From: Isoetes taiwanensis | Taxonomy: Eukaryota > Streptophyta > Lycopodiopsida > Isoetales > Isoetaceae | NCBI GenBank assembly: GCA_021234155.1 | Contig: JAJEKV010000164.1 | Coordinates: 62,001-126,000, forward strand | Length of the DNA stretch: 64,000 bases | Reading direction: 5' to 3' | Shown: piece after piece, positions 1 to 64,000 of the stretch | Numbering within the stretch: position 1 is the first letter of the stretch | Layout of the letters: each line of letters begins with the position of its first letter | Translations under genes and position numbers: made by a program | Notes under the pieces: model-generated | The model's input: the letters and a program-made list of their open reading frames with translations, nothing else | Database searches by the model: none | Told to the model about the DNA's origin: nothing

Positions 1-1091
1 ACATGTGTACACCCGTAATCAAAGATTGCTCCCCATCATCAAGGGAAAATTCAAGAAAGGTGGAGCAAAGATGGAAGCTTGCATTTGGCCTTGGATGCAA
101 CTCCAATTGCCAATCGAGCATCTCTTTGTAAATGAACCGGAGGGGGCTCATGAATGCGGATCAAGCTAAGCCTCCGCAATGATATTATATTTTGTTCAAA
201 TGCTAAGGTTTTGGAGTGAGGTTTAAGGATTCCGTAACTCACCCGGGCATCGAGTCCACCCTATCAGCTTTTGAATCGGCCTCCATTGACCTTCAAGTCA
301 TGGTGAAGTCGCCCTTCAAGCTTCAATAACAGAGTTCTTGGGAGCTCCGGCCTTGCGACTTCAAAAACAAAACAGGGGAGAATAGGGCTCCGGGGAATCA
401 TTGCAAAGGCCAATTTGGAATGGTCGTTGGAGTTGAGTGTGTTGATACCAGTATTGTGCGGGAAAGAGGGACTTGGAGTAATGATTGTAGCAGATTGAGT
501 AATGCGGATGCGGTGAAAGCAGTGAAAAAAATGATAAGTGGAAGGGGATTTAGTCGACCGCATGCATTGGCGTGTATAGTTTGCGCCTATCTATGTTAGG
601 CCCCATCCATCAATCCGTGGATGGGCATGCATTGGTGATGCCGGACATGAGATGGGCCATCCTGAATCTCGGATGCATGAGGCGATGGCTACCGGATCCA
701 TGGCCGAGCTTACCACGAATTCCTGCCCGGGTTTACCACATCCCAGAGTAGGAATACGGCGTTCTATTCCGTCTGATAGCCTGATCTTCTGCTGTAAGGG
801 GTTTTGACCCATTACAAATTGATTGGGAATCAATTCGGCCTGTTCTAAGCTACTTCAATTTTTGGTGTTAGCTTAGCGAGACGCTCCAATTGGGAGTGTT
901 CTTGATTGCTCTTTGAGCAATACTGCTGTTGCAGTATCAAGTTCTTGTGTTAGAACTTCTGAAGCTGGGCTTCAGACTGATCCTGGGGAACAATAAGCGA
1001 TCGTGCATGGGGAGCTCAGGGAGTTCACGGTTGTGGGAAATTCTGGGAATTCTAGGTAGCGCGGTCTATCTACTTTTTGTAGGCATTGACA
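1..1091 (+). repeat. 5' LTR and upstream flank of Ty3/gypsy element 1 (LTR start not resolved)
   Basis: The LTR end is placed at 1091 because a primer-binding site follows four bases later and the LTR ends in ...GACA. I could not find the matching 3' LTR, so the start of the LTR cannot be fixed. No coding sequence is evident here; the reading frames on both strands are short and do not resemble proteins I know. A small inverted repeat (CCCATCCA ... TGGATGGG) lies at about 601-626. Confidence 0.5.
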
Positions 1092-1094
1092 GTT

Positions 1095-1106
1095 TGGTAT
1101 CAGAGC
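1095..1106 (+). promoter_or_regulatory. Primer-binding site, initiator-Met tRNA type
   Basis: TGGTATCAGAGC is the usual plant retrotransposon site complementary to the 3' end of initiator methionine tRNA. It is used to prime minus-strand DNA synthesis. The same site occurs at 13,609 and 63,553 in this window, each just after an LTR. Confidence 0.85.
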
Positions 1107-1119
1107 AAGGTTTAGAGCC

Positions 1120-2476
1120 ATGACTGATCCGATGCAGAATATGGCGCAGCCAATTGATGGGTTGCCAACTGTTGCTCTAACAAATGGCATAGTGCCCGCG
1201 CTTCGTGATATTCATCTGGAAGACCTGCCAGTATTCGATTTTGAAGCGATGCTGCAGGCACAACCTCCCGCTGTTAGTGAGCAACCTCTTAGTAATATCG
1301 GGCACCCTGGGGGTGACCCAATCTCACAGGCAGGTTTAGTTACTAGCGAGGTGAGTACCATTGTCGTGGAGTGAGCTCTCGGGAGCAAAGCTCCAACAAA
1401 GACAATTGTTACGGCGACGACAACAAGCATTATCGTATTTGAGAGAATTCTCAAGAAGAGCAATCTTTGATTGCTAGAACTCTAGATAATATGCAGAGAC
1501 AAAGGAATCGGTGGATACTGGAAAGTGCTGCCCGGAGCCAGCGCCTTAGGGAATCTATTGACCGGCTTACACCTTAACTCTAGAAGTATTGCAAATAATT
1601 CCACAACCCAAGCTGCACGAGGTACTACTAGGGGATCTAGGGGTGAGTGCACCACTTGGAGTTGGTCACTTATCGGACACACGCCAACTGGATCAGGAAT
1701 GATCCTCCCGAGGAGACCGAACGCTCTTGGAGGAGGAAATCAAAGCTCGAAAAGATGAAAATGCCAAGTTTGATGGGACAGAACACCAGAGGATGTGATG
1801 CTCGTTGGGTCGCATGAAATATATTATGCAAAATACTAAGAAAGGTGACACAAAAAAGGTATTGCACGCTCTCTTAAGCTGAAAGGTGCCGGGCGCTGTG
1901 GTGGGCTATCCACACCGAGCATGAAAGACTTTTCTGGCCTTGGACTTTCCGCAGTTTATTCAAGGATGAGTACGCCACTTTGACAAATGCCATGCACTAA
2001 TATCACTCCGGGAGTCAGTGCAAATCGATACAGGAGTACGTGAGTAAACTCCGAGGGTTATTCGCAAGACTTCCCGATCTTACCCCTCAGATGAGGGTAG
2101 ACCACTTTGTCAATGGTCCGAAGGAAGTCAGTATTAAGACACACTTGTTGCAAGCGTAACCCAAGGGCTTTGAGGAAGCAAAGGAGCTTGCAAGAAAATT
2201 GGTTGGTCGTGGAGGAACCCGTGAAGACCAAGAAGAGTTTTGTCCGGAAATCAAAACGAAGCTAAAATTGCGGATGGAGCGCCATCCGCTAAAAAGCCGA
2301 AGCGAATCGGGCCGAATAAAAAGGTTGTGGGGCAGTCTAAAGATTCCGGTCAGAAGAAAGCAGTTATAAAGTGTTATAACTGCCAAGGCATGGGCCATTA
2401 TGCGAGAGAATGTCCTAAGCCACAAAAGCCAAAGAAAGGCGGTAGCTGCGACGGCCAAAACACCATCGGATGGTGA
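1120..2476 (+). pseudogene. Ty3/gypsy element 1 gag remnant with CCHC zinc knuckle
   Basis: The region begins with an ATG 13 bases after the primer site and ends in a CCHC zinc knuckle of the form C-x2-C-x4-H-x4-C (CYNCQGMGHYAREC, about 2371-2412), which is the nucleic-acid-binding motif of gag nucleocapsid. Between these points the frame is interrupted by stops (1374 and several between 1780 and 2240) and shifts. The gag is therefore dead. It would have formed the particle shell of the retroelement. The order LTR, primer site, gag, protease identifies the element's orientation as plus. Confidence 0.75.
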
Positions 2477-2559
2477 AGCTGTGAAGACGTCGGCCATCGC
2501 GAGAGAAGAAAGCATGGTAAATGATTCTTCTAAAGTTTTCTTTGGTAAAGTCATACGTG

Positions 2560-3125
2560 TTCTAGGTAGAATCAAAGAAAAGAACATGATTGTTCTTATT
2601 GATAGCTAGGCCTGGAGCTGACAAAGGTGACTTCGTATGTAGTTGAAGGGGAGGCGGGGCCTCAGATTCAGCGTGGAGATCAACAAGCGTAGGCTTAGAC
2701 TTGATACTTCAAGATAGAAGTTCACCTAAAGCAGTACAGTTTAAAATTGATGTTGATTTGATCAATTTGAAACATTATGATGTCATTTTAGGGATAAAGT
2801 GGCTTCAAACCGCACGTCCGCTCATTGACTGGGCGTCCCATGTGTTAACTTTTGAGTTAGAAGACACTAAGTGTGTCAGTATACAAGGATCACCATATGT
2901 AGGATCCGGGAAATTGTTGTCGGCCACTCAGGCCAAAACTGCTTCTAGAGTGAATAATTATCAAGTTTTTGGAATTTATGTATATGATAATAATATATGT
3001 GTTAAAACTTGTAATTCACTTGTAGAGCAACCGGATGAAAGCTCCAAGCTTCATCCTCAATTACTTGATCTTTTGGAAAGATACAAGGATGTGTTTCTCG
3101 AGGAGTTGCCTATAGGGCCACCTGA
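2560..3125 (+). pseudogene. Ty3/gypsy element 1 protease and start of reverse transcriptase
   Basis: A stop interrupts the segment near the protease active site (LIDS followed by TAG at about 2607). The longest open stretch, 2701-3273, carries the retropepsin C-terminal signature YDVILGIKWL (about 2777-2806), and then the usual linker into reverse transcriptase (LLERYKDVFLEELP). The reverse transcriptase itself is absent: the reading runs straight into the ~195 bp tandem repeat at about 3125. RT, RNase H and integrase are missing, so the element is a truncated relic. Confidence 0.75.
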
Positions 3126-3790
3126 CCAAGGGGTGGCCAAACCGGTGAAGCCAACCAACACGACCAACAGAACCACCGAGTCGGGTGGGGATCTGACTAA
3201 TCGGATTGACCGAAGGAAGGGCAACCGACCAGTCATGACCAACACAAGTTGGGATCTTAAGTGGGTTTTCTAGTAAGTACCCAGCCGAAACCAACTGGAG
3301 GTGACCAAAACCGAGGAGCCTTTACAGGGAATTGGCTAGCCAACCCGGCATCAAACAACAACAGAACCAACTCGTCGGGTGGGGAACTGACTAACCGGAC
3401 TGCCGAGGGAAGGGAAACCAACCAGTCATGACCAACCCAAGTTGGGATCTTAGGTGGGTTTTCTAATAAGTGCTCAGCTGAAACCAACGGAGGTAACCAA
3501 AACCGAGCAGCCTTCACATGGAACGAATTGACTAGCCAACCCAACATCGAACAAGAACGGAACCAACCAGTCGGGTGGGGAGCTAACTATCCGGAGTGAC
3601 CGAGGGAAGGGGAACTAACCCGTCATGACCAACCCAAGTTGGGATCTTAAGTGGGTTTTCTACTAAGTGCCCAGTCGAAATCAATCAAAGGTGACCAAAA
3701 CAAAGGAGCCTTTACAAGGAACTGGCTAGCCAATCTGACACCGGACAAGAATAGAACCAATCAGTCGGACAGCAAGGATCCAAGAGCTGA
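3125..3790 (+). repeat. Minisatellite of about 195 bp unit, about 3.4 copies
   Basis: The landmark AGTTGGGATCTTAAGTGGGT (with small changes) recurs near 3247, 3439 and 3636, giving a period of 192-197 bp. Each unit also carries a CGAAGGGAAGG-type segment and a TAGCCAACCC segment. The array starts exactly where the gypsy RT should begin, and its first unit still reads in frame with the upstream ORF, so the stop at 3273 lies inside the array. Confidence 0.8.
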
Positions 3791-4204
3791 AAGGGAGCGC
3801 ATTAACTTGTGCATTTTGGAGTAGCCAAATGATCCAGTGTACTAAGGTGCACAAAAGGCTAAAGCAACCCCGTGGGGTAGCTAAAACCCCTGGGGGATTC
3901 ACATAGTGTAGGCCGTATATACCATGTGAGTGGACGATAAGGGGTTTTTTTTAACCTAAAGCGTACGAATACGTACGGGAAGGGGTTCTTTAGACCTTAA
4001 AAAAATCCAATCTCTAGTGATGTATTTCATACGAAAATGGGTCTTTTAGGCCTTAAAAAAAAGCGTATATGAAGGGGTTTTTTATGACCCCTTCCTCGCA
4101 CATGGCGTATCCCTTATACACTAAGTGGTATCCCCGGGCTAAAACCGAGTGAGCAAACTGCTTGAGTTATTACAAATCCACTGTGATTTCAGTATGGATT
4201 CCCA
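3791..4204. other. Non-coding stretch with AAGGGGTTTTTT/ACGTAC motifs
   Basis: No gene is seen. Between about 3938 and 4115 a loose repeat alternates runs of GGGG, TTTTTT, CCTTAAAAAA and TACG-type palindromes (for example CGTACGAATACGTACG). It looks like decayed satellite or LTR sequence. Confidence 0.35.
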
Positions 4205-4575
4205 ACTTTCTTGCAACCTATTCGGGATCTAGAGCCCCTAACCCTAGGCCATTGTGCTGGCTCCCACGGTCTTGGAACCTTGTTCGCACTTGAAACTCCA
4301 TTTCAAGAACTGTCTGCTGTGGCATAGCCTAGCATAGCAGCCCCCTGAGCGTGTGTGCATCCGAAGGAACAAGATCTACTTCGAACCCTTCGAAGATTAT
4401 GGAGACGCTTGAAGCAGGAGGGAGTTCTTTAGGAGCAACTGTTTGGAATAGATTCTTTAGTAGATCATCTAGAAGTTAGAGTTCCAGATGGGTTAGTATT
4501 TCGTATCTCCGGTAGAGCCATTCTAGAACCTTCAGTCTAGATCTTGAACCCTAATCAATGAACCTTAACTGTAAG
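4205..4575. repeat. Left arm of a long inverted repeat
   Basis: Read against the reverse complement of 5620-5975, this arm aligns along its whole length. Shared landmarks include CCCTAACCCTAGGCCA, TTCTAGAACC, AGATCATC and GAACCCTAATCAATGAACC. The inner edges are the most similar (about 60 bp nearly identical) and similarity falls outward. The two arms enclose a ~1.04 kb repeat element. Confidence 0.75.
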
Positions 4576-5619
4576 TGTGACGCTCCCCACTAAATATACA
4601 TTGCCAGATCCTACATCTCGTGGACATCCAGCCCTCTGGCCGCATGGGCCGTCCATCTATCTCGCACCCAAGATATCTCCAGTGCGGGAAGGGGACACGG
4701 AGGTGCCTTGACGCCCTTCCCCTATGGGCTCCTATAACAGCGGAACCATAACACAACGTCAGACTAACACTAAATAATACAATCAACTACCTTGAAGAGT
4801 AGCACATCTATACTACTAAAGATACATCAAAGATATCAATATGTCGTAAACATATGAGCTCCTACCCAGGCGCAGACTCGTAAGGTAAGTAGACTGACAG
4901 CTGGGCCTCAAGATAGAGCAGACCGATATATGGCAACGGCAGGGCTGGCTATAGACAATGGCTAGGATTGACCACTCCATCCGCCCCTCCTGTGCATGCT
5001 TTGCAGATGGGCTAGATCGGGCTCTAGCGTGACTATAACATGTCGGATACGTAATCTCATGGTATCACCCATTGAGACTACTCCAGGTTTCCCCGGTTCG
5101 ATGAGGTAGGAAGAGTTGAATCTCCCCTTCCCGGGGTCTAGTGGCTCCATGGGCGACTAGAGGATCGTGGCGACACACGATTCGTACCCAATTGAACTCC
5201 CCAAAACAAGAGACAGGCCAACACCTGCAACTCCTAAGGGTCAGGGCGACACCATTGATCCAGGAAGTGTCGGACCCATACCCGACCCACACGAAGTGAC
5301 CGACTATACGCCTAGCTCACTGGGTCCCTAGTAGCCGCGCTCAGCAGGGATCTCCCTCTGCTTTGCCACTAGCCTTGTTGTATGGTGCTAAGTCACTCCA
5401 TAGCCCCTGTAGCTGGGTGGGTTCCTATGCACAAGCCGCATAATAATATGAACTAAGGTGTCTAAACTAAAAGCATCATCTAGATAATAGTTACTAGGTC
5501 TCTACCCCCCTTTCCAATACACAAGAGGTGCAACATAAGATCAACCAACATCGTACATCAACATAACATGGTAAATAATGAAGATACATCTAAGCCTAAT
5601 CACATGCATCTAACTTACA
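4576..5619 (+). repeat. About 1.04 kb non-coding repeat, copy A
   Basis: It begins TGTGACGCTCCCCAC and ends TAACTTACA, so it has the TG...CA form of a solo LTR. A diverged second copy lies at 11,714-12,746 in reverse orientation, and the two align over their full length (for example the GGGAAGGGCG segment and the AGTGACTTAGCACC/GGTGCTAAGTCACT segment). No long reading frame or family-specific motif is present. Flanks are the inverted arms rather than a clean 5 bp duplication, so solo-LTR status is not proved. Confidence 0.6.
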
Positions 5620-5975
5620 GTTAGGGTTCATTGATTAGGGTTCCAAACCTAGACTAGGGGTTCTAGGAAGGCTCACTAGCAAGATAAGATACTAGGTCAT
5701 CTGGAATCCTAGGTTCCCGATGATCTACCTATGAAGCTACTATGAATATCTGCTCCGGACGAACTTCCTCCAACTCCTGGGTCTCCATGACTTGATGATG
5801 AGTCGAATGGTTCTTCCTCCTTCTGTTGAGCGTACTGCCTTGGGGCTATCGATCTGAGCCACGCCGCAACGAACGGTGTTCGAAACAGAGTTCCGAGCGA
5901 AGAACAGGTCTCAAGATAGATGGAGCCAAAAAGTGGCCTAGGGTTAGAGTTAGGGTACTTATAAATTAGGGTTCC
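5620..5975. repeat. Right arm of a long inverted repeat
   Basis: Reverse complement of 4205-4575 with moderate divergence. The inner 60 bp (GTTAGGGTTCATTGATTAGG and onward) are nearly identical to the left arm. A transcript across both arms would fold into a hairpin of roughly 360 bp stem. Confidence 0.75.
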
Positions 5976-7100
5976 ATGGGGTGCTTCCATGGGGTGGGTG
6001 CCCACTCGGTTGAGGCCATCCTATATTATAAAATTATAGTGAATGTCTGTTGTGAATGTCGCCCTAGATGGGACGGCTGAGATCATTCGTGGCTTAGATC
6101 AGACGATTTCTGTGATTTCTAACCCTAAAAGTCATTTTTCCCTATCGTGTTTTCCAAGAGCATGGCAACCATCGAGCTTCCTCCCATTAAATCGTGGTAG
6201 CCAGAAGCAAATCGTGGTGGGCAGGGAAGGAATTTCTGTAAGGTCCTCAAACTCTTTGAACCCAAAGATGGATGCTCTGAGTGACGGCCCACCTTCTTTA
6301 TCTCATTTTGTTCTTCATGTCTGCCATTGTGAAATTGGTGAGCTGTGGGTGAAAGGGATGTGAGTCATGGGAATCGTGGCATGCCTTAGTATGCCTTGCA
6401 ACTCCAAAAGCCACTGTATTTCCAGTGTAAAAAATGCAAAGCCATGGCTACTCCGATCTGTAACAGAAAGAGAAGCCCAAAAGGTAAGATTTTTTCCGCT
6501 GCCCAAAATTTCGTCTTCAACTAGGACCTTTTGATGCCTGAATGCTCTGACTCCGTTATAGTTAGCTTATCAGGCTGAAGAGCAAAGTATTCTAGGCGAC
6601 CGATATTTGCTAAGATATGGTGCCAATTCTTGAAGCCTTTCTTCCAAATGTACACTGAAGTTAAGATTGAGATGCATCCACTGATATTTCGTAGCCACCC
6701 TTCCTGAAGTATTTAATCTGTGCTCAAGGCATGATGAGGTTCTCGGCCAGGGGCATAGCTCCTCATGCAAGGTATTAGGTCTTTCTGTTTTTAAGCTTTT
6801 GATTATGGCATGCTGAAAGGGAGGCAGGGCAGTTTCCAAAGGTCTGAGTCCTCCACATCTGGAAAGCAAAGTATAGATAGACGATTTCATCCTGTTACAT
6901 ATGATGCTGAAGGGAACAAGCTACAGTGACTCTCCTGCTAGAAACGGCAGCTCTGCTTCAGCAAACTTCTGCAGGATCAATCTTTGATCTATCTAGCTTC
7001 CATAAATTCTAAACTATTGATTATTTCAGAGCCATTCTTGGTAAGGAGGAGCGCTTCCCAAGGGCACTGCCCCTGACAAAAGAAGTTATCGAGATGCAAC
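5976..7100. other. Unresolved region, possibly a 5' leader and first exon of a decayed gene
   Basis: A plus-strand frame of 106 codons (6043-6363) starts in a context that resembles a 5' leader and is followed by GT-containing donor-like sites. I cannot match it to any family, and no downstream exon can be linked to it with confidence. The rest, to 7100, shows no convincing coding sequence on either strand. Confidence 0.2.
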
Positions 7101-7104
7101 TATA

Positions 7105-7172
7105 GCTTGCTTTCGCTACAGATTTGAACCCCAGCCGTAGCCGCTAAGAACCTTGCTCTACCATAGCCGCCC
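7105..7172 (-). repeat. tRNA-like SINE head (RNA polymerase III promoter boxes)
   Basis: On the minus strand the sequence contains an A-box-like GGTAGAGCA and, about 35 bp later, a B-box-like GGGGTTCAAATC, spaced as in a tRNA gene. It does not fold into a full tRNA with a normal anticodon arm, so a tRNA-derived SINE or a decayed tRNA is more likely than a working tRNA. The 3' end of the SINE was not defined. Confidence 0.4.
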
Positions 7173-7308
7173 TCTTGATGCAGACCCCTGCGTCGTCTTT
7201 TCTTCTGCACAAATGCAAGAGTTAGTGGTTAAAGTAAGCAACATGGTGAGTTTGTTGTGCCTTTAACGTTATAACATCCAAATGCAGATCCCTACATTTC
7301 TTACATCT

Positions 7309-7401
7309 AGAATAAGCGATCCATGGATGCCCTGTCTGTATTAGTGAAGTTTCAGGAGATGCTAAAATCAATACAAACTGCTGATACCTACATTGCTGGT
7401 A
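7309..7401 (+). pseudogene. Isolated exon-like segment of an unidentified gene
   Basis: An acceptor-like CTAG at about 7308 is followed by an open segment encoding an amphipathic stretch (MDALSVLVKFQEMLKSIQTA) that ends at a good donor, G|GTAAGTC. It precedes the duplicated exon pair in the same orientation and could be part of the same gene. I do not recognise the protein. Confidence 0.35.
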
Positions 7402-7539
7402 AGTCAGAAGAGTAAACGTTTACAAATTTAAGGCCTTTAAAGTCTTTTATTCCATGTCAAGGCTACGCAAATTACTGAAAATACCATTTTCAACATAAAA
7501 CATGTAGATTAATGTCTTTTATGAGCAATCATGGACTGC

Positions 7540-7707
7540 AGTATTATTTTAGCAGGATCTGGATGTTTCAGGTGAGCTTTAAAATATTTTTCCACCACAT
7601 TTTGTAAGATCTTGACTTACATTTATTTTGTAGGTGGTAGAAGCAAGCCAGACAGCTGACCGCCCCGTGAACTATGAGACTGGTGCAAATTACGTCATTG
7701 ACAAGGT
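7540..7707 (+). pseudogene. Two-exon block, copy 1, of an unidentified gene
   Basis: The first exon encodes GLQYYFSRIWMFQ and ends at CAG|GTGAGC. The second follows TTTTGTAG and encodes VVEASQTADRPVNYETGANY and a few more residues, ending at AAG|GTAATG. The intron is about 75 bp. The whole block, intron included, recurs about 580 bp downstream at roughly 95% identity. I do not recognise the protein family. The intact splice signals show it came from a spliced gene. Confidence 0.5.
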
Positions 7708-8114
7708 AATGAACTCTACCTTATATACCATGTTATTTTGAACTTCCTACAATATGTGAATCTCACTTAAATCTTGAATATATTCAATCCGTTGCTATTT
7801 GGCATATTCTTTGAATGTAGACTCATATTCTTTGAACTATTTGTAATTTATGCTTTGCTGCACAACAAAAAATAGAAAGCCAGCTACTTTCTTTTCTATT
7901 GGAATATCACATGCATGTCCTGCAATGCCAATGATAGCTAAACAGGAGGATTGGAATTGTAGGTGGATCTTTCCAGAAAGTAGGTTTCTGATAAGGCAGC
8001 ATTGTCACAAGGTCTACCATTGCAGATTTTTAGTCCAAGGTTTGTAACATAAATGCCATTTTTGAGCAACGCTACCCTCAAAAGAACTATGTTGAAACAT
8101 TTTGTTTTCTTCAG

Positions 8115-8298
8115 GTACATCTTGGACTGCAGTATTATTTTAGCAGGATCTGGATGTCTCAGGTGAGCTTTAAAATATTTTTTCACCACATTTTGTAAGA
8201 TCTTGACTTATATTTATTTTGTAGGTGGTAGAAGCAAGCCAGACAGCTGACCGCCCCGTGAACTACGGCACTGGTGCAAATCACGTCATTGACAAGGT
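8115..8298 (+). pseudogene. Two-exon block, copy 2, of an unidentified gene
   Basis: It is a direct duplicate of the block at 7540-7707. The first exon here has a clear acceptor (TTCTTCAG|GTACATC), encodes VHLGLQYYFSRIWMSQ and ends at CAG|GTGAGC. The second exon differs from copy 1 by a few substitutions (YETGANY versus YGTGANH). Since the intron is kept as well, the duplication happened at DNA level. Either copy could be a remnant of a host gene or a fragment carried by the adjacent Helitron. Confidence 0.5.
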
Positions 8299-9243
8299 AA
8301 TGTTTAACTCTACCTTCAAAGTGTTAACAAGTGAATGAAAGCTGAGAAAGATGTTTCTATGGCTCAGACATGTTTCTATGACGCATGACAAAATTCCAAC
8401 AGCAGCGGTCTACCCAATTCGCAGACAGCGTGCAGGATCCACACACCAAAGCAAACCCGTCAAGCAACTACTTGCAATAAGATTGCACGTAGCCCTGCAA
8501 CACTGCAATTTCCAGATCCTCTTCAAAGCCCCGCATGCCCATTTAGTGACTTATGGGAGTAGAAGCAAACCGTTTCAAGCAACATTACACATTTGTTGCC
8601 CTAGATGTAACAACGAATTTGGTGTTCTGTTAATTGCCAAATTCGTATGTGGTAAACGTCAAATGCCAAACGTGGTAAACGCAAAACTTAGAAAAGGCAA
8701 GAAGAATGTTTTTGAGAAACGTCCTTTTAGACCTTTTGCCTAGCTTTAAAAAACAACCTACAATGACTTATAAAAAGTGACGTGTAGAAAAAGCAAAGAA
8801 AAAAATCCTACCCGTTTTCTCTTTTCGAAGGTGACCTTTTCAAAAAATAGCCTTTTAGGCCTTTTGCGTGGCTTAATAAATAGCCTCTAGCATATCTCTT
8901 TGCACATAATTGCCTAGCTTTGAAAACGGCCTAGGATGATCTATAGAAAATGACAGAGAAAAAACAAAAGAAAACATCCTACCCTGTCTCTCTTTTTCAA
9001 AAGTGACCTTTTTTTAGGAATCGCCTTTTAGATTTTTTGCGTAATGACATATAGAAATAGCAAAGAGAAAAGATTCTAACCTTTTTCTCTTTTTCAAAGG
9101 TGACCTTTTTCAGAAATAGCAAAGAGAAAAGATTCTAACCTTTTTCTCTTTTTCAAAGGTGACCTTTTTCAGAAATAGCTTTTTAGACCTTTTGTGTAGC
9201 TTAATAAATAGCCTCTAGCATATCTCTTTGCGCATAATAAGTG
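8299..9243 (+). repeat. Helitron 5' region with tandem and dispersed AT-rich repeats
   Basis: Blocks of the type TAGCCTTTTAGGCC...TTAATAAATAGCCTCTAGCATATCTCTTTG occur at about 8848-8912 and 9175-9240. A ~58 bp unit (AGAAATAGCAAAGAGAAAAG) is repeated in tandem between about 9048 and 9170. The 3' copy runs directly up to the Rep start codon, so these repeats probably belong to the element's promoter region. A 130-codon frame at 8351-8743 has no recognisable domain. The Helitron's 5' TC end was not located. Confidence 0.5.
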
Positions 9244-11386
9244 ATGAATAACGAACAAGAACGAAGGCTTGCAGCAAAGAGAGATAGGTATAGAAAGAAG
9301 CGTGCTGCAGAGACAGCTCAAGAACGTGAAATTCGTTTGGAGAAACAAAGAGAGAATTACAAAAGAAGAAAGTTGCAACATGCTACTCTAGAAACAGAGG
9401 AACATCGTTTGCGAAGAATGGCAGTAAATGCACAACAAAGACGTGATGAAAGACGCCAAATAGCCACCACAGAAACTGAAGAGCAAAATCGGCAAAGATT
9501 GGCCGAACTTGCCCGACATCGACGCGAGAAGCGAGCTCGCGATGCTGCAACAGAAACAGAAGAGGAGCAACAACAAAGATTGGATGAAGTTGCACAATAT
9601 CAACGTCAATTGAGGGCCCACCCTTCTACATACAGAATAGCAAGGACTATTGAAAACACACAGATCGAACGACACCATTGTGGGCCATTCAACAGGGAAT
9701 GCATGCATTGTGGGGCATTGGCATTCAAGGATGATGGTACAAATTGTTGTCATGATGGGCAAATCAAGTTGGAGCCTCTACAACCAATGCCCCATCTCAT
9801 TCAGATGTTACTACGCCGCCAACACTCAAAAGCCAATAATTTCTACCAGTACATTAGGACCTACAATAGTGCACTAGCCTTTGCTTCCTTTGGCGCACAT
9901 ATCGAGCAGTTTGAAGGCCACGGCCCGTACTGTTTCAAGATCCAAGGGCAAACTTATCATAGAGTAGGGCCAGCTTATGCTGATGATTCTCAAGCTGCAA
10001 CGTACTCCCAGCTTTATATTCTGGATGCCGACTGCGCCCATGAAACACGAGCTCAGAACCCCCAGAATGCAAATTGTGATAGCCACCTCCTCAAAGAACT
10101 AGATGTTGAGCTGCGCAACGTCAACCCCTATGCATCAGCTCTTATGATGATGCATGAGGTAGAACATCAGGCACAACGTTCGGGCGAAGGTGTAATGGAT
10201 ATTAGGATGTACTTTAACACTGACCGGAGCCTGGACCATAGGAGGTACAACCCATCATACTCAAACGAAGTAGCAGTCATATTTGTAAACCCAGATGGGG
10301 AACCGCCATTTGATAGAGACGTCTGCATACACCAAAAGGGTGGCGGTCTCAAGAAGATCCAAATCACAGACCCAAATCTTGATCCCTTGGTTTATCCCTG
10401 ATCAGGGCTGGAGAATAGAAATGAAGAAGGCAGAAACATCTTTTGGTTCAACATCTTCAAAGAAGCAGGAGAATATAAGTATGCTTCAATTCTACAATTA
10501 TCGGCTGGCAATAAGAGGCCCAACTTGCAATCCACTGCTTTGTGCAGGCAAGCTAACGCAACAATTCATTGTTGATATCTACTCGAGAGTGGAGGCAAAC
10601 AATTTAAACTGGATCGAGCAAAACCAAAGGAAGCTGCGAGTTGAGCTGTATCAAGGCCTCATCGACTACATAGACCATGAAGCAGAGCGAAGAGGCTTAA
10701 GATCTGGCAAGCTGGTCATCCTGCCTTCTTCGTTCAATGGGAGCCCAAGAGCAATGCAACAAAACTACCAGGACTCAATGGCCTTGATACGAAGATTTGG
10801 CAAAGCAGACCTTTTTGTGACATTTACCTGCAACCCAAATTGGATAGAGATTAGACACAACCTGCTCCATGGACAACAACCACATGATAGGCCCGACTTG
10901 ATTGCATGCATATATCACACAAAGCTCAAGGCATTCTTCCACGACCTCTTTGATAACGATATCTTGGGCAAGGTGAAGGCGCACACGTACACGATACAGT
11001 TTCAGAAGCGAGGGCTTCCACATTGTCACCTCCTCATGATTCTCGAGCAAGAAGACAAAATTCGGGATAGCGATGCCATTGACAGCATCACGAGTGCTGA
11101 GGTGCCAAGTCTAGAAAACCCTGATCTACGAGAGATTGTCATTAAGCATATGGTCCATGGACCATGTGGCCCACTCAACCCTAAAGCTCCTTGCATGGAA
11201 GCCAAGGAAGGAAGCTCGACAAAGGAATGCACAAAGGGATTTCCAAAACCATTTAATGAGCACACTAGAGTCAACACAAATGGCTATCCAGAGTACAGAA
11301 GACGAGACACAGGCCACTTTATGAGGGGTGACACGCCTATTGACAATAGGTGGATAGTACCCCACAATCGAAATTCTACAGGATGA
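9244..11386 (+). pseudogene. Helitron Rep (HUH endonuclease) gene, frameshifted and lacking the helicase
   Basis: The first part (ATG 9244 to 10,401) has an arginine/lysine-rich N-terminal region, coiled and with repeated TETEE segments, then the start of the Helitron_like_N domain. A frameshift near 10,393 moves the rest into another frame, which continues to 11,386. That second part holds the Rep core with ADLFVTFTCNPNW and the HUH motif in QKRGLPHCHLLMIL (about 11,003-11,044). The tyrosine motif and the SF1 helicase that normally follow are missing; the frame ends and the 3' terminus comes only 175 bp later. The protein would nick and join single-stranded DNA in rolling-circle transposition. 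This copy is internally deleted and non-autonomous. Confidence 0.85.
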
Positions 11387-11533
11387 AATAGCCTCTTAGT
11401 TTCTATAGATTTCTTACACTGTACTAATACCCAACAGCAATGGGCACTATAACTATGTTCAATTCTTTTTTTACAATAATAAAAGCTTATTGCACACATC
11501 CCTTATTGCAATAAAAACATTTACAAAACGAAT

Positions 11534-11561
11534 GCCCAGCAACGCTGGGCACCGTTACTAG
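11534..11561 (+). mobile_element. Helitron 3' terminus: hairpin plus CTAG
   Basis: A perfect 7 bp stem (GCCCAGC-AAC-GCTGGGC, 11,534-11,550) is followed seven bases later by CTAG at 11,558-11,561, and the next base is T. This matches the known Helitron end rule: a short hairpin, then CTRR, inserted before a T. It fixes the orientation as plus, the same as the Rep gene. Confidence 0.8.
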
Positions 11562-11713
11562 TGTGGAAATAAGGTTGGCTAAGTTATGTAAACAACTTAG
11601 CCATGCTCCCTTTTCTAACTTACTATGGTGTACAAGGCTATAATAATAGACTTGTATGGTGACGAAGCCTAGAAATATACGTATGTATGGCGTATATTTT
11701 CGGGGAATATCAC

Positions 11714-12746
11714 AGTAAGTTAGATGCATGTGATTAGGATTAGATATTGTTCTCATTATTTATCATGTTATATGAATATATCATGATGGTTAATCATGTT
11801 TGCTCCTCTTGTATTGGGAAGGGGGATAGAGATCTAGTAGCCATTATTTAGATGATGCCCCTAGTTTAGACCCCTTAGTTCATATTATATCCAGCCTGTG
11901 CATGGGAACCCACCCGGCTAAGGGGGCTATGGAGTGACTTAGCACCTCATAACGAGGTTAGCGGCAAAGTGGAGGGAGGTCCGTGCTGAGCGCGGCTACT
12001 GGGGACCCATAGCGGGCTAGGCCTATAGCCGGTCACTTCGTATGGGCGGATATGGGTCCGACACTTCCTGGGTCAATGGTGTCGCCCTGAGAGTTGCAGG
12101 TGTCGGCCCGGCTCTTATTTTGGGGATTTTAGTCGGGTAAGGATATGTATCGCCACGATCCTCTAGCCGTCCATAGAACCACTGGGCCTCGGGAAGGAGA
12201 GATGCAACCCTTCCTACCACATCGAACCGTGGAGATGCAGCCCGGAGTAGTCCCAATGGGTGATACCATGAGACTACGTCTCTGACAGTTTATAGTCATG
12301 CCAAGAACCCGATTTAAGCCCATTTAAAAAGTATGCACAGAAGGGCAGATGGAGTGGTCAACCCTGGCCATTGTCTATAGCCAGCAGCCCCACCATTGTT
12401 ATATCCCGGTCTACTCTATCCTTAGATCCAGCCGTCAGTCTATTTTCCCATACGAGTCTGAGCCTGGGTAGGAGCTCATATGCTTTACGGTATGTTGTTA
12501 TCTTTGATGTACCTATGGTTGTAAGGATGTGTTACCCTTCAATGTAGTTGGTTGGATTGTTATTGCTAGTGCTGATGTTATGTTTATGCATCCACTGTTA
12601 TAGGAGCCCATAAGGGAAGGGCGCACAAGACACCTTCATCTCTCCTTCCCGCACCACAATTATCTTAGATGCAGGATAGACGGAGGGCCCATGTGGCCGG
12701 AGGGCTAGATGGGGGATTTCCAACAAGATGTTGGTGGGGAGCGTCA
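11714..12746 (-). repeat. About 1.04 kb non-coding repeat, copy B
   Basis: This is the reverse-orientation homologue of 4576-5619. On the minus strand it starts TGACGCTCCCCACC and ends ATCTAACTTA. Unlike copy A it has no long inverted arms around it, which shows that the arms are not part of the repeat. No coding potential is seen. Confidence 0.65.
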
Positions 12747-13284
12747 CAGTTATGATCTGGCTGTGGAGTTTTTTCCCTTTTTTAATTGTCAAAGATGATC
12801 AAAGAAGAAAAAAGCAATTGTGATGTATGATGTTTGAGCTAGACGAAGGATATATAAAGGGTACAGCCAATGTTGTAAACAAAATGATGGATATGCAGCT
12901 TATGAATTCTAAGCAAGTTAGTTGTCGCTATTATTTTTGCATTGATGCTTCCTCTTTGTGGAATTGAACATGTTTACACATGCACCATATGGTTATGAAT
13001 GCTTACCATGGAAAAACATGCTCGCATTGATGCCAACGCATGTTCCTATATGCACTAGCATATTCATGACAACGTGCAATTTACAATATAAGGGAGGATC
13101 TTGCACCTATAGGAATGTCTTAGGATGTAGACTATGAATACTTGCTTTGGAGCCCAAATGTAAGACGAGAAATATATAGGCAGACATAGTTGTTGTGCAA
13201 TCTGGAATTTTCATGCTCTTATAAATGCTTCGTCAACCGTGCGAACCTTGTACGAATATGATTCAGGCAAGTTGAAGTTGGAGA
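12747..13284. other. Intergenic flank of copia element 1
   Basis: No gene or repeat family recognised. The last five bases, GGAGA (13,280-13,284), are the left half of the copia target-site duplication. Confidence 0.4.
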
Positions 13285-13607
13285 TGTTGGTATTAGCCCT
13301 TATTCTAAAAAGCCCAAAACCATGTAAAGCTCAAAAATTGTGTAACGTACACATGGGCAATTATTAGAGAGCGGTGGATATATCAGTAGAAAATATAATC
13401 AGGGAAAGGGAGAGACGGATGCGGCTTTTTGGATTCTGATGCAGCAATCAGGTACAAGCAAGGAAGGCAACAGAGCAATTAAAAGGGTCGGATTGGGAAG
13501 CAAGAACACAGTCTGACGGAAAACAGAATATTAGAGACGTCATTATAAACAGCGTGCTTGGGCTGTCGGAGGAAAGATCTTTGATTCGAAGGCTTCGTAC
13601 CTCAACA
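13285..13607 (+). repeat. Copia element 1, 5' LTR
   Basis: It begins TGTTGGTATTAGCCC and ends in CTCAACA. Its start is repeated at 17,745 and its end at 36,786-36,879, which defines the borders. GGAGA lies immediately before it. Confidence 0.85.
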
Positions 13608-13630
13608 GTGGTATCAGAGCGCCAGCAAGA

Positions 13631-14653
13631 TATGGCCAGCCGATTGGCATTGACATATCTTAATAGTGCTGAAGTATTTGATGGAGATATTGGCTTTCAA
13701 CTTTGGAAGGCCAAGATCACGCAGGCCCTTAAAGTTGACAAACTGTGGGATTTGGTTGATCCAGCCAGAGTAAGGGAATCTGAGGTGAAAGTGGAAGCAT
13801 CAGCATCTGAGGAGACTAAGGGAGATCAAATTTCGGATGACAAAAGGGAAGAGATTGCCAAAGCTCTAATCATGGCAAAACTAGGAGGTGATATTGTGCT
13901 TGAAATTCAACACAAGCCGGCCAGAGAAATATGGAAGTATCTTTTGAAAAGATATGAGGAGTAGACGTCGACGCAGATTGACATCCTGGAAATGAAATTG
14001 CGCAACCTGCAATTCAAAAAAGGTGATGATTTGAGAGTTTTGATACGAAATCTTAGATTGTTGTTGCATGATTTGGAAGGAGCTGGAGCGCATTACGGTG
14101 AGCAACAAAAGGTAATGGCCCTAACCAGAGCGTTTCAAATTTTGTTTAAAGATCTTGCTATATTAGTCAGAAGGACAACATCCACTCTGGATGAAACAAT
14201 AGAAGCAATTAGGACAGAGCTTGAACAAGAGGTTTTGGTAAAACCAATATCAGTGGAGGCAGAGGAACACCCTGCAACCTTGTATGCAGGAGAACCAAGT
14301 GGAGAGAGGCCGAGGCTGCGGCAGGGGCAGAGGAAGTTGGAAGGCGGAGATACAGTGCTACGGATGTGAAGAATTTGAGCACATCAAAGCAGAATGTCCG
14401 AATCGAGGGAAGTGGAACCGAGGACGTGGTCGTAGCTCATTTGGTCGTGGAAGGGGACGAACTGTGGTAGCGGCAGTTGGAGAGACGTCTGAGATGAAAG
14501 CGCCAACCGTGGGAGTTCTTACAGAAGAGGAAGTAAGTACTTGCGAATCCTTTTCTAAAACTAAGCATTACATCTCAAAAGTTAACGTTGAGAAGAAAAT
14601 TTTGGACAAAACTAATACCTTGACTGTAGATTCTGGAGAGCTGAAGTCTCTAT
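13631..14653 (+). pseudogene. Copia element 1 gag and protease start
   Basis: The gag starts at ATG 13,631, 11 bp after the primer site, with the UBN2-type gag pattern FDGDIGFQLWKAKI and a later WKYLLKRYEE. A stop interrupts it at 13,964 and a frameshift follows near 14,290. It then continues with an Arg/Gly-rich stretch and a CCHC knuckle (CYGCEEFEHIKAEC, about 14,359-14,400). The protease active site appears as VDSGE near 14,630. Gag forms the particle; the protease would cut the polyprotein. The breaks make it non-functional. Confidence 0.8.
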
Positions 14654-14654
14654 A

Positions 14655-15685
14655 GTGAGCTCGCCTGATATGTTGAAATGTATTGAGACAAGTATGGATT
14701 GCAAAGCTGTTCAGATGGGCAATGGAGCAATGCAGAGGGTGCTTGGAAAAGGAAATTTGCATATTCTAGTTAAAGGCAAGAATGTTTTGAGTTTACCAGA
14801 TATATTGTTTGTGCTAGGAATGCTTTTTAATTTAATTTCTGTTGCCAATTTAGTATATAATGGGTATGATTTATTTTTTCATAAGTATGGGTGTAAATTT
14901 ATTAGAGGAGGTATTAAATTATTTGAGGCTCAAAGAAGAGGAAATCTGTTTGAATTGGACGTCAATGATACCGTCAATAAGGTATCTCCCCTCGATAGTA
15001 TAAGGCTTTGGCATTTGAGGTTAGCACATGTCAACTATAACAACATTAAAATAGCAAAAAGGCACAATCTTTTGGATGAGCTTGACTACGAGGATAGTGA
15101 GATTGATGATGTGTGTAAAGCTTGCATGTTAGGAAAGCAAAACAGAGTGGCATTTAGAAAGGAAGAAGGGCGCATAAGTTGCTTGAACTGGTGCATTTGG
15201 ATGTTTGTGGACCCATGCAAGTTGAGAGTAGAAGAGCAAAATCTTACTTTGCTACTTTTATTGATGATTACATTAGACGTACTAAATGTTACTTTTTGAG
15301 AACCAAGGATCAAGTATTTGATGTATTTAGGTTATGTACTGCAGAAGTTGAAAGGGAGACATCACTAAAAATTAAATGTCTAAGGTCTGACCTTGGTGGA
15401 GAATATAGATCATCTGAGTTTTGTAGGTACTATCAAGAACGAGGGATATGGAGGCAGTATACATACAGATATACACCGCAACAAAATGGAGTAGCAGAAC
15501 GCAAAAATTTCACCATCATGGATGCAGCTAGATCTATGCTCAAGCATGCAGGTTTGCCGAACAATTTATGGGGAGAGGCGTCACGGTACTATATATTCGT
15601 AATAGGTTACCAACAATTCTTTCGTGAAAGGTGGAGTACCAGAAGAGTATTGGATGGGGAGAAAACAATCTGTGAGACGATTTAG
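14655..15685 (+). pseudogene. Copia element 1 integrase region
   Basis: The zinc-binding pre-integrase domain is visible as LWHLRLAHVN...CKACMLGKQ (H-x-H then C-x2-C; about 15,007-15,140). A frameshift near 15,180 leads to the catalytic core with the D-D-E triad in HLDVCGPM, LRSDLGGEY and PQQNGVAERKN. A second break follows near 15,685. The order protease, integrase, then reverse transcriptase is diagnostic of copia rather than gypsy elements. Confidence 0.85.
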
Positions 15686-15767
15686 AGTCTATGGATGCCT
15701 TGCTTATATGGTGGTACTGGAAGAGTTAAGGAGAAAACTGGATGACTGAAGCATATGTACTTTTCTG

Positions 15768-16250
15768 GTGGGTTACGATGAGCAGACAAATGGTTACAGA
15801 TTATATGAACCAGTCACACGTAAGGTATATGTTAGTAGGGATGTGTTTAATGAAAATGTGTTACATAAGAACAGGAAAGGTCTGAGTCAGCATGAAGCAA
15901 ATAAATGGATACCAGCAGAATATTTGAAGAATGATCAAGCAGATAATGAGGAAGAGACGAAGACCACAATTCTAAAGGGCGATGAAAACTATTTAGAATC
16001 AGAAAGTGACGAGGATGTAGAGACCAATGCTGCAGCTGAGGAAGCAGACACGAAACTGGATGAGGTGTATGAGGTCATAGAGGCCGATAGTGCACCTCAT
16101 GAACCGGAAACAAAGCCAGAGGAGGTGTGTCATGAACCAGAAACTGAGCCCAGAGGAGGTGCATGAGGTTGTTGACACCAATAGTGCACTCGAAGCTGGA
16201 CCTCAAGAGGCAGGAGGTAGTAGGAGAACTTGACGCAGCGATGCAAAACG
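15768..16250 (+). pseudogene. Copia element 1 integrase tail / linker with acidic repeats
   Basis: The segment starts with the usual post-integrase motif (GYDEQTNGYRLYEP...VYVSRDVFNE) and then becomes Glu-rich with a repeated HEPETKPEEV-like unit. It links integrase and reverse transcriptase in the polyprotein. The frame ends at 16,166 and the sequence to 16,250 is shifted. Confidence 0.65.
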
Positions 16251-16335
16251 TCTAAAGGCTGAGGTTCCATTTGATGCAAGATTATATGGTAGGGAAGAAA
16301 GTGGCAAGACAACTAGACCAAGGAAACCTAACATT

Positions 16336-17700
16336 TTGTATTGTATAGTGGAGCCAGAAACGGTGGAACAAGCCTTGGAAGGGAAGAATGCAGAACGTTG
16401 GAAAGAGCCCATGCAGAATGAACTGGATTCATTTAGAAGGACATGCACTTATGAACTCGTATCGCGACCAAAGGATAAGAATGTTGTGGGAAGCAAGTGG
16501 ATTTTTAAAATTAAAAGAAAAGTAGATGGATCGATAGAACGATATAAGGCAAGGCTGGTTGCGAAGGTGTATACTTAAGAAGAAGGTGTGGATTATAAGG
16601 ATACCTTCTCACCTATAGTCAAAGTGACTAGCCTAAGGACACTCCTTGTGGTTGCAGTGCAGAATGACATGGAGATGAACTATATGGATGTCAAGACCGC
16701 ATTCTTGAATGGAGATTTAGACGACGAAATTTACATGGAGCAGCCGCAGGGCTATGAACAAAGTCAGAACATGGTGTGCAAATTAAAAAAGGCAGTTTAC
16801 GGACTTAGGCAAGCGGCCGTGCATGAACAGATTCCTGATTTCTGCAAGATTTACAAAATTAAAAACTGAATGGAAGTTCGAAGGGACAGAAAGCAAGGAT
16901 TACTTTACCTTACATAGGAACAAAATATTAAAGGGGTATTGGCTAGGTTCAGGATGCTCGAGTGTAACCCAACGAAAACGCCTATGGCCTCAGGAATACA
17001 AATATGCGGAAACATGTGTCCCGTGACACTAAAAGAAGCCAAGGAAATGAAAGCCAGGCCTTACAGATCATTGATTAGTTGCTTGTTATACATTGCGAAC
17101 TGCACTCGACCAGACATTATGTATGCAGTCAATTTGCTTAGTAGATTTTGCAATAATCCTGGAATACAGCATTGGATAGCAGCGAAAAGAGTTCTCAGGT
17201 ATTTAAAGGGGGCAGAAACACATGGAGTTTGTTTTTCAAAGGGAAGAGAGAACAAATTAATTGGTTATGCAGACGCGGATTGGGGAGGAGATATTGATGA
17301 CAGAAAATCCATATCCGGGTTATCTCAGGCAAACTTCGGGGATGCAAAGAATATCATGGGCAAGTAAAAAAACAAGAATGCGTCCGCTAAATCTAGTCGC
17401 ACGCCAGAGTATGTAGCAATATCCATGGCCGCTTGGAAATAATCTAGTTCGCGTAGAATGCCCGAGGAATTAGGGAATCGTCAAAGCCGAGCTACCGTGT
17501 TATACTGCGATAATAAGAGCGGGGTAGCAATGACCAACAATCCAATCCATCATTCCCGAACCAAGCACATTGATGTACATCATCACTTCATACGAGATGG
17601 TGGAAAAGGGGGAGATAAACGTAATGCATATTCCCACCAAACTGCAGCAGGCGGATATGCTAACAAAGGCCCTTTCTGAGTCTAAACTGGTGGCAGCAAA
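16336..17700 (+). pseudogene. Copia element 1 reverse transcriptase and RNase H
   Basis: RT starts with the conserved WKEPMQNELDS and VGSKWIFKIK, has an in-frame stop at about 16,576, and continues through MDVKTAFLNGDLDDEIYMEQ and LKKAVYGLRQA. The segment that should hold the catalytic YVDD box is deleted between about 16,815 and 16,940. RNase H follows with TRPDIMYAVNLLSRF, YADADWGGD and, after another shift, [15 protein letters not shown] and [14 protein letters not shown]. The loss of the catalytic box makes the element non-autonomous. Confidence 0.85.
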
Positions 17701-17744
17701 AAATTTAGTTGGAGTCATTTACTATAAAGGCTAAAGGGGGAGTT

Positions 17745-17812
17745 TGTTGGTATTAGCCTTTATTCTAGAAAGCCCAAAACTGTGTAAAGCCCAAAAGCCG
17801 TGTGTAACGTAC
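17745..17812 (+). repeat. Copia element 1, 3' LTR, first part
   Basis: 68 bp matching the start of the 5' LTR, directly after the polypurine tract. Similarity ends at GTAACGTAC; the 5' LTR goes on with ACATGGGC but here the foldback begins. Confidence 0.85.
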
Positions 17813-17960
17813 TAGGGTAACATTTTTGGGACAAAATTCCCCCTTTATCTGGTAAATCGCTCCCGGCATTCCCCCTTTATCCGGCTAAACTGCGATCGGC
17901 GGTAGCCAGGAGCGGTTTACCAGATAAAGGGGGAATTTTGGACCAAAAATATTACCCTAA
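17813..17960. repeat. 148 bp foldback (MITE-like) at the left end of the 19 kb insert
   Basis: The arms 17,813-17,863 and 17,909-17,960 are inverted repeats of about 51 bp with only a few mismatches (TAGGGTAACATTTTTGGG against TTAGGGTAATATTTTTGG in reverse complement). The loop carries a further copy of the motif ATTCCCCCTTTAT. It could be a MITE inserted at TA, or the terminal structure of the larger insert. Confidence 0.75.
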
Positions 17961-18038
17961 TAATATAATAGTTGGGGAAAATTTTTTAGTTCATTTTCCC
18001 TGTTGCGTTTTCACTCTGGCGCCAGCATTCTCGGCAGC

Positions 18039-19382
18039 TATGGCACGTCGCAAGCGTCGTGAGCAGCTTGATTTCCGTCGTTCAAAGGCACGATCTTCTC
18101 CAAGAACAGGTTTTAGAGCTATAAATTCGACATCTGAGGGTAATGGTAATCGATTGATGCAAGATGCTGTAATGGAAAGCCAGAAGCCTGTTCCTGGCGA
18201 CTTTTTCAAGCAAGAAGGTTCTGCATTTTTCCAAAACATAATTCTTTCATGTTTTTTTGTTTCTGATGCTAAGTTTTCACTTTTTTTTTATGCAAGATGT
18301 TGTAATGGAATGCAAGATGCCTGATCCTGACAACTTTTTCAAGCAAGAAGGTTCTACATTTTCCTAGAACATAAATCTTTCATGTTTTTTTGTTTCTGAT
18401 ACTAAGTTTTCACTTTTTTTTTTTTTTTTTTGTAGTTTTGCTATCTGGAGTGGATGATGGGGTTAAAAACAATGCCATAAAAGATCCTTCCGAAGTTCTT
18501 GCTGAATCCACTGATTCTTTACTGGAAAATTCTACTGATGCAGAAAGATCTTATGCATGTAGGTTTTTCTAATTCTATCATTCTGCATCTTGTCTTAGAT
18601 CCTTGCAATTCTAATATTTTGTAGATAGCACAAATAGCATATAGGTTCTTATAATCTGTTAGATCCTTGCAATTCTAATATTCTGTAGATAGCACAAATA
18701 GCATACCGATATGTATCATGATATCATTTTTGTAAAGGCTCGTAAGGCACTTGAGGTAGCGATCCAGGATTCAGCAGCTTCTGGTACCATCAAGAAGAGA
18801 AAGAAGAGTGAGATTATTAGTCGGGCAGATCATAACCTTGTCTTGGGGCATCCAATGCATCAGGATACTTCAGCTACTGGCTTGCAAAACAGGTTTGCCT
18901 TTTATTGTATGACTAGGTTTTTGGTTCGTGGTGGTAAGGAGTTAGCAAATCTTAGAGATTTCATGTTTAGCACTGGAAGTGATTTTGTAAGAGAATATCT
19001 TGAATACTGTGAGACCACCAGCAAGAACTGGAAGGTTACTCTTAGCAAGTACAAGACGCAAGATTTTCGCGAGCCTGTCAGATGTTACGAAGAAGACGTT
19101 ATTAAGACGTGGAAGGAGCTTGTATTTCATCTTCCAGATTATGAATTTAAGGACGACATTGGTGGCAGGTAACATTTTCCCTTTAATTATTAAGCATGTT
19201 TAAAGCTTTTCTGTAGTGTAACAGCAGCTATATTTTCTGTAACAGGTACATTTTCCTTCAAGCTATCAACAACCCAAAATTCGAGGTCTAGTTTAATAGA
19301 AATCATGTTGCTGTGGGCACTATCTCTACCTGGTTGAAAGATATGGTGAAGTGTTATGGGATTGAGGGCTATTACACATCCA
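18039..19382 (+). pseudogene. Tyrosine-recombinase-like gene (DUF3504/Crypton type), multi-exon, truncated
   Basis: Exon 1 starts at ATG 18,039 with a basic region (MARRKRREQLDFRRSKARSS). A later exon follows TTTTTGTAG at about 18,435 and ends GCAT|GTAGG. The main exon, from about 18,735 to 19,169, contains ATGLQNRFAFYCM, then LVRGGKELANLRD and EYLEYCETTSKNW. This is the pattern of the DUF3504/ZMYM/QRICH1 tyrosine recombinase fold, where the Arg of RGG-x-EL is the first catalytic arginine. After a short intron (19,170-19,233) comes FNRNHVAVGTISTWLKDM...GIEGYYTS, the segment that normally leads into the NHS-x-R-x-T catalytic box. A TAG stands where Trp is usual. The gene breaks off right before the box, at the Harbinger element. 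Upstream exons contain tandem duplications. Confidence 0.6.
18160..18412 (+). repeat. Tandem duplication of about 120-130 bp
   Basis: 18,160-18,284 and 18,294-18,412 are near copies (both with GACTTTTTCAAGCAAGAAGG or a one-base variant and CATGTTTTTTTGTTTCTGAT). The duplication copies an exon end with its donor site in the recombinase-like gene. A second, ~62 bp tandem duplication lies at about 18,597-18,706. Confidence 0.75.
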
Positions 19383-19492
19383 CCCAATTGTTACATTCGA
19401 AAACCATCCACCCAATTGTTACAGATCTTTTTCTCACGATTCTCCTTTTCTTTTCTATCTCTTTTCTTGCGTAAATTTTTCTTCTCTTCAAC

Positions 19493-20609
19493 CATGGATT
19501 TGAATTCCATTCCTGAAGATGCATATGAGGAGGCTGAAATTGAGATTGTTCCTTCCACTCAACGACGAGTGTGAAGACGAAGATGATTCTAGCCAACCCA
19601 ATGCCAGCCGGAAGAGGGTTCTATGGCCAGAAGCTGCTATTAAAATGCTGGTGGAGCAGTATTCTGATATCAAAGTCAATAAGCTTCAAATGGGTAACTT
19701 CAGGAGCAAGGATTATGCTGCAATAGCTTTGCGGTTGAATGAGACCATTAGCACCAGATACACTGGCAAGCAAGTGAAGAACAAGGTGGAATGTCTCGTG
19801 AAGAAATATAAAAAAGAGAAAGAAAAAGAATCTAGGACTGGCTCCACTCCAAGCGAGTGGGAATTCTTTGAGCAATTTGATGATGTCCTTGGCGAATCGT
19901 CAAAGGTAGTTGGTCTACCGGGTGGATCAACGGAGACTGGGTTTAGGAGTGGCACCAAGCGAAAAGCGGACGATATGAATCCTAAGGTCGCAAAAGGTAT
20001 TGCCAAAACCAAGAAATTTTCTCGTCCCATTTCCGTTGCTAATTCTCAGGCCCCAGTGCCTGAGTATGTCGTGGTACAACCACAAACATCCAAGTCAACC
20101 CCTGTTTATGTAGATGATTGCGAGGAGGATGATGATGAAGAAGCAGGCATTGAGGTAGACTCTCCTCCTGCGAAGCAACCTGTCCGCAAGCCTCTTGGCA
20201 AGGAGCAGAAACGAAGTGCATCTAGTCTTCGTGGAAAGAAGACGAAGGCCAGGCGCCACGAAGAGGGCACCAAGGCATCTGCCACCATCTTGGCTCAAGC
20301 CATGAAAGATGTCACTAAACGTCCATCAGGAATTGAAGTTGATGGAACTTGGCGCAAATGGAGGGCGAGGATAGACGGCGAGAGGCACGTAGAGAATCTG
20401 AGGTTCGAAGGGAGGAAGCTATTAGACGAAGAGAATTGTTAGAACTTGAGGCGTCCAAACGGAAGGAGGAACTTCAGTTGCAACTATCACAATTAAAGAT
20501 GCAGCTTCAGATTCAACTGCATGGTCGGGGCAGCAATTCTGGGATGCAAGCACTACTCCATCCTCCAACATGGACAATGCCTTCTTCAATGGTGGATCAA
20601 GCTCCTTGA
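19493..20609 (+). pseudogene. Harbinger Myb/SANT-like DNA-binding protein, frameshifted
   Basis: The start at ATG 19,493 gives MDLNSIPEDAYEEAE. A frameshift near 19,560 leads to an acidic stretch and then the trihelix/SANT-like domain, with RVLWPEAAIKMLVEQY, the usual NFRSKDYAAIALRLNE helix and TGKQVKNKVECLVKKYKKEK. A proline/charged linker follows. A second frameshift near 20,380 leads into a long charged coiled coil (20,390-20,530) and a stop at 20,609. In PIF/Harbinger elements this protein binds the ends and carries the transposase into the nucleus. It faces the transposase gene tail to tail. Confidence 0.75.
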
Positions 20610-20842
20610 GCGATTTATTTGATGTATAAGTTATGCTCTTAGATTAAATTGTCATGTTTGGATTGAAGTTTGTTCTATGTAGTAGAAGTCATGGAATCAA
20701 TATGAAATTTTCTATGGTTTTTTAATATATGTATTTAACTCATGTTAGACATGCAATCTAAGAATTATAAAACGAGACTTGCACTATTATGAATTCAAAA
20801 AAACACACATGGTTCACATAAATTCAATACAAACATACAAGT

Positions 20843-22093
20843 TTAAATCAGATTCTGAGCTTGCATATGATTGAAAACAGTGTCCCTCAGCAGTTTTCCA
20901 TCTCTTCTTCGCGCCGTATCTCCTTGATTAAGTGGTAACCCTCCATACAAAACCACACGTGTATAAAAGTATTCATCCTCATTTTCAATTTGTAGCATGT
21001 TGTGAAGAACACAAGCAGCAATAACTACCTTAGGCGCATGAGGCACTTTGATTGGCATGTCGCATAAGATGTTCCAGCGACCCTTCAGTAGAGCAAAGCA
21101 ATTCTCTATCACTACCCTAGCTTGTGACAAGTGTTTGGAGAATCGAATAGCATCTGCAGGATCACTAAGTCTTTTCTTCTTGATCACCATCATATACTCT
21201 GATGCAGGATATCCAGAATCTGCAATTAAATAGGGTTGCACTCTTCTATCATGCAACACTCTTGAAGGTCCGCGTAAAATATGCCTTCTTGACAACTTGG
21301 CAAATAACGGGGATTTATAAAAATGATTTGTGTCATGTGCACCACTGGGAGCATCACAGCAGACGTCCCAAAATATTAGTGAAGGATCACAGACAGCTTG
21401 CAGCACAATGGAGAAAAAATGATGTCTACTCCAATAATCTGCTGGTCCCATTTCCTTATTGGTGCTTTTTTGAAGGGAATGTGAGTGCCATCAATTGCAC
21501 CAGCAATCTGTGGCACACCTGATATGGATTCAAAATCATTTATAATGTTCTGTAGTCTATTCCCAGATGGAGCCCTAATGAAATCATGCCTAAGTTTCTC
21601 TGCTAATATATTGACAACAATTTTGGTATACTTATGCATTGTACTTGCTCCCATCCCATACATTTCTGCGCAAATGAAACCCTTCTCGTTATGGGCCAAT
21701 TTGAAAATTACAACTGCTAGGGCCTTTACTTTTTCAATAGGTTCACGGACCACAATAGATAGATCAGCCTGTATAATATTGTATAATATGTGGCACTACT
21801 AGCCTAAGCAACTTCTCAAAATTATCTGGATGCATTCTGTAAAAGTTCCTGAAATTATGCTCACCAGCTATACCAGAGTGGAGCCAAAGATTATTACTTA
21901 AATTTGCCCAAAAAGATATATGTCTTGGGTACATCCACCATATTCTACGCTTCTGGAGCTTCTCATTGATCAACAGCAGCATAAACATAACACATATTTG
22001 CATCAACATGTCAATTAGCTCCTCCAAACCTGTGTTCAGATTGTCGATTTCAAGATCGCTGTCACTCATTAGCTCCTCATCATACCCTTCCAT
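20843..22093 (-). pseudogene. PIF/Harbinger DDE transposase (DDE_Tnp_4), frameshifted
   Basis: Read on the minus strand from ATG 22,093. The N-terminal part has an acidic start and FRMHPDNFEKLLRLV-like helix (FYRMHPDNFEKLL). A break near 21,780 leads to the helix-turn-helix region (MGASTMHKYTKIVVNIL) and the first catalytic Asp in AGAIDGTHIPFKKAP. A frameshift near 21,420 leads to GAHDTNHFYKSPLF, the second Asp in YLIADSGYP, and the Glu in ARVVIENCFALLKGRW. It ends at 20,843. All three acidic residues are present, but at least two frameshifts make this copy inactive. Confidence 0.85.
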
Positions 22094-22613
22094 ATTTGTG
22101 AAACTATGACAGAAATTAAAACAGAAAATAGTTTACAGTGATTGACAAGAGCTTTATGAAATTATTTCTGGTCTATACTAGTCTGTGAACAGTCAAGAAT
22201 TCGGAAATGGACTGCTTGGATGGGAAAAAAGTACCTGATAAGGTCGGAGTTGATGCTGTTGTTGTTCAATGGGAGCCTGGAACCCGCGCTGTGGCCGCTG
22301 CTGCAAGAAGTTTTGAAGGCGTCATGTGAATGCGCTGGCAGCCAGCTGTCCTGCCATGATTTCCGGCACCGCCAAAAAAGCATGATTTCATTAATTGGAT
22401 AAAATAACGCAATTTTGAGAATTTTCAGCACACCTTATTTGCTCAAGCACGAATACTTTCACCTAGTTCTCGAGCCCAACAAACATGAGGTAATTAACAT
22501 ACACATATACATACAAATTTTGTGTTATACTTGTACGTGTACATGACACTCGTAGAAGGTCAATAATGGCCCTACATTGTACACCAATAATTCACATCAA
22601 TAATTTTACTTCA

Positions 22614-22621
22614 CTATAAAA
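22614..22621 (+). promoter_or_regulatory. TATA box of small gene, unit 1
   Basis: CTATAAAA, preceded by CACATCAATAATTTTACTTCA. The same box with nearly the same upstream sequence occurs in units 2 and 3, always 44 nt before the ATG. Confidence 0.7.
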
Positions 22622-22657
22622 ATGGCTTGACGAGGAGGTAGAGGCCATTCATCTTCC

Positions 22658-22900
22658 ATGGCTTCCTCGATGCCTCGTCCAGAGCACATCCGCTCTTTCA
22701 AGTGTTACTTGAGCTACAACGATCTGGGCGAATGCGCTAGAAATGGCGTTAAGCTTGATCCATGGCTCTTATCTAAAGCTGATGGACCTGCTAGTGCTTG
22801 CAGGAAGCTCACTCGTGTTAAAGTCCATATTTACTGGCTTCCTGATCAGGAGATCTATGAGCTGAATGGCATCACGAGCTTTGATGTTGATGACGAGTGA
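22658..22900 (+). CDS. Small protein, unit 1 of an undescribed tandem family
   Basis: Single-exon gene of 80 codons. I do not recognise the protein. Features shared with unit 3 (31,264-31,506) and in part with 50,577-50,879 are C-x-[LM]-S-x-x-D-L-x-x-C near residues 16-26, then L-D-P-[WY]-L, and V-x-[IV]-H-[IL]-x-x-L-P-[DE]-x-x-x-Y-E-[IL] near the end, closing with GIT and an acidic tail. There is no signal peptide or membrane segment, so a cytosolic or nuclear protein is likely. The start is supported by the TATA box at -44 and by the same start position in the other units. A 7.37 kb DNA transposon is inserted 50 bp after the stop. Confidence 0.7.
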   Translation: MASSMPRPEHIRSFKCYLSYNDLGECARNGVKLDPWLLSKADGPASACRKLTRVKVHIYWLPDQEIYELNGITSFDVDDE

Positions 22901-22949
22901 ATCTGCACCTGCTAATAATGTAATAATGACATGGGTACCTAATAACTAA

Positions 22950-22982
22950 GGGTGCTTTTTTGCTTAACCTACCCAACTTTTT
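22950..22982 (+). repeat. Left terminal inverted repeat of the Sola-like element
   Basis: 33 bp beginning GGGTG and ending CAACTTTTT, pairing with 30,290-30,322 with seven mismatches. Both ends share GGGTG, a run of T, TTAA and CAACTTTTT. Confidence 0.75.
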
Positions 22983-23275
22983 GAAGTTATAGCACCTTAC
23001 CAGCACCTAAATTAACGAGCACCCGACGGCTGGGGCGCTCATGAAGGGCTCGTGACGGGCTCATGATGGGCTCTGACGGGCTCGGACGGGCTCATGATGG
23101 GTTCTGACGGCTTCAATTCCGACGGTCATCATCATAGAATTTTCGCGCGCAGCATCATAGAATTCCGACGGTCATCATCATTCGAGCTCTTGAACAAACT
23201 TATCTCCCAAGCTTTTTGTATTTGTACTCTGTTTTTCTTCCTTTGCAATTCCGGCAGCTCTTTTGCAACTATACC

Positions 23276-24507
23276 ATGAGTTCACCCCAGGCGCTTGAGG
23301 TATCGCATTTTTTGCTATCTTTTTTTAGAAAATGTTTGTGCTTCAGCAAATTTATAACGCAAAGTACTCAAATGTAAGTGGTTTTTACTGTTTTATTATA
23401 TTTCAGCTGAAGCCAGCAAGAACACAGTATGAATTTGCTGAGTTTCGGAAAGTGGAGTCGTCTGGAAGAAAGCCAAGCCAAATCAAGGCAAAAGAAGTAT
23501 CAAATGCTGAATTTTTATCAGTTTTTGAAGTTCCTTTGAGGTCCGGGAAGATCAACATCAAGGAAATCAAGCCTGAATTCGAGCAGAAGTTCAATGAACT
23601 CCTTCGAAAAGTATACCAGAATGGCCCTACCAACAATGAAGTGAGGACTCGTTTTGCAAGAGCATTTGTATGGCAGAACACCCCAAGGCTTTTAGCTGAC
23701 CCGAAAATTACAAGGTAAATTGGGCATCTTTAGCAGCAGACTCCCACAGATTTTCTGTAGTTCATAAGAGTAAAGATCATGAAGTAAATTGTTTTGAAGC
23801 TAACCTCAATGTGATTATCAATCACATTAGAAGCTTGTCAGAAATGCAAAAGAAAGCTGAAGAAGAAATTAAAGGAAAAAAGGCAGCTTTGTTGAAGAAG
23901 GTAGGTGCAGTGCAAAGTGCTGAAGCTACTTGCACTTTATTGTACAAGCAAATTTCAGAGAAGAGAGAATCTATCAAACTTTACAGTGCAGATTTGCCTA
24001 ACAACCAAGCTTTGGTTGCATACTTGAAGAAAGATGAAGCAAGTTTAATGGCTTTACTTTCTGAAACTATTGGGAGTGCTAATGTTTCTGATGCAGAAAA
24101 GTTGAAGGAAGAAATCAAATCCTTGGAAGTGAATATTGAAGCATATGGCCATAGGATGGAGTTTTGGAATGCAAAGTCCAAACACATATCTGCTATGCGA
24201 TTTCAATAAAGGTAAGAAGGAACTCAAAGTTCACATGGGTGTTTATGATCTGCCTCGAGATCAATTTTTGAAAAGATGTGAAGGTTGTGGTTTGAGTTTT
24301 AGCTCTGATTACAGTTTTCTTATCAAGTTATCATGTGATCATAAATTTCATGTTTGCTGCTTTGGTTCTGTCTTGGATACTATGCATTGTACAGTGGCAG
24401 GTTGTGGGGTAGAAGTGCCTGACAAGCTTGAGCAAGAACTTGGTTACTTTAAAGCAGATGAAGATGAAGTAACCGAGGAGTATGAAGAGTCTTCGATGAA
24501 GATGTGA
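23276..24507 (+). pseudogene. Coiled-coil / RING-like zinc protein of the Sola-like element
   Basis: Exon 1 (23,276-23,299) encodes MSSPQALE; exon 2 (23,407-23,714) and exon 3 (from 23,750) join in frame with good GT-AG sites. The N-terminal part is charged and helical. Residues of exon 3 form a long coiled coil with many Lys/Glu (SLSEMQKKAEEEIKGKKAAL onward). A one-base frameshift near 24,205 leads into a cysteine/histidine cluster: CEGCG, then SCDHKFHVCCF and CTVAGCG (about 24,277-24,411), which has RING-like C-x2-C ... C-x-H-x2-H-x2-C spacing, and an acidic tail. I know of no named transposon protein with this layout. It may be an accessory protein of the element. Apart from the single shift it is nearly intact. 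Confidence 0.55.
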
Positions 24508-26700
24508 AGGTGACAAAGGTCACAAAGGTGAAAGGAAAAAGGTAAAGACATGGGTGAGGATTCTAACTCTGTTGTAACCGAAAGTATGACAAACCTATTT
24601 CCAAAGATTTTGTTGCTAAGAGGAAAGGCAAGAAGAAGATTCTTAGGAGCAACAACAAAGAAAGATCGATCGGAAGTCAGGCCAAGTCCTAAGATCAGAA
24701 CTAGTCCCCGAACGTGAGATCCCAACAACTCTGTTACACCAGGTTCTCCACTTGCTTCTCCCCGTTACACATGCTTCTCTGTTACACCCCTTCTCCATTC
24801 ATGACTCCAACACATGAAGAGCCTACTCCTTCAAAGTCACCATTCACGGATATCCAATCATGAGGAAGACCTCACTCTTTGCAAGAGAAGTTTATAAGGA
24901 AGCCGGATAAGCAGATTGCTAGCTTTGCAGGTTCAAGTTGAAGTTTGGTTTTGAAACAATCTCAATGTTAACTGCTCTGTCAGGTAAATTTTGAGTATGA
25001 TCTGCAATTTTGTGAATATATGCAGGTCTCTCTAAGTTATTGAATATGTAAACTGCATGTTGAATATGTGACAGGTCTGCAATTTTTTGAATGTGACCAT
25101 GTTCAGAACCACTTGAATATATGAACTTTGTGCTTTTTAAAATTTTTGTATATTTTTTTTTTTTTTTTTTTCTTCATTGGTTCAGTTCTCTTGTTTATGC
25201 AAAGTGTTTTGTACCTGTAACCAATTCTTACAATTCAAACGATATTCTGCAATACCACAGAAGAATTAAAACAATTCAAATGATATTCACACAATTCAAT
25301 TGATATTCTGCAATACCACAGAAGTATTCTGCAATACAATTCAAACATGCATACAGCTCAAATTCTATTTGCCCTTTCCCATAGTTTATGGCTTGCACAC
25401 AATCTTAAAGATCATCAGAGACCATTCCAAGTGATTATACCACTAAAGAAAATTTGAACACTCTGTTGCAAATCTTAGCTCACTGCCCGGGTCATTGACC
25501 AATTTTTGACCTGGTCAATGACGATCTTTTGAAATAGCTAAGTGCATCTGACTTGAGAGAAAGTTTTATATCTACTTAAGTACATCTCTCAAGCATATAA
25601 ACCAGCTGGATTCAACACGAAATACATTAAGACCTGCTAGCATTTGGCATTTGAAGTACACGCTTTTTCGAATTGGGAAACCAAAGGCAAACCGTAAATG
25701 TGAGCTTCATTCTTGCAAGATCAAGGTATAGATTGGTTGCCATGTGCAACCGGAGGTCCCCGCACCAACTCAATTGAGGGATTACCGGGATCCGCAACCA
25801 AATCTTACATTTCAAAATAAACCCCGCAACTAGTTCTTACTATTCAAACTAGATTCCGCGAATAGCAAAAAAAAAGAATGAAACTTTTCTTTATTACTTG
25901 AATATGAATGTTACAATTGAATACGATTTGGTTAGCACTAGCAATGCTTGTATGCTAGTAAAGAATTCATTTGGTTCCATTTCTCATTGAAGAGCTCCTC
26001 GGTCGTGCTCATCCTCATCTACTAAGCTATCTCGCATAAAGACTACTCTTGTGCTCCAAAACTTCGATCTAAAAGATGATCATGAACATCCTTTGGAAGT
26101 TTGTATATGTTTTCACTTCACGGGCACCATATCAAAGCAACACGACATGACCAAGTGGTCGTATGCATTGCACTCTGGTGCATCTTCAAGCAATTCAAAT
26201 TCACTACCTCCTAAAAACTTATAATACTTACCCGAGGGACCACTTCTCTTCTAGCAAATTTAGCACCCCATGCATCTTTAAAGGCCCTCTCTACAATGTG
26301 TTTTAGGCTTAGTGCATTTGATGATGTAGAAGTCTACTGTTCCTTGTTGTTGGCCTCGGATGGTAACGCAAAATTATCCCCAACATCAACTACATCAGAA
26401 ACCCATTCATGATCCCCTTCATAGATAGGGACCCTCGTAATGTTTCCAGCTCGTCTTCAAGACTGAATTAGTTCGAGAATAAACCCAAGATCCTATTCTC
26501 GCTTTTGTTTATGCACTTCCCAAACTTTCCCCGCCTTGAAGAATTACATGTAAGCAACAAAAATCCATATGAGCAACCCGAGTAGGGTCATTGGAATGCA
26601 CAAAGTCCGATACAATGCAACTTTCTCGAACACATTAATGTCTTACAATCATGATCATCACTTCTATCAACCTCATTGATAGCTATCTCCCAAAAATATC
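24508..26700. other. Inter-gene region of the Sola-like element
   Basis: No gene seen. It holds a long T run (25,149-25,171), short direct repeats of GATATTCTGCAATACCACAG (about 25,240-25,325), and a perfect 10 bp inverted repeat GTCATTGACC ... GGTCAATGAC (25,491-25,522). The region between the two convergent genes is otherwise without recognisable motifs. Confidence 0.4.
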
Positions 26701-26749
26701 TGCAAAAGGAATCATGTAAAATAACATGCAATGCAAACAACATGTAAAA

Positions 26750-29700
26750 CCTGAACCATCATGTACCTTCAAAGGATGATCTCCTTCATTGTCACAATCG
26801 ACTTAAAATGTGCTCAGAAAAACACAACCGCATCATGTGCATTCCTTAGTGATACCTTCAATTCCTCTTCAACATCTCATGTGTGAGGGCTCTTTTTATT
26901 ACAAAGACCAAAGACCATCATGTGCTCACCTGCAAGGATTGATTCTGAAATTTTAAAGAAATGCCAATTAAAAAGAACCAATAGACTAAAATAAAAGTAA
27001 TTACCTTTGCCATGATATGATGCAAAGAAATTCCAAAGTATTGGTTTTCCAAAGGTTTTGAAAGAACCTGCCTAGGAAGTAGAACATCCTTGCTCCTTTA
27101 AATTGATGGGAACATCCATCAGACCACATGACATGATTCTTGTAATGGACACCCTTGTCAGCAAGGAAAACTACATGTTTTTGCAAACAATGTTGAACGA
27201 AGAGTACATCATGTTCTCTATCATCACTTATGTAAAAATGTGTTTCCTTAATGATCTTTCTATTCTGTTCTGTAGAAGGTGGAGCATGCCTATATGTGAT
27301 GTGCACCAAAATGGTGCATTGGTCATTCCTCCAATGCAAGCTTTGTATTTCTTGTTGGATTTTGAAGGTGTAGTTCTCTGCAAAGTCAATCACTGAAACT
27401 ATAGTGTCCTTTGGAAAAGCTGCCAAACACTCCCTAAACTGTTTTGCTTGCCATCTGGCTTCATAATTATGAGGGATGAATGGAATGAGGAAGGTATCAG
27501 CAAATTGGAACAACTCTGCTACTGGTGTCGTCTTGTAAACAAGCTTGTTGACAGGTTTGGGAGCTTCCTACAAAAGAAGCAAAAACATATATCAGTACCA
27601 CCTTTTTGGATTTAACATTTCAAGTTACTTGTAATACCTTCTTCTTAGCCTTCGGATCTTCTTTCTGACCTGAATTCTCATCAACAGTCTTACCAGCACC
27701 ACCTTTCTTCTGTCCTGAATTCTCAGCAGCAGTCTTGCCAGCACCACCTTTCTTCTGACCAGCACTGTTCTTCCCTGCAGTCTTCTCAGCAGCTCCTTTC
27801 TTCTTAACAAGTTTTTCCTTCTCACCAACCTTCTTAAGATGCTCTTCATCTATGCTCTGTCCCATTTTAACTATTGCTATAAGAATGGCAATTGGCAATA
27901 CCAAACTCTATTAACATTATTTCATCATTAGAAAGCAGAATGTTACCTTGTCCTCCTCATAAACCCAAGTATGTTCAAAAGAAGAATTTGAGCTGAAAAG
28001 AATATCTCATTTAAGAATAACAATTTGAATTACCTTATCAAATGTCTTCCAATCTACTTGATGGTTCAACTTGTAATCTCTTTCTTTTGGACAAGTTGGC
28101 ACTTTGTTTTTTCCACAAGCCTTGCATTTAAGCGTGGACAATTATGTTGATGCCACTCTTCCCGATTCATCCTTAGGACATACCAAAGATCTCCAAAGCT
28201 CAGAGGTTGAAGCATATGTAGCTTTAGATGCATTGCAGGTTGGTCCTATACCACATACATCACAATTGCATGTGCAATTTGGCCCATGGAGGTCCTGATC
28301 TAATCTTACTTTGTTTATGGCCTGTCTCACAAAAAGTCAACTCTCAAATGGTAGATACAAAGAAGAAGTCTCTCTATCTTTTACCTTCCCGACATATGGA
28401 GGCTTTAGAGCATGGAATGTCAGTAAATGATATTTGAAAGTATGGATATTGCCTTTCAAATCGTTGAAGAAAACTTGCTGCGAAAAAAGAAACAACATAT
28501 CAACAACCTTAAGTTGAAAATCTTAAACCTTAACAATTTGAAAACAAATTGCTTTAAAATTACCTGTGTCTCTTCAAGAAAGTGTAGTGCATGCAATATC
28601 TTCTTTCCAGAAGTTGCTTTTATCTTGATGACATGTTTCTTACATGGGGAAACTCTTGTATTGTGTCTCCAAAATCCACCACTAGTTTTCTCTCGCCATA
28701 AGAGAGTTTGTCACATCTAATCTTATTTTTGAACATGGACCATGGACCCTCACCAAGTTCAGCATCTACTCTTCTTCTTACAGCAGTTGTGACAATCTTT
28801 CTGTTCAGGCATAGAGTTCTGGAGAAAGCTGATTTGTTAATATTGGTATTGACAAAGATAAACCATGGCAAAGATTTCTTGCCCTCTTAATATCTGTTTT
28901 CTTCTCATTCTTATGATCTGCAAAAAAGTTCTTTAAATTCTCCACAATTTTCTTCATTACAGATTCATCCTTGAGTTAGGAACAACAAGTTCGGTAGCCA
29001 CTTTGCAGCCAGACTTAATTATCTCTTTCCTATCCCTACAACTTGCATTACCAAGAACCTTTTTCACCTTCAACATCACCTTTTTTGATAGCATTCTCTT
29101 CTTCCATGTGCTTAGATCACCTTGGAGCAATGCTTCTTCATCTGCTGCAATTTCCTTTCCCTCTTAAGCTCTCTCTTTTTCTCCTTAACTCAAACTCTAT
29201 ACCTTCTAAAAGCATGACAATCATTAGAAAAAAAAAGAATCAAATGAAAAAAATCAAAGAAACCTTCAAATCATGCAAACCTTTGCTTACCTTGAAAATG
29301 AGGTTGATCATGACATTGGGTTCCTTGTGTATTATCTTGGTGACACCCTTCATAACAAGAAAGACAACAAAGATTAGCAAAAGAAAAGTTCAAAGTAAAT
29401 TCAAGGAATCCAATTCCTTGAAATCGACTTAAAGAAGGTTGCACACCTTCTTCACTTTGGACATCTTGAGTTCCCTGTTGGCGCCACCCTTCAGACTCTT
29501 GGAAATCACCTTCATGGTAAGAAGGTTGCAAATCTTCATGAAATGCGACTCTTCATTGTCTCCATAAGGTTCGGATTGTGACAGTAAACATTTTCTAGAA
29601 TTAAAGCAAACATCAACAAATAAGGAAAGAAATCAACAACAAATATGTAAGTTCAAAATTACCTGAATCTATAGGAATTGATGTAGCCATATGTAACTGA

Positions 29701-30003
29701 TCTTGTCCAGCTTCTTTCAGTTCAAAGCAAACTTATAGATTAATATGCATTTCAGCATACATGAAAATGAAATGCATCATGATCCTCAATTACCATGGTA
29801 AATATCTAGCACAAATTCGCTTGCATCGTTCTTGAATCAAGACTTGCGGATTGGGTTGACAAATTGCATCGACAATTCGGGAACAAGCGCCAAAAAATTT
29901 TCACCGACTGAAAAACTTGGAGGCTAGATAGCAGTTTTGCAACATCAAAATTAACTTGATTCTTGCACACAGATGCACGAAAAGCTTCTCTCCATTCCGC
30001 CAT
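26750..30003 (-). pseudogene. Sola-like DDE transposase, multi-exon
   Basis: Read on the minus strand. The first exon starts at about 30,003 (MAEWREAFRASV). Further exons with GT-AG borders lie at about 29,715-29,664 and 29,575-29,290 (a QPSYHEGDFQESEGW segment). A cysteine-rich part spans 28,330-28,030 (CTCNCDVCGIG... and LKCKACGKNK), then comes a Lys-rich repeat (GQKKGGAGKTA units, about 27,830-27,650). The main exon, 27,513-27,001, carries VIDFAENY, a later EIQSLHWRNDQCTI, the HFYISDDREHD segment and HVMWSDGCSHQFK. The three Asp positions and the SDG-x-x-x-QFK motif are those of an RNase-H-fold transposase, and resemble Sola-type proteins. A last short exon near 26,937-26,880 ends in a stop. 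It would cut and rejoin the element's ends. Confidence 0.6.
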
Positions 30004-30289
30004 AGACAGAATTGGAGAAATCTAGCAGCAAAGAAATTCATGGTAGTTATACTCTGAAGAACTTCAAAACCGCCAAATTTACTTTCAAATTGCTTGCCGA
30101 ACATGGCGTCATCACCTCGCACCAGCAGCACGGATCAACAACCCGCACGGATTGCTGAAGCGGCAATTTCACGGGCTTCGGATCGACCAACGTAATTTGG
30201 CTTCCGGGAGGAAATGGCGGGTGAAGTGCTATGACGAAAAAAATTTCACTTGATTCGGGTCCAAAGACCGACCGGCATTAGCGTCACAT

Positions 30290-30322
30290 AAAAAGTTGAG
30301 TACCTTAATAAAAAACACACCC
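30290..30322 (-). repeat. Right terminal inverted repeat of the Sola-like element
   Basis: Inverted partner of 22,950-22,982. The last bases are CACACCC and then CTAA, the target duplication, follows. Confidence 0.75.
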
Positions 30323-30638
30323 CTAAGTAAGGATGTAATAGCATTCTGATTAAGGATGTAATATCACGTACCTTAACTGAGTATATTGTAACGATGTGCT
30401 ATCCCACCTCCACTTTTTCTGCAAGCTGTCATTGAATTCAATCATAGCTAAATTGGCTCAAGCAAACATGTTTTCAAACATACGCATAGTAGTATGAAAT
30501 AAGTATTATTCTTGTAATGTATACAACGATCGATACACGTTCAATAATGGTGGTGAAGTATACCCCAATAATTCACCTCAATCATTCCACTTCACTATAA
30601 AGGCTTCTCACTTCGGGGCTAAATTTCATTCATCCCCC

Positions 30639-30876
30639 ATGGATTTTTCGCCTTCTTCAGTTCACCACATTGAGGCGATCAAGTGCTCAATGAGCCACTC
30701 GATCTTGTTGGTTGCCCGACAGCATCTTCTTCTTGATCCCTACCGCGAAGAAAAGCTTTGGGGCAGATTCATTGCCTGCGTCAATTAGGTATTTACGATC
30801 GATCGATCGGCTTCCCGAAAGCATGAGCTATGAGATATCAGGGATCACGCCTACAGATGATCCCAAAGATGAATGA
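30639..30876 (+). pseudogene. Small protein, unit 2, frameshifted
   Basis: It is nearly identical in DNA to unit 3 but carries several single-base deletions (for example in CACTCGATCTTG, where unit 3 has CACTCTGATCTTG, and in CTACCGCGAAG), which shift the frame. The promoter is intact: the TATA box is at 30,595, 44 nt before the ATG, in the same context TTCACCTCAATCATTCCACTTCA. The end of the frame (MSYEISGIT then an acidic tail) is still readable. The unit is a recently dead duplicate. Confidence 0.75.
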
Positions 30877-31219
30877 AGCACCTGTTTAGCATTGTATAGT
30901 GTAAGAGCTCTTGTGTTGAGATGAAAACAGAGCGTAATGAATAATAACTAATCTCCAATCTAAGGATATAATACCACAATGAATATTGTTTGATGTATCA
31001 TACCTGAATGTAGTGTAAGGGTGTGCTATTCGACTTCCAGTATATCTGCAAGCATTTCCTAATTTCAACCACACCTAAATTACTCAAGCACACGTTTTAA
31101 AAGCATACATATATCCATACGAAAGATGTATTATACTTCTATTTATACAACGGTCTTATACACGAGCAATAATGGCGCCGAATTCAACCCCAATAATTCA
31201 CCTCAATAATTCTACTTCA

Positions 31220-31227
31220 CTATAAAA
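31220..31227 (+). promoter_or_regulatory. TATA box of small gene, unit 3
   Basis: CTATAAAA, 44 nt before the ATG at 31,264, in sequence shared with units 1 and 2. Confidence 0.7.
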
Positions 31228-31263
31228 GCTTCTCACTTCGGGGCTGAAGTTCATTCTTCTCCC

Positions 31264-31506
31264 ATGGATTTTTCGCCTTCATCAGTTCACCACATCGAGG
31301 CGATCAAGTGCTCAATGAGCCACTCTGATCTTGTTGGTTGCCTAGACAGGCATCTTCTTCTTGATCCCTACCTGCGAAGAAAAGCTTTGGGCGCTGAGAT
31401 TCGCTGCCCTGCGTCAATTCGTGTGATGATCCATCTGATTTATCTTCCTGAGCGCATGAGCTATGAGATATCAGGGATCACTACTACAGATCCTGAAGAT
31501 GAATGA
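31264..31506 (+). CDS. Small protein, unit 3 of an undescribed tandem family
   Basis: Intact single-exon gene of 80 codons, aligned over its whole length with unit 1 (about 35% identity). Conserved points are IKCSMSHSDLVGC, LLLDPYLRRKA, VMIHLIYLPE, SYEISGIT and the DPEDE end. The pattern of change between units 1 and 3 keeps length and key Cys, His and Pro residues while most other positions differ, which suggests that the protein is or was under selection. I cannot assign a function. The unit, about 600 bp with its promoter, is the third of three in tandem. Confidence 0.7.
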   Translation: MDFSPSSVHHIEAIKCSMSHSDLVGCLDRHLLLDPYLRRKALGAEIRCPASIRVMIHLIYLPERMSYEISGITTTDPEDE

Positions 31507-31758
31507 ATCACCTGTTCAACATGTTATAGTGTAAGAGCTCTTGTGTTAAGATGAAAAATGCAAGACGTAATGAATAATAACAGTTTAATCAATGAACTTG
31601 CCTGTCTTTGGCCTTCAATGAATTCTACAATGTCAAATATGCTTGGATGCTTTGAAATTCATCGAAGCGCCATTGTAATCCAACATAGCGCCTTCAAATT
31701 AACTCAGGCGCCTCGAACAACTTCTTCCCAAGCTTTGCAACAATGAAATTGTGTGAGG

Positions 31759-31804
31759 GTCTTACCGCATTTGAAATGGATTTGAATTTCAAATGCGGTA
31801 AGAC
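31759..31804. repeat. Perfect 19 bp inverted repeat
   Basis: GTCTTACCGCATTTGAAAT at 31,759-31,777 is the exact reverse complement of 31,786-31,804, with an 8 bp loop. It could be a hairpin in RNA or the tip of a small inverted-repeat element. It stands about 250 bp after small gene unit 3. Confidence 0.7.
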
Positions 31805-31982
31805 GGGCGGGACCTTCTTATGCCCTAATGCGCCTGTCCCTATCCAATTTAAACTGACATGCCGTGGGTGATTTGCTGTCCTTTCCAACTGCCCCACAGT
31901 CACTCTCACACAAATTCTCACGTGTCACCGTCCCGTACGTTGCTAAGCTGGGGGTTGCTTTTAGGGGTAATGGGGGAATATG

Positions 31983-32079
31983 CCGCCCGTCATAATGACG
32001 CCGCCCGTCATAATGGCGCCCGTCATAAGGATGGCGCCCGTCATAATGGCGCCCGTCATAATGGCGATGTCTATAAAAA
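31983..32079 (+). promoter_or_regulatory. Tandem GCGCCCGTCATAATG repeats directly before a TATA box
   Basis: Five copies of a 15-18 bp unit (CGCCCGTCATAATGG and variants) run from 31,983 to about 32,062. They are followed at once by CTATAAAAAG (32,070-32,079). About 90 bp downstream is an ATG (32,170) whose short frame ends at a good donor, CAAG|GTAATT. The layout is that of a compact promoter with repeated activator sites. Confidence 0.6.
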
Positions 32080-32169
32080 GAGTGGCGTTCATTTTTCTGA
32101 TTAGCCTCGCGAAAATTTCTAGCGCCTTCAGCAAATTTCAAGCGCCATCCGAAAATTTCTAGCGCCACC

Positions 32170-35100
32170 ATGTCTCGCGCCTCCGCCCTCAGACAAGGTA
32201 ATTTCCGCGATTTTTTATAGCATAGGTATCTCTATAGCTTCGGCCATGTCTTTTTAGGATAGGTAGATGGTTGCTACGATCGCGGCCGCGATAGTTGTGA
32301 CCATGACCTTCCCTATTTTCTGGAAGGTAGTGCTCAAGACAATCGCGGCCGCGATAGTGGCGAGCAATTTATATAAAACGTAATACTCGCTGGTCGTAAA
32401 GAACGCGGCCGCGTTTCTTGCCAGCATAATGGTCACAGAACACCCTTTATTAGTTTGCAACTGTTGAACCAGATCGCGGCCGCGATCCTTACGAACACCT
32501 TCTTCCAATACTTGTGCATCTAACCTGTGTTCAATTGCTTCTGCAGCCCTCGAACTATTCCGCGGGCCGAATGTAGAACCAATCAGAATTGTCACTCCCG
32601 ATAGAAGCAGGAAGTGGTGTGTTGAAATCGCACAGGCAAAACCTCATGTCACTGGAGACCGCCGAAAGGACTTGTGTTTGTTCTTTAGGAATGGGAAGGG
32701 TCCAGAAGATTACGAGCAGCTAGGTATAGTAATTGCTATGTGGGAAGGCACCAAAAATAATGTACGAGGATGCAATAATTTGCGCCAGTAGAAGATACTC
32801 AAGGGCTGCGGTTTGTCGAGTCACGCTTTGAGATGGCGTAATTATGATCCATCCATTATGATTGCCGCAAAAGTCAACAAAGCAACAAGCGGCAAGGGGA
32901 TGGCCACCGGTGCTAAGGGATTTACCGGATATTGCCGTCCTATGATTCCTTAAGTTTGCCGGGTATAAAGTGCAATAGGGATATACTTGTTGGATTTAGC
33001 ATGTGCGTAAAAGGCCTTTCACCTGATAAGAAACCTCCTTCACGCTTTGAAGGCTACTAAAGACAACAAACCGCCTTCAAGGATGGACACCAACCGGCTC
33101 GTGGTCTGTTTCAAAGAAGAGATCCGTGGCCCCTTTGCGCTATTGGTGAACCATCCACTACAAAGGATACCAGAGTGCCCATAGAGGCAAATGTTGTTCC
33201 GGCAAGAATCGGTAGCCCCCTCGGCAAATGTTGGTTGTTCTCGGTAAGTTGACCCTTCGACTCCGGCCATGCTTTTTGATCGCTCCCCGCAGAATCGGCC
33301 GCACTAGAAGGACACCATCAAAGAGGATCCCGCCATTCGGGATAAAGATTCCAAAGGCGCCCACGGATGACAGTGCGCAACCTTCGACGTCTTCTACTCC
33401 TTCCTCGTCCACTAGACCAGCACCTACCAGCCACTTATTGCCCTGGAGAACTGATCCCCAAATGCCAGAAGATTTGAAGTTTAATCCAGATGAAGAAAAG
33501 AAACTGGCACAGGAGACAGCATCCAAGCTCGAGGAGTTCAAAAGATATTATCCAATGGGTGTAAACGGTTCCAAAGAGTCAAGATTTTCGATTGAACCAG
33601 CTCCCGCTAATATGACACATAGAGTCCGGTCAAATGACCATGTACATAGACACTGATAAAAAGCTTCAAGAAATACCCGACAGAAGTTCTTACACCGGCC
33701 GATCTCGTTCCATATGATCCTTTAACAAGGTCTGTTACATCATATTTATTTCTTTCTTCTCATATTGGTTACATATATAAATATGCTCGAAGCGGATCAT
33801 GGCCGCGATCTTCGTGAACAATTTCTTGGACTAACTAGTGTATCTCGGTCACATGCGTGAAATTAGTCACTTGGTCGAGCCCTGTAAGAATTGGCAAACA
33901 AAAATTTTATATTATTTCTCGGTAATCACGATTTTTTTGCCGCACGCTTTTATAATACGCGTGGGCAATGTCGAGCAAAGGTTGGAATTTGCGAAAGCAT
34001 ATGTAAAAAGAAGAAGTCTTGTATTAAATGGTAACCTCTCCAACAAAGAATACATTCAGATTTCCATACAGTACAATGACGTCATCGCAGATACAGTATA
34101 CAAAGAACCACTGATTGAAAAGCTCCAACAACTAAGAAAACCAGCACAAGGCATTCGGATGTCCTCCACAAGGTCCAACAGAACCGCGCAGTGACATCCG
34201 CCCCGGAAGGTATGTTATTCGTTTCTTTGCTCGGGAAAATCGCCGTCGCGATCCTAACCAAAGACTTCGCGAGGATTTTGTGGAGGTGGCTACCACAACT
34301 CAAGGTTAAGGAACCGAAGGATGAGAAGCGCCTCCTATTTATGCAAGAATCTGCCTGGTCTAAACTCGTGAGAAGTTGTCAACAATTGGGCAAGCGTCGA
34401 AAGCTCACCGATGATCGGGGGAATTACCGATAAAACCTTCAAAAGAATTCTTCAACAAGACATTCCCGAGAAACCTACGAGGAATGAACAATGCCGAGGT
34501 AAGCCGGTTGATGGACGAAATCTTACAGGCAAGGTTTTCTTGAAAGTGCGGCCCGGGGGTATACAGACGCGTTTTAATTGCGGTCGAGAGGGCTCTAGAC
34601 ATCGTAACACTTTCACTCATGCATCGCGTGAAGTGTTATCATCACGCCAATTCTATCTCGGAGAAGATGTACAATAATTTTGAAGAGTTGGCTTCATGTT
34701 TTCCGTAGTCCTAAGCAACGCGTCTCCGGATATTGCGCATTACCACATTTCCGAATACGCCAAAGCAAACTATAATAAAGAGGCGCTTCAAGGTAATCTC
34801 TGCAGTTTTGGAAGCTATTTTTGCTATAATGAGGCCGATGAGGCCCGAAAAATGAAAGAGAAGCAAAACATCGTCGCGGCCGCGTAACAAAAAGTGGCAT
34901 CCTTGTGTCTGCATCGGTGTCGAAAAAATGCCGGTTTGTTTTTTGTAGACATCGTAGTTTTTCCACCATGTGGGATGTGAAAAAATACCGATTTTTTAGC
35001 GAGTTGCGGGCATGACACATGCAAAAGTGTACCATATTGTCATGTTTCTCGGATCGGTAGACATTTGCCAAACCTGCTTTTGTACGATCTTAGCCAGATA

Positions 35101-36228
35101 CAAGGTAGCTCCCATGTTTCCCTAGGGGCTTATGAAGAGAAAGGATGGGAGAGCAAAAAAAATATAAAAAGAATTCGGTATTATTATGTCGACCATGTGA
35201 TGAAAGAAATGAGTGACGTTCGGTCTTTGCCCGATTAAACCCAACTTGGAGCTGCGACTGACTCAAGTCACTAAAGCACCACAAAGCACTCCTCTTCCAA
35301 AATATCCGATAACTGGCGACGAAGAAGTAGATGCAAAAACAAAAAGAAAGTATTTGGAGTTCTTTACAGGTAAACCCAAATTCTCATGGGCAGCTATGGA
35401 AGGTGACTTCGTGCTCAAGAGCCAGGCAAAAACCTCTTATGTCTATTATATAGTGAAGGAGCTGGTACCATTAGAAGGTTGCGTTTTGGATTTCTTCTCA
35501 GGCGGAAGTGCCTCAAGGGTAGCGTTGATGCAAGGAAAACGGAGTGTTGCTTTTGAGTTTGACGACAAGGTATGCCGTTTCCTTAGATCTTTCTTCGAGA
35601 TTCTAGAGAAAATGGCAAGGCCTGACATGGAAGAGGAAGGTGAAGAGCAAGATGAGCAACGTGAAGAACAAGGTTCCGACAAGCCTGATATTAATATAAC
35701 ACAGGGAACGGATCTCAGCAACATGGATCAAATACTAGAAGGCCTGGATCAGAAAAGCTTCGAAGAAAGGATCAAGGAGACCGAACCGATAGAGCGGTGA
35801 GAAGGCACAGTGCAAAAACTTGATCCAACTTTTGAGAAGCTTGAAGCCCCGAACAAGAACTTCACACCATAATGCCACCGCTATCCAAGCAATCGACAAG
35901 CCCTTCCTAACTTTGAGTATGTGGGAACTTAGAAGCCGCCTCCTAAGTGGGAGAACCTCCCCCCACCCTTCACCTAAAAGCGCGGTCGGTACCACAGTAA
36001 TGAATATTCCGAGCAATTGCGGGGACTTTAATTGTTTAATAGCCAAGATATGTCGAGGCGTGTTCGGAACGCGGCCGCGGGCAATAGATGTTGACATCCC
36101 GCATAATAACCGATATCTGAAAATGGACCTGCCGCAGCACCATTGCTATTGGAAAGGAGCATATTGCAAGAATAGCTGCTCAACATGGTATTGATCCGGA
36201 CCGTATTTGAGACTTCGGTGATGTAGCT
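32170..36228 (+). pseudogene. Decayed multi-exon gene with a methyltransferase-like motif
   Basis: Exon 1 is proposed at 32,170-32,198 (MSRASALRQ, donor CAAG|GTAATT). Coding-like remnants follow at about 32,600-32,920 (CVEIAQAKPHVTGDRRKDLC, then an AMWEGT segment and a stop), 33,290-33,656 (Pro/Ser-rich, then a charged helix), 33,958-34,190 (EQRLEFAKAYVKRRS) and 35,213-35,800. The last contains GCVLDFFSGGSASRVALMQG and VAFEFDDKVC, which has the spacing of motif I of N6/N4 amino-methyltransferases (VLDxFxGSG ... GR...xExD), but the catalytic D/N-PP-Y motif is not visible. An acidic EEEGEEQDEQREEQ tract follows. Frames are broken in many places. The identity as a methyltransferase is a guess from one motif. 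Confidence 0.35.
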
Positions 36229-36520
36229 TAAGCTTTTGTCGAAAGCATTTTGTAAACAGTTTTTTGTTATAACATTTTCACCTGTTTTCATGTTCAATAC
36301 GAGTTATGCTTTTTGAGTTCAGTATGTGTTAAACTTTTGTTCACTATGCTTTTGAGCTATCTCAACTTTGAATTGGTTTTACAAAGTAGTCTAAGAGATC
36401 GCGGTCGCGATTCTGTACACCAGTTATACAACCCCCAGATGGTAGTTTGACCACGATGCACACAATGTGCTTATTGTATTCTGCCTTCACTTGTTCTCGC
36501 AAGAATCGCAATGGCGATCC
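32278..36520. repeat. Dispersed palindrome GATCGCGGCCGCGATC, about ten copies
   Basis: Copies, exact or with one to three changes, occur at about 32,278, 32,342, 32,403, 32,472, 33,795, 34,239, 34,871, 36,069, 36,397 and 36,505. The core GCGGCCGC is the NotI site. Three copies continue alike on the 3' side (CTTACGA or CTTCGTGA followed by CA and TTTCTT). I saw no exact copy elsewhere in the window. The region is otherwise not GC-rich, so chance cannot explain them. Confidence 0.75.
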
Positions 36521-36785
36521 TTACGACCACTCGTGATGATGCTCAAACCCCTCCGTTACTGTCATGACAGCTTTGGGCTACATGCCTGGTGTCAAATTAT
36601 GGCGCGTGTTATTTTTTCAAGCTGAACTTAGTATTATTGACGCTTTGTTTTGGTTGAGAGGAATCATTTCTTACCATCCCCGGGGTGACCACGACCTATT
36701 TCGTTGTCAAACGAGAAAACGAAATTTCTCTAATTAATGAAACCATGCTTAAAACACCGCCAAAATGATTCATGTGACTTCGGCT

Positions 36786-36879
36786 TGACAGAAAACAGAA
36801 TATTAGAGACGCTGTTATAAACAAAGTGCTTGGGCTGTCGGAGGAAAGATCTTTGATTCGAAGGCTTCGTATCTCAACA
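36786..36879 (+). repeat. Copia element 1, 3' LTR, second part
   Basis: 94 bp matching the end of the 5' LTR (GAAAACAGAATATTAGAGAC through CTCAACA). It is followed by GGAGA (36,880-36,884), the right half of the target duplication, and not by a primer site, which shows that it is a 3' LTR end. Confidence 0.85.
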
Positions 36880-36929
36880 GGAGAACAGAAGGATTACTTA
36901 TTATTAATAAATGCTACTACTACATTTGT

Positions 36930-39900
36930 TTATGAATCCCTCGTTACGACTCGTACTTTCCGCCTCAAATCATTCCATCTTTGTTGGATATACACAACAA
37001 TCGCAAGCACTAATGCCAGTAAGGGAACGGACATATCTCCTGCTCTTGAATAAAAATCCAACCTTGGATTGGCAAACACAGATTCATCAGCAAAATAAGG
37101 ATTGAATAGGCCTATTGGTGCACGAACTGCATCGTATGCATGGGGAAGCAACCGCAGCAATGTCAGCCCTATGTAATAAGTGCGCCTTAGCGGCTTCCCT
37201 CTTATCTCCCAAACCATTCCTCCAATAACTTGGGGAAGCAAAAAAAGATCCCAGTACTAACCCTCCATACTCTTTCAGTTCTTTCATCCATTCAATATCA
37301 TGTTTCACTACACCTTTACAATCTACAAATGTGGTCATCTTTAGTATGGTCCTTTGCTTGCAAAACAGAATGAATTATCGACACAAGGCAGAGAAGCCAA
37401 TGAAATGTATAAGGGCAAAGATCCTTAACACTTTCTTATCTGATGGCACTCTTCCGGGCTCGGTGGAAATCTTGTGGACAAACGAATGCGATATTTCACT
37501 ACTTTCTGGCAGAGTATAAGGACCAACAAAAATGCTACATAAGTGAGAAGCTTCACAAAATAGAGAATAACATGGCTCAACTCTCCTTCCTTTATGACAT
37601 CAGACCTAGCATCATCATTGCCATCGGATGTGAGCCTAGCAAATAAAGCCTCCCGAACCCGGTGAGTAGAGGAATAATGTACCCAATGGCCTGCTTTGCA
37701 ATCGGGATGAGTGAAATAAATGGCACTTGATTTTTTTTTTCTCACATACCACAACCGGGATATGATACAGAGAATCATAAGACTCAATGTAAATATGCTT
37801 AGAATTTCTTCTAGATTTTTTCGAGAAACAATCTCCTTTTGTTGTTGGCTGTATAGGATGGGACATGTCTCCAATTTGATAGTCTTGAAAAAGAAGGGAT
37901 CGTCCTCATTCCTTTTGTCTTTGCTGATTTCTAAGGTCATCAGAGGGACTATCCATCCATCTTGCATTAGTAGCCGGATAACTAACAATCATTTCAACCA
38001 AACAATCCAAACCATTTTCCAGCTCAACATCATCAGTCTTGTTAAGTCCTTCCCATGATAACTTTGGGTGCTTGCATGCCACAAGGTACATTTTCCCCAT
38101 CTTTGGATTATATAGGCCTTCTGGCGAGATAGGGTTTGGATCTAATAGCCTTATTTCTCTGCAGCAGAACTTTGACAAACTCCCCTTTCTTTAGAGGGAC
38201 GGTCTCATCATGAGGGGCAATCAGCGATGATATTAAACCCGGCATGTAACTTGACCAGTCTAGAGACATGACATCTTCCACAAACTATAATGTCAAACCT
38301 TAGAAAGCTAGTTTGATGTTGGAAACCGCCCATCATAATGGGAAATAAGAAGTGAATGGACAAGGAGGTCTTGGTTCAATCTCCCTTTATCTTGAGTAGG
38401 GTACTTCAACAATGACAAAATAACTTTATCACCAAGCGTTGAAGGAACTTCACTTTCCGCAATTGCACCAGCTTGATCGGTTCTTGAATATCGTATGACA
38501 ATTTATTGGCTAAACCAGCAGGAAGAATCCGCGGATAGAGTTTTTGGTAAAATGTCAAGGGATAAAAGGAATCCCCTGAATTGACAAGTGGAAACACCGC
38601 CAACAAATATGCTTCTTTGTTTCAAGGAAAGGGTGAGGGAATGTAGCCACAAATTCGAGCAATGCACCGGTCTTTTTCCCCCCAAGGCATCCCACCATAC
38701 AAAGTTGTCCAGTTGGAACTTTCCCACGCACCTTCAGGTACAAGCGTGAGACCATCAAGAGCTGAACTTTCGGATGCTAGATGCTGACCCATCCCTCGGG
38801 TTACTACTCGTGAAAACAAAGACTCACATTGGCCTTCAATTCACTCTTGGCTCCAATGAAGTCCACACATCTAACATCTTGCAGGCGGATATGACCACCG
38901 GGAGTCATTCCTCCGAGTAGTCTTCAAAAGGTCCCACTCGCTACAAAATTCCTCGGACTTCTGCATTGCCAATTAGGCATTATATCTTCATGCGATTCCC
39001 CACATAAAATTTGCTGAAGGGTGGCACAAAAAGTGATCTTCCTTGTACAATTCGGTGGCCAAAGGTGGCGTTATTTTATCCAGACAAAGCGGTTTCTACT
39101 AGACTTCCACTATTAAACCGATAGATTGAATATGCTCCAAGCCGTGAAGACATGCTTACCTTGTCAAAGTGAACATTAGTGCTGAAGCTTGTAAAGGACC
39201 CTTGCATATCCCCGGACGTTAGAGAAAGCTCCTTAGGGTATCGCATCCTTAGCATGAGGTCACATGACTTTGTAACAGAATCCCGCTTTACCTAAGGCAA
39301 AATCCACCATGGATCGGTGGTTGGAACTTCTTTTTGGAAGGGAAGTGCAACCCGGCATACATATTCTTCGATCATCATTGCTTTGTGTAGATCCCTCCAT
39401 GAGAACAAATTGAGGATGCTAGTAGTTGGATACACGGTGAATTCCCGATGGAAGTCATCCATGTAAGATAAACCCATGTGTGCATCGATTGCCAATTTAA
39501 GAACGCACTTTCGGTCTTGCGAGAATCTCTATTTTTATCAACGTTGACACTGTAATCCGGAAGGATGCAATATGCATAGGTTGAGTACTTGTTGTCTCTT
39601 TGTCTCATTGCCAAAGCGGCCTCCAAAAAAAAAATAGGGCAAAGTGGGGCGAGATCCCGAGTCCTGGCGTCCCAAATCCCCATTTCTAAAGGAAAGCTCA
39701 TTTTGTATCCTCCATCGAGCATTGCGTGTTCATGAAGCATACCGGAGAATGTTTGCCGCTGAAATCAACGTGCATTTTTTATCTACCTCCCCGCTTACGC
39801 CATAATCCGACACAGAGGACATCATATTTGCAGATCCAAAAGGGCGAAAAGGCATAACCGACGCAGAGTTGTTTGTCCATTTGGGCTCGATAATCCATGG

Positions 39901-39945
39901 AAAAAAAATAGCATGACTAGCTCCGCAAAACCGAGAGAAAACCAT
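36930..39945 (-). pseudogene. DUF2921 membrane-protein pseudogene
   Basis: Read on the minus strand, the pieces are in the order and at the spacing of the plant DUF2921 family, which is usually a single long exon of about 900 codons, as here. The N-terminal part (39,945-38,600) is poorly kept (GLTLVPEGAWESS). The middle shows ENGLDCLVEMIVSYP and QQQKEIVSRKNLEEILSI with a membrane helix. The C-terminal part shows LYFVKLLTYVAFLL-like helices (ILYFVKLLTYVAFLLVLILC), ELKEYGGLVLGSFF, RRTYYIGLTLLRLLPHAYDA, NPYFADESVFANPRLDFYSR and a final helix ending YIQQRW. Several frameshifts break it (near 37,930, 37,640 and 37,240). Copia element 1 lies 46 bp beyond the stop. Members are multi-pass membrane proteins of unclear function. 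Confidence 0.75.
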
Positions 39946-42900
39946 TTTGGATTAAAATTAGACAAGGATCAAAGGCGCATTGTTGAGCTGCTGATAAGCT
40001 CAGTCAGAACTATGTATATAATCCGAAACAGAGTGAGAAAAGGATTTGGTTGTGCTTGCTTTCCCATGGGCCCAGAACCTTGAGTTTTTTTTTTTTTTTT
40101 GCCGGGCTTAGATGCCCATGTTCCCATGAAAATCTGACCTTGAGTTTTTTTCTGGCCAAGCGTTCAGACGCAATGTTCCATGAAGATCTGACCTTGATCC
40201 GTTCAGGTTTTCGACCTTAACAAAAAGTAATCTGTCCACAATTCTTTTTGGCCAAGGTCGAAGATCTGGGTACCGCAATCCAGGCAGGTTGACCATGGGA
40301 AATAGGTCAATGGATCTTTACTGCATTACTTGTCTGTCGTTATTCAGTTCAGCCTCTATGAAATGCACGCATATTCGTTTTGTTTTGGTGTTTTTTTTCT
40401 TTATCGACCAAATTAATGCACACATGTTCACAATACATTTTGCATTTTCTAATAATATTAAAAGCATGCATCTCCTTAGCCTTATTTGTTTGCAAGCAAA
40501 TTGTTGATGTCATGGGGCATGGTAGCAATAGTGGTTTTGGGACACTGTGGTCTGGTAGCTAGGAAACCGTCCATGTGTGCAAGCGCCAATTACGCCATAT
40601 TACATGGTGCAATTTTTTGGAGATCTTCTCCATGGCACTTTCCTTTGCAATTATTTCTTGCGCACTTTAGGGAGTTGTTTAGGCTAGGGTTTATTGTTTT
40701 TTGGTATCATAGTATACAAGGTCGTCATTATTGCACCTGAAAGACACAAGTAATTTCAAGAGAATCTTTCTGCTCCAAGACTACTATATTGGAGTAATCG
40801 GCTCGAGTAAGCCCTTTTGCTAACTCACATAGCGTAGCACCTACTTCATATGATTACTTCTTCCATCACTTGACATGTAACAAAAATAAGACAATGCCCA
40901 TGGTTGTAAGCCATAGAAGTAGCCATAATGCCATATACATTATGAAGGAATGGAAACGTTGAGCTCGTAGTAGTTCGATGGTGGTCAATATCTTAAAGAA
41001 TGAGTACCGTTGTTGATTTGCTGGTGGTCATTGCTTGGTTTGTTATGGTCCATTTAGGTATTAGAAAAGCTCTATAAAATGGTGGTCCATTAGGGCGTTA
41101 CCATGTCAAAAGTAGGCCGAATTTGATATGAGCCACACCAAATTCATTTACTCTTACACATGTATGATGATGACATTCAGGTGGCAAATAGCTGGCTCAG
41201 AGATTTCATATTTCGAGACAAGCCTGGAGTTCAAGAAACATGCTACAGAGTGTGGCCATTGAATGCAACATTCTTTGATCAGAGGTACGATTCTAATAAC
41301 CGGCCTTGGGGTTGCCAATGAATGTCCCCACCTAATTAACCAGTTATAACATGTACTTTATTATCGACTAAGATAGTTAACATCCTTTCAGCTTTCCGTT
41401 AGCAAATAGGTCGATCATGTTTTGTAATCTCAACTAATGTCCAACAAAAATCTTTGCGTGTGACCCTAAGTCCCAGAACAACGTCGTGGTAAGGTCTGGG
41501 TTTGGAGATGTAGGGTAATAATTCGTAAGAAAACCCCACATTTTCATTTATTCCAATGCAGTTGTTCAATGGATTTATGAATGCTAAAATTATAAAATTT
41601 GTTTTGAATGAAAGCTGAATAGCGAGGGAATCATGGGAATTAATTTCAGATTTTTTGGAGATACAGTTCGCATATGGATCATTGCCAAACTTGCAGACTT
41701 GAGACAGTGAGATCTTAATGTTTATAGCAAGGATTTTCTCAAAAATCACAAAATTTGTATGAAACAAGTAGAATAACATCCATTTTGACTTCATATCAAT
41801 ATCAAGGTACGTAATATATCAGAATATCAAAGGAAATATGGCAAATCATCAAAATTTTGGAACTTTTTGTCAAAAGCATGTCAAGAAACTAGAAATGAAA
41901 GCCAATCCTCAGGTAAGAGCTCTTAATCCTTCTTTTCCCATCACAATCAGCCTTTTCTCTGTGTTGAATGCACTATATAGCCTCTATCCTACTCCAAGAA
42001 TGCCCTCTTGCCAAAGTGCCCTCTAAAATCCCCCTTTTTTTGCATAATTAGGTGGCTTTTTGTTTGGATGATTGCTTGTTCAGAGGTTTCTTGGTGTGTG
42101 CAAGGCAATTTCAGGATATATCCAACATGATTTGACAGCCAAAACTGCCACAAAGGTGATTCTTGGCATGATTTACAGTCAAGGTTCTTGAGGAAAAACA
42201 AACAAAATATCCCACCATCTAAACTTAAAAAGTGAGGCAAAGATTTAAATAGATGACTATTTTAAAAATTTACAAACAAATCAGGTAATGACACATCGTG
42301 AGCTCTGGGGGTTTAGAAGTAGGATAGGCTGGATTTTTTGTATTCGGGTACATTTCCAAGAAATGGGTTTTGAAGGTCAAAATGAAGTCAAATCTGAAAT
42401 TTTCAAAGGCCAAAGCACATAATTTTTCAAGCTCTATCTGATGGTAAAAAGAAAATTTGGAAAATGAGCACTTTTTGTTTTTAGGGCAAAAAATGGTCAA
42501 AGATGGGTAACTTTGCAAAAAATGGTGATGATTTGGCAAATATAGGGGGACATGGCAATACGGAGGTGGCGATGTGGCAAGAAAAATAGCAACATTTTTC
42601 CTAGTCAAAAATTTTGTGACATGGAGTTGATGTGGATGACACATGGAGGTGATGTGGCTAGTGATATGATATGTGAGTGGCAAATGACTGGGCAAAATGT
42701 ACTGCATGGCCATTTTTACTTTCAAAGCTTATGATGGTGTGAGGAAGACATGGAAAAAGAATGAAATGGAGATGATGAAGGGAATGAATATGACATAAGG
42801 GTATGTAAGCAAGTGTGGCTCAACGCTCAAGATGGAATCTAGATGTCAAAAATAGAATTTATTCCAAAACCAAAATGAACGGAGTCTTCCAGACGTTGAC

Positions 42901-43540
42901 TTAGGGGTCTTCAAGCTTTAACTTCAAGTCTTCAAAATGCTCTAGATGGTCAAAGTCCTTCTCGCAATGCACGTATGGTGTCAAATCAATGTCCTCCCTT
43001 GGTTCTTCATATGAAAGTTCTTCTACAAGTTCTCAAATGATAGATGTCCTCAAGATCCATGGTCCACTAGCTCATGCATATACATATCAAGCCAAATATT
43101 AGCAAAAGGTATGATGTATACATAAAGCTTTTCTATGCTGCCAAAACATGGCAGCATCATGCCAAATAAAGAAAGATAGGCTGGCCCCCCAGCTTTTGAA
43201 CTAGAATTGAGTTGCGTAAGAGTCTCTAATGGTTGCCAAAGTGGGAAGATGGTTGACAACATAGGCTTCTATGAAAAATGGGAGCAAGATAGTACGATAG
43301 ATAGGCGAAGCGATGTGCAAATGGTCATGGAAGTATGAATGTGATGGACCTGCATGACAATTGAATGTATGGTTAGCAAAATAGAGTTTCCATATGGAGG
43401 TATAATGGCCATTTAGGTAGAACTGATAGAACTAGTTACTGTTGATTCTACTTGGGAATCCCTCTTTGTTAGGGATAGGCTGGTTGTTCGGCCAGACTAG
43501 AGACACCTTCATTCTTATCATATCGAAGGATAATTTCAAT
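39946..43540. other. Long stretch without a recognisable gene
   Basis: Nothing I can name. Points seen: a near-direct repeat around runs of T (about 40,081-40,200, CTTGAGTTTTTTT...TCTGACCTTGA twice); GATGTGGC-rich low-complexity sequence at 42,540-42,680 that opens a 151-codon frame on the minus strand with no domain; and an isolated exon-like segment at 41,181-41,284 (listed separately). Confidence 0.35.
41181..41284 (+). pseudogene. Isolated exon-like segment of an unidentified gene
   Basis: Between CATTCAG and a donor AGAG|GTACG lies an open segment of 104 nt encoding VANSWLRDFIFRDKPGVQET and CYRVWPLNATFFDQR. The composition (Trp, Cys, Pro, aromatic) is unlike random translation. No neighbouring exon could be found and I do not know the protein, so it may be a captured or orphaned exon. 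Confidence 0.3.
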
Positions 43541-43559
43541 TTGTCCGGGTACGGAGTTG

Positions 43560-43794
43560 CGATTAAGTGTCTAATCGTCCCTCTCGCTTACTGGCCGTCC
43601 ATGGCAAGCACGTGGTTGGCTCGAGCGTATAGGGAGGACGCCGCACTCTAAATGTGTCGCATGACTGGCGGGGTTGGTTTGGGTTATCGTTTGCTTCCGG
43701 TTGCGACTGGTCCTAGGCGGTGCCCCACCAACTGCCAACATGTTGCTCGTCGCTAAGGTGTCTGCTGGTTCCCTTGTGTGGCCACTACCCAAGA
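43560..43794 (+). pseudogene. Probable ITS2 remnant
   Basis: This segment lies directly before a 25S rRNA start and has the composition and position of ITS2. I cannot align it to a specific ITS2, so the call rests on position only. Confidence 0.4.
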
Positions 43795-44222
43795 GACCTC
43801 AGATCAGACAAGGTTACCCATTGAGTTTAAGCATATCATTAAGCGGAGGAAAAGAAACCAACATGGATTTCCCTAGTAACAGCGAGCAAACTGGAAGGTG
43901 CCCAGATTGAGAATTGTGGCATTTTTGCATTGCGAAATGTAGTATGTAGAAGCGTCCTCTGTGGCAGACTGGGTCAAGATTCCCTGGAAGTGGACGCTTG
44001 AGGGGGTGAGAGCCCCATCAGGCCCGGGCCCTGTTGCTCCACGAGGCGCTCTCCATGAGTCGGGCTGTTTGGGAATGCAGCCTTAAGTGGGTGATAAATT
44101 CCATCCAAGGCTAAATATTGGCAAGAGACCAATAACAAACAAGTACCGCGAGGAAAAGATGAAAAGGACTTTGAAAAGAGAGTTAAGAAGTGCTTGAAGT
44201 TGCTGGGAGGAAAGCGAATGGA
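43795..44222 (+). pseudogene. 5' end of 25S rRNA, decayed fragment
   Basis: It opens with GACCTCAGATCAGACAAGG, the conserved start of plant 25S rRNA, and continues through TTTAAGCATATCATTAAGCG, AACAGCGAGC, CGAGGCGCTC, GGGAATGCAGCC and CAAGTACCGCGAGGAAAAGA. Differences from the conserved sequence are mostly C-to-T or G-to-A (for example CCATTGAG where CCGCTGAA is usual), as expected for methylated, unselected DNA. It stops at about 44,222 within the first ~430 bp of 25S. It is a dispersed, inactive rDNA piece. Confidence 0.85.
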
Positions 44223-45690
44223 GGTTCTTCTATGTTGCACCCAACAGTAGGTACAAAGCAGCATAAGTCGGCGGATGAATCTGGATTGCAAATACTGAAC
44301 TTGAATCTTGCCTTCCAGATTTAATAAAATCGCGAAGAGAAATCTTGGAGATATGAAATTGAGGGCGTAAAAAAGCCTGTACAGAAGTAGGAGCAGGAGC
44401 AGAAGCAACTGGAACAGAAACTGAAGCAAAAACTGGAGCTGGGACATCATCTAGAGCATGGTTGGAATCTGGGATATGAACTGGAGCAGACACATGAGCC
44501 GAATCAGGACGTGGAGCAGAAACAGGAACAACAAGGACGGAATCAGGAGCCCACGATATTGCACGGATTGAAGTAGATATTGGTGCAGAGGCCTGAACTG
44601 CAGATGAACTGGAACTAGAGTTAGCACCAGAAAACTGAAAAAATCTAGTATGCCAATCAATCTGTGGGTTGTGTAGCTCAAGCTAGGGCAGATCCAAGAC
44701 TACTGGCGCATGTGGGCAACGATGAGATTGAAGGAAATGCTACAAGAAGCTCCCTCGAACAAAACCAAAAGAGGTGCAGTATATTCTGTGACTGCGCCCG
44801 AGGAGATCTCATGTGCATCAATCACATCGACAGAACTGGGATGCTCAACCTTGGTTGTAGGGATGGTGTGCTTAGTGGCAAATGCACTATATGTCTATCT
44901 GTCTTGTGCTAGTGTTGCTCGATAATAGCAGGCAACACTCCCATGTCCTCGCTTGCACGTGCACTCGTTGAATGATGAGTAGTGCTAATAGCCCTGCAGA
45001 TTTGGCAGCATGCGCTCAGCATGGCAGCTGGCAACAAAGATGCATAGAACAGCCACCAAAAGCAAGATCTACTCTTGTTTTTGGGATTAGATCTTTAGGA
45101 GCACCATGATCCATAAGGAGTAGGTATGTCATGAGACCAATCCATCTGATGAAACTAGAGAACATAGTACCTGAATGGAAGAATTAGCAGTAGAAAAACT
45201 TTGGAACAAAACATAATTTAGCTCAAAGGAAACGTTGGTGTGTATAGCAGACAGAGCTAAAGAAAGCCTACGCCATATAAGGCTCGGGCTATAGATGGAT
45301 TGATGCCCAAAGTGACATAATGCCAAAATAGATGTCCCTTTCCCTAGAATGATGGTTTTCTTCTATATAAAAAGAGAACCATGGCATTATAAATCCAACA
45401 GATTTCAAGGTGTAAAGCATGTACTAATTAAATCAATACTTGCAAGTTGCAATATTTGACATGGATATCAACTTTAGGGGACAACCATTTTGGCTATATA
45501 TGTGACAACCATTTAGGGTATAAGTAGGAGTTAAATTTGAAAATAGGTTAATCATGTGACGGTAATGACAACCTTTTCACGTATTTCTATGCCAAGCTCA
45601 TAGATCTTATATAGGAAAACATCTTAAGAAAGACTTATGTTTTATCTTTTAACTAAAGGATTTGACATAAATTATATTTTGGAGATATTA
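44223..45690. other. Non-coding stretch with degenerate purine hexamer repeats
   Basis: From about 44,390 to 44,640 the plus strand is built from GGAGCAGAAGCA/GGAACAGAAACT-like units, opening long but low-complexity frames on the minus strand (Ala/Pro/Val and Leu-rich). No protein is supported. 44,640-45,690 shows nothing recognisable. Confidence 0.4.
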
Positions 45691-45695
45691 TAACA

Positions 45696-46320
45696 TTGTT
45701 GCTATTGCTGCTGTCACTTCCACTTCTAATCTTGCTACTGCTACTGCAACTCTTGCTTTCTAGTTGCATGTACTGCTACTGCTACACCTCACCCTCATAT
45801 TGTCTCCCCTTTAATACTATTATGACTCCTCGAGAGTCTACATTTGCCGCAACCAAATCGGAATTGTGCTTGTCTGTAGTCTCCTGGAATCATAGGGGCT
45901 TTCCCTGATTGGAGCAAGATAGTCTCAACTCCATCGCTGTAGATCTGTATTTCATCTTCCTTATGGAAACTGCTCATGTTCTTTGCGATTTTTTTGGCCA
46001 ATTGATCACTCCTCTTTTTTCTTGGTGCGGTGCTCCCAGGGATAATTCTGCTGCTGTTGCTGCCTATGTTGAACCCCGCTGCCTGCTCGCGGTCTGATCA
46101 TCTCCCTAGCTTCACCCAACGGCAAGAATCGGTTGGGTTCTGCTGGTTGGGATGGTACAACCGCATGTCGGCCGCCGGAGTTCGTCGTAGGCGACCCCTA
46201 CATTTGTTGGGGCCTTTGGGGTTACTGGATGAGGGTTTCCTCGACAATTTTGTTATAATGTTTTGGGGTTTCCAGTGCCCGGTATCCCCTTTTTTATTTT
46301 ATTAAAGATTTTCTTTGCAT
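45696..46320 (+). pseudogene. LINE endonuclease remnant with CTG/CTA-rich leader
   Basis: After a trinucleotide-rich stretch (TTGCTGCTG, CTACTGCTACTGC) comes SVVSWNHRGFP at about 45,873-45,905, which corresponds to the start of the L1-type endonuclease (SWNxRG), and then DLYFIFLMET, matching its next conserved block with the catalytic Glu. A stop separates the two. The rest of the LINE (reverse transcriptase) is not found. Confidence 0.45.
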
Positions 46321-46625
46321 ATGGTTGCTAGGCCTACGCCAATTTTTTGATGTTTTGTCTTAGATATGGTGCTAGGGGATTGGTTGAATTAGGTAGAGTC
46401 TGTATAGAACTTAGTTGGATTTGGATCTGTGTGGATCTTGTCGTCGTTGCCTTGCTTGATTTCTCTTTTTTTTTGTTTGTGGTTTGGTATTTTTCGTTTG
46501 TCGGGTTGGCTTATGGGGCTTCGTTTGGTTTTCGGTCGTGCGTGAGTGTGTCGTCTAGGGTTGGTCCATCTAGTTACTCTGTTGGTTCCTGTCGTCAGTT
46601 TGTTTGGGGTCTGGGTCAATGATGG
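46321..46625. other. GT-rich non-coding stretch
   Basis: Sequence dominated by TTTGG, GGTT and TCGT words. It opens a 91-codon plus frame and a 93-codon minus frame, neither with a recognisable domain. It might be the leader of a LINE or LTR element. Confidence 0.3.
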
Positions 46626-47034
46626 CAATACATGAGCTCTCGAAAAAGAGAGAAAATTGAAGTGACACAAGACTCAAAACTCATCTAAAAACTCATGTGC
46701 TAGCTCTACTCATATATATAGTACAATGGCCTTTGGCCCAATATAGACACTCTGACTGATCTCGGTGCCGACTCACGGAAGGAGGCCCGATTCTTGAGGA
46801 ATGCCGGCGGTGCCTCTTGAAGTGCCTAGAATCACGCCGTTGTCGACGCGGCGGACGGGTCACGTCACTTGTCCGGCGCCTCCTTTTGACGGGCTATAGC
46901 CTTTGACCATCGTAGTCTTCTGCTGGGTCTTCTGCTGGGCCTTTGACGACTGACCCGCGCCTGGTTGTGGATTCTTGGCCTTGACTTGGTCCGTCGAATG
47001 CATGAATAGTCATGTATCGAGGCAGAGGACTAAC
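46626..47034 (-). repeat. 3' LTR of Ty3/gypsy element 2 (minus orientation)
   Basis: On the minus strand a purine tract (GGTGGGGAG) is followed directly by TGTTAGTCCTCTGCC, the expected polypurine tract to LTR junction. The LTR runs to about 46,626. It contains TATATATAG-type sequence and CAATGGCCTTTGGCCCAATA. No second LTR was found, so the outer border is approximate. Confidence 0.55.
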
Positions 47035-47183
47035 ACTCCCCACCAAACGACACTCGTGGTGTAGAAAAGGAGGAAGAGCTTAGAGGGCGGAAACCCAAAG
47101 ATCCGAAAGTGATATTCACGGAATGAGGACGTGCACCATTATGGTAATCGAAACAATGAGGTCCCGGGCGTGTTTGAAGAGTG

Positions 47184-50100
47184 TCAGGAGTGTTTAGCCC
47201 AAGGGCAGGATCGGGCATCAATGAGGAAGTGAGAGCGCACCATGTCTTCCAGGGCAGCGTGGGCATCCGAAGGGACAAACTGGCACTCCATGAGAAGGTA
47301 TGTCCGGAGACCGAAGGCAATCGGCATCGGCATTCGGATTGCAAAGAAAAGATTGGACGCCGGGCGATTTAAAGAGCCGAAAGCGGATGCATTTGAGAGC
47401 AACCACGTAAAACCAGCTTGACGGTGGACTGAAGGGTCTGGTGAGGTGGCGGCATTCTGCAAGAAGGTATCAAGACCATGCAAAGCATCAGCAGGCCGTT
47501 GCCAACCACGCTCATTACCGATATAAATCCAATTCTCAGTAGTGTCCAAAGTGGCATTATCCTCCCAATTGGAACGTCTGACAAATCGGGGATCCCACCG
47601 AAGATCCGTCGAGATCTGAGGCGAGTCGACCCAGCGTGGCCATCCAGGACCTTCGTCCAAAAGGGAAGACGCCAGTCAGAAGAGAGGAACCTTGGTCGTG
47701 GAGGGACTCCTAAGGAAGCATATGGAGAGGGAAGCAGGCCTGTGTGCGTGGGTTGCAAAGCCATGTCCCTGAATGCTCGAACGAGATCTTGATCAAGAGC
47801 ACGACACCAATGGTCCCATTCTGAAGTAGAAAGTAATTGATAGACAGGAGGATTTACCCAACCTGTTGGGATGGTCTTGCTTTCCAAAAGGCCACGCAGT
47901 TGATTGTAGCCTCCCAAGTGCTGCATATAAATTTGGGCGAACTCAAGATCGTCAGGATGCGCCAAATTTTTGTTTACCTGTTCCAATGTTTCAGCCTGCC
48001 ATAGAGGTAAGTGCTGAGCAAGTTCAGGCATGTACTCCTGTTCAAAAGTCTGAGACTGAGCAGGATCCTTGAAATATTGGTTGGTTGCTGATAACAACCA
48101 AGCAGCATTGGAGTTGCCTCGAAAAACACCATGGGCCTCATCCCAGAATTTATCATGGAGATCTGCCAGGTAGAAGTCATGAAAAGCATAAGCCATGGGC
48201 TGAACAACACGGAAAATGACCAATTCGGGATCTTCAGAAGTGAGCTGATCAAAGACTAAGAGTGCACAAAATAAACCCTTGTCTTCTATAGAAAGATCCG
48301 GCCAGATCCAAAGGAAGTCCACACTTTTGAGTGGCGGTTGATGAACATTGCCATTGGCCGCGTACCACTTTAAAAGGAAAAGGTGCCGTCGGGCCACCAC
48401 ATAGTCAAGATAGCTGGAAGGAGTAGAAAAGTCCACAGGAATGTTGGTAGCAATTTCAATGTAGCCCTCCTGTTTGTTTTGGGATTCTTCAGCAGATTAA
48501 ACTGCTTGCTGGAGCTGATGTTCCAGGTCACGGATCCTGTTCTCCTTTTCTAAGAGAAGATGTGACTGATCACGGACCCGTTTAATAGGAAGCGTGGCAT
48601 GTGAAGAAGATTGCCCTGGAGTTTGGAGTCGAAGCGTGGCAAGCTCAGCGTCATCTATGATCTTTTGTTTCTGAGCCTCCGAAAGCTGATCCTGGATAGA
48701 CGTTAGCTGATTTGTCAGTGTGGAAAGCTGAGCTTCGAGGGAGGTGAGTCTAGCCTCACGCTCGGTAAGGTTATGAACTTGAGTGCGGTAATTGTCACAA
48801 AGCTCTGAGTACAAGGCGTCGAGCTTAGCAATATCTTTCTCCATGTCACCCAGGAGGGTATCTTTGGACTTGTTTTGTTCCAATAAGTCCTGAATTGTGG
48901 TTTGGAGCTGAGCGTCGACCGCAAGTAGGTCGGTATGATCCCGCACTTTTGAGATCTACACGGCCCGTAATAGAGCCGCTGCGGCTTTTCTTGAAGTTGG
49001 GCCTCCAAAGTTTGAACTTGTATAGTTGCAACTTGAAGGTCTCTTTGAACTGCATCGGAAGCTTCCGTGGCGCTCAACACCGTCATGAGAGCCTCCTCGT
49101 GGATGCTTGTAGGCGCATGGCACGTACCGAACATCCTCGGAATTTGTACAGAGCCGCCGAGGATGTGGAGGCGCGAGGGCCCGTTGCCGCCGTGGTCCGA
49201 GATTGTTGAGAAGCATGACGGAATTGGAAGGCGGGCTTCAAAGGGAGGAAGAGGATCTGATGACATGTGGTCCGGTGTTGAACAGACGAGGGGAAGTCCG
49301 GCGGAAGGTACGGCTTGTTGAGTTTGACGGGGAATGCAGAGAGCCCGAATGGAGGTATGGAAAGTGGAAGGGCTCTCAAGGACCGAAGATAATGATGAAT
49401 GAGTGCCCCAAGATGGCCACCACCCAAAATGTCGAGACAGAGGAGGGGTAGCCCGAACGCGGTCTCTTCTTTGAAGAAGGCGGTAGAACAATAGTTGTGG
49501 CCAATCAACATGGAGATTGGAGTGGATGGCGATGATGACCATATTATAAAACGGCTTTTATTGATATGGGTGTTCTTGATGGAATACCCAGCAATTTGCC
49601 ACGTAAACTTCACAAAAAGTGTCATGTGGCTTGGCAATATTTGTGAGGCGATGTTGGTTGGCTTGATAAGCAAGAGCACCAAAGCGAGTGGCGCCCCATG
49701 TCCCGTAAAAGCAGCCCAAGAGACAGAAGGTTTTTGCAAGGGAATACGGAATACCTCAGAAATCAAATGTTGGGTAAGCAAAATGGTGGTGCCATCGACC
49801 ACCGTAGCAAATCCCTCTGGGCTGTTGACGATGTGAGCGATGAACTGCTGCAATTGCTCCCGGATTGGGGCCGGAGCTCCATTTGGCGAGAATTCATAAA
49901 GCTTTGTATGCTCCGCGACTTCCGACTTGGACCAAGAAGGGCTTCCGCGAAAGGTGGGCGCCGAGAAAGATACGTACCGAAAAAGAGTCGATCCCCGGGA
50001 GCGTAAGTTGAAGTGTAGGAAGTTTGGGGGCAGCCATGGCGAAGAGCGTCGGAATAGAAGGAACTGTCTGGAGAAGGCCGAGAGCAGAGAACAGAAGATG

Positions 50101-50485
50101 AAGGCGTAGATAGACGAAAAGGTTTTAGGGCGCGCAAGTGTGGGTGAAGGGGCATGATGAGGGCGAACCTTCAACCATTGATGATGCCAAAAGCCGGCTG
50201 CATGATTAGAAGTAGGCGATTGAGAGGCAAAATTTTGGCTAAGTCCCCAAACAGAAAGGGAGAAGCAATGAACGGTGTCGATGAGACGTAAGGGAATGAT
50301 CTGATGTGACAGTGGCAAAAGGACGACATTAATGTTCGACGGGCGTGAAAAGAAGGAATGTCATTTAATGCCGGGTAACCTCGAAGTGGGATATCATTAA
50401 AACGGAAGGTGTCGAAGGTACCATGGCTAGATATTCTACGGAGAAAAGAGTCTCCATTTAGTAACAGCCTTGCATTGCAAACCAC
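47184..50485 (-). pseudogene. Extra 3' ORFs of Ty3/gypsy element 2
   Basis: Downstream of integrase and before the polypurine tract lie about 3.3 kb of minus-strand coding-like sequence. An N-terminal part (50,318-49,500) contains LYEFSPNGAPAPIREQLQQF and VDGTTILLTQHLISEVFRIP, reminiscent of the plant transposon-type domain found next to gypsy elements. A middle part (48,946-48,497) is a strong coiled coil (SQLTSIQDQLSEAQ-like heptads). A C-terminal part (48,436-47,369) is rich in Trp and aromatic residues (WYAANGNVHQPPLKSVDFLW). Frameshifts separate the parts. Such additional ORFs are known in some plant gypsy lineages; their role is unclear. Confidence 0.55.
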
Positions 50486-50539
50486 GCTGGCTTAATTTTT
50501 CTAATTGGTCCACGCCGACGGGGGAGTTCCTCGGTTGGC

Positions 50540-50547
50540 TATATAAG
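50540..50547 (+). promoter_or_regulatory. TATA box of the fourth small gene
   Basis: TATATAAG, 37 nt before ATG 50,577. A CCAAT-like ATTGG stands about 40 bp further upstream. Confidence 0.5.
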
Positions 50548-50576
50548 AGAAGCAGAGGTTGAAGTCGAGACACCCG

Positions 50577-50879
50577 ATGACGCCAAGATGTCATTCTTTG
50601 GGTTTGCATGATAACTGCACTATGCCTTCAAACTGTTTGGAGTGGATTACCTGCAAGATGGATTGTCTGGACCTCTGGCGTTGCCACAACCGTGGCATGG
50701 CGATGAACGGGTGGTGTGCCGGGATGGCTGAGCATCCCGATCCGAAGACCAACGGGATGGAGGTGATTCTGCACCTTCGGCTGGAACCGGAGCATAATCT
50801 CTACCACATCCTCAAGCAGATATCACCTCCGCTCCTAACCCTGAGTAGAGGGTTTTTCTTCTTAGGACTTAGTAGATAG
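50577..50879 (+). CDS. Small cysteine-containing protein, probable distant member of the small gene family
   Basis: Single-exon frame of 100 codons on the strand opposite to the surrounding gypsy element. It shares with the 22.66/31.26 kb genes the spacing C-x-M-x-x-x-D-L-x-x-C (CKMDCLDLWRC), a following M-x-[LM]-[DN]-x-W, and V-[IM]-[LI]-H-[LI]-x-x-[LP] near the end (EVILHLRLEPEHNLYHI). It has its own TATA box and AATAAAT about 45 bp after the stop, so it looks like a complete transcription unit. The start at 50,577 is preferred over the upstream in-frame ATG at 50,559 because of the TATA spacing. Kinship to the tandem family is suggestive, not proved. Confidence 0.45.
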   Translation: MTPRCHSLGLHDNCTMPSNCLEWITCKMDCLDLWRCHNRGMAMNGWCAGMAEHPDPKTNGMEVILHLRLEPEHNLYHILKQISPPLLTLSRGFFFLGLSR

Positions 50880-51108
50880 GGCTCGAGCCTGTTTTTGTAT
50901 ATAGGGCAAAGCCCATAGCGGAAATAAATAGGGCCGGGCCCACATTTTGTAAAAAAATTCCACCTATAATATAAATATGCCACCGGTTTAGTCACTATCC
51001 GTTGTGTTTGTGTCGGGAACAAAGATCCGCTTGTTGATTTTCACTTTACGTGGTATGAAATGTTTTGAGGCGAAAAGCCATTAATCGATGTAGGTAATAG
51101 AGTTCCAT

Positions 51109-52160
51109 CTAACTCAGCCACCTGGAAAATGCTGGTTGCACCACTTGAACAATTTGATAAGGGCCAAGCCATCGAAACTTTAACTTACCCGGAAATTTTT
51201 TGTAACGAGAATCATAAAGAAGAACCAAATCGCCTTCTTTGAATGTTTTTGTCTTAAGTCTTTTGTCATGCAATGATTTCTGCAACCGTTGTCCATGAAG
51301 AACACGAATGTAAGCATCATCGCCTAAGTTCATCCAACTGTTCCAATTGATAAACCCGTTCTTTGAGTGCGGCCGAAGCGAATTATGGGCGGTGAGCCGG
51401 TTGAAAACGAGAAGTTGGAAGGATGTATTCAAAACGGCATGAGAGCTTTTGACCATAAACCAATTTGAAAGAAGTGTGACCGTAGCTATTTTGAAACAAG
51501 TATTGTAAGCCCAAAGAACAATGGAAGCTTGGTGTGCCGGTCCAAGTCGAGAAGCGTCCACAAATTTTCTTGAGAATTGTGACCGAGTTTTGTTGGTGCT
51601 TTCTCGCCAAACCATTCCCTTGAGGATAGTAAGGTGCGCTCTTGTGATGATGTATCAGAAGATAATCCGTCAGCTCCTTGATGGTATGATTGATAAAATG
51701 GACACCACGATCACTAACCAGCTCCGGTAGAGGCAGCCAAATTGCGTGATGATTTGTTGATAGATGACCTTGGCCGCGTTTGCCGCGGTGTTGTGCGGAA
51801 GTGTGCAAGCTTACGCCCATTTGGTAGCGTGAGTCGGTGAGAACCCGAATGTAGCGAGCACCGGGTGTGCGCCAAGGGGAGAGGATCGATGGGTCCCACA
51901 AAATCCATCCCCCATTTGCTAAAGGGAAGTGGCGTGGCGACCGGCGTCGAGGGAAGAGCGTCACGGGCCGTGGGCCGTCCCACACGCTGGCAAGCATCAC
52001 ACGTGCGGGCGTGGGCGTGAGCGTCTTTGAAAAGCGTGTGCCAAAAATAACCAAAGAAGAAGGATTTTGCGGGCGTGGTGTCACCATGAAAATGACCACC
52101 ACCGAGCCCTTGATGGGCTTCTGGACAATATCACGGGACCTCATGAGGGAGAACACAAAG
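51109..52160 (-). pseudogene. Ty3/gypsy element 2 integrase
   Basis: On the minus strand the catalytic core starts near 51,975 with SKWGMDFVGPIDP (first Asp). The second Asp is in LVSDRGVHFIN and the Glu position lies in the APYYPQGNGLARKHQ segment, where the usual NGxxE reads NGLARK, so the catalytic Glu seems lost or shifted. The C-terminal part (51,615-51,109) ends with FKEGDLVLLYDSRYKKFPGK and FRWLGPYQIV, the GPF/GPY module of gypsy integrases. Frameshifts near 51,720 and 51,560 break it. Confidence 0.8.
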
Positions 52161-52218
52161 GCCGTCGAAGGGCGGTATCCTTACCCTTTTGTAAAGATGG
52201 CCTGTAACCATGGTGTAG

Positions 52219-52926
52219 TCACGCGACCTCGCGGAGAAATTGATGTCGACGAGATTGTCGCTGGCTTGAGAGAGCGTGGCGGCCCTCCGGTGGAAGAGCG
52301 CGTGAGGAGATAACTGGCGAAAGTCGTGGAACCAATGTGGTGTGGCCGTGACCGTAAAGAGTTGAGCGTCCGGGGAAAGGCGTCGGAGACTCCAAAGGAG
52401 GGATCATCCGTGGGATCGCGAAAAGATAATCCGGGGACAACATGAGATTTGCCGCCTTGTGAACAATTTCAAAAGGTGCAAATTCTTGCGTAAGGAGGAC
52501 CCAACGAGTAATGCGGCCCGTGGGCGTTGATTTGTTGATCAAATAAAGAAGTGCTTGGTGGTCAACAAAGAATTTGATCTCGACTGCCCAAATGATAGTG
52601 ACGGAAGCGTTGGACCGTAAAATGAGACTCAAAGCTTCACGCCTGTGGGCGAGTAGTTGCGCCTCAGCCAATTGAGTTTTCTACCGGGCGTGACGCTTTG
52701 GTTTATCAGTGTGTGCATCATATTCTTGATAAAGAACAGCTCCAATAGCAAACGCCGAGACATCTACATGGACGTGAAAGGGCTTGTCCCATTGAGGAGG
52801 AACAAGAACCGGGGCTGAGTAAGTAAAAGCTTCAACCGTTGGAAAGCAAAGATCACACAGGGAATTCCAAGCCTGTGGATTCATCACCCGTGAGTTTGTG
52901 AATGGGATCTCGCAATGGCTACGCAA
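52219..52926 (-). pseudogene. Ty3/gypsy element 2 RNase H
   Basis: Minus-strand frame with FHVHVDVSAFAIGAVLYQ (first catalytic Asp and the start of the domain), a stop near 52,680, then EAQLLAHRREALSLIL and KFFVDHQALLYLINK, which match the RNase H-like domain of gypsy elements. It continues into the tether that leads to integrase. It would remove the RNA strand during reverse transcription. Confidence 0.8.
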
Positions 52927-53720
52927 GTCCGTGGAATGAAGGTGGAGTAATAATTGACCTTACCGGAAAGAGCGTGTCTCTTTGATATTGGTCGGTACTT
53001 GAGCCTTGAGCACACAACCGATTTTGGCGGGATCCGTGGTGATACCGCTTTTTTCGACAACTTGTCCTAACGTAACACCCGGGCGACAAAAGGTGCATTT
53101 CTCGGATTGAGACTAATGCCTGACTCATCACATTTTGAAAGACGAAGTTCCAATTTATCCAAATAGTCACCATGGAACCATGAGGCGAGAAGTCATCTTG
53201 AAAAATTTGCAAGAAGGATTTTCCTTCATAAAATCATGAAAAACCGAGCATGATGCGTTGAAACGTTGATGGAGAGTTCGATAATCCAAAAAGGAACCAC
53301 CTTGTAGGCAAAAAGTGCCCCACCCGGTAGTGAAAGTAGTCTTGAGTTGATCCGGATTCTTTGATTGAGATCCGATTGTAGCCAGAAAAAACCATCCATG
53401 AAGGAGTACATCTCATGTCCGGAACCTCTTCCGGAACCTGGTCCGTGAAGGGAAGTGGAAAATAATCACGCCCGCGGCCCGATTTAGTTTCCCTGGTAGT
53501 CCACGCAAAACCGCGGATCTTCCCATTGTGTTTGAGTGCAATGACTATGGGGCTCACCCATTCAATGTTTGACCTCATAGATCAAACCCTCGCAGCAAGG
53601 AGTTTGTCAATTTCCGCCTTTGACGCGATCCACCCGGTAATTGGGGTTGAGCCGGTACTATCGTTGCTAAAACGGGCGTGCATCGATTTGGTAGGAATGG
53701 TGAGTTCCCCAAGGTTTTGT
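52927..53720 (-). pseudogene. Ty3/gypsy element 2 reverse transcriptase
   Basis: On the minus strand, SPIVIALKHNGKIR opens the domain (near 53,560), followed by RDYFPLPFTDQV, MVFSGYNRISI and FLFGLSNSPSTFQRIML, the standard order of gypsy RT blocks. After a frameshift near 53,225 the catalytic box appears as FQDDF (usual Y/F-x-DD). The later part is poorly kept. Several breaks make it inactive. Confidence 0.85.
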
Positions 53721-54315
53721 TGATCCCCAAAGATCTCTCGTAGCTCCAGGCTAAAATGTGTTTGAACTTTTTGAAGAGCGTGGCGCCCCCTATTACGATA
53801 GGGTGTCGGAAGATTTGCAGCAATGCGGGACCAAGCCGGATTGTTGCCCACGCCCACAATCTCGACTTGAGTGAGTCTGAATATGGGGATAACTTCCGTG
53901 TCCCGGACAATATGAGCGGGAGGTTGAAGCATGACCGGATGTGTGGCACTCGTGGTGAAGAAGAGAGGTTGCGAGTTTCATCAAGCGAGGGTTGCTTCAT
54001 GACAAATATGTACATCTGAGGAGCTGCAGGGAGGTTCAAAGATCCCAAAAGTGATCAACACGTTGGATTCGATTGCAAGGAGCCGGTAAGGGTCCAACAA
54101 AGCCATACCGGTCCCGATCAAGAGTCATTTCTCCCTAAGGATCAACATATTCGGGTAGGATGACAGAGGTAGACTTCGCAGTGGAGCCCGAACTTGATAG
54201 ATATTCGGGCGTTCTCCGAAATCGCCCGAGAGAGGGTTTCAAAGATTGTCGAATCGAAATGATCTTCTGGGTTTCCAAGTCCATAGTGGCATTAAAGGTG
54301 ACCATCTGGTGATGA

Positions 54316-55113
54316 CTAACCGATCCGCGGCCCGGTAATGGATGCTCTTGGCTTTGGCGGGAGAAAAGGTCTGCCGACCAACATTTCATAATCACCTGGA
54401 TCTTCTCCAGCCTTCCAAACACCAAATTCCAAGGGGAAGCGGAGATCACCAATGTTGATGTGAAGAAGAGGCGTGACGCCTTGAGGTCTCGTGATATGGC
54501 CATTAGCCAATTTGATGTCATATAGAGCACGATAGACTTGTTTGATGCCCATTTGTTTGCGGAGTTTATCCGTGATGAGATTGACCGTGCTACCTCCGTC
54601 AATTTGAACATGATTGACTTGTTGATTGCCCACCGTGGCATGTACCGTGGGTGTAGAGGTAGCTACAGCCCCAACCAAAACTGTCGGGAGTGGTAATTGG
54701 TCCTTGAGAGCAGGACAGAGTTTCAAAATTGTTGCCAAACTTAAGGGAATTTTGATTTTTGCCAGCTCCTCTTGGAGTTCCAAAGGCACATGAGAAAAAG
54801 GATCTGCTGGATCCACGGGTGCTGGCGTGCATGGTAATGAAGCAGCAACTTCTTTGAGTAGGTCAACCTCTGCAGCAATATTTGAATATGTCTGAGAGCG
54901 TGGAGGTTGAGATGTGGAAGGTGTATCTTGGCGTTGTTGAGCTCTGGTGGTGGCATGAACATTTGCCAGCATGCGGCCTTCAACAGCTTGCATGAGGTTC
55001 AAAATGCTTTGGCGAACTTTAGGCATGACATGCGGCATGAGTTTCTCCAAGTCAGGTGCAAAGTGAACCTTTTTTTCCTCTTCATGAGGAATGGTGTCGA
55101 GTGCAAGAATCAT
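54316..55113 (-). pseudogene. Ty3/gypsy element 2 gag end and protease
   Basis: Minus-strand frame of 265 codons. The N-terminal half is a charged gag-type tail. The protease is seen as VQIDGGSTVNLITDKLRKQM (D-G-G in place of the usual D-S/T-G) and YEMLVGRPFL. No gag core, zinc knuckle, primer site or 5' LTR is found beyond 55,113, so the element's 5' end is missing. Confidence 0.75.
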
Positions 55114-58100
55114 GTCAATTGGACATTTCTAGCTAGAGTTAAGGCAAAAAATGACTAGAACCAAACCACTGGCTAAGGTTTGATTTTAGTTTTTTGTTTT
55201 TCATTTAAATTTTCACTTTATTTAGTGGTCCAGCTGGGGGCTATTTTTGATCAATGTTGACTTTAAAAAAAAAAAAAAGAAAAGAAAAAGAAATTGGATC
55301 TAGTTTTAAATGTTCTAAGTTCGTGTCTAGTATAGGGTCCTCTTTTTGGCGAAATCTACTAATTAACTCAACATTTTTGCTGACTACTTTGACACTTACA
55401 TATTTAGTCAGGCACCTCACAAAGGAGTTCCATCATTATAAGCGCCCATGATCCAAGATCTTATAGCTCTTAACACACCCAATTCCTCTACATAAATAAA
55501 TATCAAATGCCATTAAATCAAAGTGAAAATGATGGAGGGTGCCTGGTCTAGAAGCATATACCAAGGGATAGCGCATCTTACCTTCTCAAAGTGCGTGAAT
55601 GATGATAATGCCCTACTTACATGTTAGAGTTCTAAGGAGAAGGAAGTTGGATATTGAGGTTTGGGACCTTTCCTAGCTAGTGTTCTCTTCCATCCATCCC
55701 TCTCCCAGGTCTGTCGAGGATAAAGACAAACATCATATAGAGGCAAGATCTTCAGAGGAACAATGCCACATTAGGCCCAAATAATGTTGCCCCACAATCT
55801 ATGAAGTTCATTCCACCTTGGGAAGTCCCAGCTGAGCATGGGCATGTGAACCTCAAGAGCAAGTAAGAGATCACTCCTGCCTCTACTACCACTAAGATTT
55901 GATCCATTGGAGCCAAGGATGGCTGCTTCACCAAGTTAGACTTTCCTAGTTAGGACCATTCAAAGATTAGGAGATGCCCCTCAATCATGGAATCTCCTAA
56001 CCAATTAGGCTTCTCTAGTCTCAACATCGTCATTAGACATGCTTTTATGACTCACAAGTGGGTTTGGCTTGGGAACCGAATGGGGCTCAATAGGCCATTG
56101 GAATAGGAGAAAATTACCAATGCACCAAACTAATCTTTTGGCCAATGCTCTAACTAAGAGTTATATTTTCACATCACATATAGCCTTCACCCAAAACATG
56201 ACAAGACTCAAGAACATAAACAACAAATCAACTTAACTAGTGGGTGAAAGCATGTTAGTGTACCACTTTTGAAGTCTGCCAAAGTACTGAGACTAGGTAC
56301 TTCAGAACCGAGTACTTTTTCCTTTTTCTTTCCATTAAAACTAATTAAGGAATCCATAAAAGTCAAGAAGACATTAATATTCAAAGTTAATATAAAAACA
56401 GTACTGTCGAGGACTACTTTTCTGGGTACTTTTATGGTTTCTAATGATACTTTCTTAAGGCACATAATAACATGCTTTTATCTTATTAATTTACCATGTT
56501 GGGAGCATTCACACCTGGATAATGTGTTTGGTTTCTAGTTAAAATGGCCAAAGGGACATATGGCACTTGAGTTGGGCGAATGAACAAAGAACTCAGAAAC
56601 TCTAAAAGAATATAATATAATACTATAGATTTTTTTTAACGTCCACGAAGATTGAGAGGCCATGGGACCTATACAATGGCCTAGTACAACCATTACTACT
56701 CGAATTAAAAAACCCCTGCCTCGAAAGTTTTTCAAGGAAAAAACCTTTGCTGTAATGATGATACTAGACAAACAAGAAGAAAATATAAGTAGGCGATGAT
56801 GATTACTGAGGCCTCATTAATTGAAGACGCTCGTCCAGAACCTCAAGTATGTATAATTCTGCACATATGGGGCTCTGAGAAGTTGTGGAAAGGTGGAATG
56901 GAATGCTAAAGTCAAATAATGATTCCTGACCATCTCAAAAGCAGGACACCTTAGCAGAGTATGGCTTTCATCTTCAATAATCTATAATTGGCAACATGCA
57001 CATAATCGCGCTTCTCGTGGCAATTACGGCCGCTCCCATCTACCTGTCTCAATCCGTAGCTTGTGGGACCCTGTGCGAATTGATGCAATAGCTACAAGTT
57101 TTTTCGTGGACAAGGAAGCAAGCAAATAAGCTTGTGGTCCTGGTGCCAAAGTGGGGTTTACATATTTATATGTGGATGGATTAAATAGGGATACCATAAC
57201 ATAATCTGCTGTATCCATTAATGGCTGATAATAGGTTTATGTATACATGGGCGACCTTGTCAAGACTTGTCCAAATATCTATCCTGGAAGGGACATAAGG
57301 GAATATGGCCTGCATGCTTATAATCAGTCTTTATTTGCAGAGTAGATCAAGATGTCTGGACATGAATGGATGCCGTTGTCTATACTTATTCAAGTATCTT
57401 TCCTGCAAGGTCATCCAAATAGTTTGACAGCGAAGAGTTTGGACAACACACATATTGTTAAATAAAGATTTGGCAATTTAGATAGGATTTTGGGGACCCT
57501 CAGAGACCTACATCATGCCAAGAGGGCGACCATTATTTAGGCCTTAACATAGGCGGTTGCACTTGTCCAGACCAAGAAATGCAACCACATATCGCCCTTG
57601 ACTAAGCCAGGAAAGGATATTGAGATACAAGACTGCACATCGAGATATTTGATCATGGACGATTGAACTGGTCAAGGTCCACCACAAGTATCTTACCTGA
57701 AACATACACCAGAGAATACAACCTGTGGGCCTATGGGCAGTTTTTACTTTCAAAGTAGAGCAAGATGTCTGGACAGAATTGCCGCCCTTGACTATACTTG
57801 GGAAGGTTGTTAGAGGCCTGAAACTGTGGATTAGGATGCCCCACACATGGGCATCAAGCTCCACCCAAATACCTTATCTGGAATCGACAAAATAAGAAAT
57901 GAATATGACCCCATTCAGAACCTGTCTGGCCTAGGAAAAGCTAGAGGAAGGATTATGCTATCAAGCATTCCTGCAGATTAAACATCAAGCATCCAACAAG
58001 ATATATAAAGCTTGCTAAAACAATCTAATAAACTATTGCAAATCGAGATTGTGGCAAAGCTGGCATGCTATCACCCTAGCAATAGTGCTCATTGCCAATG

Positions 58101-58649
58101 CAGATCAGACTTGACATGTATGGCCATAACATAATTCAAGATACTTTGTAAATACCCCTCTACTCTAAGTGCTCCAAATCCTCAAAATCTGTTGCAGTGA
58201 CCAGGGTGTGAAATGCAATCACCTTAGCAATTGTGCTCATACGAAGGTTACAAATTTGACATGTAGCTGTCCTAGCAATTGCTGCTGATCCAACCACCAA
58301 ATTGATGGTTGAACACGTAAACGTTTTCATATAGAAGAAAACAAAATGATGATAAGAATTGACAACACGTAGCTGGGTCCATTCCCATCGTGGTGTTTGG
58401 TGCCCCATGGGGGGCAACTATAACGACTTTATAACGAGGTTCGTGTGGTCCAATGGTTCTTTTCAATAAATAAAAATTGAAAAGGTTGGGTGAACCATCG
58501 GTTTCAAACATGCGTATTCACTCGGCGTAAAAAAGTGAAAATGTCTGGGAGAAGTAACCTGCTTGTTTCTCGTTCCCCTTCTCTTCCAGAATGTTGCTAG
58601 ACTGGGTCCTTTGCTGCCGACACTAGGAGGCCTAGTAACGAGGGCAGCT
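55114..58649. other. Intergenic region upstream of the SEC1 gene, with a decayed ~415 bp duplication
   Basis: No gene is seen. 57,257-57,392 and 57,672-57,808 resemble each other (GTCAAG...TATCTT-CCTG...AGATCAAGATGTCTGGACA and ...AGAGCAAGATGTCTGGACA), a diverged direct repeat with an offset of about 415 bp. An A run with AAAGAAAAG words lies at 55,265-55,291. The sequence just before 58,650 should hold the promoter and leader of the SEC1 gene; no clear TATA box was found. Confidence 0.4.
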
Positions 58650-61600
58650 ATGGCGGACAGTGGATCTTTTCGGCAACTAACTCGAGAAAGTAAGTCTTGT
58701 TGGCCCTCCTACATGTAGGAATTCTTTAGCATTAGATCTCAACAGAGTCCCGCATTGTGGTGGATCAAAGGTCACATGGTTTGGAAACCATTGGTTTTTC
58801 TGCACTGCAGTGTTTGTGCGCTGGATTTAGTATGATGGAGGCCATATTTGAAGTGCAGGAGATCGTGGTTATATATTATTATGCATCAAGAACAAAATAT
58901 TTGTGATTATTGCAACAAGAACAAAATGTTTGTGGCTAGATGTTAATGCTTTTGATACTTGAGAAAATGTCATTGACCGAGGAGCAGAGTCACGATAGTC
59001 TTACATTACATAAATACAATCAAGGAATTACGTTTGATTCATCACTGGTTTCATCAATGGTCTCGTTATGGAAAGTTTTTGCTACCATTCTCTGCTCTAT
59101 CCTTATACTTTTCCTAAATTTTACGACACGGAGTTCATTTTATTGTCAGGCCAGATAAATTGCTTGCAGTTTAAATCATGCCACGGATAACTAGTACATA
59201 AGATATTACTTATCTTCTGTTCTTGTTTTTGTAGGACTCTTACATGAGATGCTCCGTTCAGTTAAGAAAGGGCGGTCAAATGCAGAGTGGAAGGTTTGAT
59301 TTTATTTTCCTTGTCCTCAAGTAACGGCTCTAATAATGTCTTCTAAGGAAAAGGCTTTGAGAAGAAGGAAAAGGTTGCAGATCATAACAGCCACGTTCAA
59401 TATTTGGTCCTTTCGGTGTAGATAAAAAAAAAACACGAGGAACAATCATAGTCTTAAATGAATTGAGTCATGCGAGCCACTAATCATGCATTGGTAGAAG
59501 GTTACCCAACTCTGTGCTGGGGCTTAATTCTTGTTGGTGTACAGAATCCCTGCTGATAGCTCAAAAACTCCATCCGTTAGATGTTACCACTATGAACAAT
59601 TTATGAGAAACACAGCATTTCTTTCCATTATATTTGTTAAGTACCAAGTTGCTGAATGGGGTTGCCATTATCTGATGTAGCCCACTGCACTTGAATTTCT
59701 CTAACAGGTGTTTGTCTTTCTAGAGTGGTAAAGATTATTGATAGTGCAACAATGCATAATAAGAAGGGGGAAGGAAACACACAATATGCACCCAGAGTAC
59801 ACTAGCTTGTTGCTGCATGAGTTTGCTTGTATTCATCATTTGCATATTAGGGTAGAGCTTAAACCTCACTTTTATTTAACATTGCATTATTTCCCCTTTG
59901 ACCAGATTTATCTGAATAAAACACTATACTAGAATGTAGAGTTGGAAAAGGCGATTAAATTGTATGGCCTTCAAAGATTCTATGGCTTAATTGGAATAAG
60001 ATGCATATTATATCAACCATACATGCACGTCTGCTCTTTTATGATCCAATGCTGCAAAAAAAAGGTTAATTTTTTTGGATTGAGTGATAAAAACATTTCC
60101 TTGTGCTACTAGTGATCCAAGTCAATTTCTTCTAGGTTTCTGGGTGACAAAATGGATGTTATGCTCAACTTAGTTTTCATGGTTGTGATTTTGTGTAGTG
60201 ATTCAAAATAATGTTCACATCTGATGTTTTCAATATGCAGGTTCTCATTATGGACGAGCTAACTGTGAAAGTAATGTCTTCTTCATGTAAAATGGCAGAC
60301 ATTACAGAGGAGGGTATTTCATGTATGTGGTAGCATGCGTTTTTTATTTTATAAAAGTTCATAATAAGTATGTCAGAGATTGGCGAAAGCTCTGGTTTTT
60401 ATGTTAGATGAAGTTAGGCTCACACATCTTTATCCACCAAGTTTTGTTGTTATATCGTTTCAAATCATATGCTTAGATGAAAATTGGCAGTCATAGAGGT
60501 GTGCTTTGTTGGCATTGACTGACTGCAAGACAGTTTGCTCACTTCAGCATTTTATTCTAACAATGCAGTGGTCGAGAATCTACATAAGAGCAGGCAGCCT
60601 TTGCCTGCTCTTGAAGCTGTTTATTTTGTCCAACCTACAAAGGAGAGGTAGGTTAAGGGACTTCTCTCTGTTTAGGAGGAGAAAAATTACTGTTCTTCAC
60701 ACAATATAACGTGGAGTTAATTATGACAAACAATTACCCTGTATGCTGTGCAGTATTAGAAGATTGATTACAGATATGTCAGGGAAGACTTCCCTTTACA
60801 AAAAGTATGCATATTTGTATATTTTTATCTCCTTCCAACCATAAAAAGTTGATTATCCCTCAGCTTTCAGCTTCTGAAGTCTCGATAATTATCAAGCATT
60901 GTCCTTTGCAGGGCATTTGTTTTCTTCAGCTCGCCTGTGCTGCCAGAGTTGATACAGAACATCAAATCCGACAAGACACTGTTATCAAGGATTGCAGCTC
61001 TTCAAGAGGTATGCATTAGATCTGGTCATGCATGGATGTTCTTGGGAAACCCCAACAAATTCTTATTATGAAGGAATAAGCTTAGTGGCTTATCAAGCTT
61101 CTCTGTAGGGTGGTGTAGTTAACCCTTATTTTTGGAAACTTAAAGATTTTGTTTGTGCCACAATAATGGGATAATTGGTGTTGCATCATCAGGAAGTCAG
61201 ATACGGGAAACACCAATTGTGGTTCTTGATTTACGAAGTCTGCATATGATGGTTAATGATCATGTTTGAGAGGGAATGAGAAAGAACAAAGGAACGTGAA
61301 TACCCTCATAGAAGTTGTCCTTCCCTTTAAACCTCTGTTTCCTCAACATATGGTTATATCTCGCCTTTTACTCCACCTCATGAAAGCTCAATTTTATGAC
61401 ACCATAGTGTATAGAATATTCTGAGGTAATCATGGTATTATATTTTAGACCATCAAGGTTGGCCGTGCTCTGATTTCCATAAATAATTTGGTGCTCAGCT
61501 TTATATGACTGTTGTGTTTTTCTGTGAACTGGATAATGCTGGTGCTTTGTGTTCTTATCTCTCAGACTTGCTATGAATAAGTTGTTTTCAGCATCAACTA

Positions 61601-62213
61601 ATATCATGCCATTCTGTCGCATTATCGCAGGTGAATTTGGAATATTTGCCAATTGATATGCAGGTTAGTTATTTTACACCCAGATTTCATTCGAGAGTTC
61701 TGCTCTGGGAGAGTAAAATGCTTTTATGATTGGCAGGGGTTTATCACAGATAATGAAAAGGCACTTGAGCAAATATATGGCGGGCATGATAACTACGACA
61801 GGTTGATAGACACAATGGGTCGTCGTTTAGTCACTGTGTTTGCTTCAATGAAGGTATTTGCTATCTTCTGCCCCCAGGTGTACATGATTTACATTTTTAT
61901 CTCAGCAGGTGGGCCCTTTTCGGTTTGCTCACTCCTTTTTTTAAGGACGTCCATTTGACATTTGACCTCATTTCTTCAAAGTTATGAATTAATTATATGC
62001 TTCTCTTGTGCTCAGGAGTTCCCGTTTGTAAGATTCCGTGCAGCAAAGTGTGCAAGTGCAGATGGTACAACAATGACAACCCATGCTGATCTAGCTCCAA
62101 CAAAACTTGCTGCTGTTTTTTGGGATTACCTTATGAAGTATAAAACATCCTTGAAGGGCTTTCCGGAGTATGAAACGTGTGAGCTCATAATCTTGGATCG
62201 TTCAGTTGATACT
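58650..62213 (+). CDS. SEC1/KEULE-type SM protein (SNARE regulator), 5' nine exons
   Basis: SM proteins bind syntaxin-type SNAREs and are needed for vesicle fusion; plant KEULE acts at the cell plate. Exons, all with GT-AG borders and consistent phase: 58,650-58,689; 59,235-59,293; 60,241-60,322; 60,569-60,647; 60,754-60,804; 60,912-61,008; 61,631-61,663; 61,737-61,853; 62,016-62,213. They encode MADSGSFRQLTRE, LLHEMLRSVKKGRSNAEWK, VLIMDELTVKVMSSSCKMAD, QPLPALEAVYFVQPTKE, DMSGKTSLYKKAFVFFSSP, VNLEYLPIDMQ, GFITDNEKALEQIYGG and CELIILDRSVDT, in the order of Sec1 domains 1 and 2. About 250 of ~660 residues are present. The coding part appears intact. The next exon (QIAPV...HEWTYDAM region) is not seen before the window ends. 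Confidence 0.92.
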
Positions 62214-62600
62214 GTAAGCTAGTATATCCTTTCATGATATTATCCAGGACATGTATACTCTATGTTATCAACTAGTCCAAGCCTTGTCATATCAAATCGA
62301 TTGTTTAAGATTTATGGAGGGAAATGCTGTATCTACTTGTTAGAAGCATTGCCTTGAGGTTGTGCATATTTATAATTATGCATTTATTACAAAAATCAAT
62401 TGTATGGTGGAATCTTGTTTGACTTTCAGTAGTCGAGTGTAAGTTTCAGATATCACAATAGTTTGGCTTAAGTCACAGATAAGAGAGTGAAGAAACCAAG
62501 AAACAGTTGAATAAAAGGAAAACGAGATTGTAGATAATCAACGTGCTTTCAATGTTCCATTAAGCAGGTTCTTTACTAATTGGGTTTGATAACATTTCAA
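62214..62600 (+). other. Intron of the SEC1 gene
   Basis: Sequence after the donor GATACT|GTAAGC. AT-rich, no exon recognised. Confidence 0.5.
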
Positions 62601-62790
62601 CATCTTCCCTTAAGCCAAATATGTTGTGTCTTCAACTTAGTACTGTCCTATTTAAGCTGAACATCAACTCAATGATATTTAAGTTACAAAAACTTCTGTT
62701 GGGAATGGGTTGGTCAGGATATCTGCTAATTGAGAAGTGTTGAGGACTAACTTGGCTTGTTTTTGAAATTTTTCTTCTGCACAAAATTTC
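62601..62790 (-). pseudogene. Antisense copia remnant: end of RNase H and start of 3' LTR
   Basis: On the minus strand, about 62,780-62,670 reads KLVLNTSQLADILTNPFP, the final conserved block of copia RNase H (usually QLADIFTKPLP), followed by a stop. Further on is a purine tract (AAGGGAAGATG) and TGTTGAAATGTTATC, a likely LTR start. It lies antisense in the SEC1 transcription unit. The rest of that element was not found; 62,800-63,010 opens a minus frame without a recognisable domain. Confidence 0.55.
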
Positions 62791-63320
62791 CGTCAGTTGT
62801 GACTGCAGCCAGTGTTCTGTGCCAGAGAGGGAAATGTAGGCTGTTCTTTGCCGGCTGACTGATATATTTGCCAGCTAAGCTCACCAAGTATTTCTCATTG
62901 TATGAGTACAGTGAAGCCTTGAAGACCTCTCTGCCATACCTGAGAGCCCTAATATTAAGCTGGGAGATGTTAGCTCTCTTCAAGTGGGATTGTCCTGGTT
63001 TCTGCACGAACCTGGACGGCCTCCTGCTTGTAGGCCAAGTGCTTCTGAACTACCAGCTTTCCCACAATCATATATCCCACCACCCAGGCCCACAGCCAAA
63101 CTAAAGTAGGCATGCAGATAAAGCGTGAAAAAAGCAAAAAAGCGTGCTCACATAGAAGAAAAAAGAGATTGTGCATGATTAGAATCTTACTAGGGTTATA
63201 TAATCCAGTGTAATTCTAACTAATTTAAAGGCCATGCCAACTTGAATTGGAGAAGTCAGCCCTAGAAGTGTCAGTCGAATTGGAACATAAGCAATGTCAG
63301 GTCTGCCGCTTCAACATTAG

Positions 63321-63552
63321 TGTTAAACATTAGACATATACGTATTAGGATGACTAGATACGTAACAGTATACGTATTTCATATGTACTGTAGACATAGG
63401 CGTATATAAGCCTTGATCTCAGGTATTATCGCACATCGAGTGTGTGAGCTTGAGGGGAGTTTGGCCGGAAGGCACTCTGTCTTGTCTTTCTTAGTTTTAC
63501 CTTGTATCTTCTTCATATACTGGAATATATTCATCGATCCAGACGGTTTTCA
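63321..63552 (+). repeat. 5' LTR of a second plus-strand copia element
   Basis: It runs from TGTTAAACATTAGAC to ...GGTTTTCA, 232 bp, followed directly by a primer-binding site at 63,553-63,564. A TATA box (TATATAAG, 63,403-63,410) stands in the middle, as expected for the LTR promoter. Several TATACGTA palindromes lie in its first half. Confidence 0.75.
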
Positions 63553-63564
63553 TGGTATCAGAGC
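63553..63564 (+). promoter_or_regulatory. Primer-binding site, initiator-Met tRNA type
   Basis: TGGTATCAGAGC directly after the LTR end. Same site as in the other LTR elements of the window. Confidence 0.85.
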
Positions 63565-63699
63565 AAGGCTATTTTCCAAATGAAGTGAGTGCAAGATGAT
63601 TGAAGCACAATCCCTGATTAAATGAATTAAAAATCAGGACGATCTGTTGGAGGATTCTACAAAGATTGAAGGTGAGATTTGAAATTTTTTTTTCGCCAG

Positions 63700-63800
63700 T
63701 TTGCTGAAATTGTGCCGGATTTGCTGGAATTGTGCCGGATCTGCTGGAATTGTGCCGGATTTGCTGAAATTGCGATTTGCTGGAATTGTGCGGTTTTACT
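63700..63800 (+). repeat. 21 bp tandem repeat in the copia leader
   Basis: Four to five copies of GGAATTGTGCCGGATTTGCT with small changes. They lie between the primer site and the gag start, where short repeats are unusual. Confidence 0.7.
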
Positions 63801-63924
63801 CGGTTTTGATAAATCTGTGTCGGATTTGCGACTATTCTGTTGGATTTGTCTCTATTTTTGCTAGATCTGTTGATCTAGTGTTGAAGTTATTTCTGTCATT
63901 CCTGACCAAGATCTGGTCGTCATT

Positions 63925-64000
63925 ATGGCTGTATCACAAGACCCTGGAAATATTTCCAGCACCCTGTTCTAGATGAGAAAAATTACTTCACCTGGCGTGA
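63925..64000 (+). CDS. Copia gag start, cut by the window end
   Basis: The last bases read HPVLDEKNYFTWR in one frame, the typical opening of copia gag (L-D-x-x-N-Y-x-x-W). The start codon at 63,925 (ATGGCTGTATCACAAGAC) lies in another frame, so either a frameshift is present or the true start differs. Confidence 0.5.

Follow-up and report, generated by a model that had tools for sequence, protein, structure and literature searches.

The DIRS and Ngaro retrotransposons carry complementary terminal and internal sequences, and Helitrons possess a hairpin near one end and generate no long target duplication. For Cryptons (CryptonF, S, A and I), a circular intermediate is proposed in the available part of PMC3212892 (Kojima and Jurka, 2011). 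A figure legend in that text also places the green alga Chlamydomonas reinhardtii under 'Plants', with no statement there of whether a Crypton or another tyrosine-recombinase (YR) element is meant. PMC11630846 mentions Cryptons in general terms only, and the ALOG paper, in its accessible portion, concerns DIRS-type elements. Among the matches listed from the literature on Cryptons and YR transposons, with subscription journals and Repbase outside the scope, no land-plant Crypton was found, and the genome papers for Isoetes taiwanensis (PMC8566536) and I. sinensis contain no occurrence of 'crypton'. Likewise, none of the matches listed from the Crypton, YR-transposon and integron attC literature showed a structural att site in a YR transposon of a eukaryote.

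The locus described here lies in a 64,000-nucleotide stretch of the I. taiwanensis genome, referred to below as the window. Positions 17808-19378 are a decayed copy, now a pseudogene, of a Crypton-like YR DNA transposon. This feature is probably a dead member of a large DNA-only family that encodes a Crypton-like YR, carries a structured attachment site and circularises; it is very likely that the family consists of YR DNA transposons that are mobile and insert at TGT. In the literature searched, YR DNA transposons are apparently unrecorded in land plants, yet the left ends found here number in the hundreds. The novelty of land-plant YR DNA transposons is regarded as provisional.

The window copy and its surroundings

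The element begins at a left junction reading CGT-A (17808-17811, forward strand; consensus TGT-A), which was placed by comparing 43 left ends and lies upstream of position 18039, where the original prediction had the feature start. It opens with a terminal hairpin (17810-17962, forward strand) whose 58-nt arms occupy 17810-17867 and 17905-17962, as identified by a repeat search, its fold and its alignment row; the centre of this hairpin holds extra sequence between the arms. The inner-left 16-mer, TAATATAATAGTTGGG (17961-17976, forward strand), is recognised by its right-end counterpart in intact relatives, the window copy having lost its own right end. At the same place, L001 and L002 carry CAATATAATAGTTGGG, the exact complement of their right ends.

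A probable first exon beginning MARRKRREQLDF spans 18040-18218 on the forward strand, with an approximate 3' boundary, and is placed by an open frame (17821-18324) and DNA homology to L001. A 133-nt tandem duplication is present at 18154-18419. The recombinase exon (18738-19168, forward strand) is supported by an open frame, tblastn, the alignment and the L001 comparison. Its 5' boundary is undefined because the upstream part has been deleted: 836 bp of L001, including the N-terminal exon, are absent from the window copy at about 18706. A predicted GT...AG intron (19169-19245, forward strand), drawn from the window sequence and the frames of relatives (L003, L005 and L006 have no intron at this place), separates this exon from the next (19246-19378, forward strand), which is identified from L001 and contains an in-frame TAG at 19289-19291.

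Homology to L001 stops at window position 19378, ahead of the K-x-x-R...H...Y residues. The 3' half is replaced by unrelated sequence (19379-22132, no strand assigned, right limit approximate), as delimited by Pfam matches and co-linearity with L012. Within it, Pfam identifies a Myb/SANT open reading frame (19504-20442, forward strand) and a PIF/Harbinger-like DDE_Tnp_4 frame (20843-21490, reverse strand). A weak HTH_Tnp_4 match, also PIF/Harbinger-like, lies at 21376-21795 on the reverse strand (E 0.0078), and a 19-nt direct repeat occurs at 19377 and 19405, near the truncation point. Since L012 is co-linear with window positions 15851-21851 at 92%, the truncated copy probably arose when a larger stretch containing it was duplicated, rather than by transposing itself.

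Other repeats surround the element. A decayed copia-type retrotransposon lies directly upstream (14000-17770, forward strand), with rve and RVT_2 matches just under the cut-off. A Helitron is represented by a Helitron_like_N match (10295-11386, forward strand; E 3.8e-59) overlapping the open reading frame 9241-10401, and a fragment of eukaryotic LSU rRNA (model positions 24-664) occurs at 43817-44346 on the forward strand. An LTR or DIRS retroelement was ruled out as an identity for the YR element, as the whole elements L003 and L006 contain no reverse transcriptase and the copia-type fragment is a neighbour. An RNA known to Rfam was also ruled out, as the Rfam search of the window returns the LSU rRNA fragment only.

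Recombinase relatives and catalytic residues

The original prediction described a gene with introns encoding a Crypton-like tyrosine recombinase, on the basis of a series of motifs. These are present in the order described: TGLQNR, RGGKELANLRD and YLEYCETTSKNW lie in the open frame 18702-19172, followed by VGTISTWLKDM and GIEGYYTS in the frame 19292-19474. The first catalytic Arg is likewise present (codon 18927-18929). Chance resemblance does not account for the pattern, as a tblastn search of the I. taiwanensis genome with window positions 18738-19169 yielded 1,243 first-look candidates, of which all 150 that were scored matched (E <= 2.4e-22), several with open frames of 300-455 amino acids. 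The same 150 matches rule out a single domesticated gene. Bacterial or viral contamination is ruled out by the GT-AG intron and the multi-megabase scaffolds; one scan of viral contigs, which detects close relatives only, found none.

For further analysis, 32 loci of a few kb each were fetched around recombinase matches, the last two being L071 and L072. The window exon is 96% identical to L001 and 57-68% identical to the long open copies elsewhere in the genome. Searched alone against Pfam, it matches neither DUF3504 nor an integrase or other YR family and gives only MIF4G at E 0.095, so its assignment as a recombinase is owed to the relatives. L003 matches PF00589 (Phage_integrase) at E 1.8e-7 and 31.5 bits, above the gathering cut-off of 27.1, as does L062 at 28.8 bits; in all, 13 of 17 aligned members match this profile at E <= 0.05. 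DUF3504 was matched by three of the 17, below its cut-off (best E 0.0016), and DUF4227 by one. Two other decayed loci, L071 and L072, do pass the DUF3504 cut-off. The expectation of a DUF3504 or integrase profile thus holds for integrase in the relatives and fails for the window exon alone, with DUF3504 staying under its cut-off in the aligned members. L071 (C31:90502) and L072 (C606:42685) resemble the transposon family only distantly, at 49% and 29% over single stretches, and possibly represent a third YR lineage.

The conserved blocks of the protein alignment are RG(G), SKN, KS(C/G)R and GH(K/R), with YD in clade 1. R105, K231 and R234 are nearly invariant, and GH and YD are present in the clade 1 rows that reach them; the catalytic H is Q in L008, L068 and L009. 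All 16 aligned rows that reach the box of the first H carry K in its place, a substitution known in other YRs. The K of SKN is taken by us to be the catalytic lysine. The relatives therefore display the catalytic-domain profile and the R...(H/K)xxR...H/W...Y series that define a tyrosine recombinase, and the window copy ends after the first R. The prediction that the gene is cut before the next catalytic box is borne out, with the correction that this box is K-x-x-R in the relatives and not H-x-x-R. Two outcomes had been named as counting against the prediction, the lack of any recombinase profile match and relatives devoid of catalytic residues. Neither was found, since R, KxxR, Y and H (replaced by Q in three rows) are all retained among the relatives, apart from the change of H to K.

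The YR looks to be under selection between subfamilies, judging by codon comparisons. Six of 36 pairs, those with dS > 1 that give a number, have dN/dS of 0.07-0.11, five of them with dS > 2 and hence rough; the pair L006/L007 gives 0.11 at dS 1.03. Four close pairs give 0.51-0.73, and dS is saturated in 26 of the 36. The 18 other frames of at least 75 amino acids in the whole elements L003 and L006 gave no Pfam match (E <= 0.05), the N-terminal exon gave no informative Pfam match, PDB sequence searches matched no solved structure, and an NCBIfam search returned nothing informative. A second recombinase clade (L008, L009, L067, L068 and L069) is 32-41% identical to L003, and a search of the genome with the L067 protein gave 2,221 first-look candidates, of which 135 were scored.

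Element ends, target site and terminal hairpin

Comparison of L001 with L002, and of L003 with L004, gives sharp element ends. The 11 two-ended elements, which are those whose ends had been recognised by eye beforehand, measure 1,967-4,151 bp, nested inserts included. Among the 32 recombinase loci, the left end is of clade 1 type in 13 and of clade 2 type in five; no left hairpin was recognised in the other 14, partly because the fetched stretch may end short of it. No inverted repeat was found at the two termini themselves in the two-ended elements. The clade 1 right ends inspected, for example those of L001, L003 and L006, have in common a CACGTG-type motif about 40-70 bases before the end, and L067 and L069 show one close to their 3' part; it is perhaps an accessory binding site.

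In complete copies, the left end is a hairpin of about 115 nt with arms of about 50 bp. A genome search with its 17-base apex motif, allowing at most one mismatch, gave 635 matches vs 1 in the reversed control, and 40 of these left ends were fetched. Automatic selection retained 33 of 48 left ends; eight of the 15 skipped, together with L004 and the window copy, were added with hand-set boundaries to give a set of 43, and seven were omitted as truncated, shifted or decayed (L015, L017, L019, L031, L032, L036 and L046). The junction reads TGTA in 39 of the 43, CGTA in two (the window copy and L006), TATA in one and AGTA in one. The 12-mers preceding it comprise 41 different sequences, with A or T immediately before the junction in 40 of 43. 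At the right, T is next in 15 of the 18 ends found. Deviant right ends include TGG (L054), TTT (L060) and TGC (L064).

Searches with joined flanks recovered empty sites for seven of the 11 elements (L001, L002, L003, L004, L056, L059 and L066); for the other four, none was present among the candidates scored, namely the 40 best out of 182 and the 40 best out of 1,024. Of 20 aligned empty sites, 14 carry a single TGT and six a single TAT, whereas the occupied site carries two triplets. Nothing else is gained or lost directly at the junction in 19 of the 20, and L088 has small indels beside it. L059 has TAT at both of its empty sites, and L066 has TAT on its left, yet TGT is found at each of the four empty sites of L066.

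The inner-left 16-mer is an exact complement of the element's own right end (16/16) in nine of the 11 two-ended elements, with 15 matches in L004 and 14 in L058. The right ends fall into six distinct types, and a 16-mer compared with the other types averages 12.0 matches; in L008 and L068 the inner-left sequence resembles the inverted right end by eye. Because these 16 bases inside the hairpin complement the right end, a single long hairpin is predicted for a head-to-tail junction. With RNA parameters, the predicted junctions of five copies each form such a hairpin; at the crossover (TGTAT), four of them show a 2-nt bulge and L059 has four bases opposite two.

Head-to-tail junctions are also found in the genome, where the corresponding pattern has 40 matches vs 0 in the control. 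In 12 selected loci with 13 matches inspected by eye, seven are right end/TGT/left end junctions (L093 twice, L094, L095, L096, L097 and L103) and six are not. The two junctions of L093 are 678 bp apart. Folded with RNA parameters, both of these and that of L095 have a 2-nt bulge, and that of L096 a single base. Such tandems are equally compatible with a circle and with insertion at the terminal TGT of a neighbouring element.

The covariation analysis was performed on 20 of the 43 left ends, no two of which share 88% identity or more; that of the window copy is included. They were aligned with MAFFT without fitting to a structure, and a 45-pair structure was drawn by hand after the folds had been seen. 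In this structure 91.3% of cells are paired and both sides have changed in 31 of the 45 pairs. The covariation score is 0.439, compared with 0.127 (sd 0.011) after shuffling, with none of 500 shuffles as high; slid versions of the structure reach at most 0.142, a control in which the drawn structure is favoured because it was made after viewing the folds. RNAalifold, applied to the left ends, gives 27 pairs with compensatory changes in 16. As single-stranded DNA, the window hairpin folds at -52.5 kcal/mol (z -11.0, none of 200 shuffles as good) and that of L006 at -57.2 kcal/mol (z -12.0).

The hairpin apex consists of a 5-bp stem with a GNNA loop. Of the 20 left ends, 19 retain an inner GA/GA loop; the left half of this loop lies inside the apex search motif, and as 14 of the 20 were fetched by that motif, apex conservation is partly ascertainment. 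The motif does not cover the outer GA/GA loop, which 13 of the 20 preserve exactly. The clade 2 members L008, L009, L067, L068 and L069 have hairpins of their own, and the fold of L068 has two 2x2 GA/GA loops and a GTTA apex. The inverted repeat of L070 looks different, and those of L071 and L072 are weak. Four of the 11 two-ended elements (L054, L055, L056 and L058) have shortened hairpins of about 35-72 nt that lack the conserved apex. L056 nevertheless accounts for five of the aligned empty sites, so the hairpin centre was either lost after insertion or is not needed.

These features can be accommodated in a single scheme. One multi-exon gene would encode the Crypton-like recombinase, which would join both ends of the element into a circle at their shared TGT. 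The circle would then recombine with a new target that contains TGT, so that the inserted element is flanked by TGT on either side; we infer both the circle and this direction of the reaction. The long, structurally conserved hairpin at the element start suggests that the enzyme may recognise folded DNA. If so, the attachment site would be read, at least partly, via its folded form, comprising the left hairpin, the fixed GA/GA internal loops and the GNNA apex. On circularisation the right end would pair with the sequence just inside the hairpin, which would thereby be extended into a single long one in which bases at the crossover stay unpaired. That folded DNA, formed in vivo, is the recombinase substrate is proposed tentatively.

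The same ends might instead constitute a conventional double-stranded attachment site, in which recombinase monomers bind the arms as inverted sites, folding is irrelevant and the arms of each subfamily match since one protein binds both. We regard this as somewhat unlikely, though it has several points in its favour. Known YR sites, as given in the available part of PMC3212892, have two inverted arms of 11-13 bp around a core of 6-8 bp, and the complementary inner-left and right ends fit this scheme. Inverted repeats also arise as double-stranded binding sites, and the hairpins of four two-ended elements are short and lack the apex. However, the arms of complete copies are about 50 bp and covary along most of their length, and the 5-bp apex stem and GNNA loop leave little room for a core. 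GA opposite GA is kept at two places, in L068 as well, which double-stranded repeats do not need. These kept mismatches also bear on a functionless origin, in which arm complementarity is maintained by template switching or gene conversion within the hairpin. Long palindromes can be corrected in this way, but the process would erase the GA/GA mismatches retained in 19 of 20 (inner) and 13 of 20 (outer) left ends and in L068, and would not match a distant right end to the inner-left sequence; it is an improbable account.

About equally improbable is that the hairpin acts in RNA, within the 5' untranslated part of the recombinase transcript, where it would control translation or give rise to small RNAs and would have no part in recombination. 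Its position upstream of the gene in sense orientation and its stable fold with RNA parameters agree with such a role. RNA helices usually tolerate G-U pairs, but these make up just 28 of about 790 paired cells; moreover, the hairpin abuts the insertion point and pairing extends across the predicted junction into the right end. It is very improbable that a DDE transposase acting in trans moves the elements, with a 3-bp TGT target duplication and the YR gene as a passenger. PIF/Harbinger elements do make 3-bp target duplications, a PIF/Harbinger-like transposase frame is present in the window, and, when occupied and empty sites are compared, duplication of 3 bp gives the same picture as a shared core of that length. 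Against this, the two termini themselves have no inverted repeat, no non-recombinase frame of L003 or L006 matches Pfam, and the YR looks selected between subfamilies. Compensatory change is the usual evidence of structure-based recognition and is observed here in eukaryotic transposon ends. Whether a eukaryotic YR uses folded DNA is directly testable here, given the many subfamilies, the long open frames and the defined empty sites.

Comparison with known systems

The Isoetes elements resemble Cryptons, as described in the accessible part of PMC3212892, in being DNA-only and a few kb long and in having a YR gene with kinship to Phage_integrase and to DUF3504, the latter here by matches below the cut-off in the aligned members. 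A scan of the L003 and L006 frames of at least 75 amino acids likewise found a YR gene and no reverse transcriptase. They share with the fungal and oomycete Cryptons of that text short direct repeats at the ends, but these are the 3-bp TGT here compared with 4-6 bp in Cryptons. The long hairpin at one terminus and the complementarity between inner-left sequence and right end are features that the available text does not describe for Cryptons. They also differ from known Cryptons in that K replaces the H of HxxR and in that the host is a vascular plant. The original assignment to a Crypton-like tyrosine recombinase is sustained through the relatives, which exceed the PF00589 cut-off and carry R...KxxR...H...Y; strict membership in Cryptons is not confirmed, and the ends differ from those described.

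The elements have a tyrosine recombinase in common with the DIRS and Ngaro YR retrotransposons and differ from them in the lack of a reverse transcriptase in the L003 and L006 frames and in a length of 2.0-4.2 kb. From Helitrons they are distinguished by their YR gene, by the position of the hairpin at the very left end and by the absence of HUH or helicase matches in L003 and L006.

The integron attC/IntI system, as presented in the available text of PMC2727003, likewise combines a tyrosine recombinase with sites that have little conserved sequence, a conserved hairpin and unpaired bases. A folded form with unpaired bases despite divergent sequence is also predicted by modelling for the Isoetes ends, in shortened form in 4 of 11 elements. 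The likeness to the single-strand recombination of integrons is one of predicted folds and covariation. Integrons are, in the same text, bacterial platforms for gene capture, whereas the Isoetes mobile unit contains its own recombinase gene, the protein of which is of the Crypton type. It is possible, if still short of probable, that these elements represent an integron-like system in a vascular plant, in which a eukaryotic YR recognises a folded single-strand hairpin that is completed when the ends meet and inserts the element at TGT.
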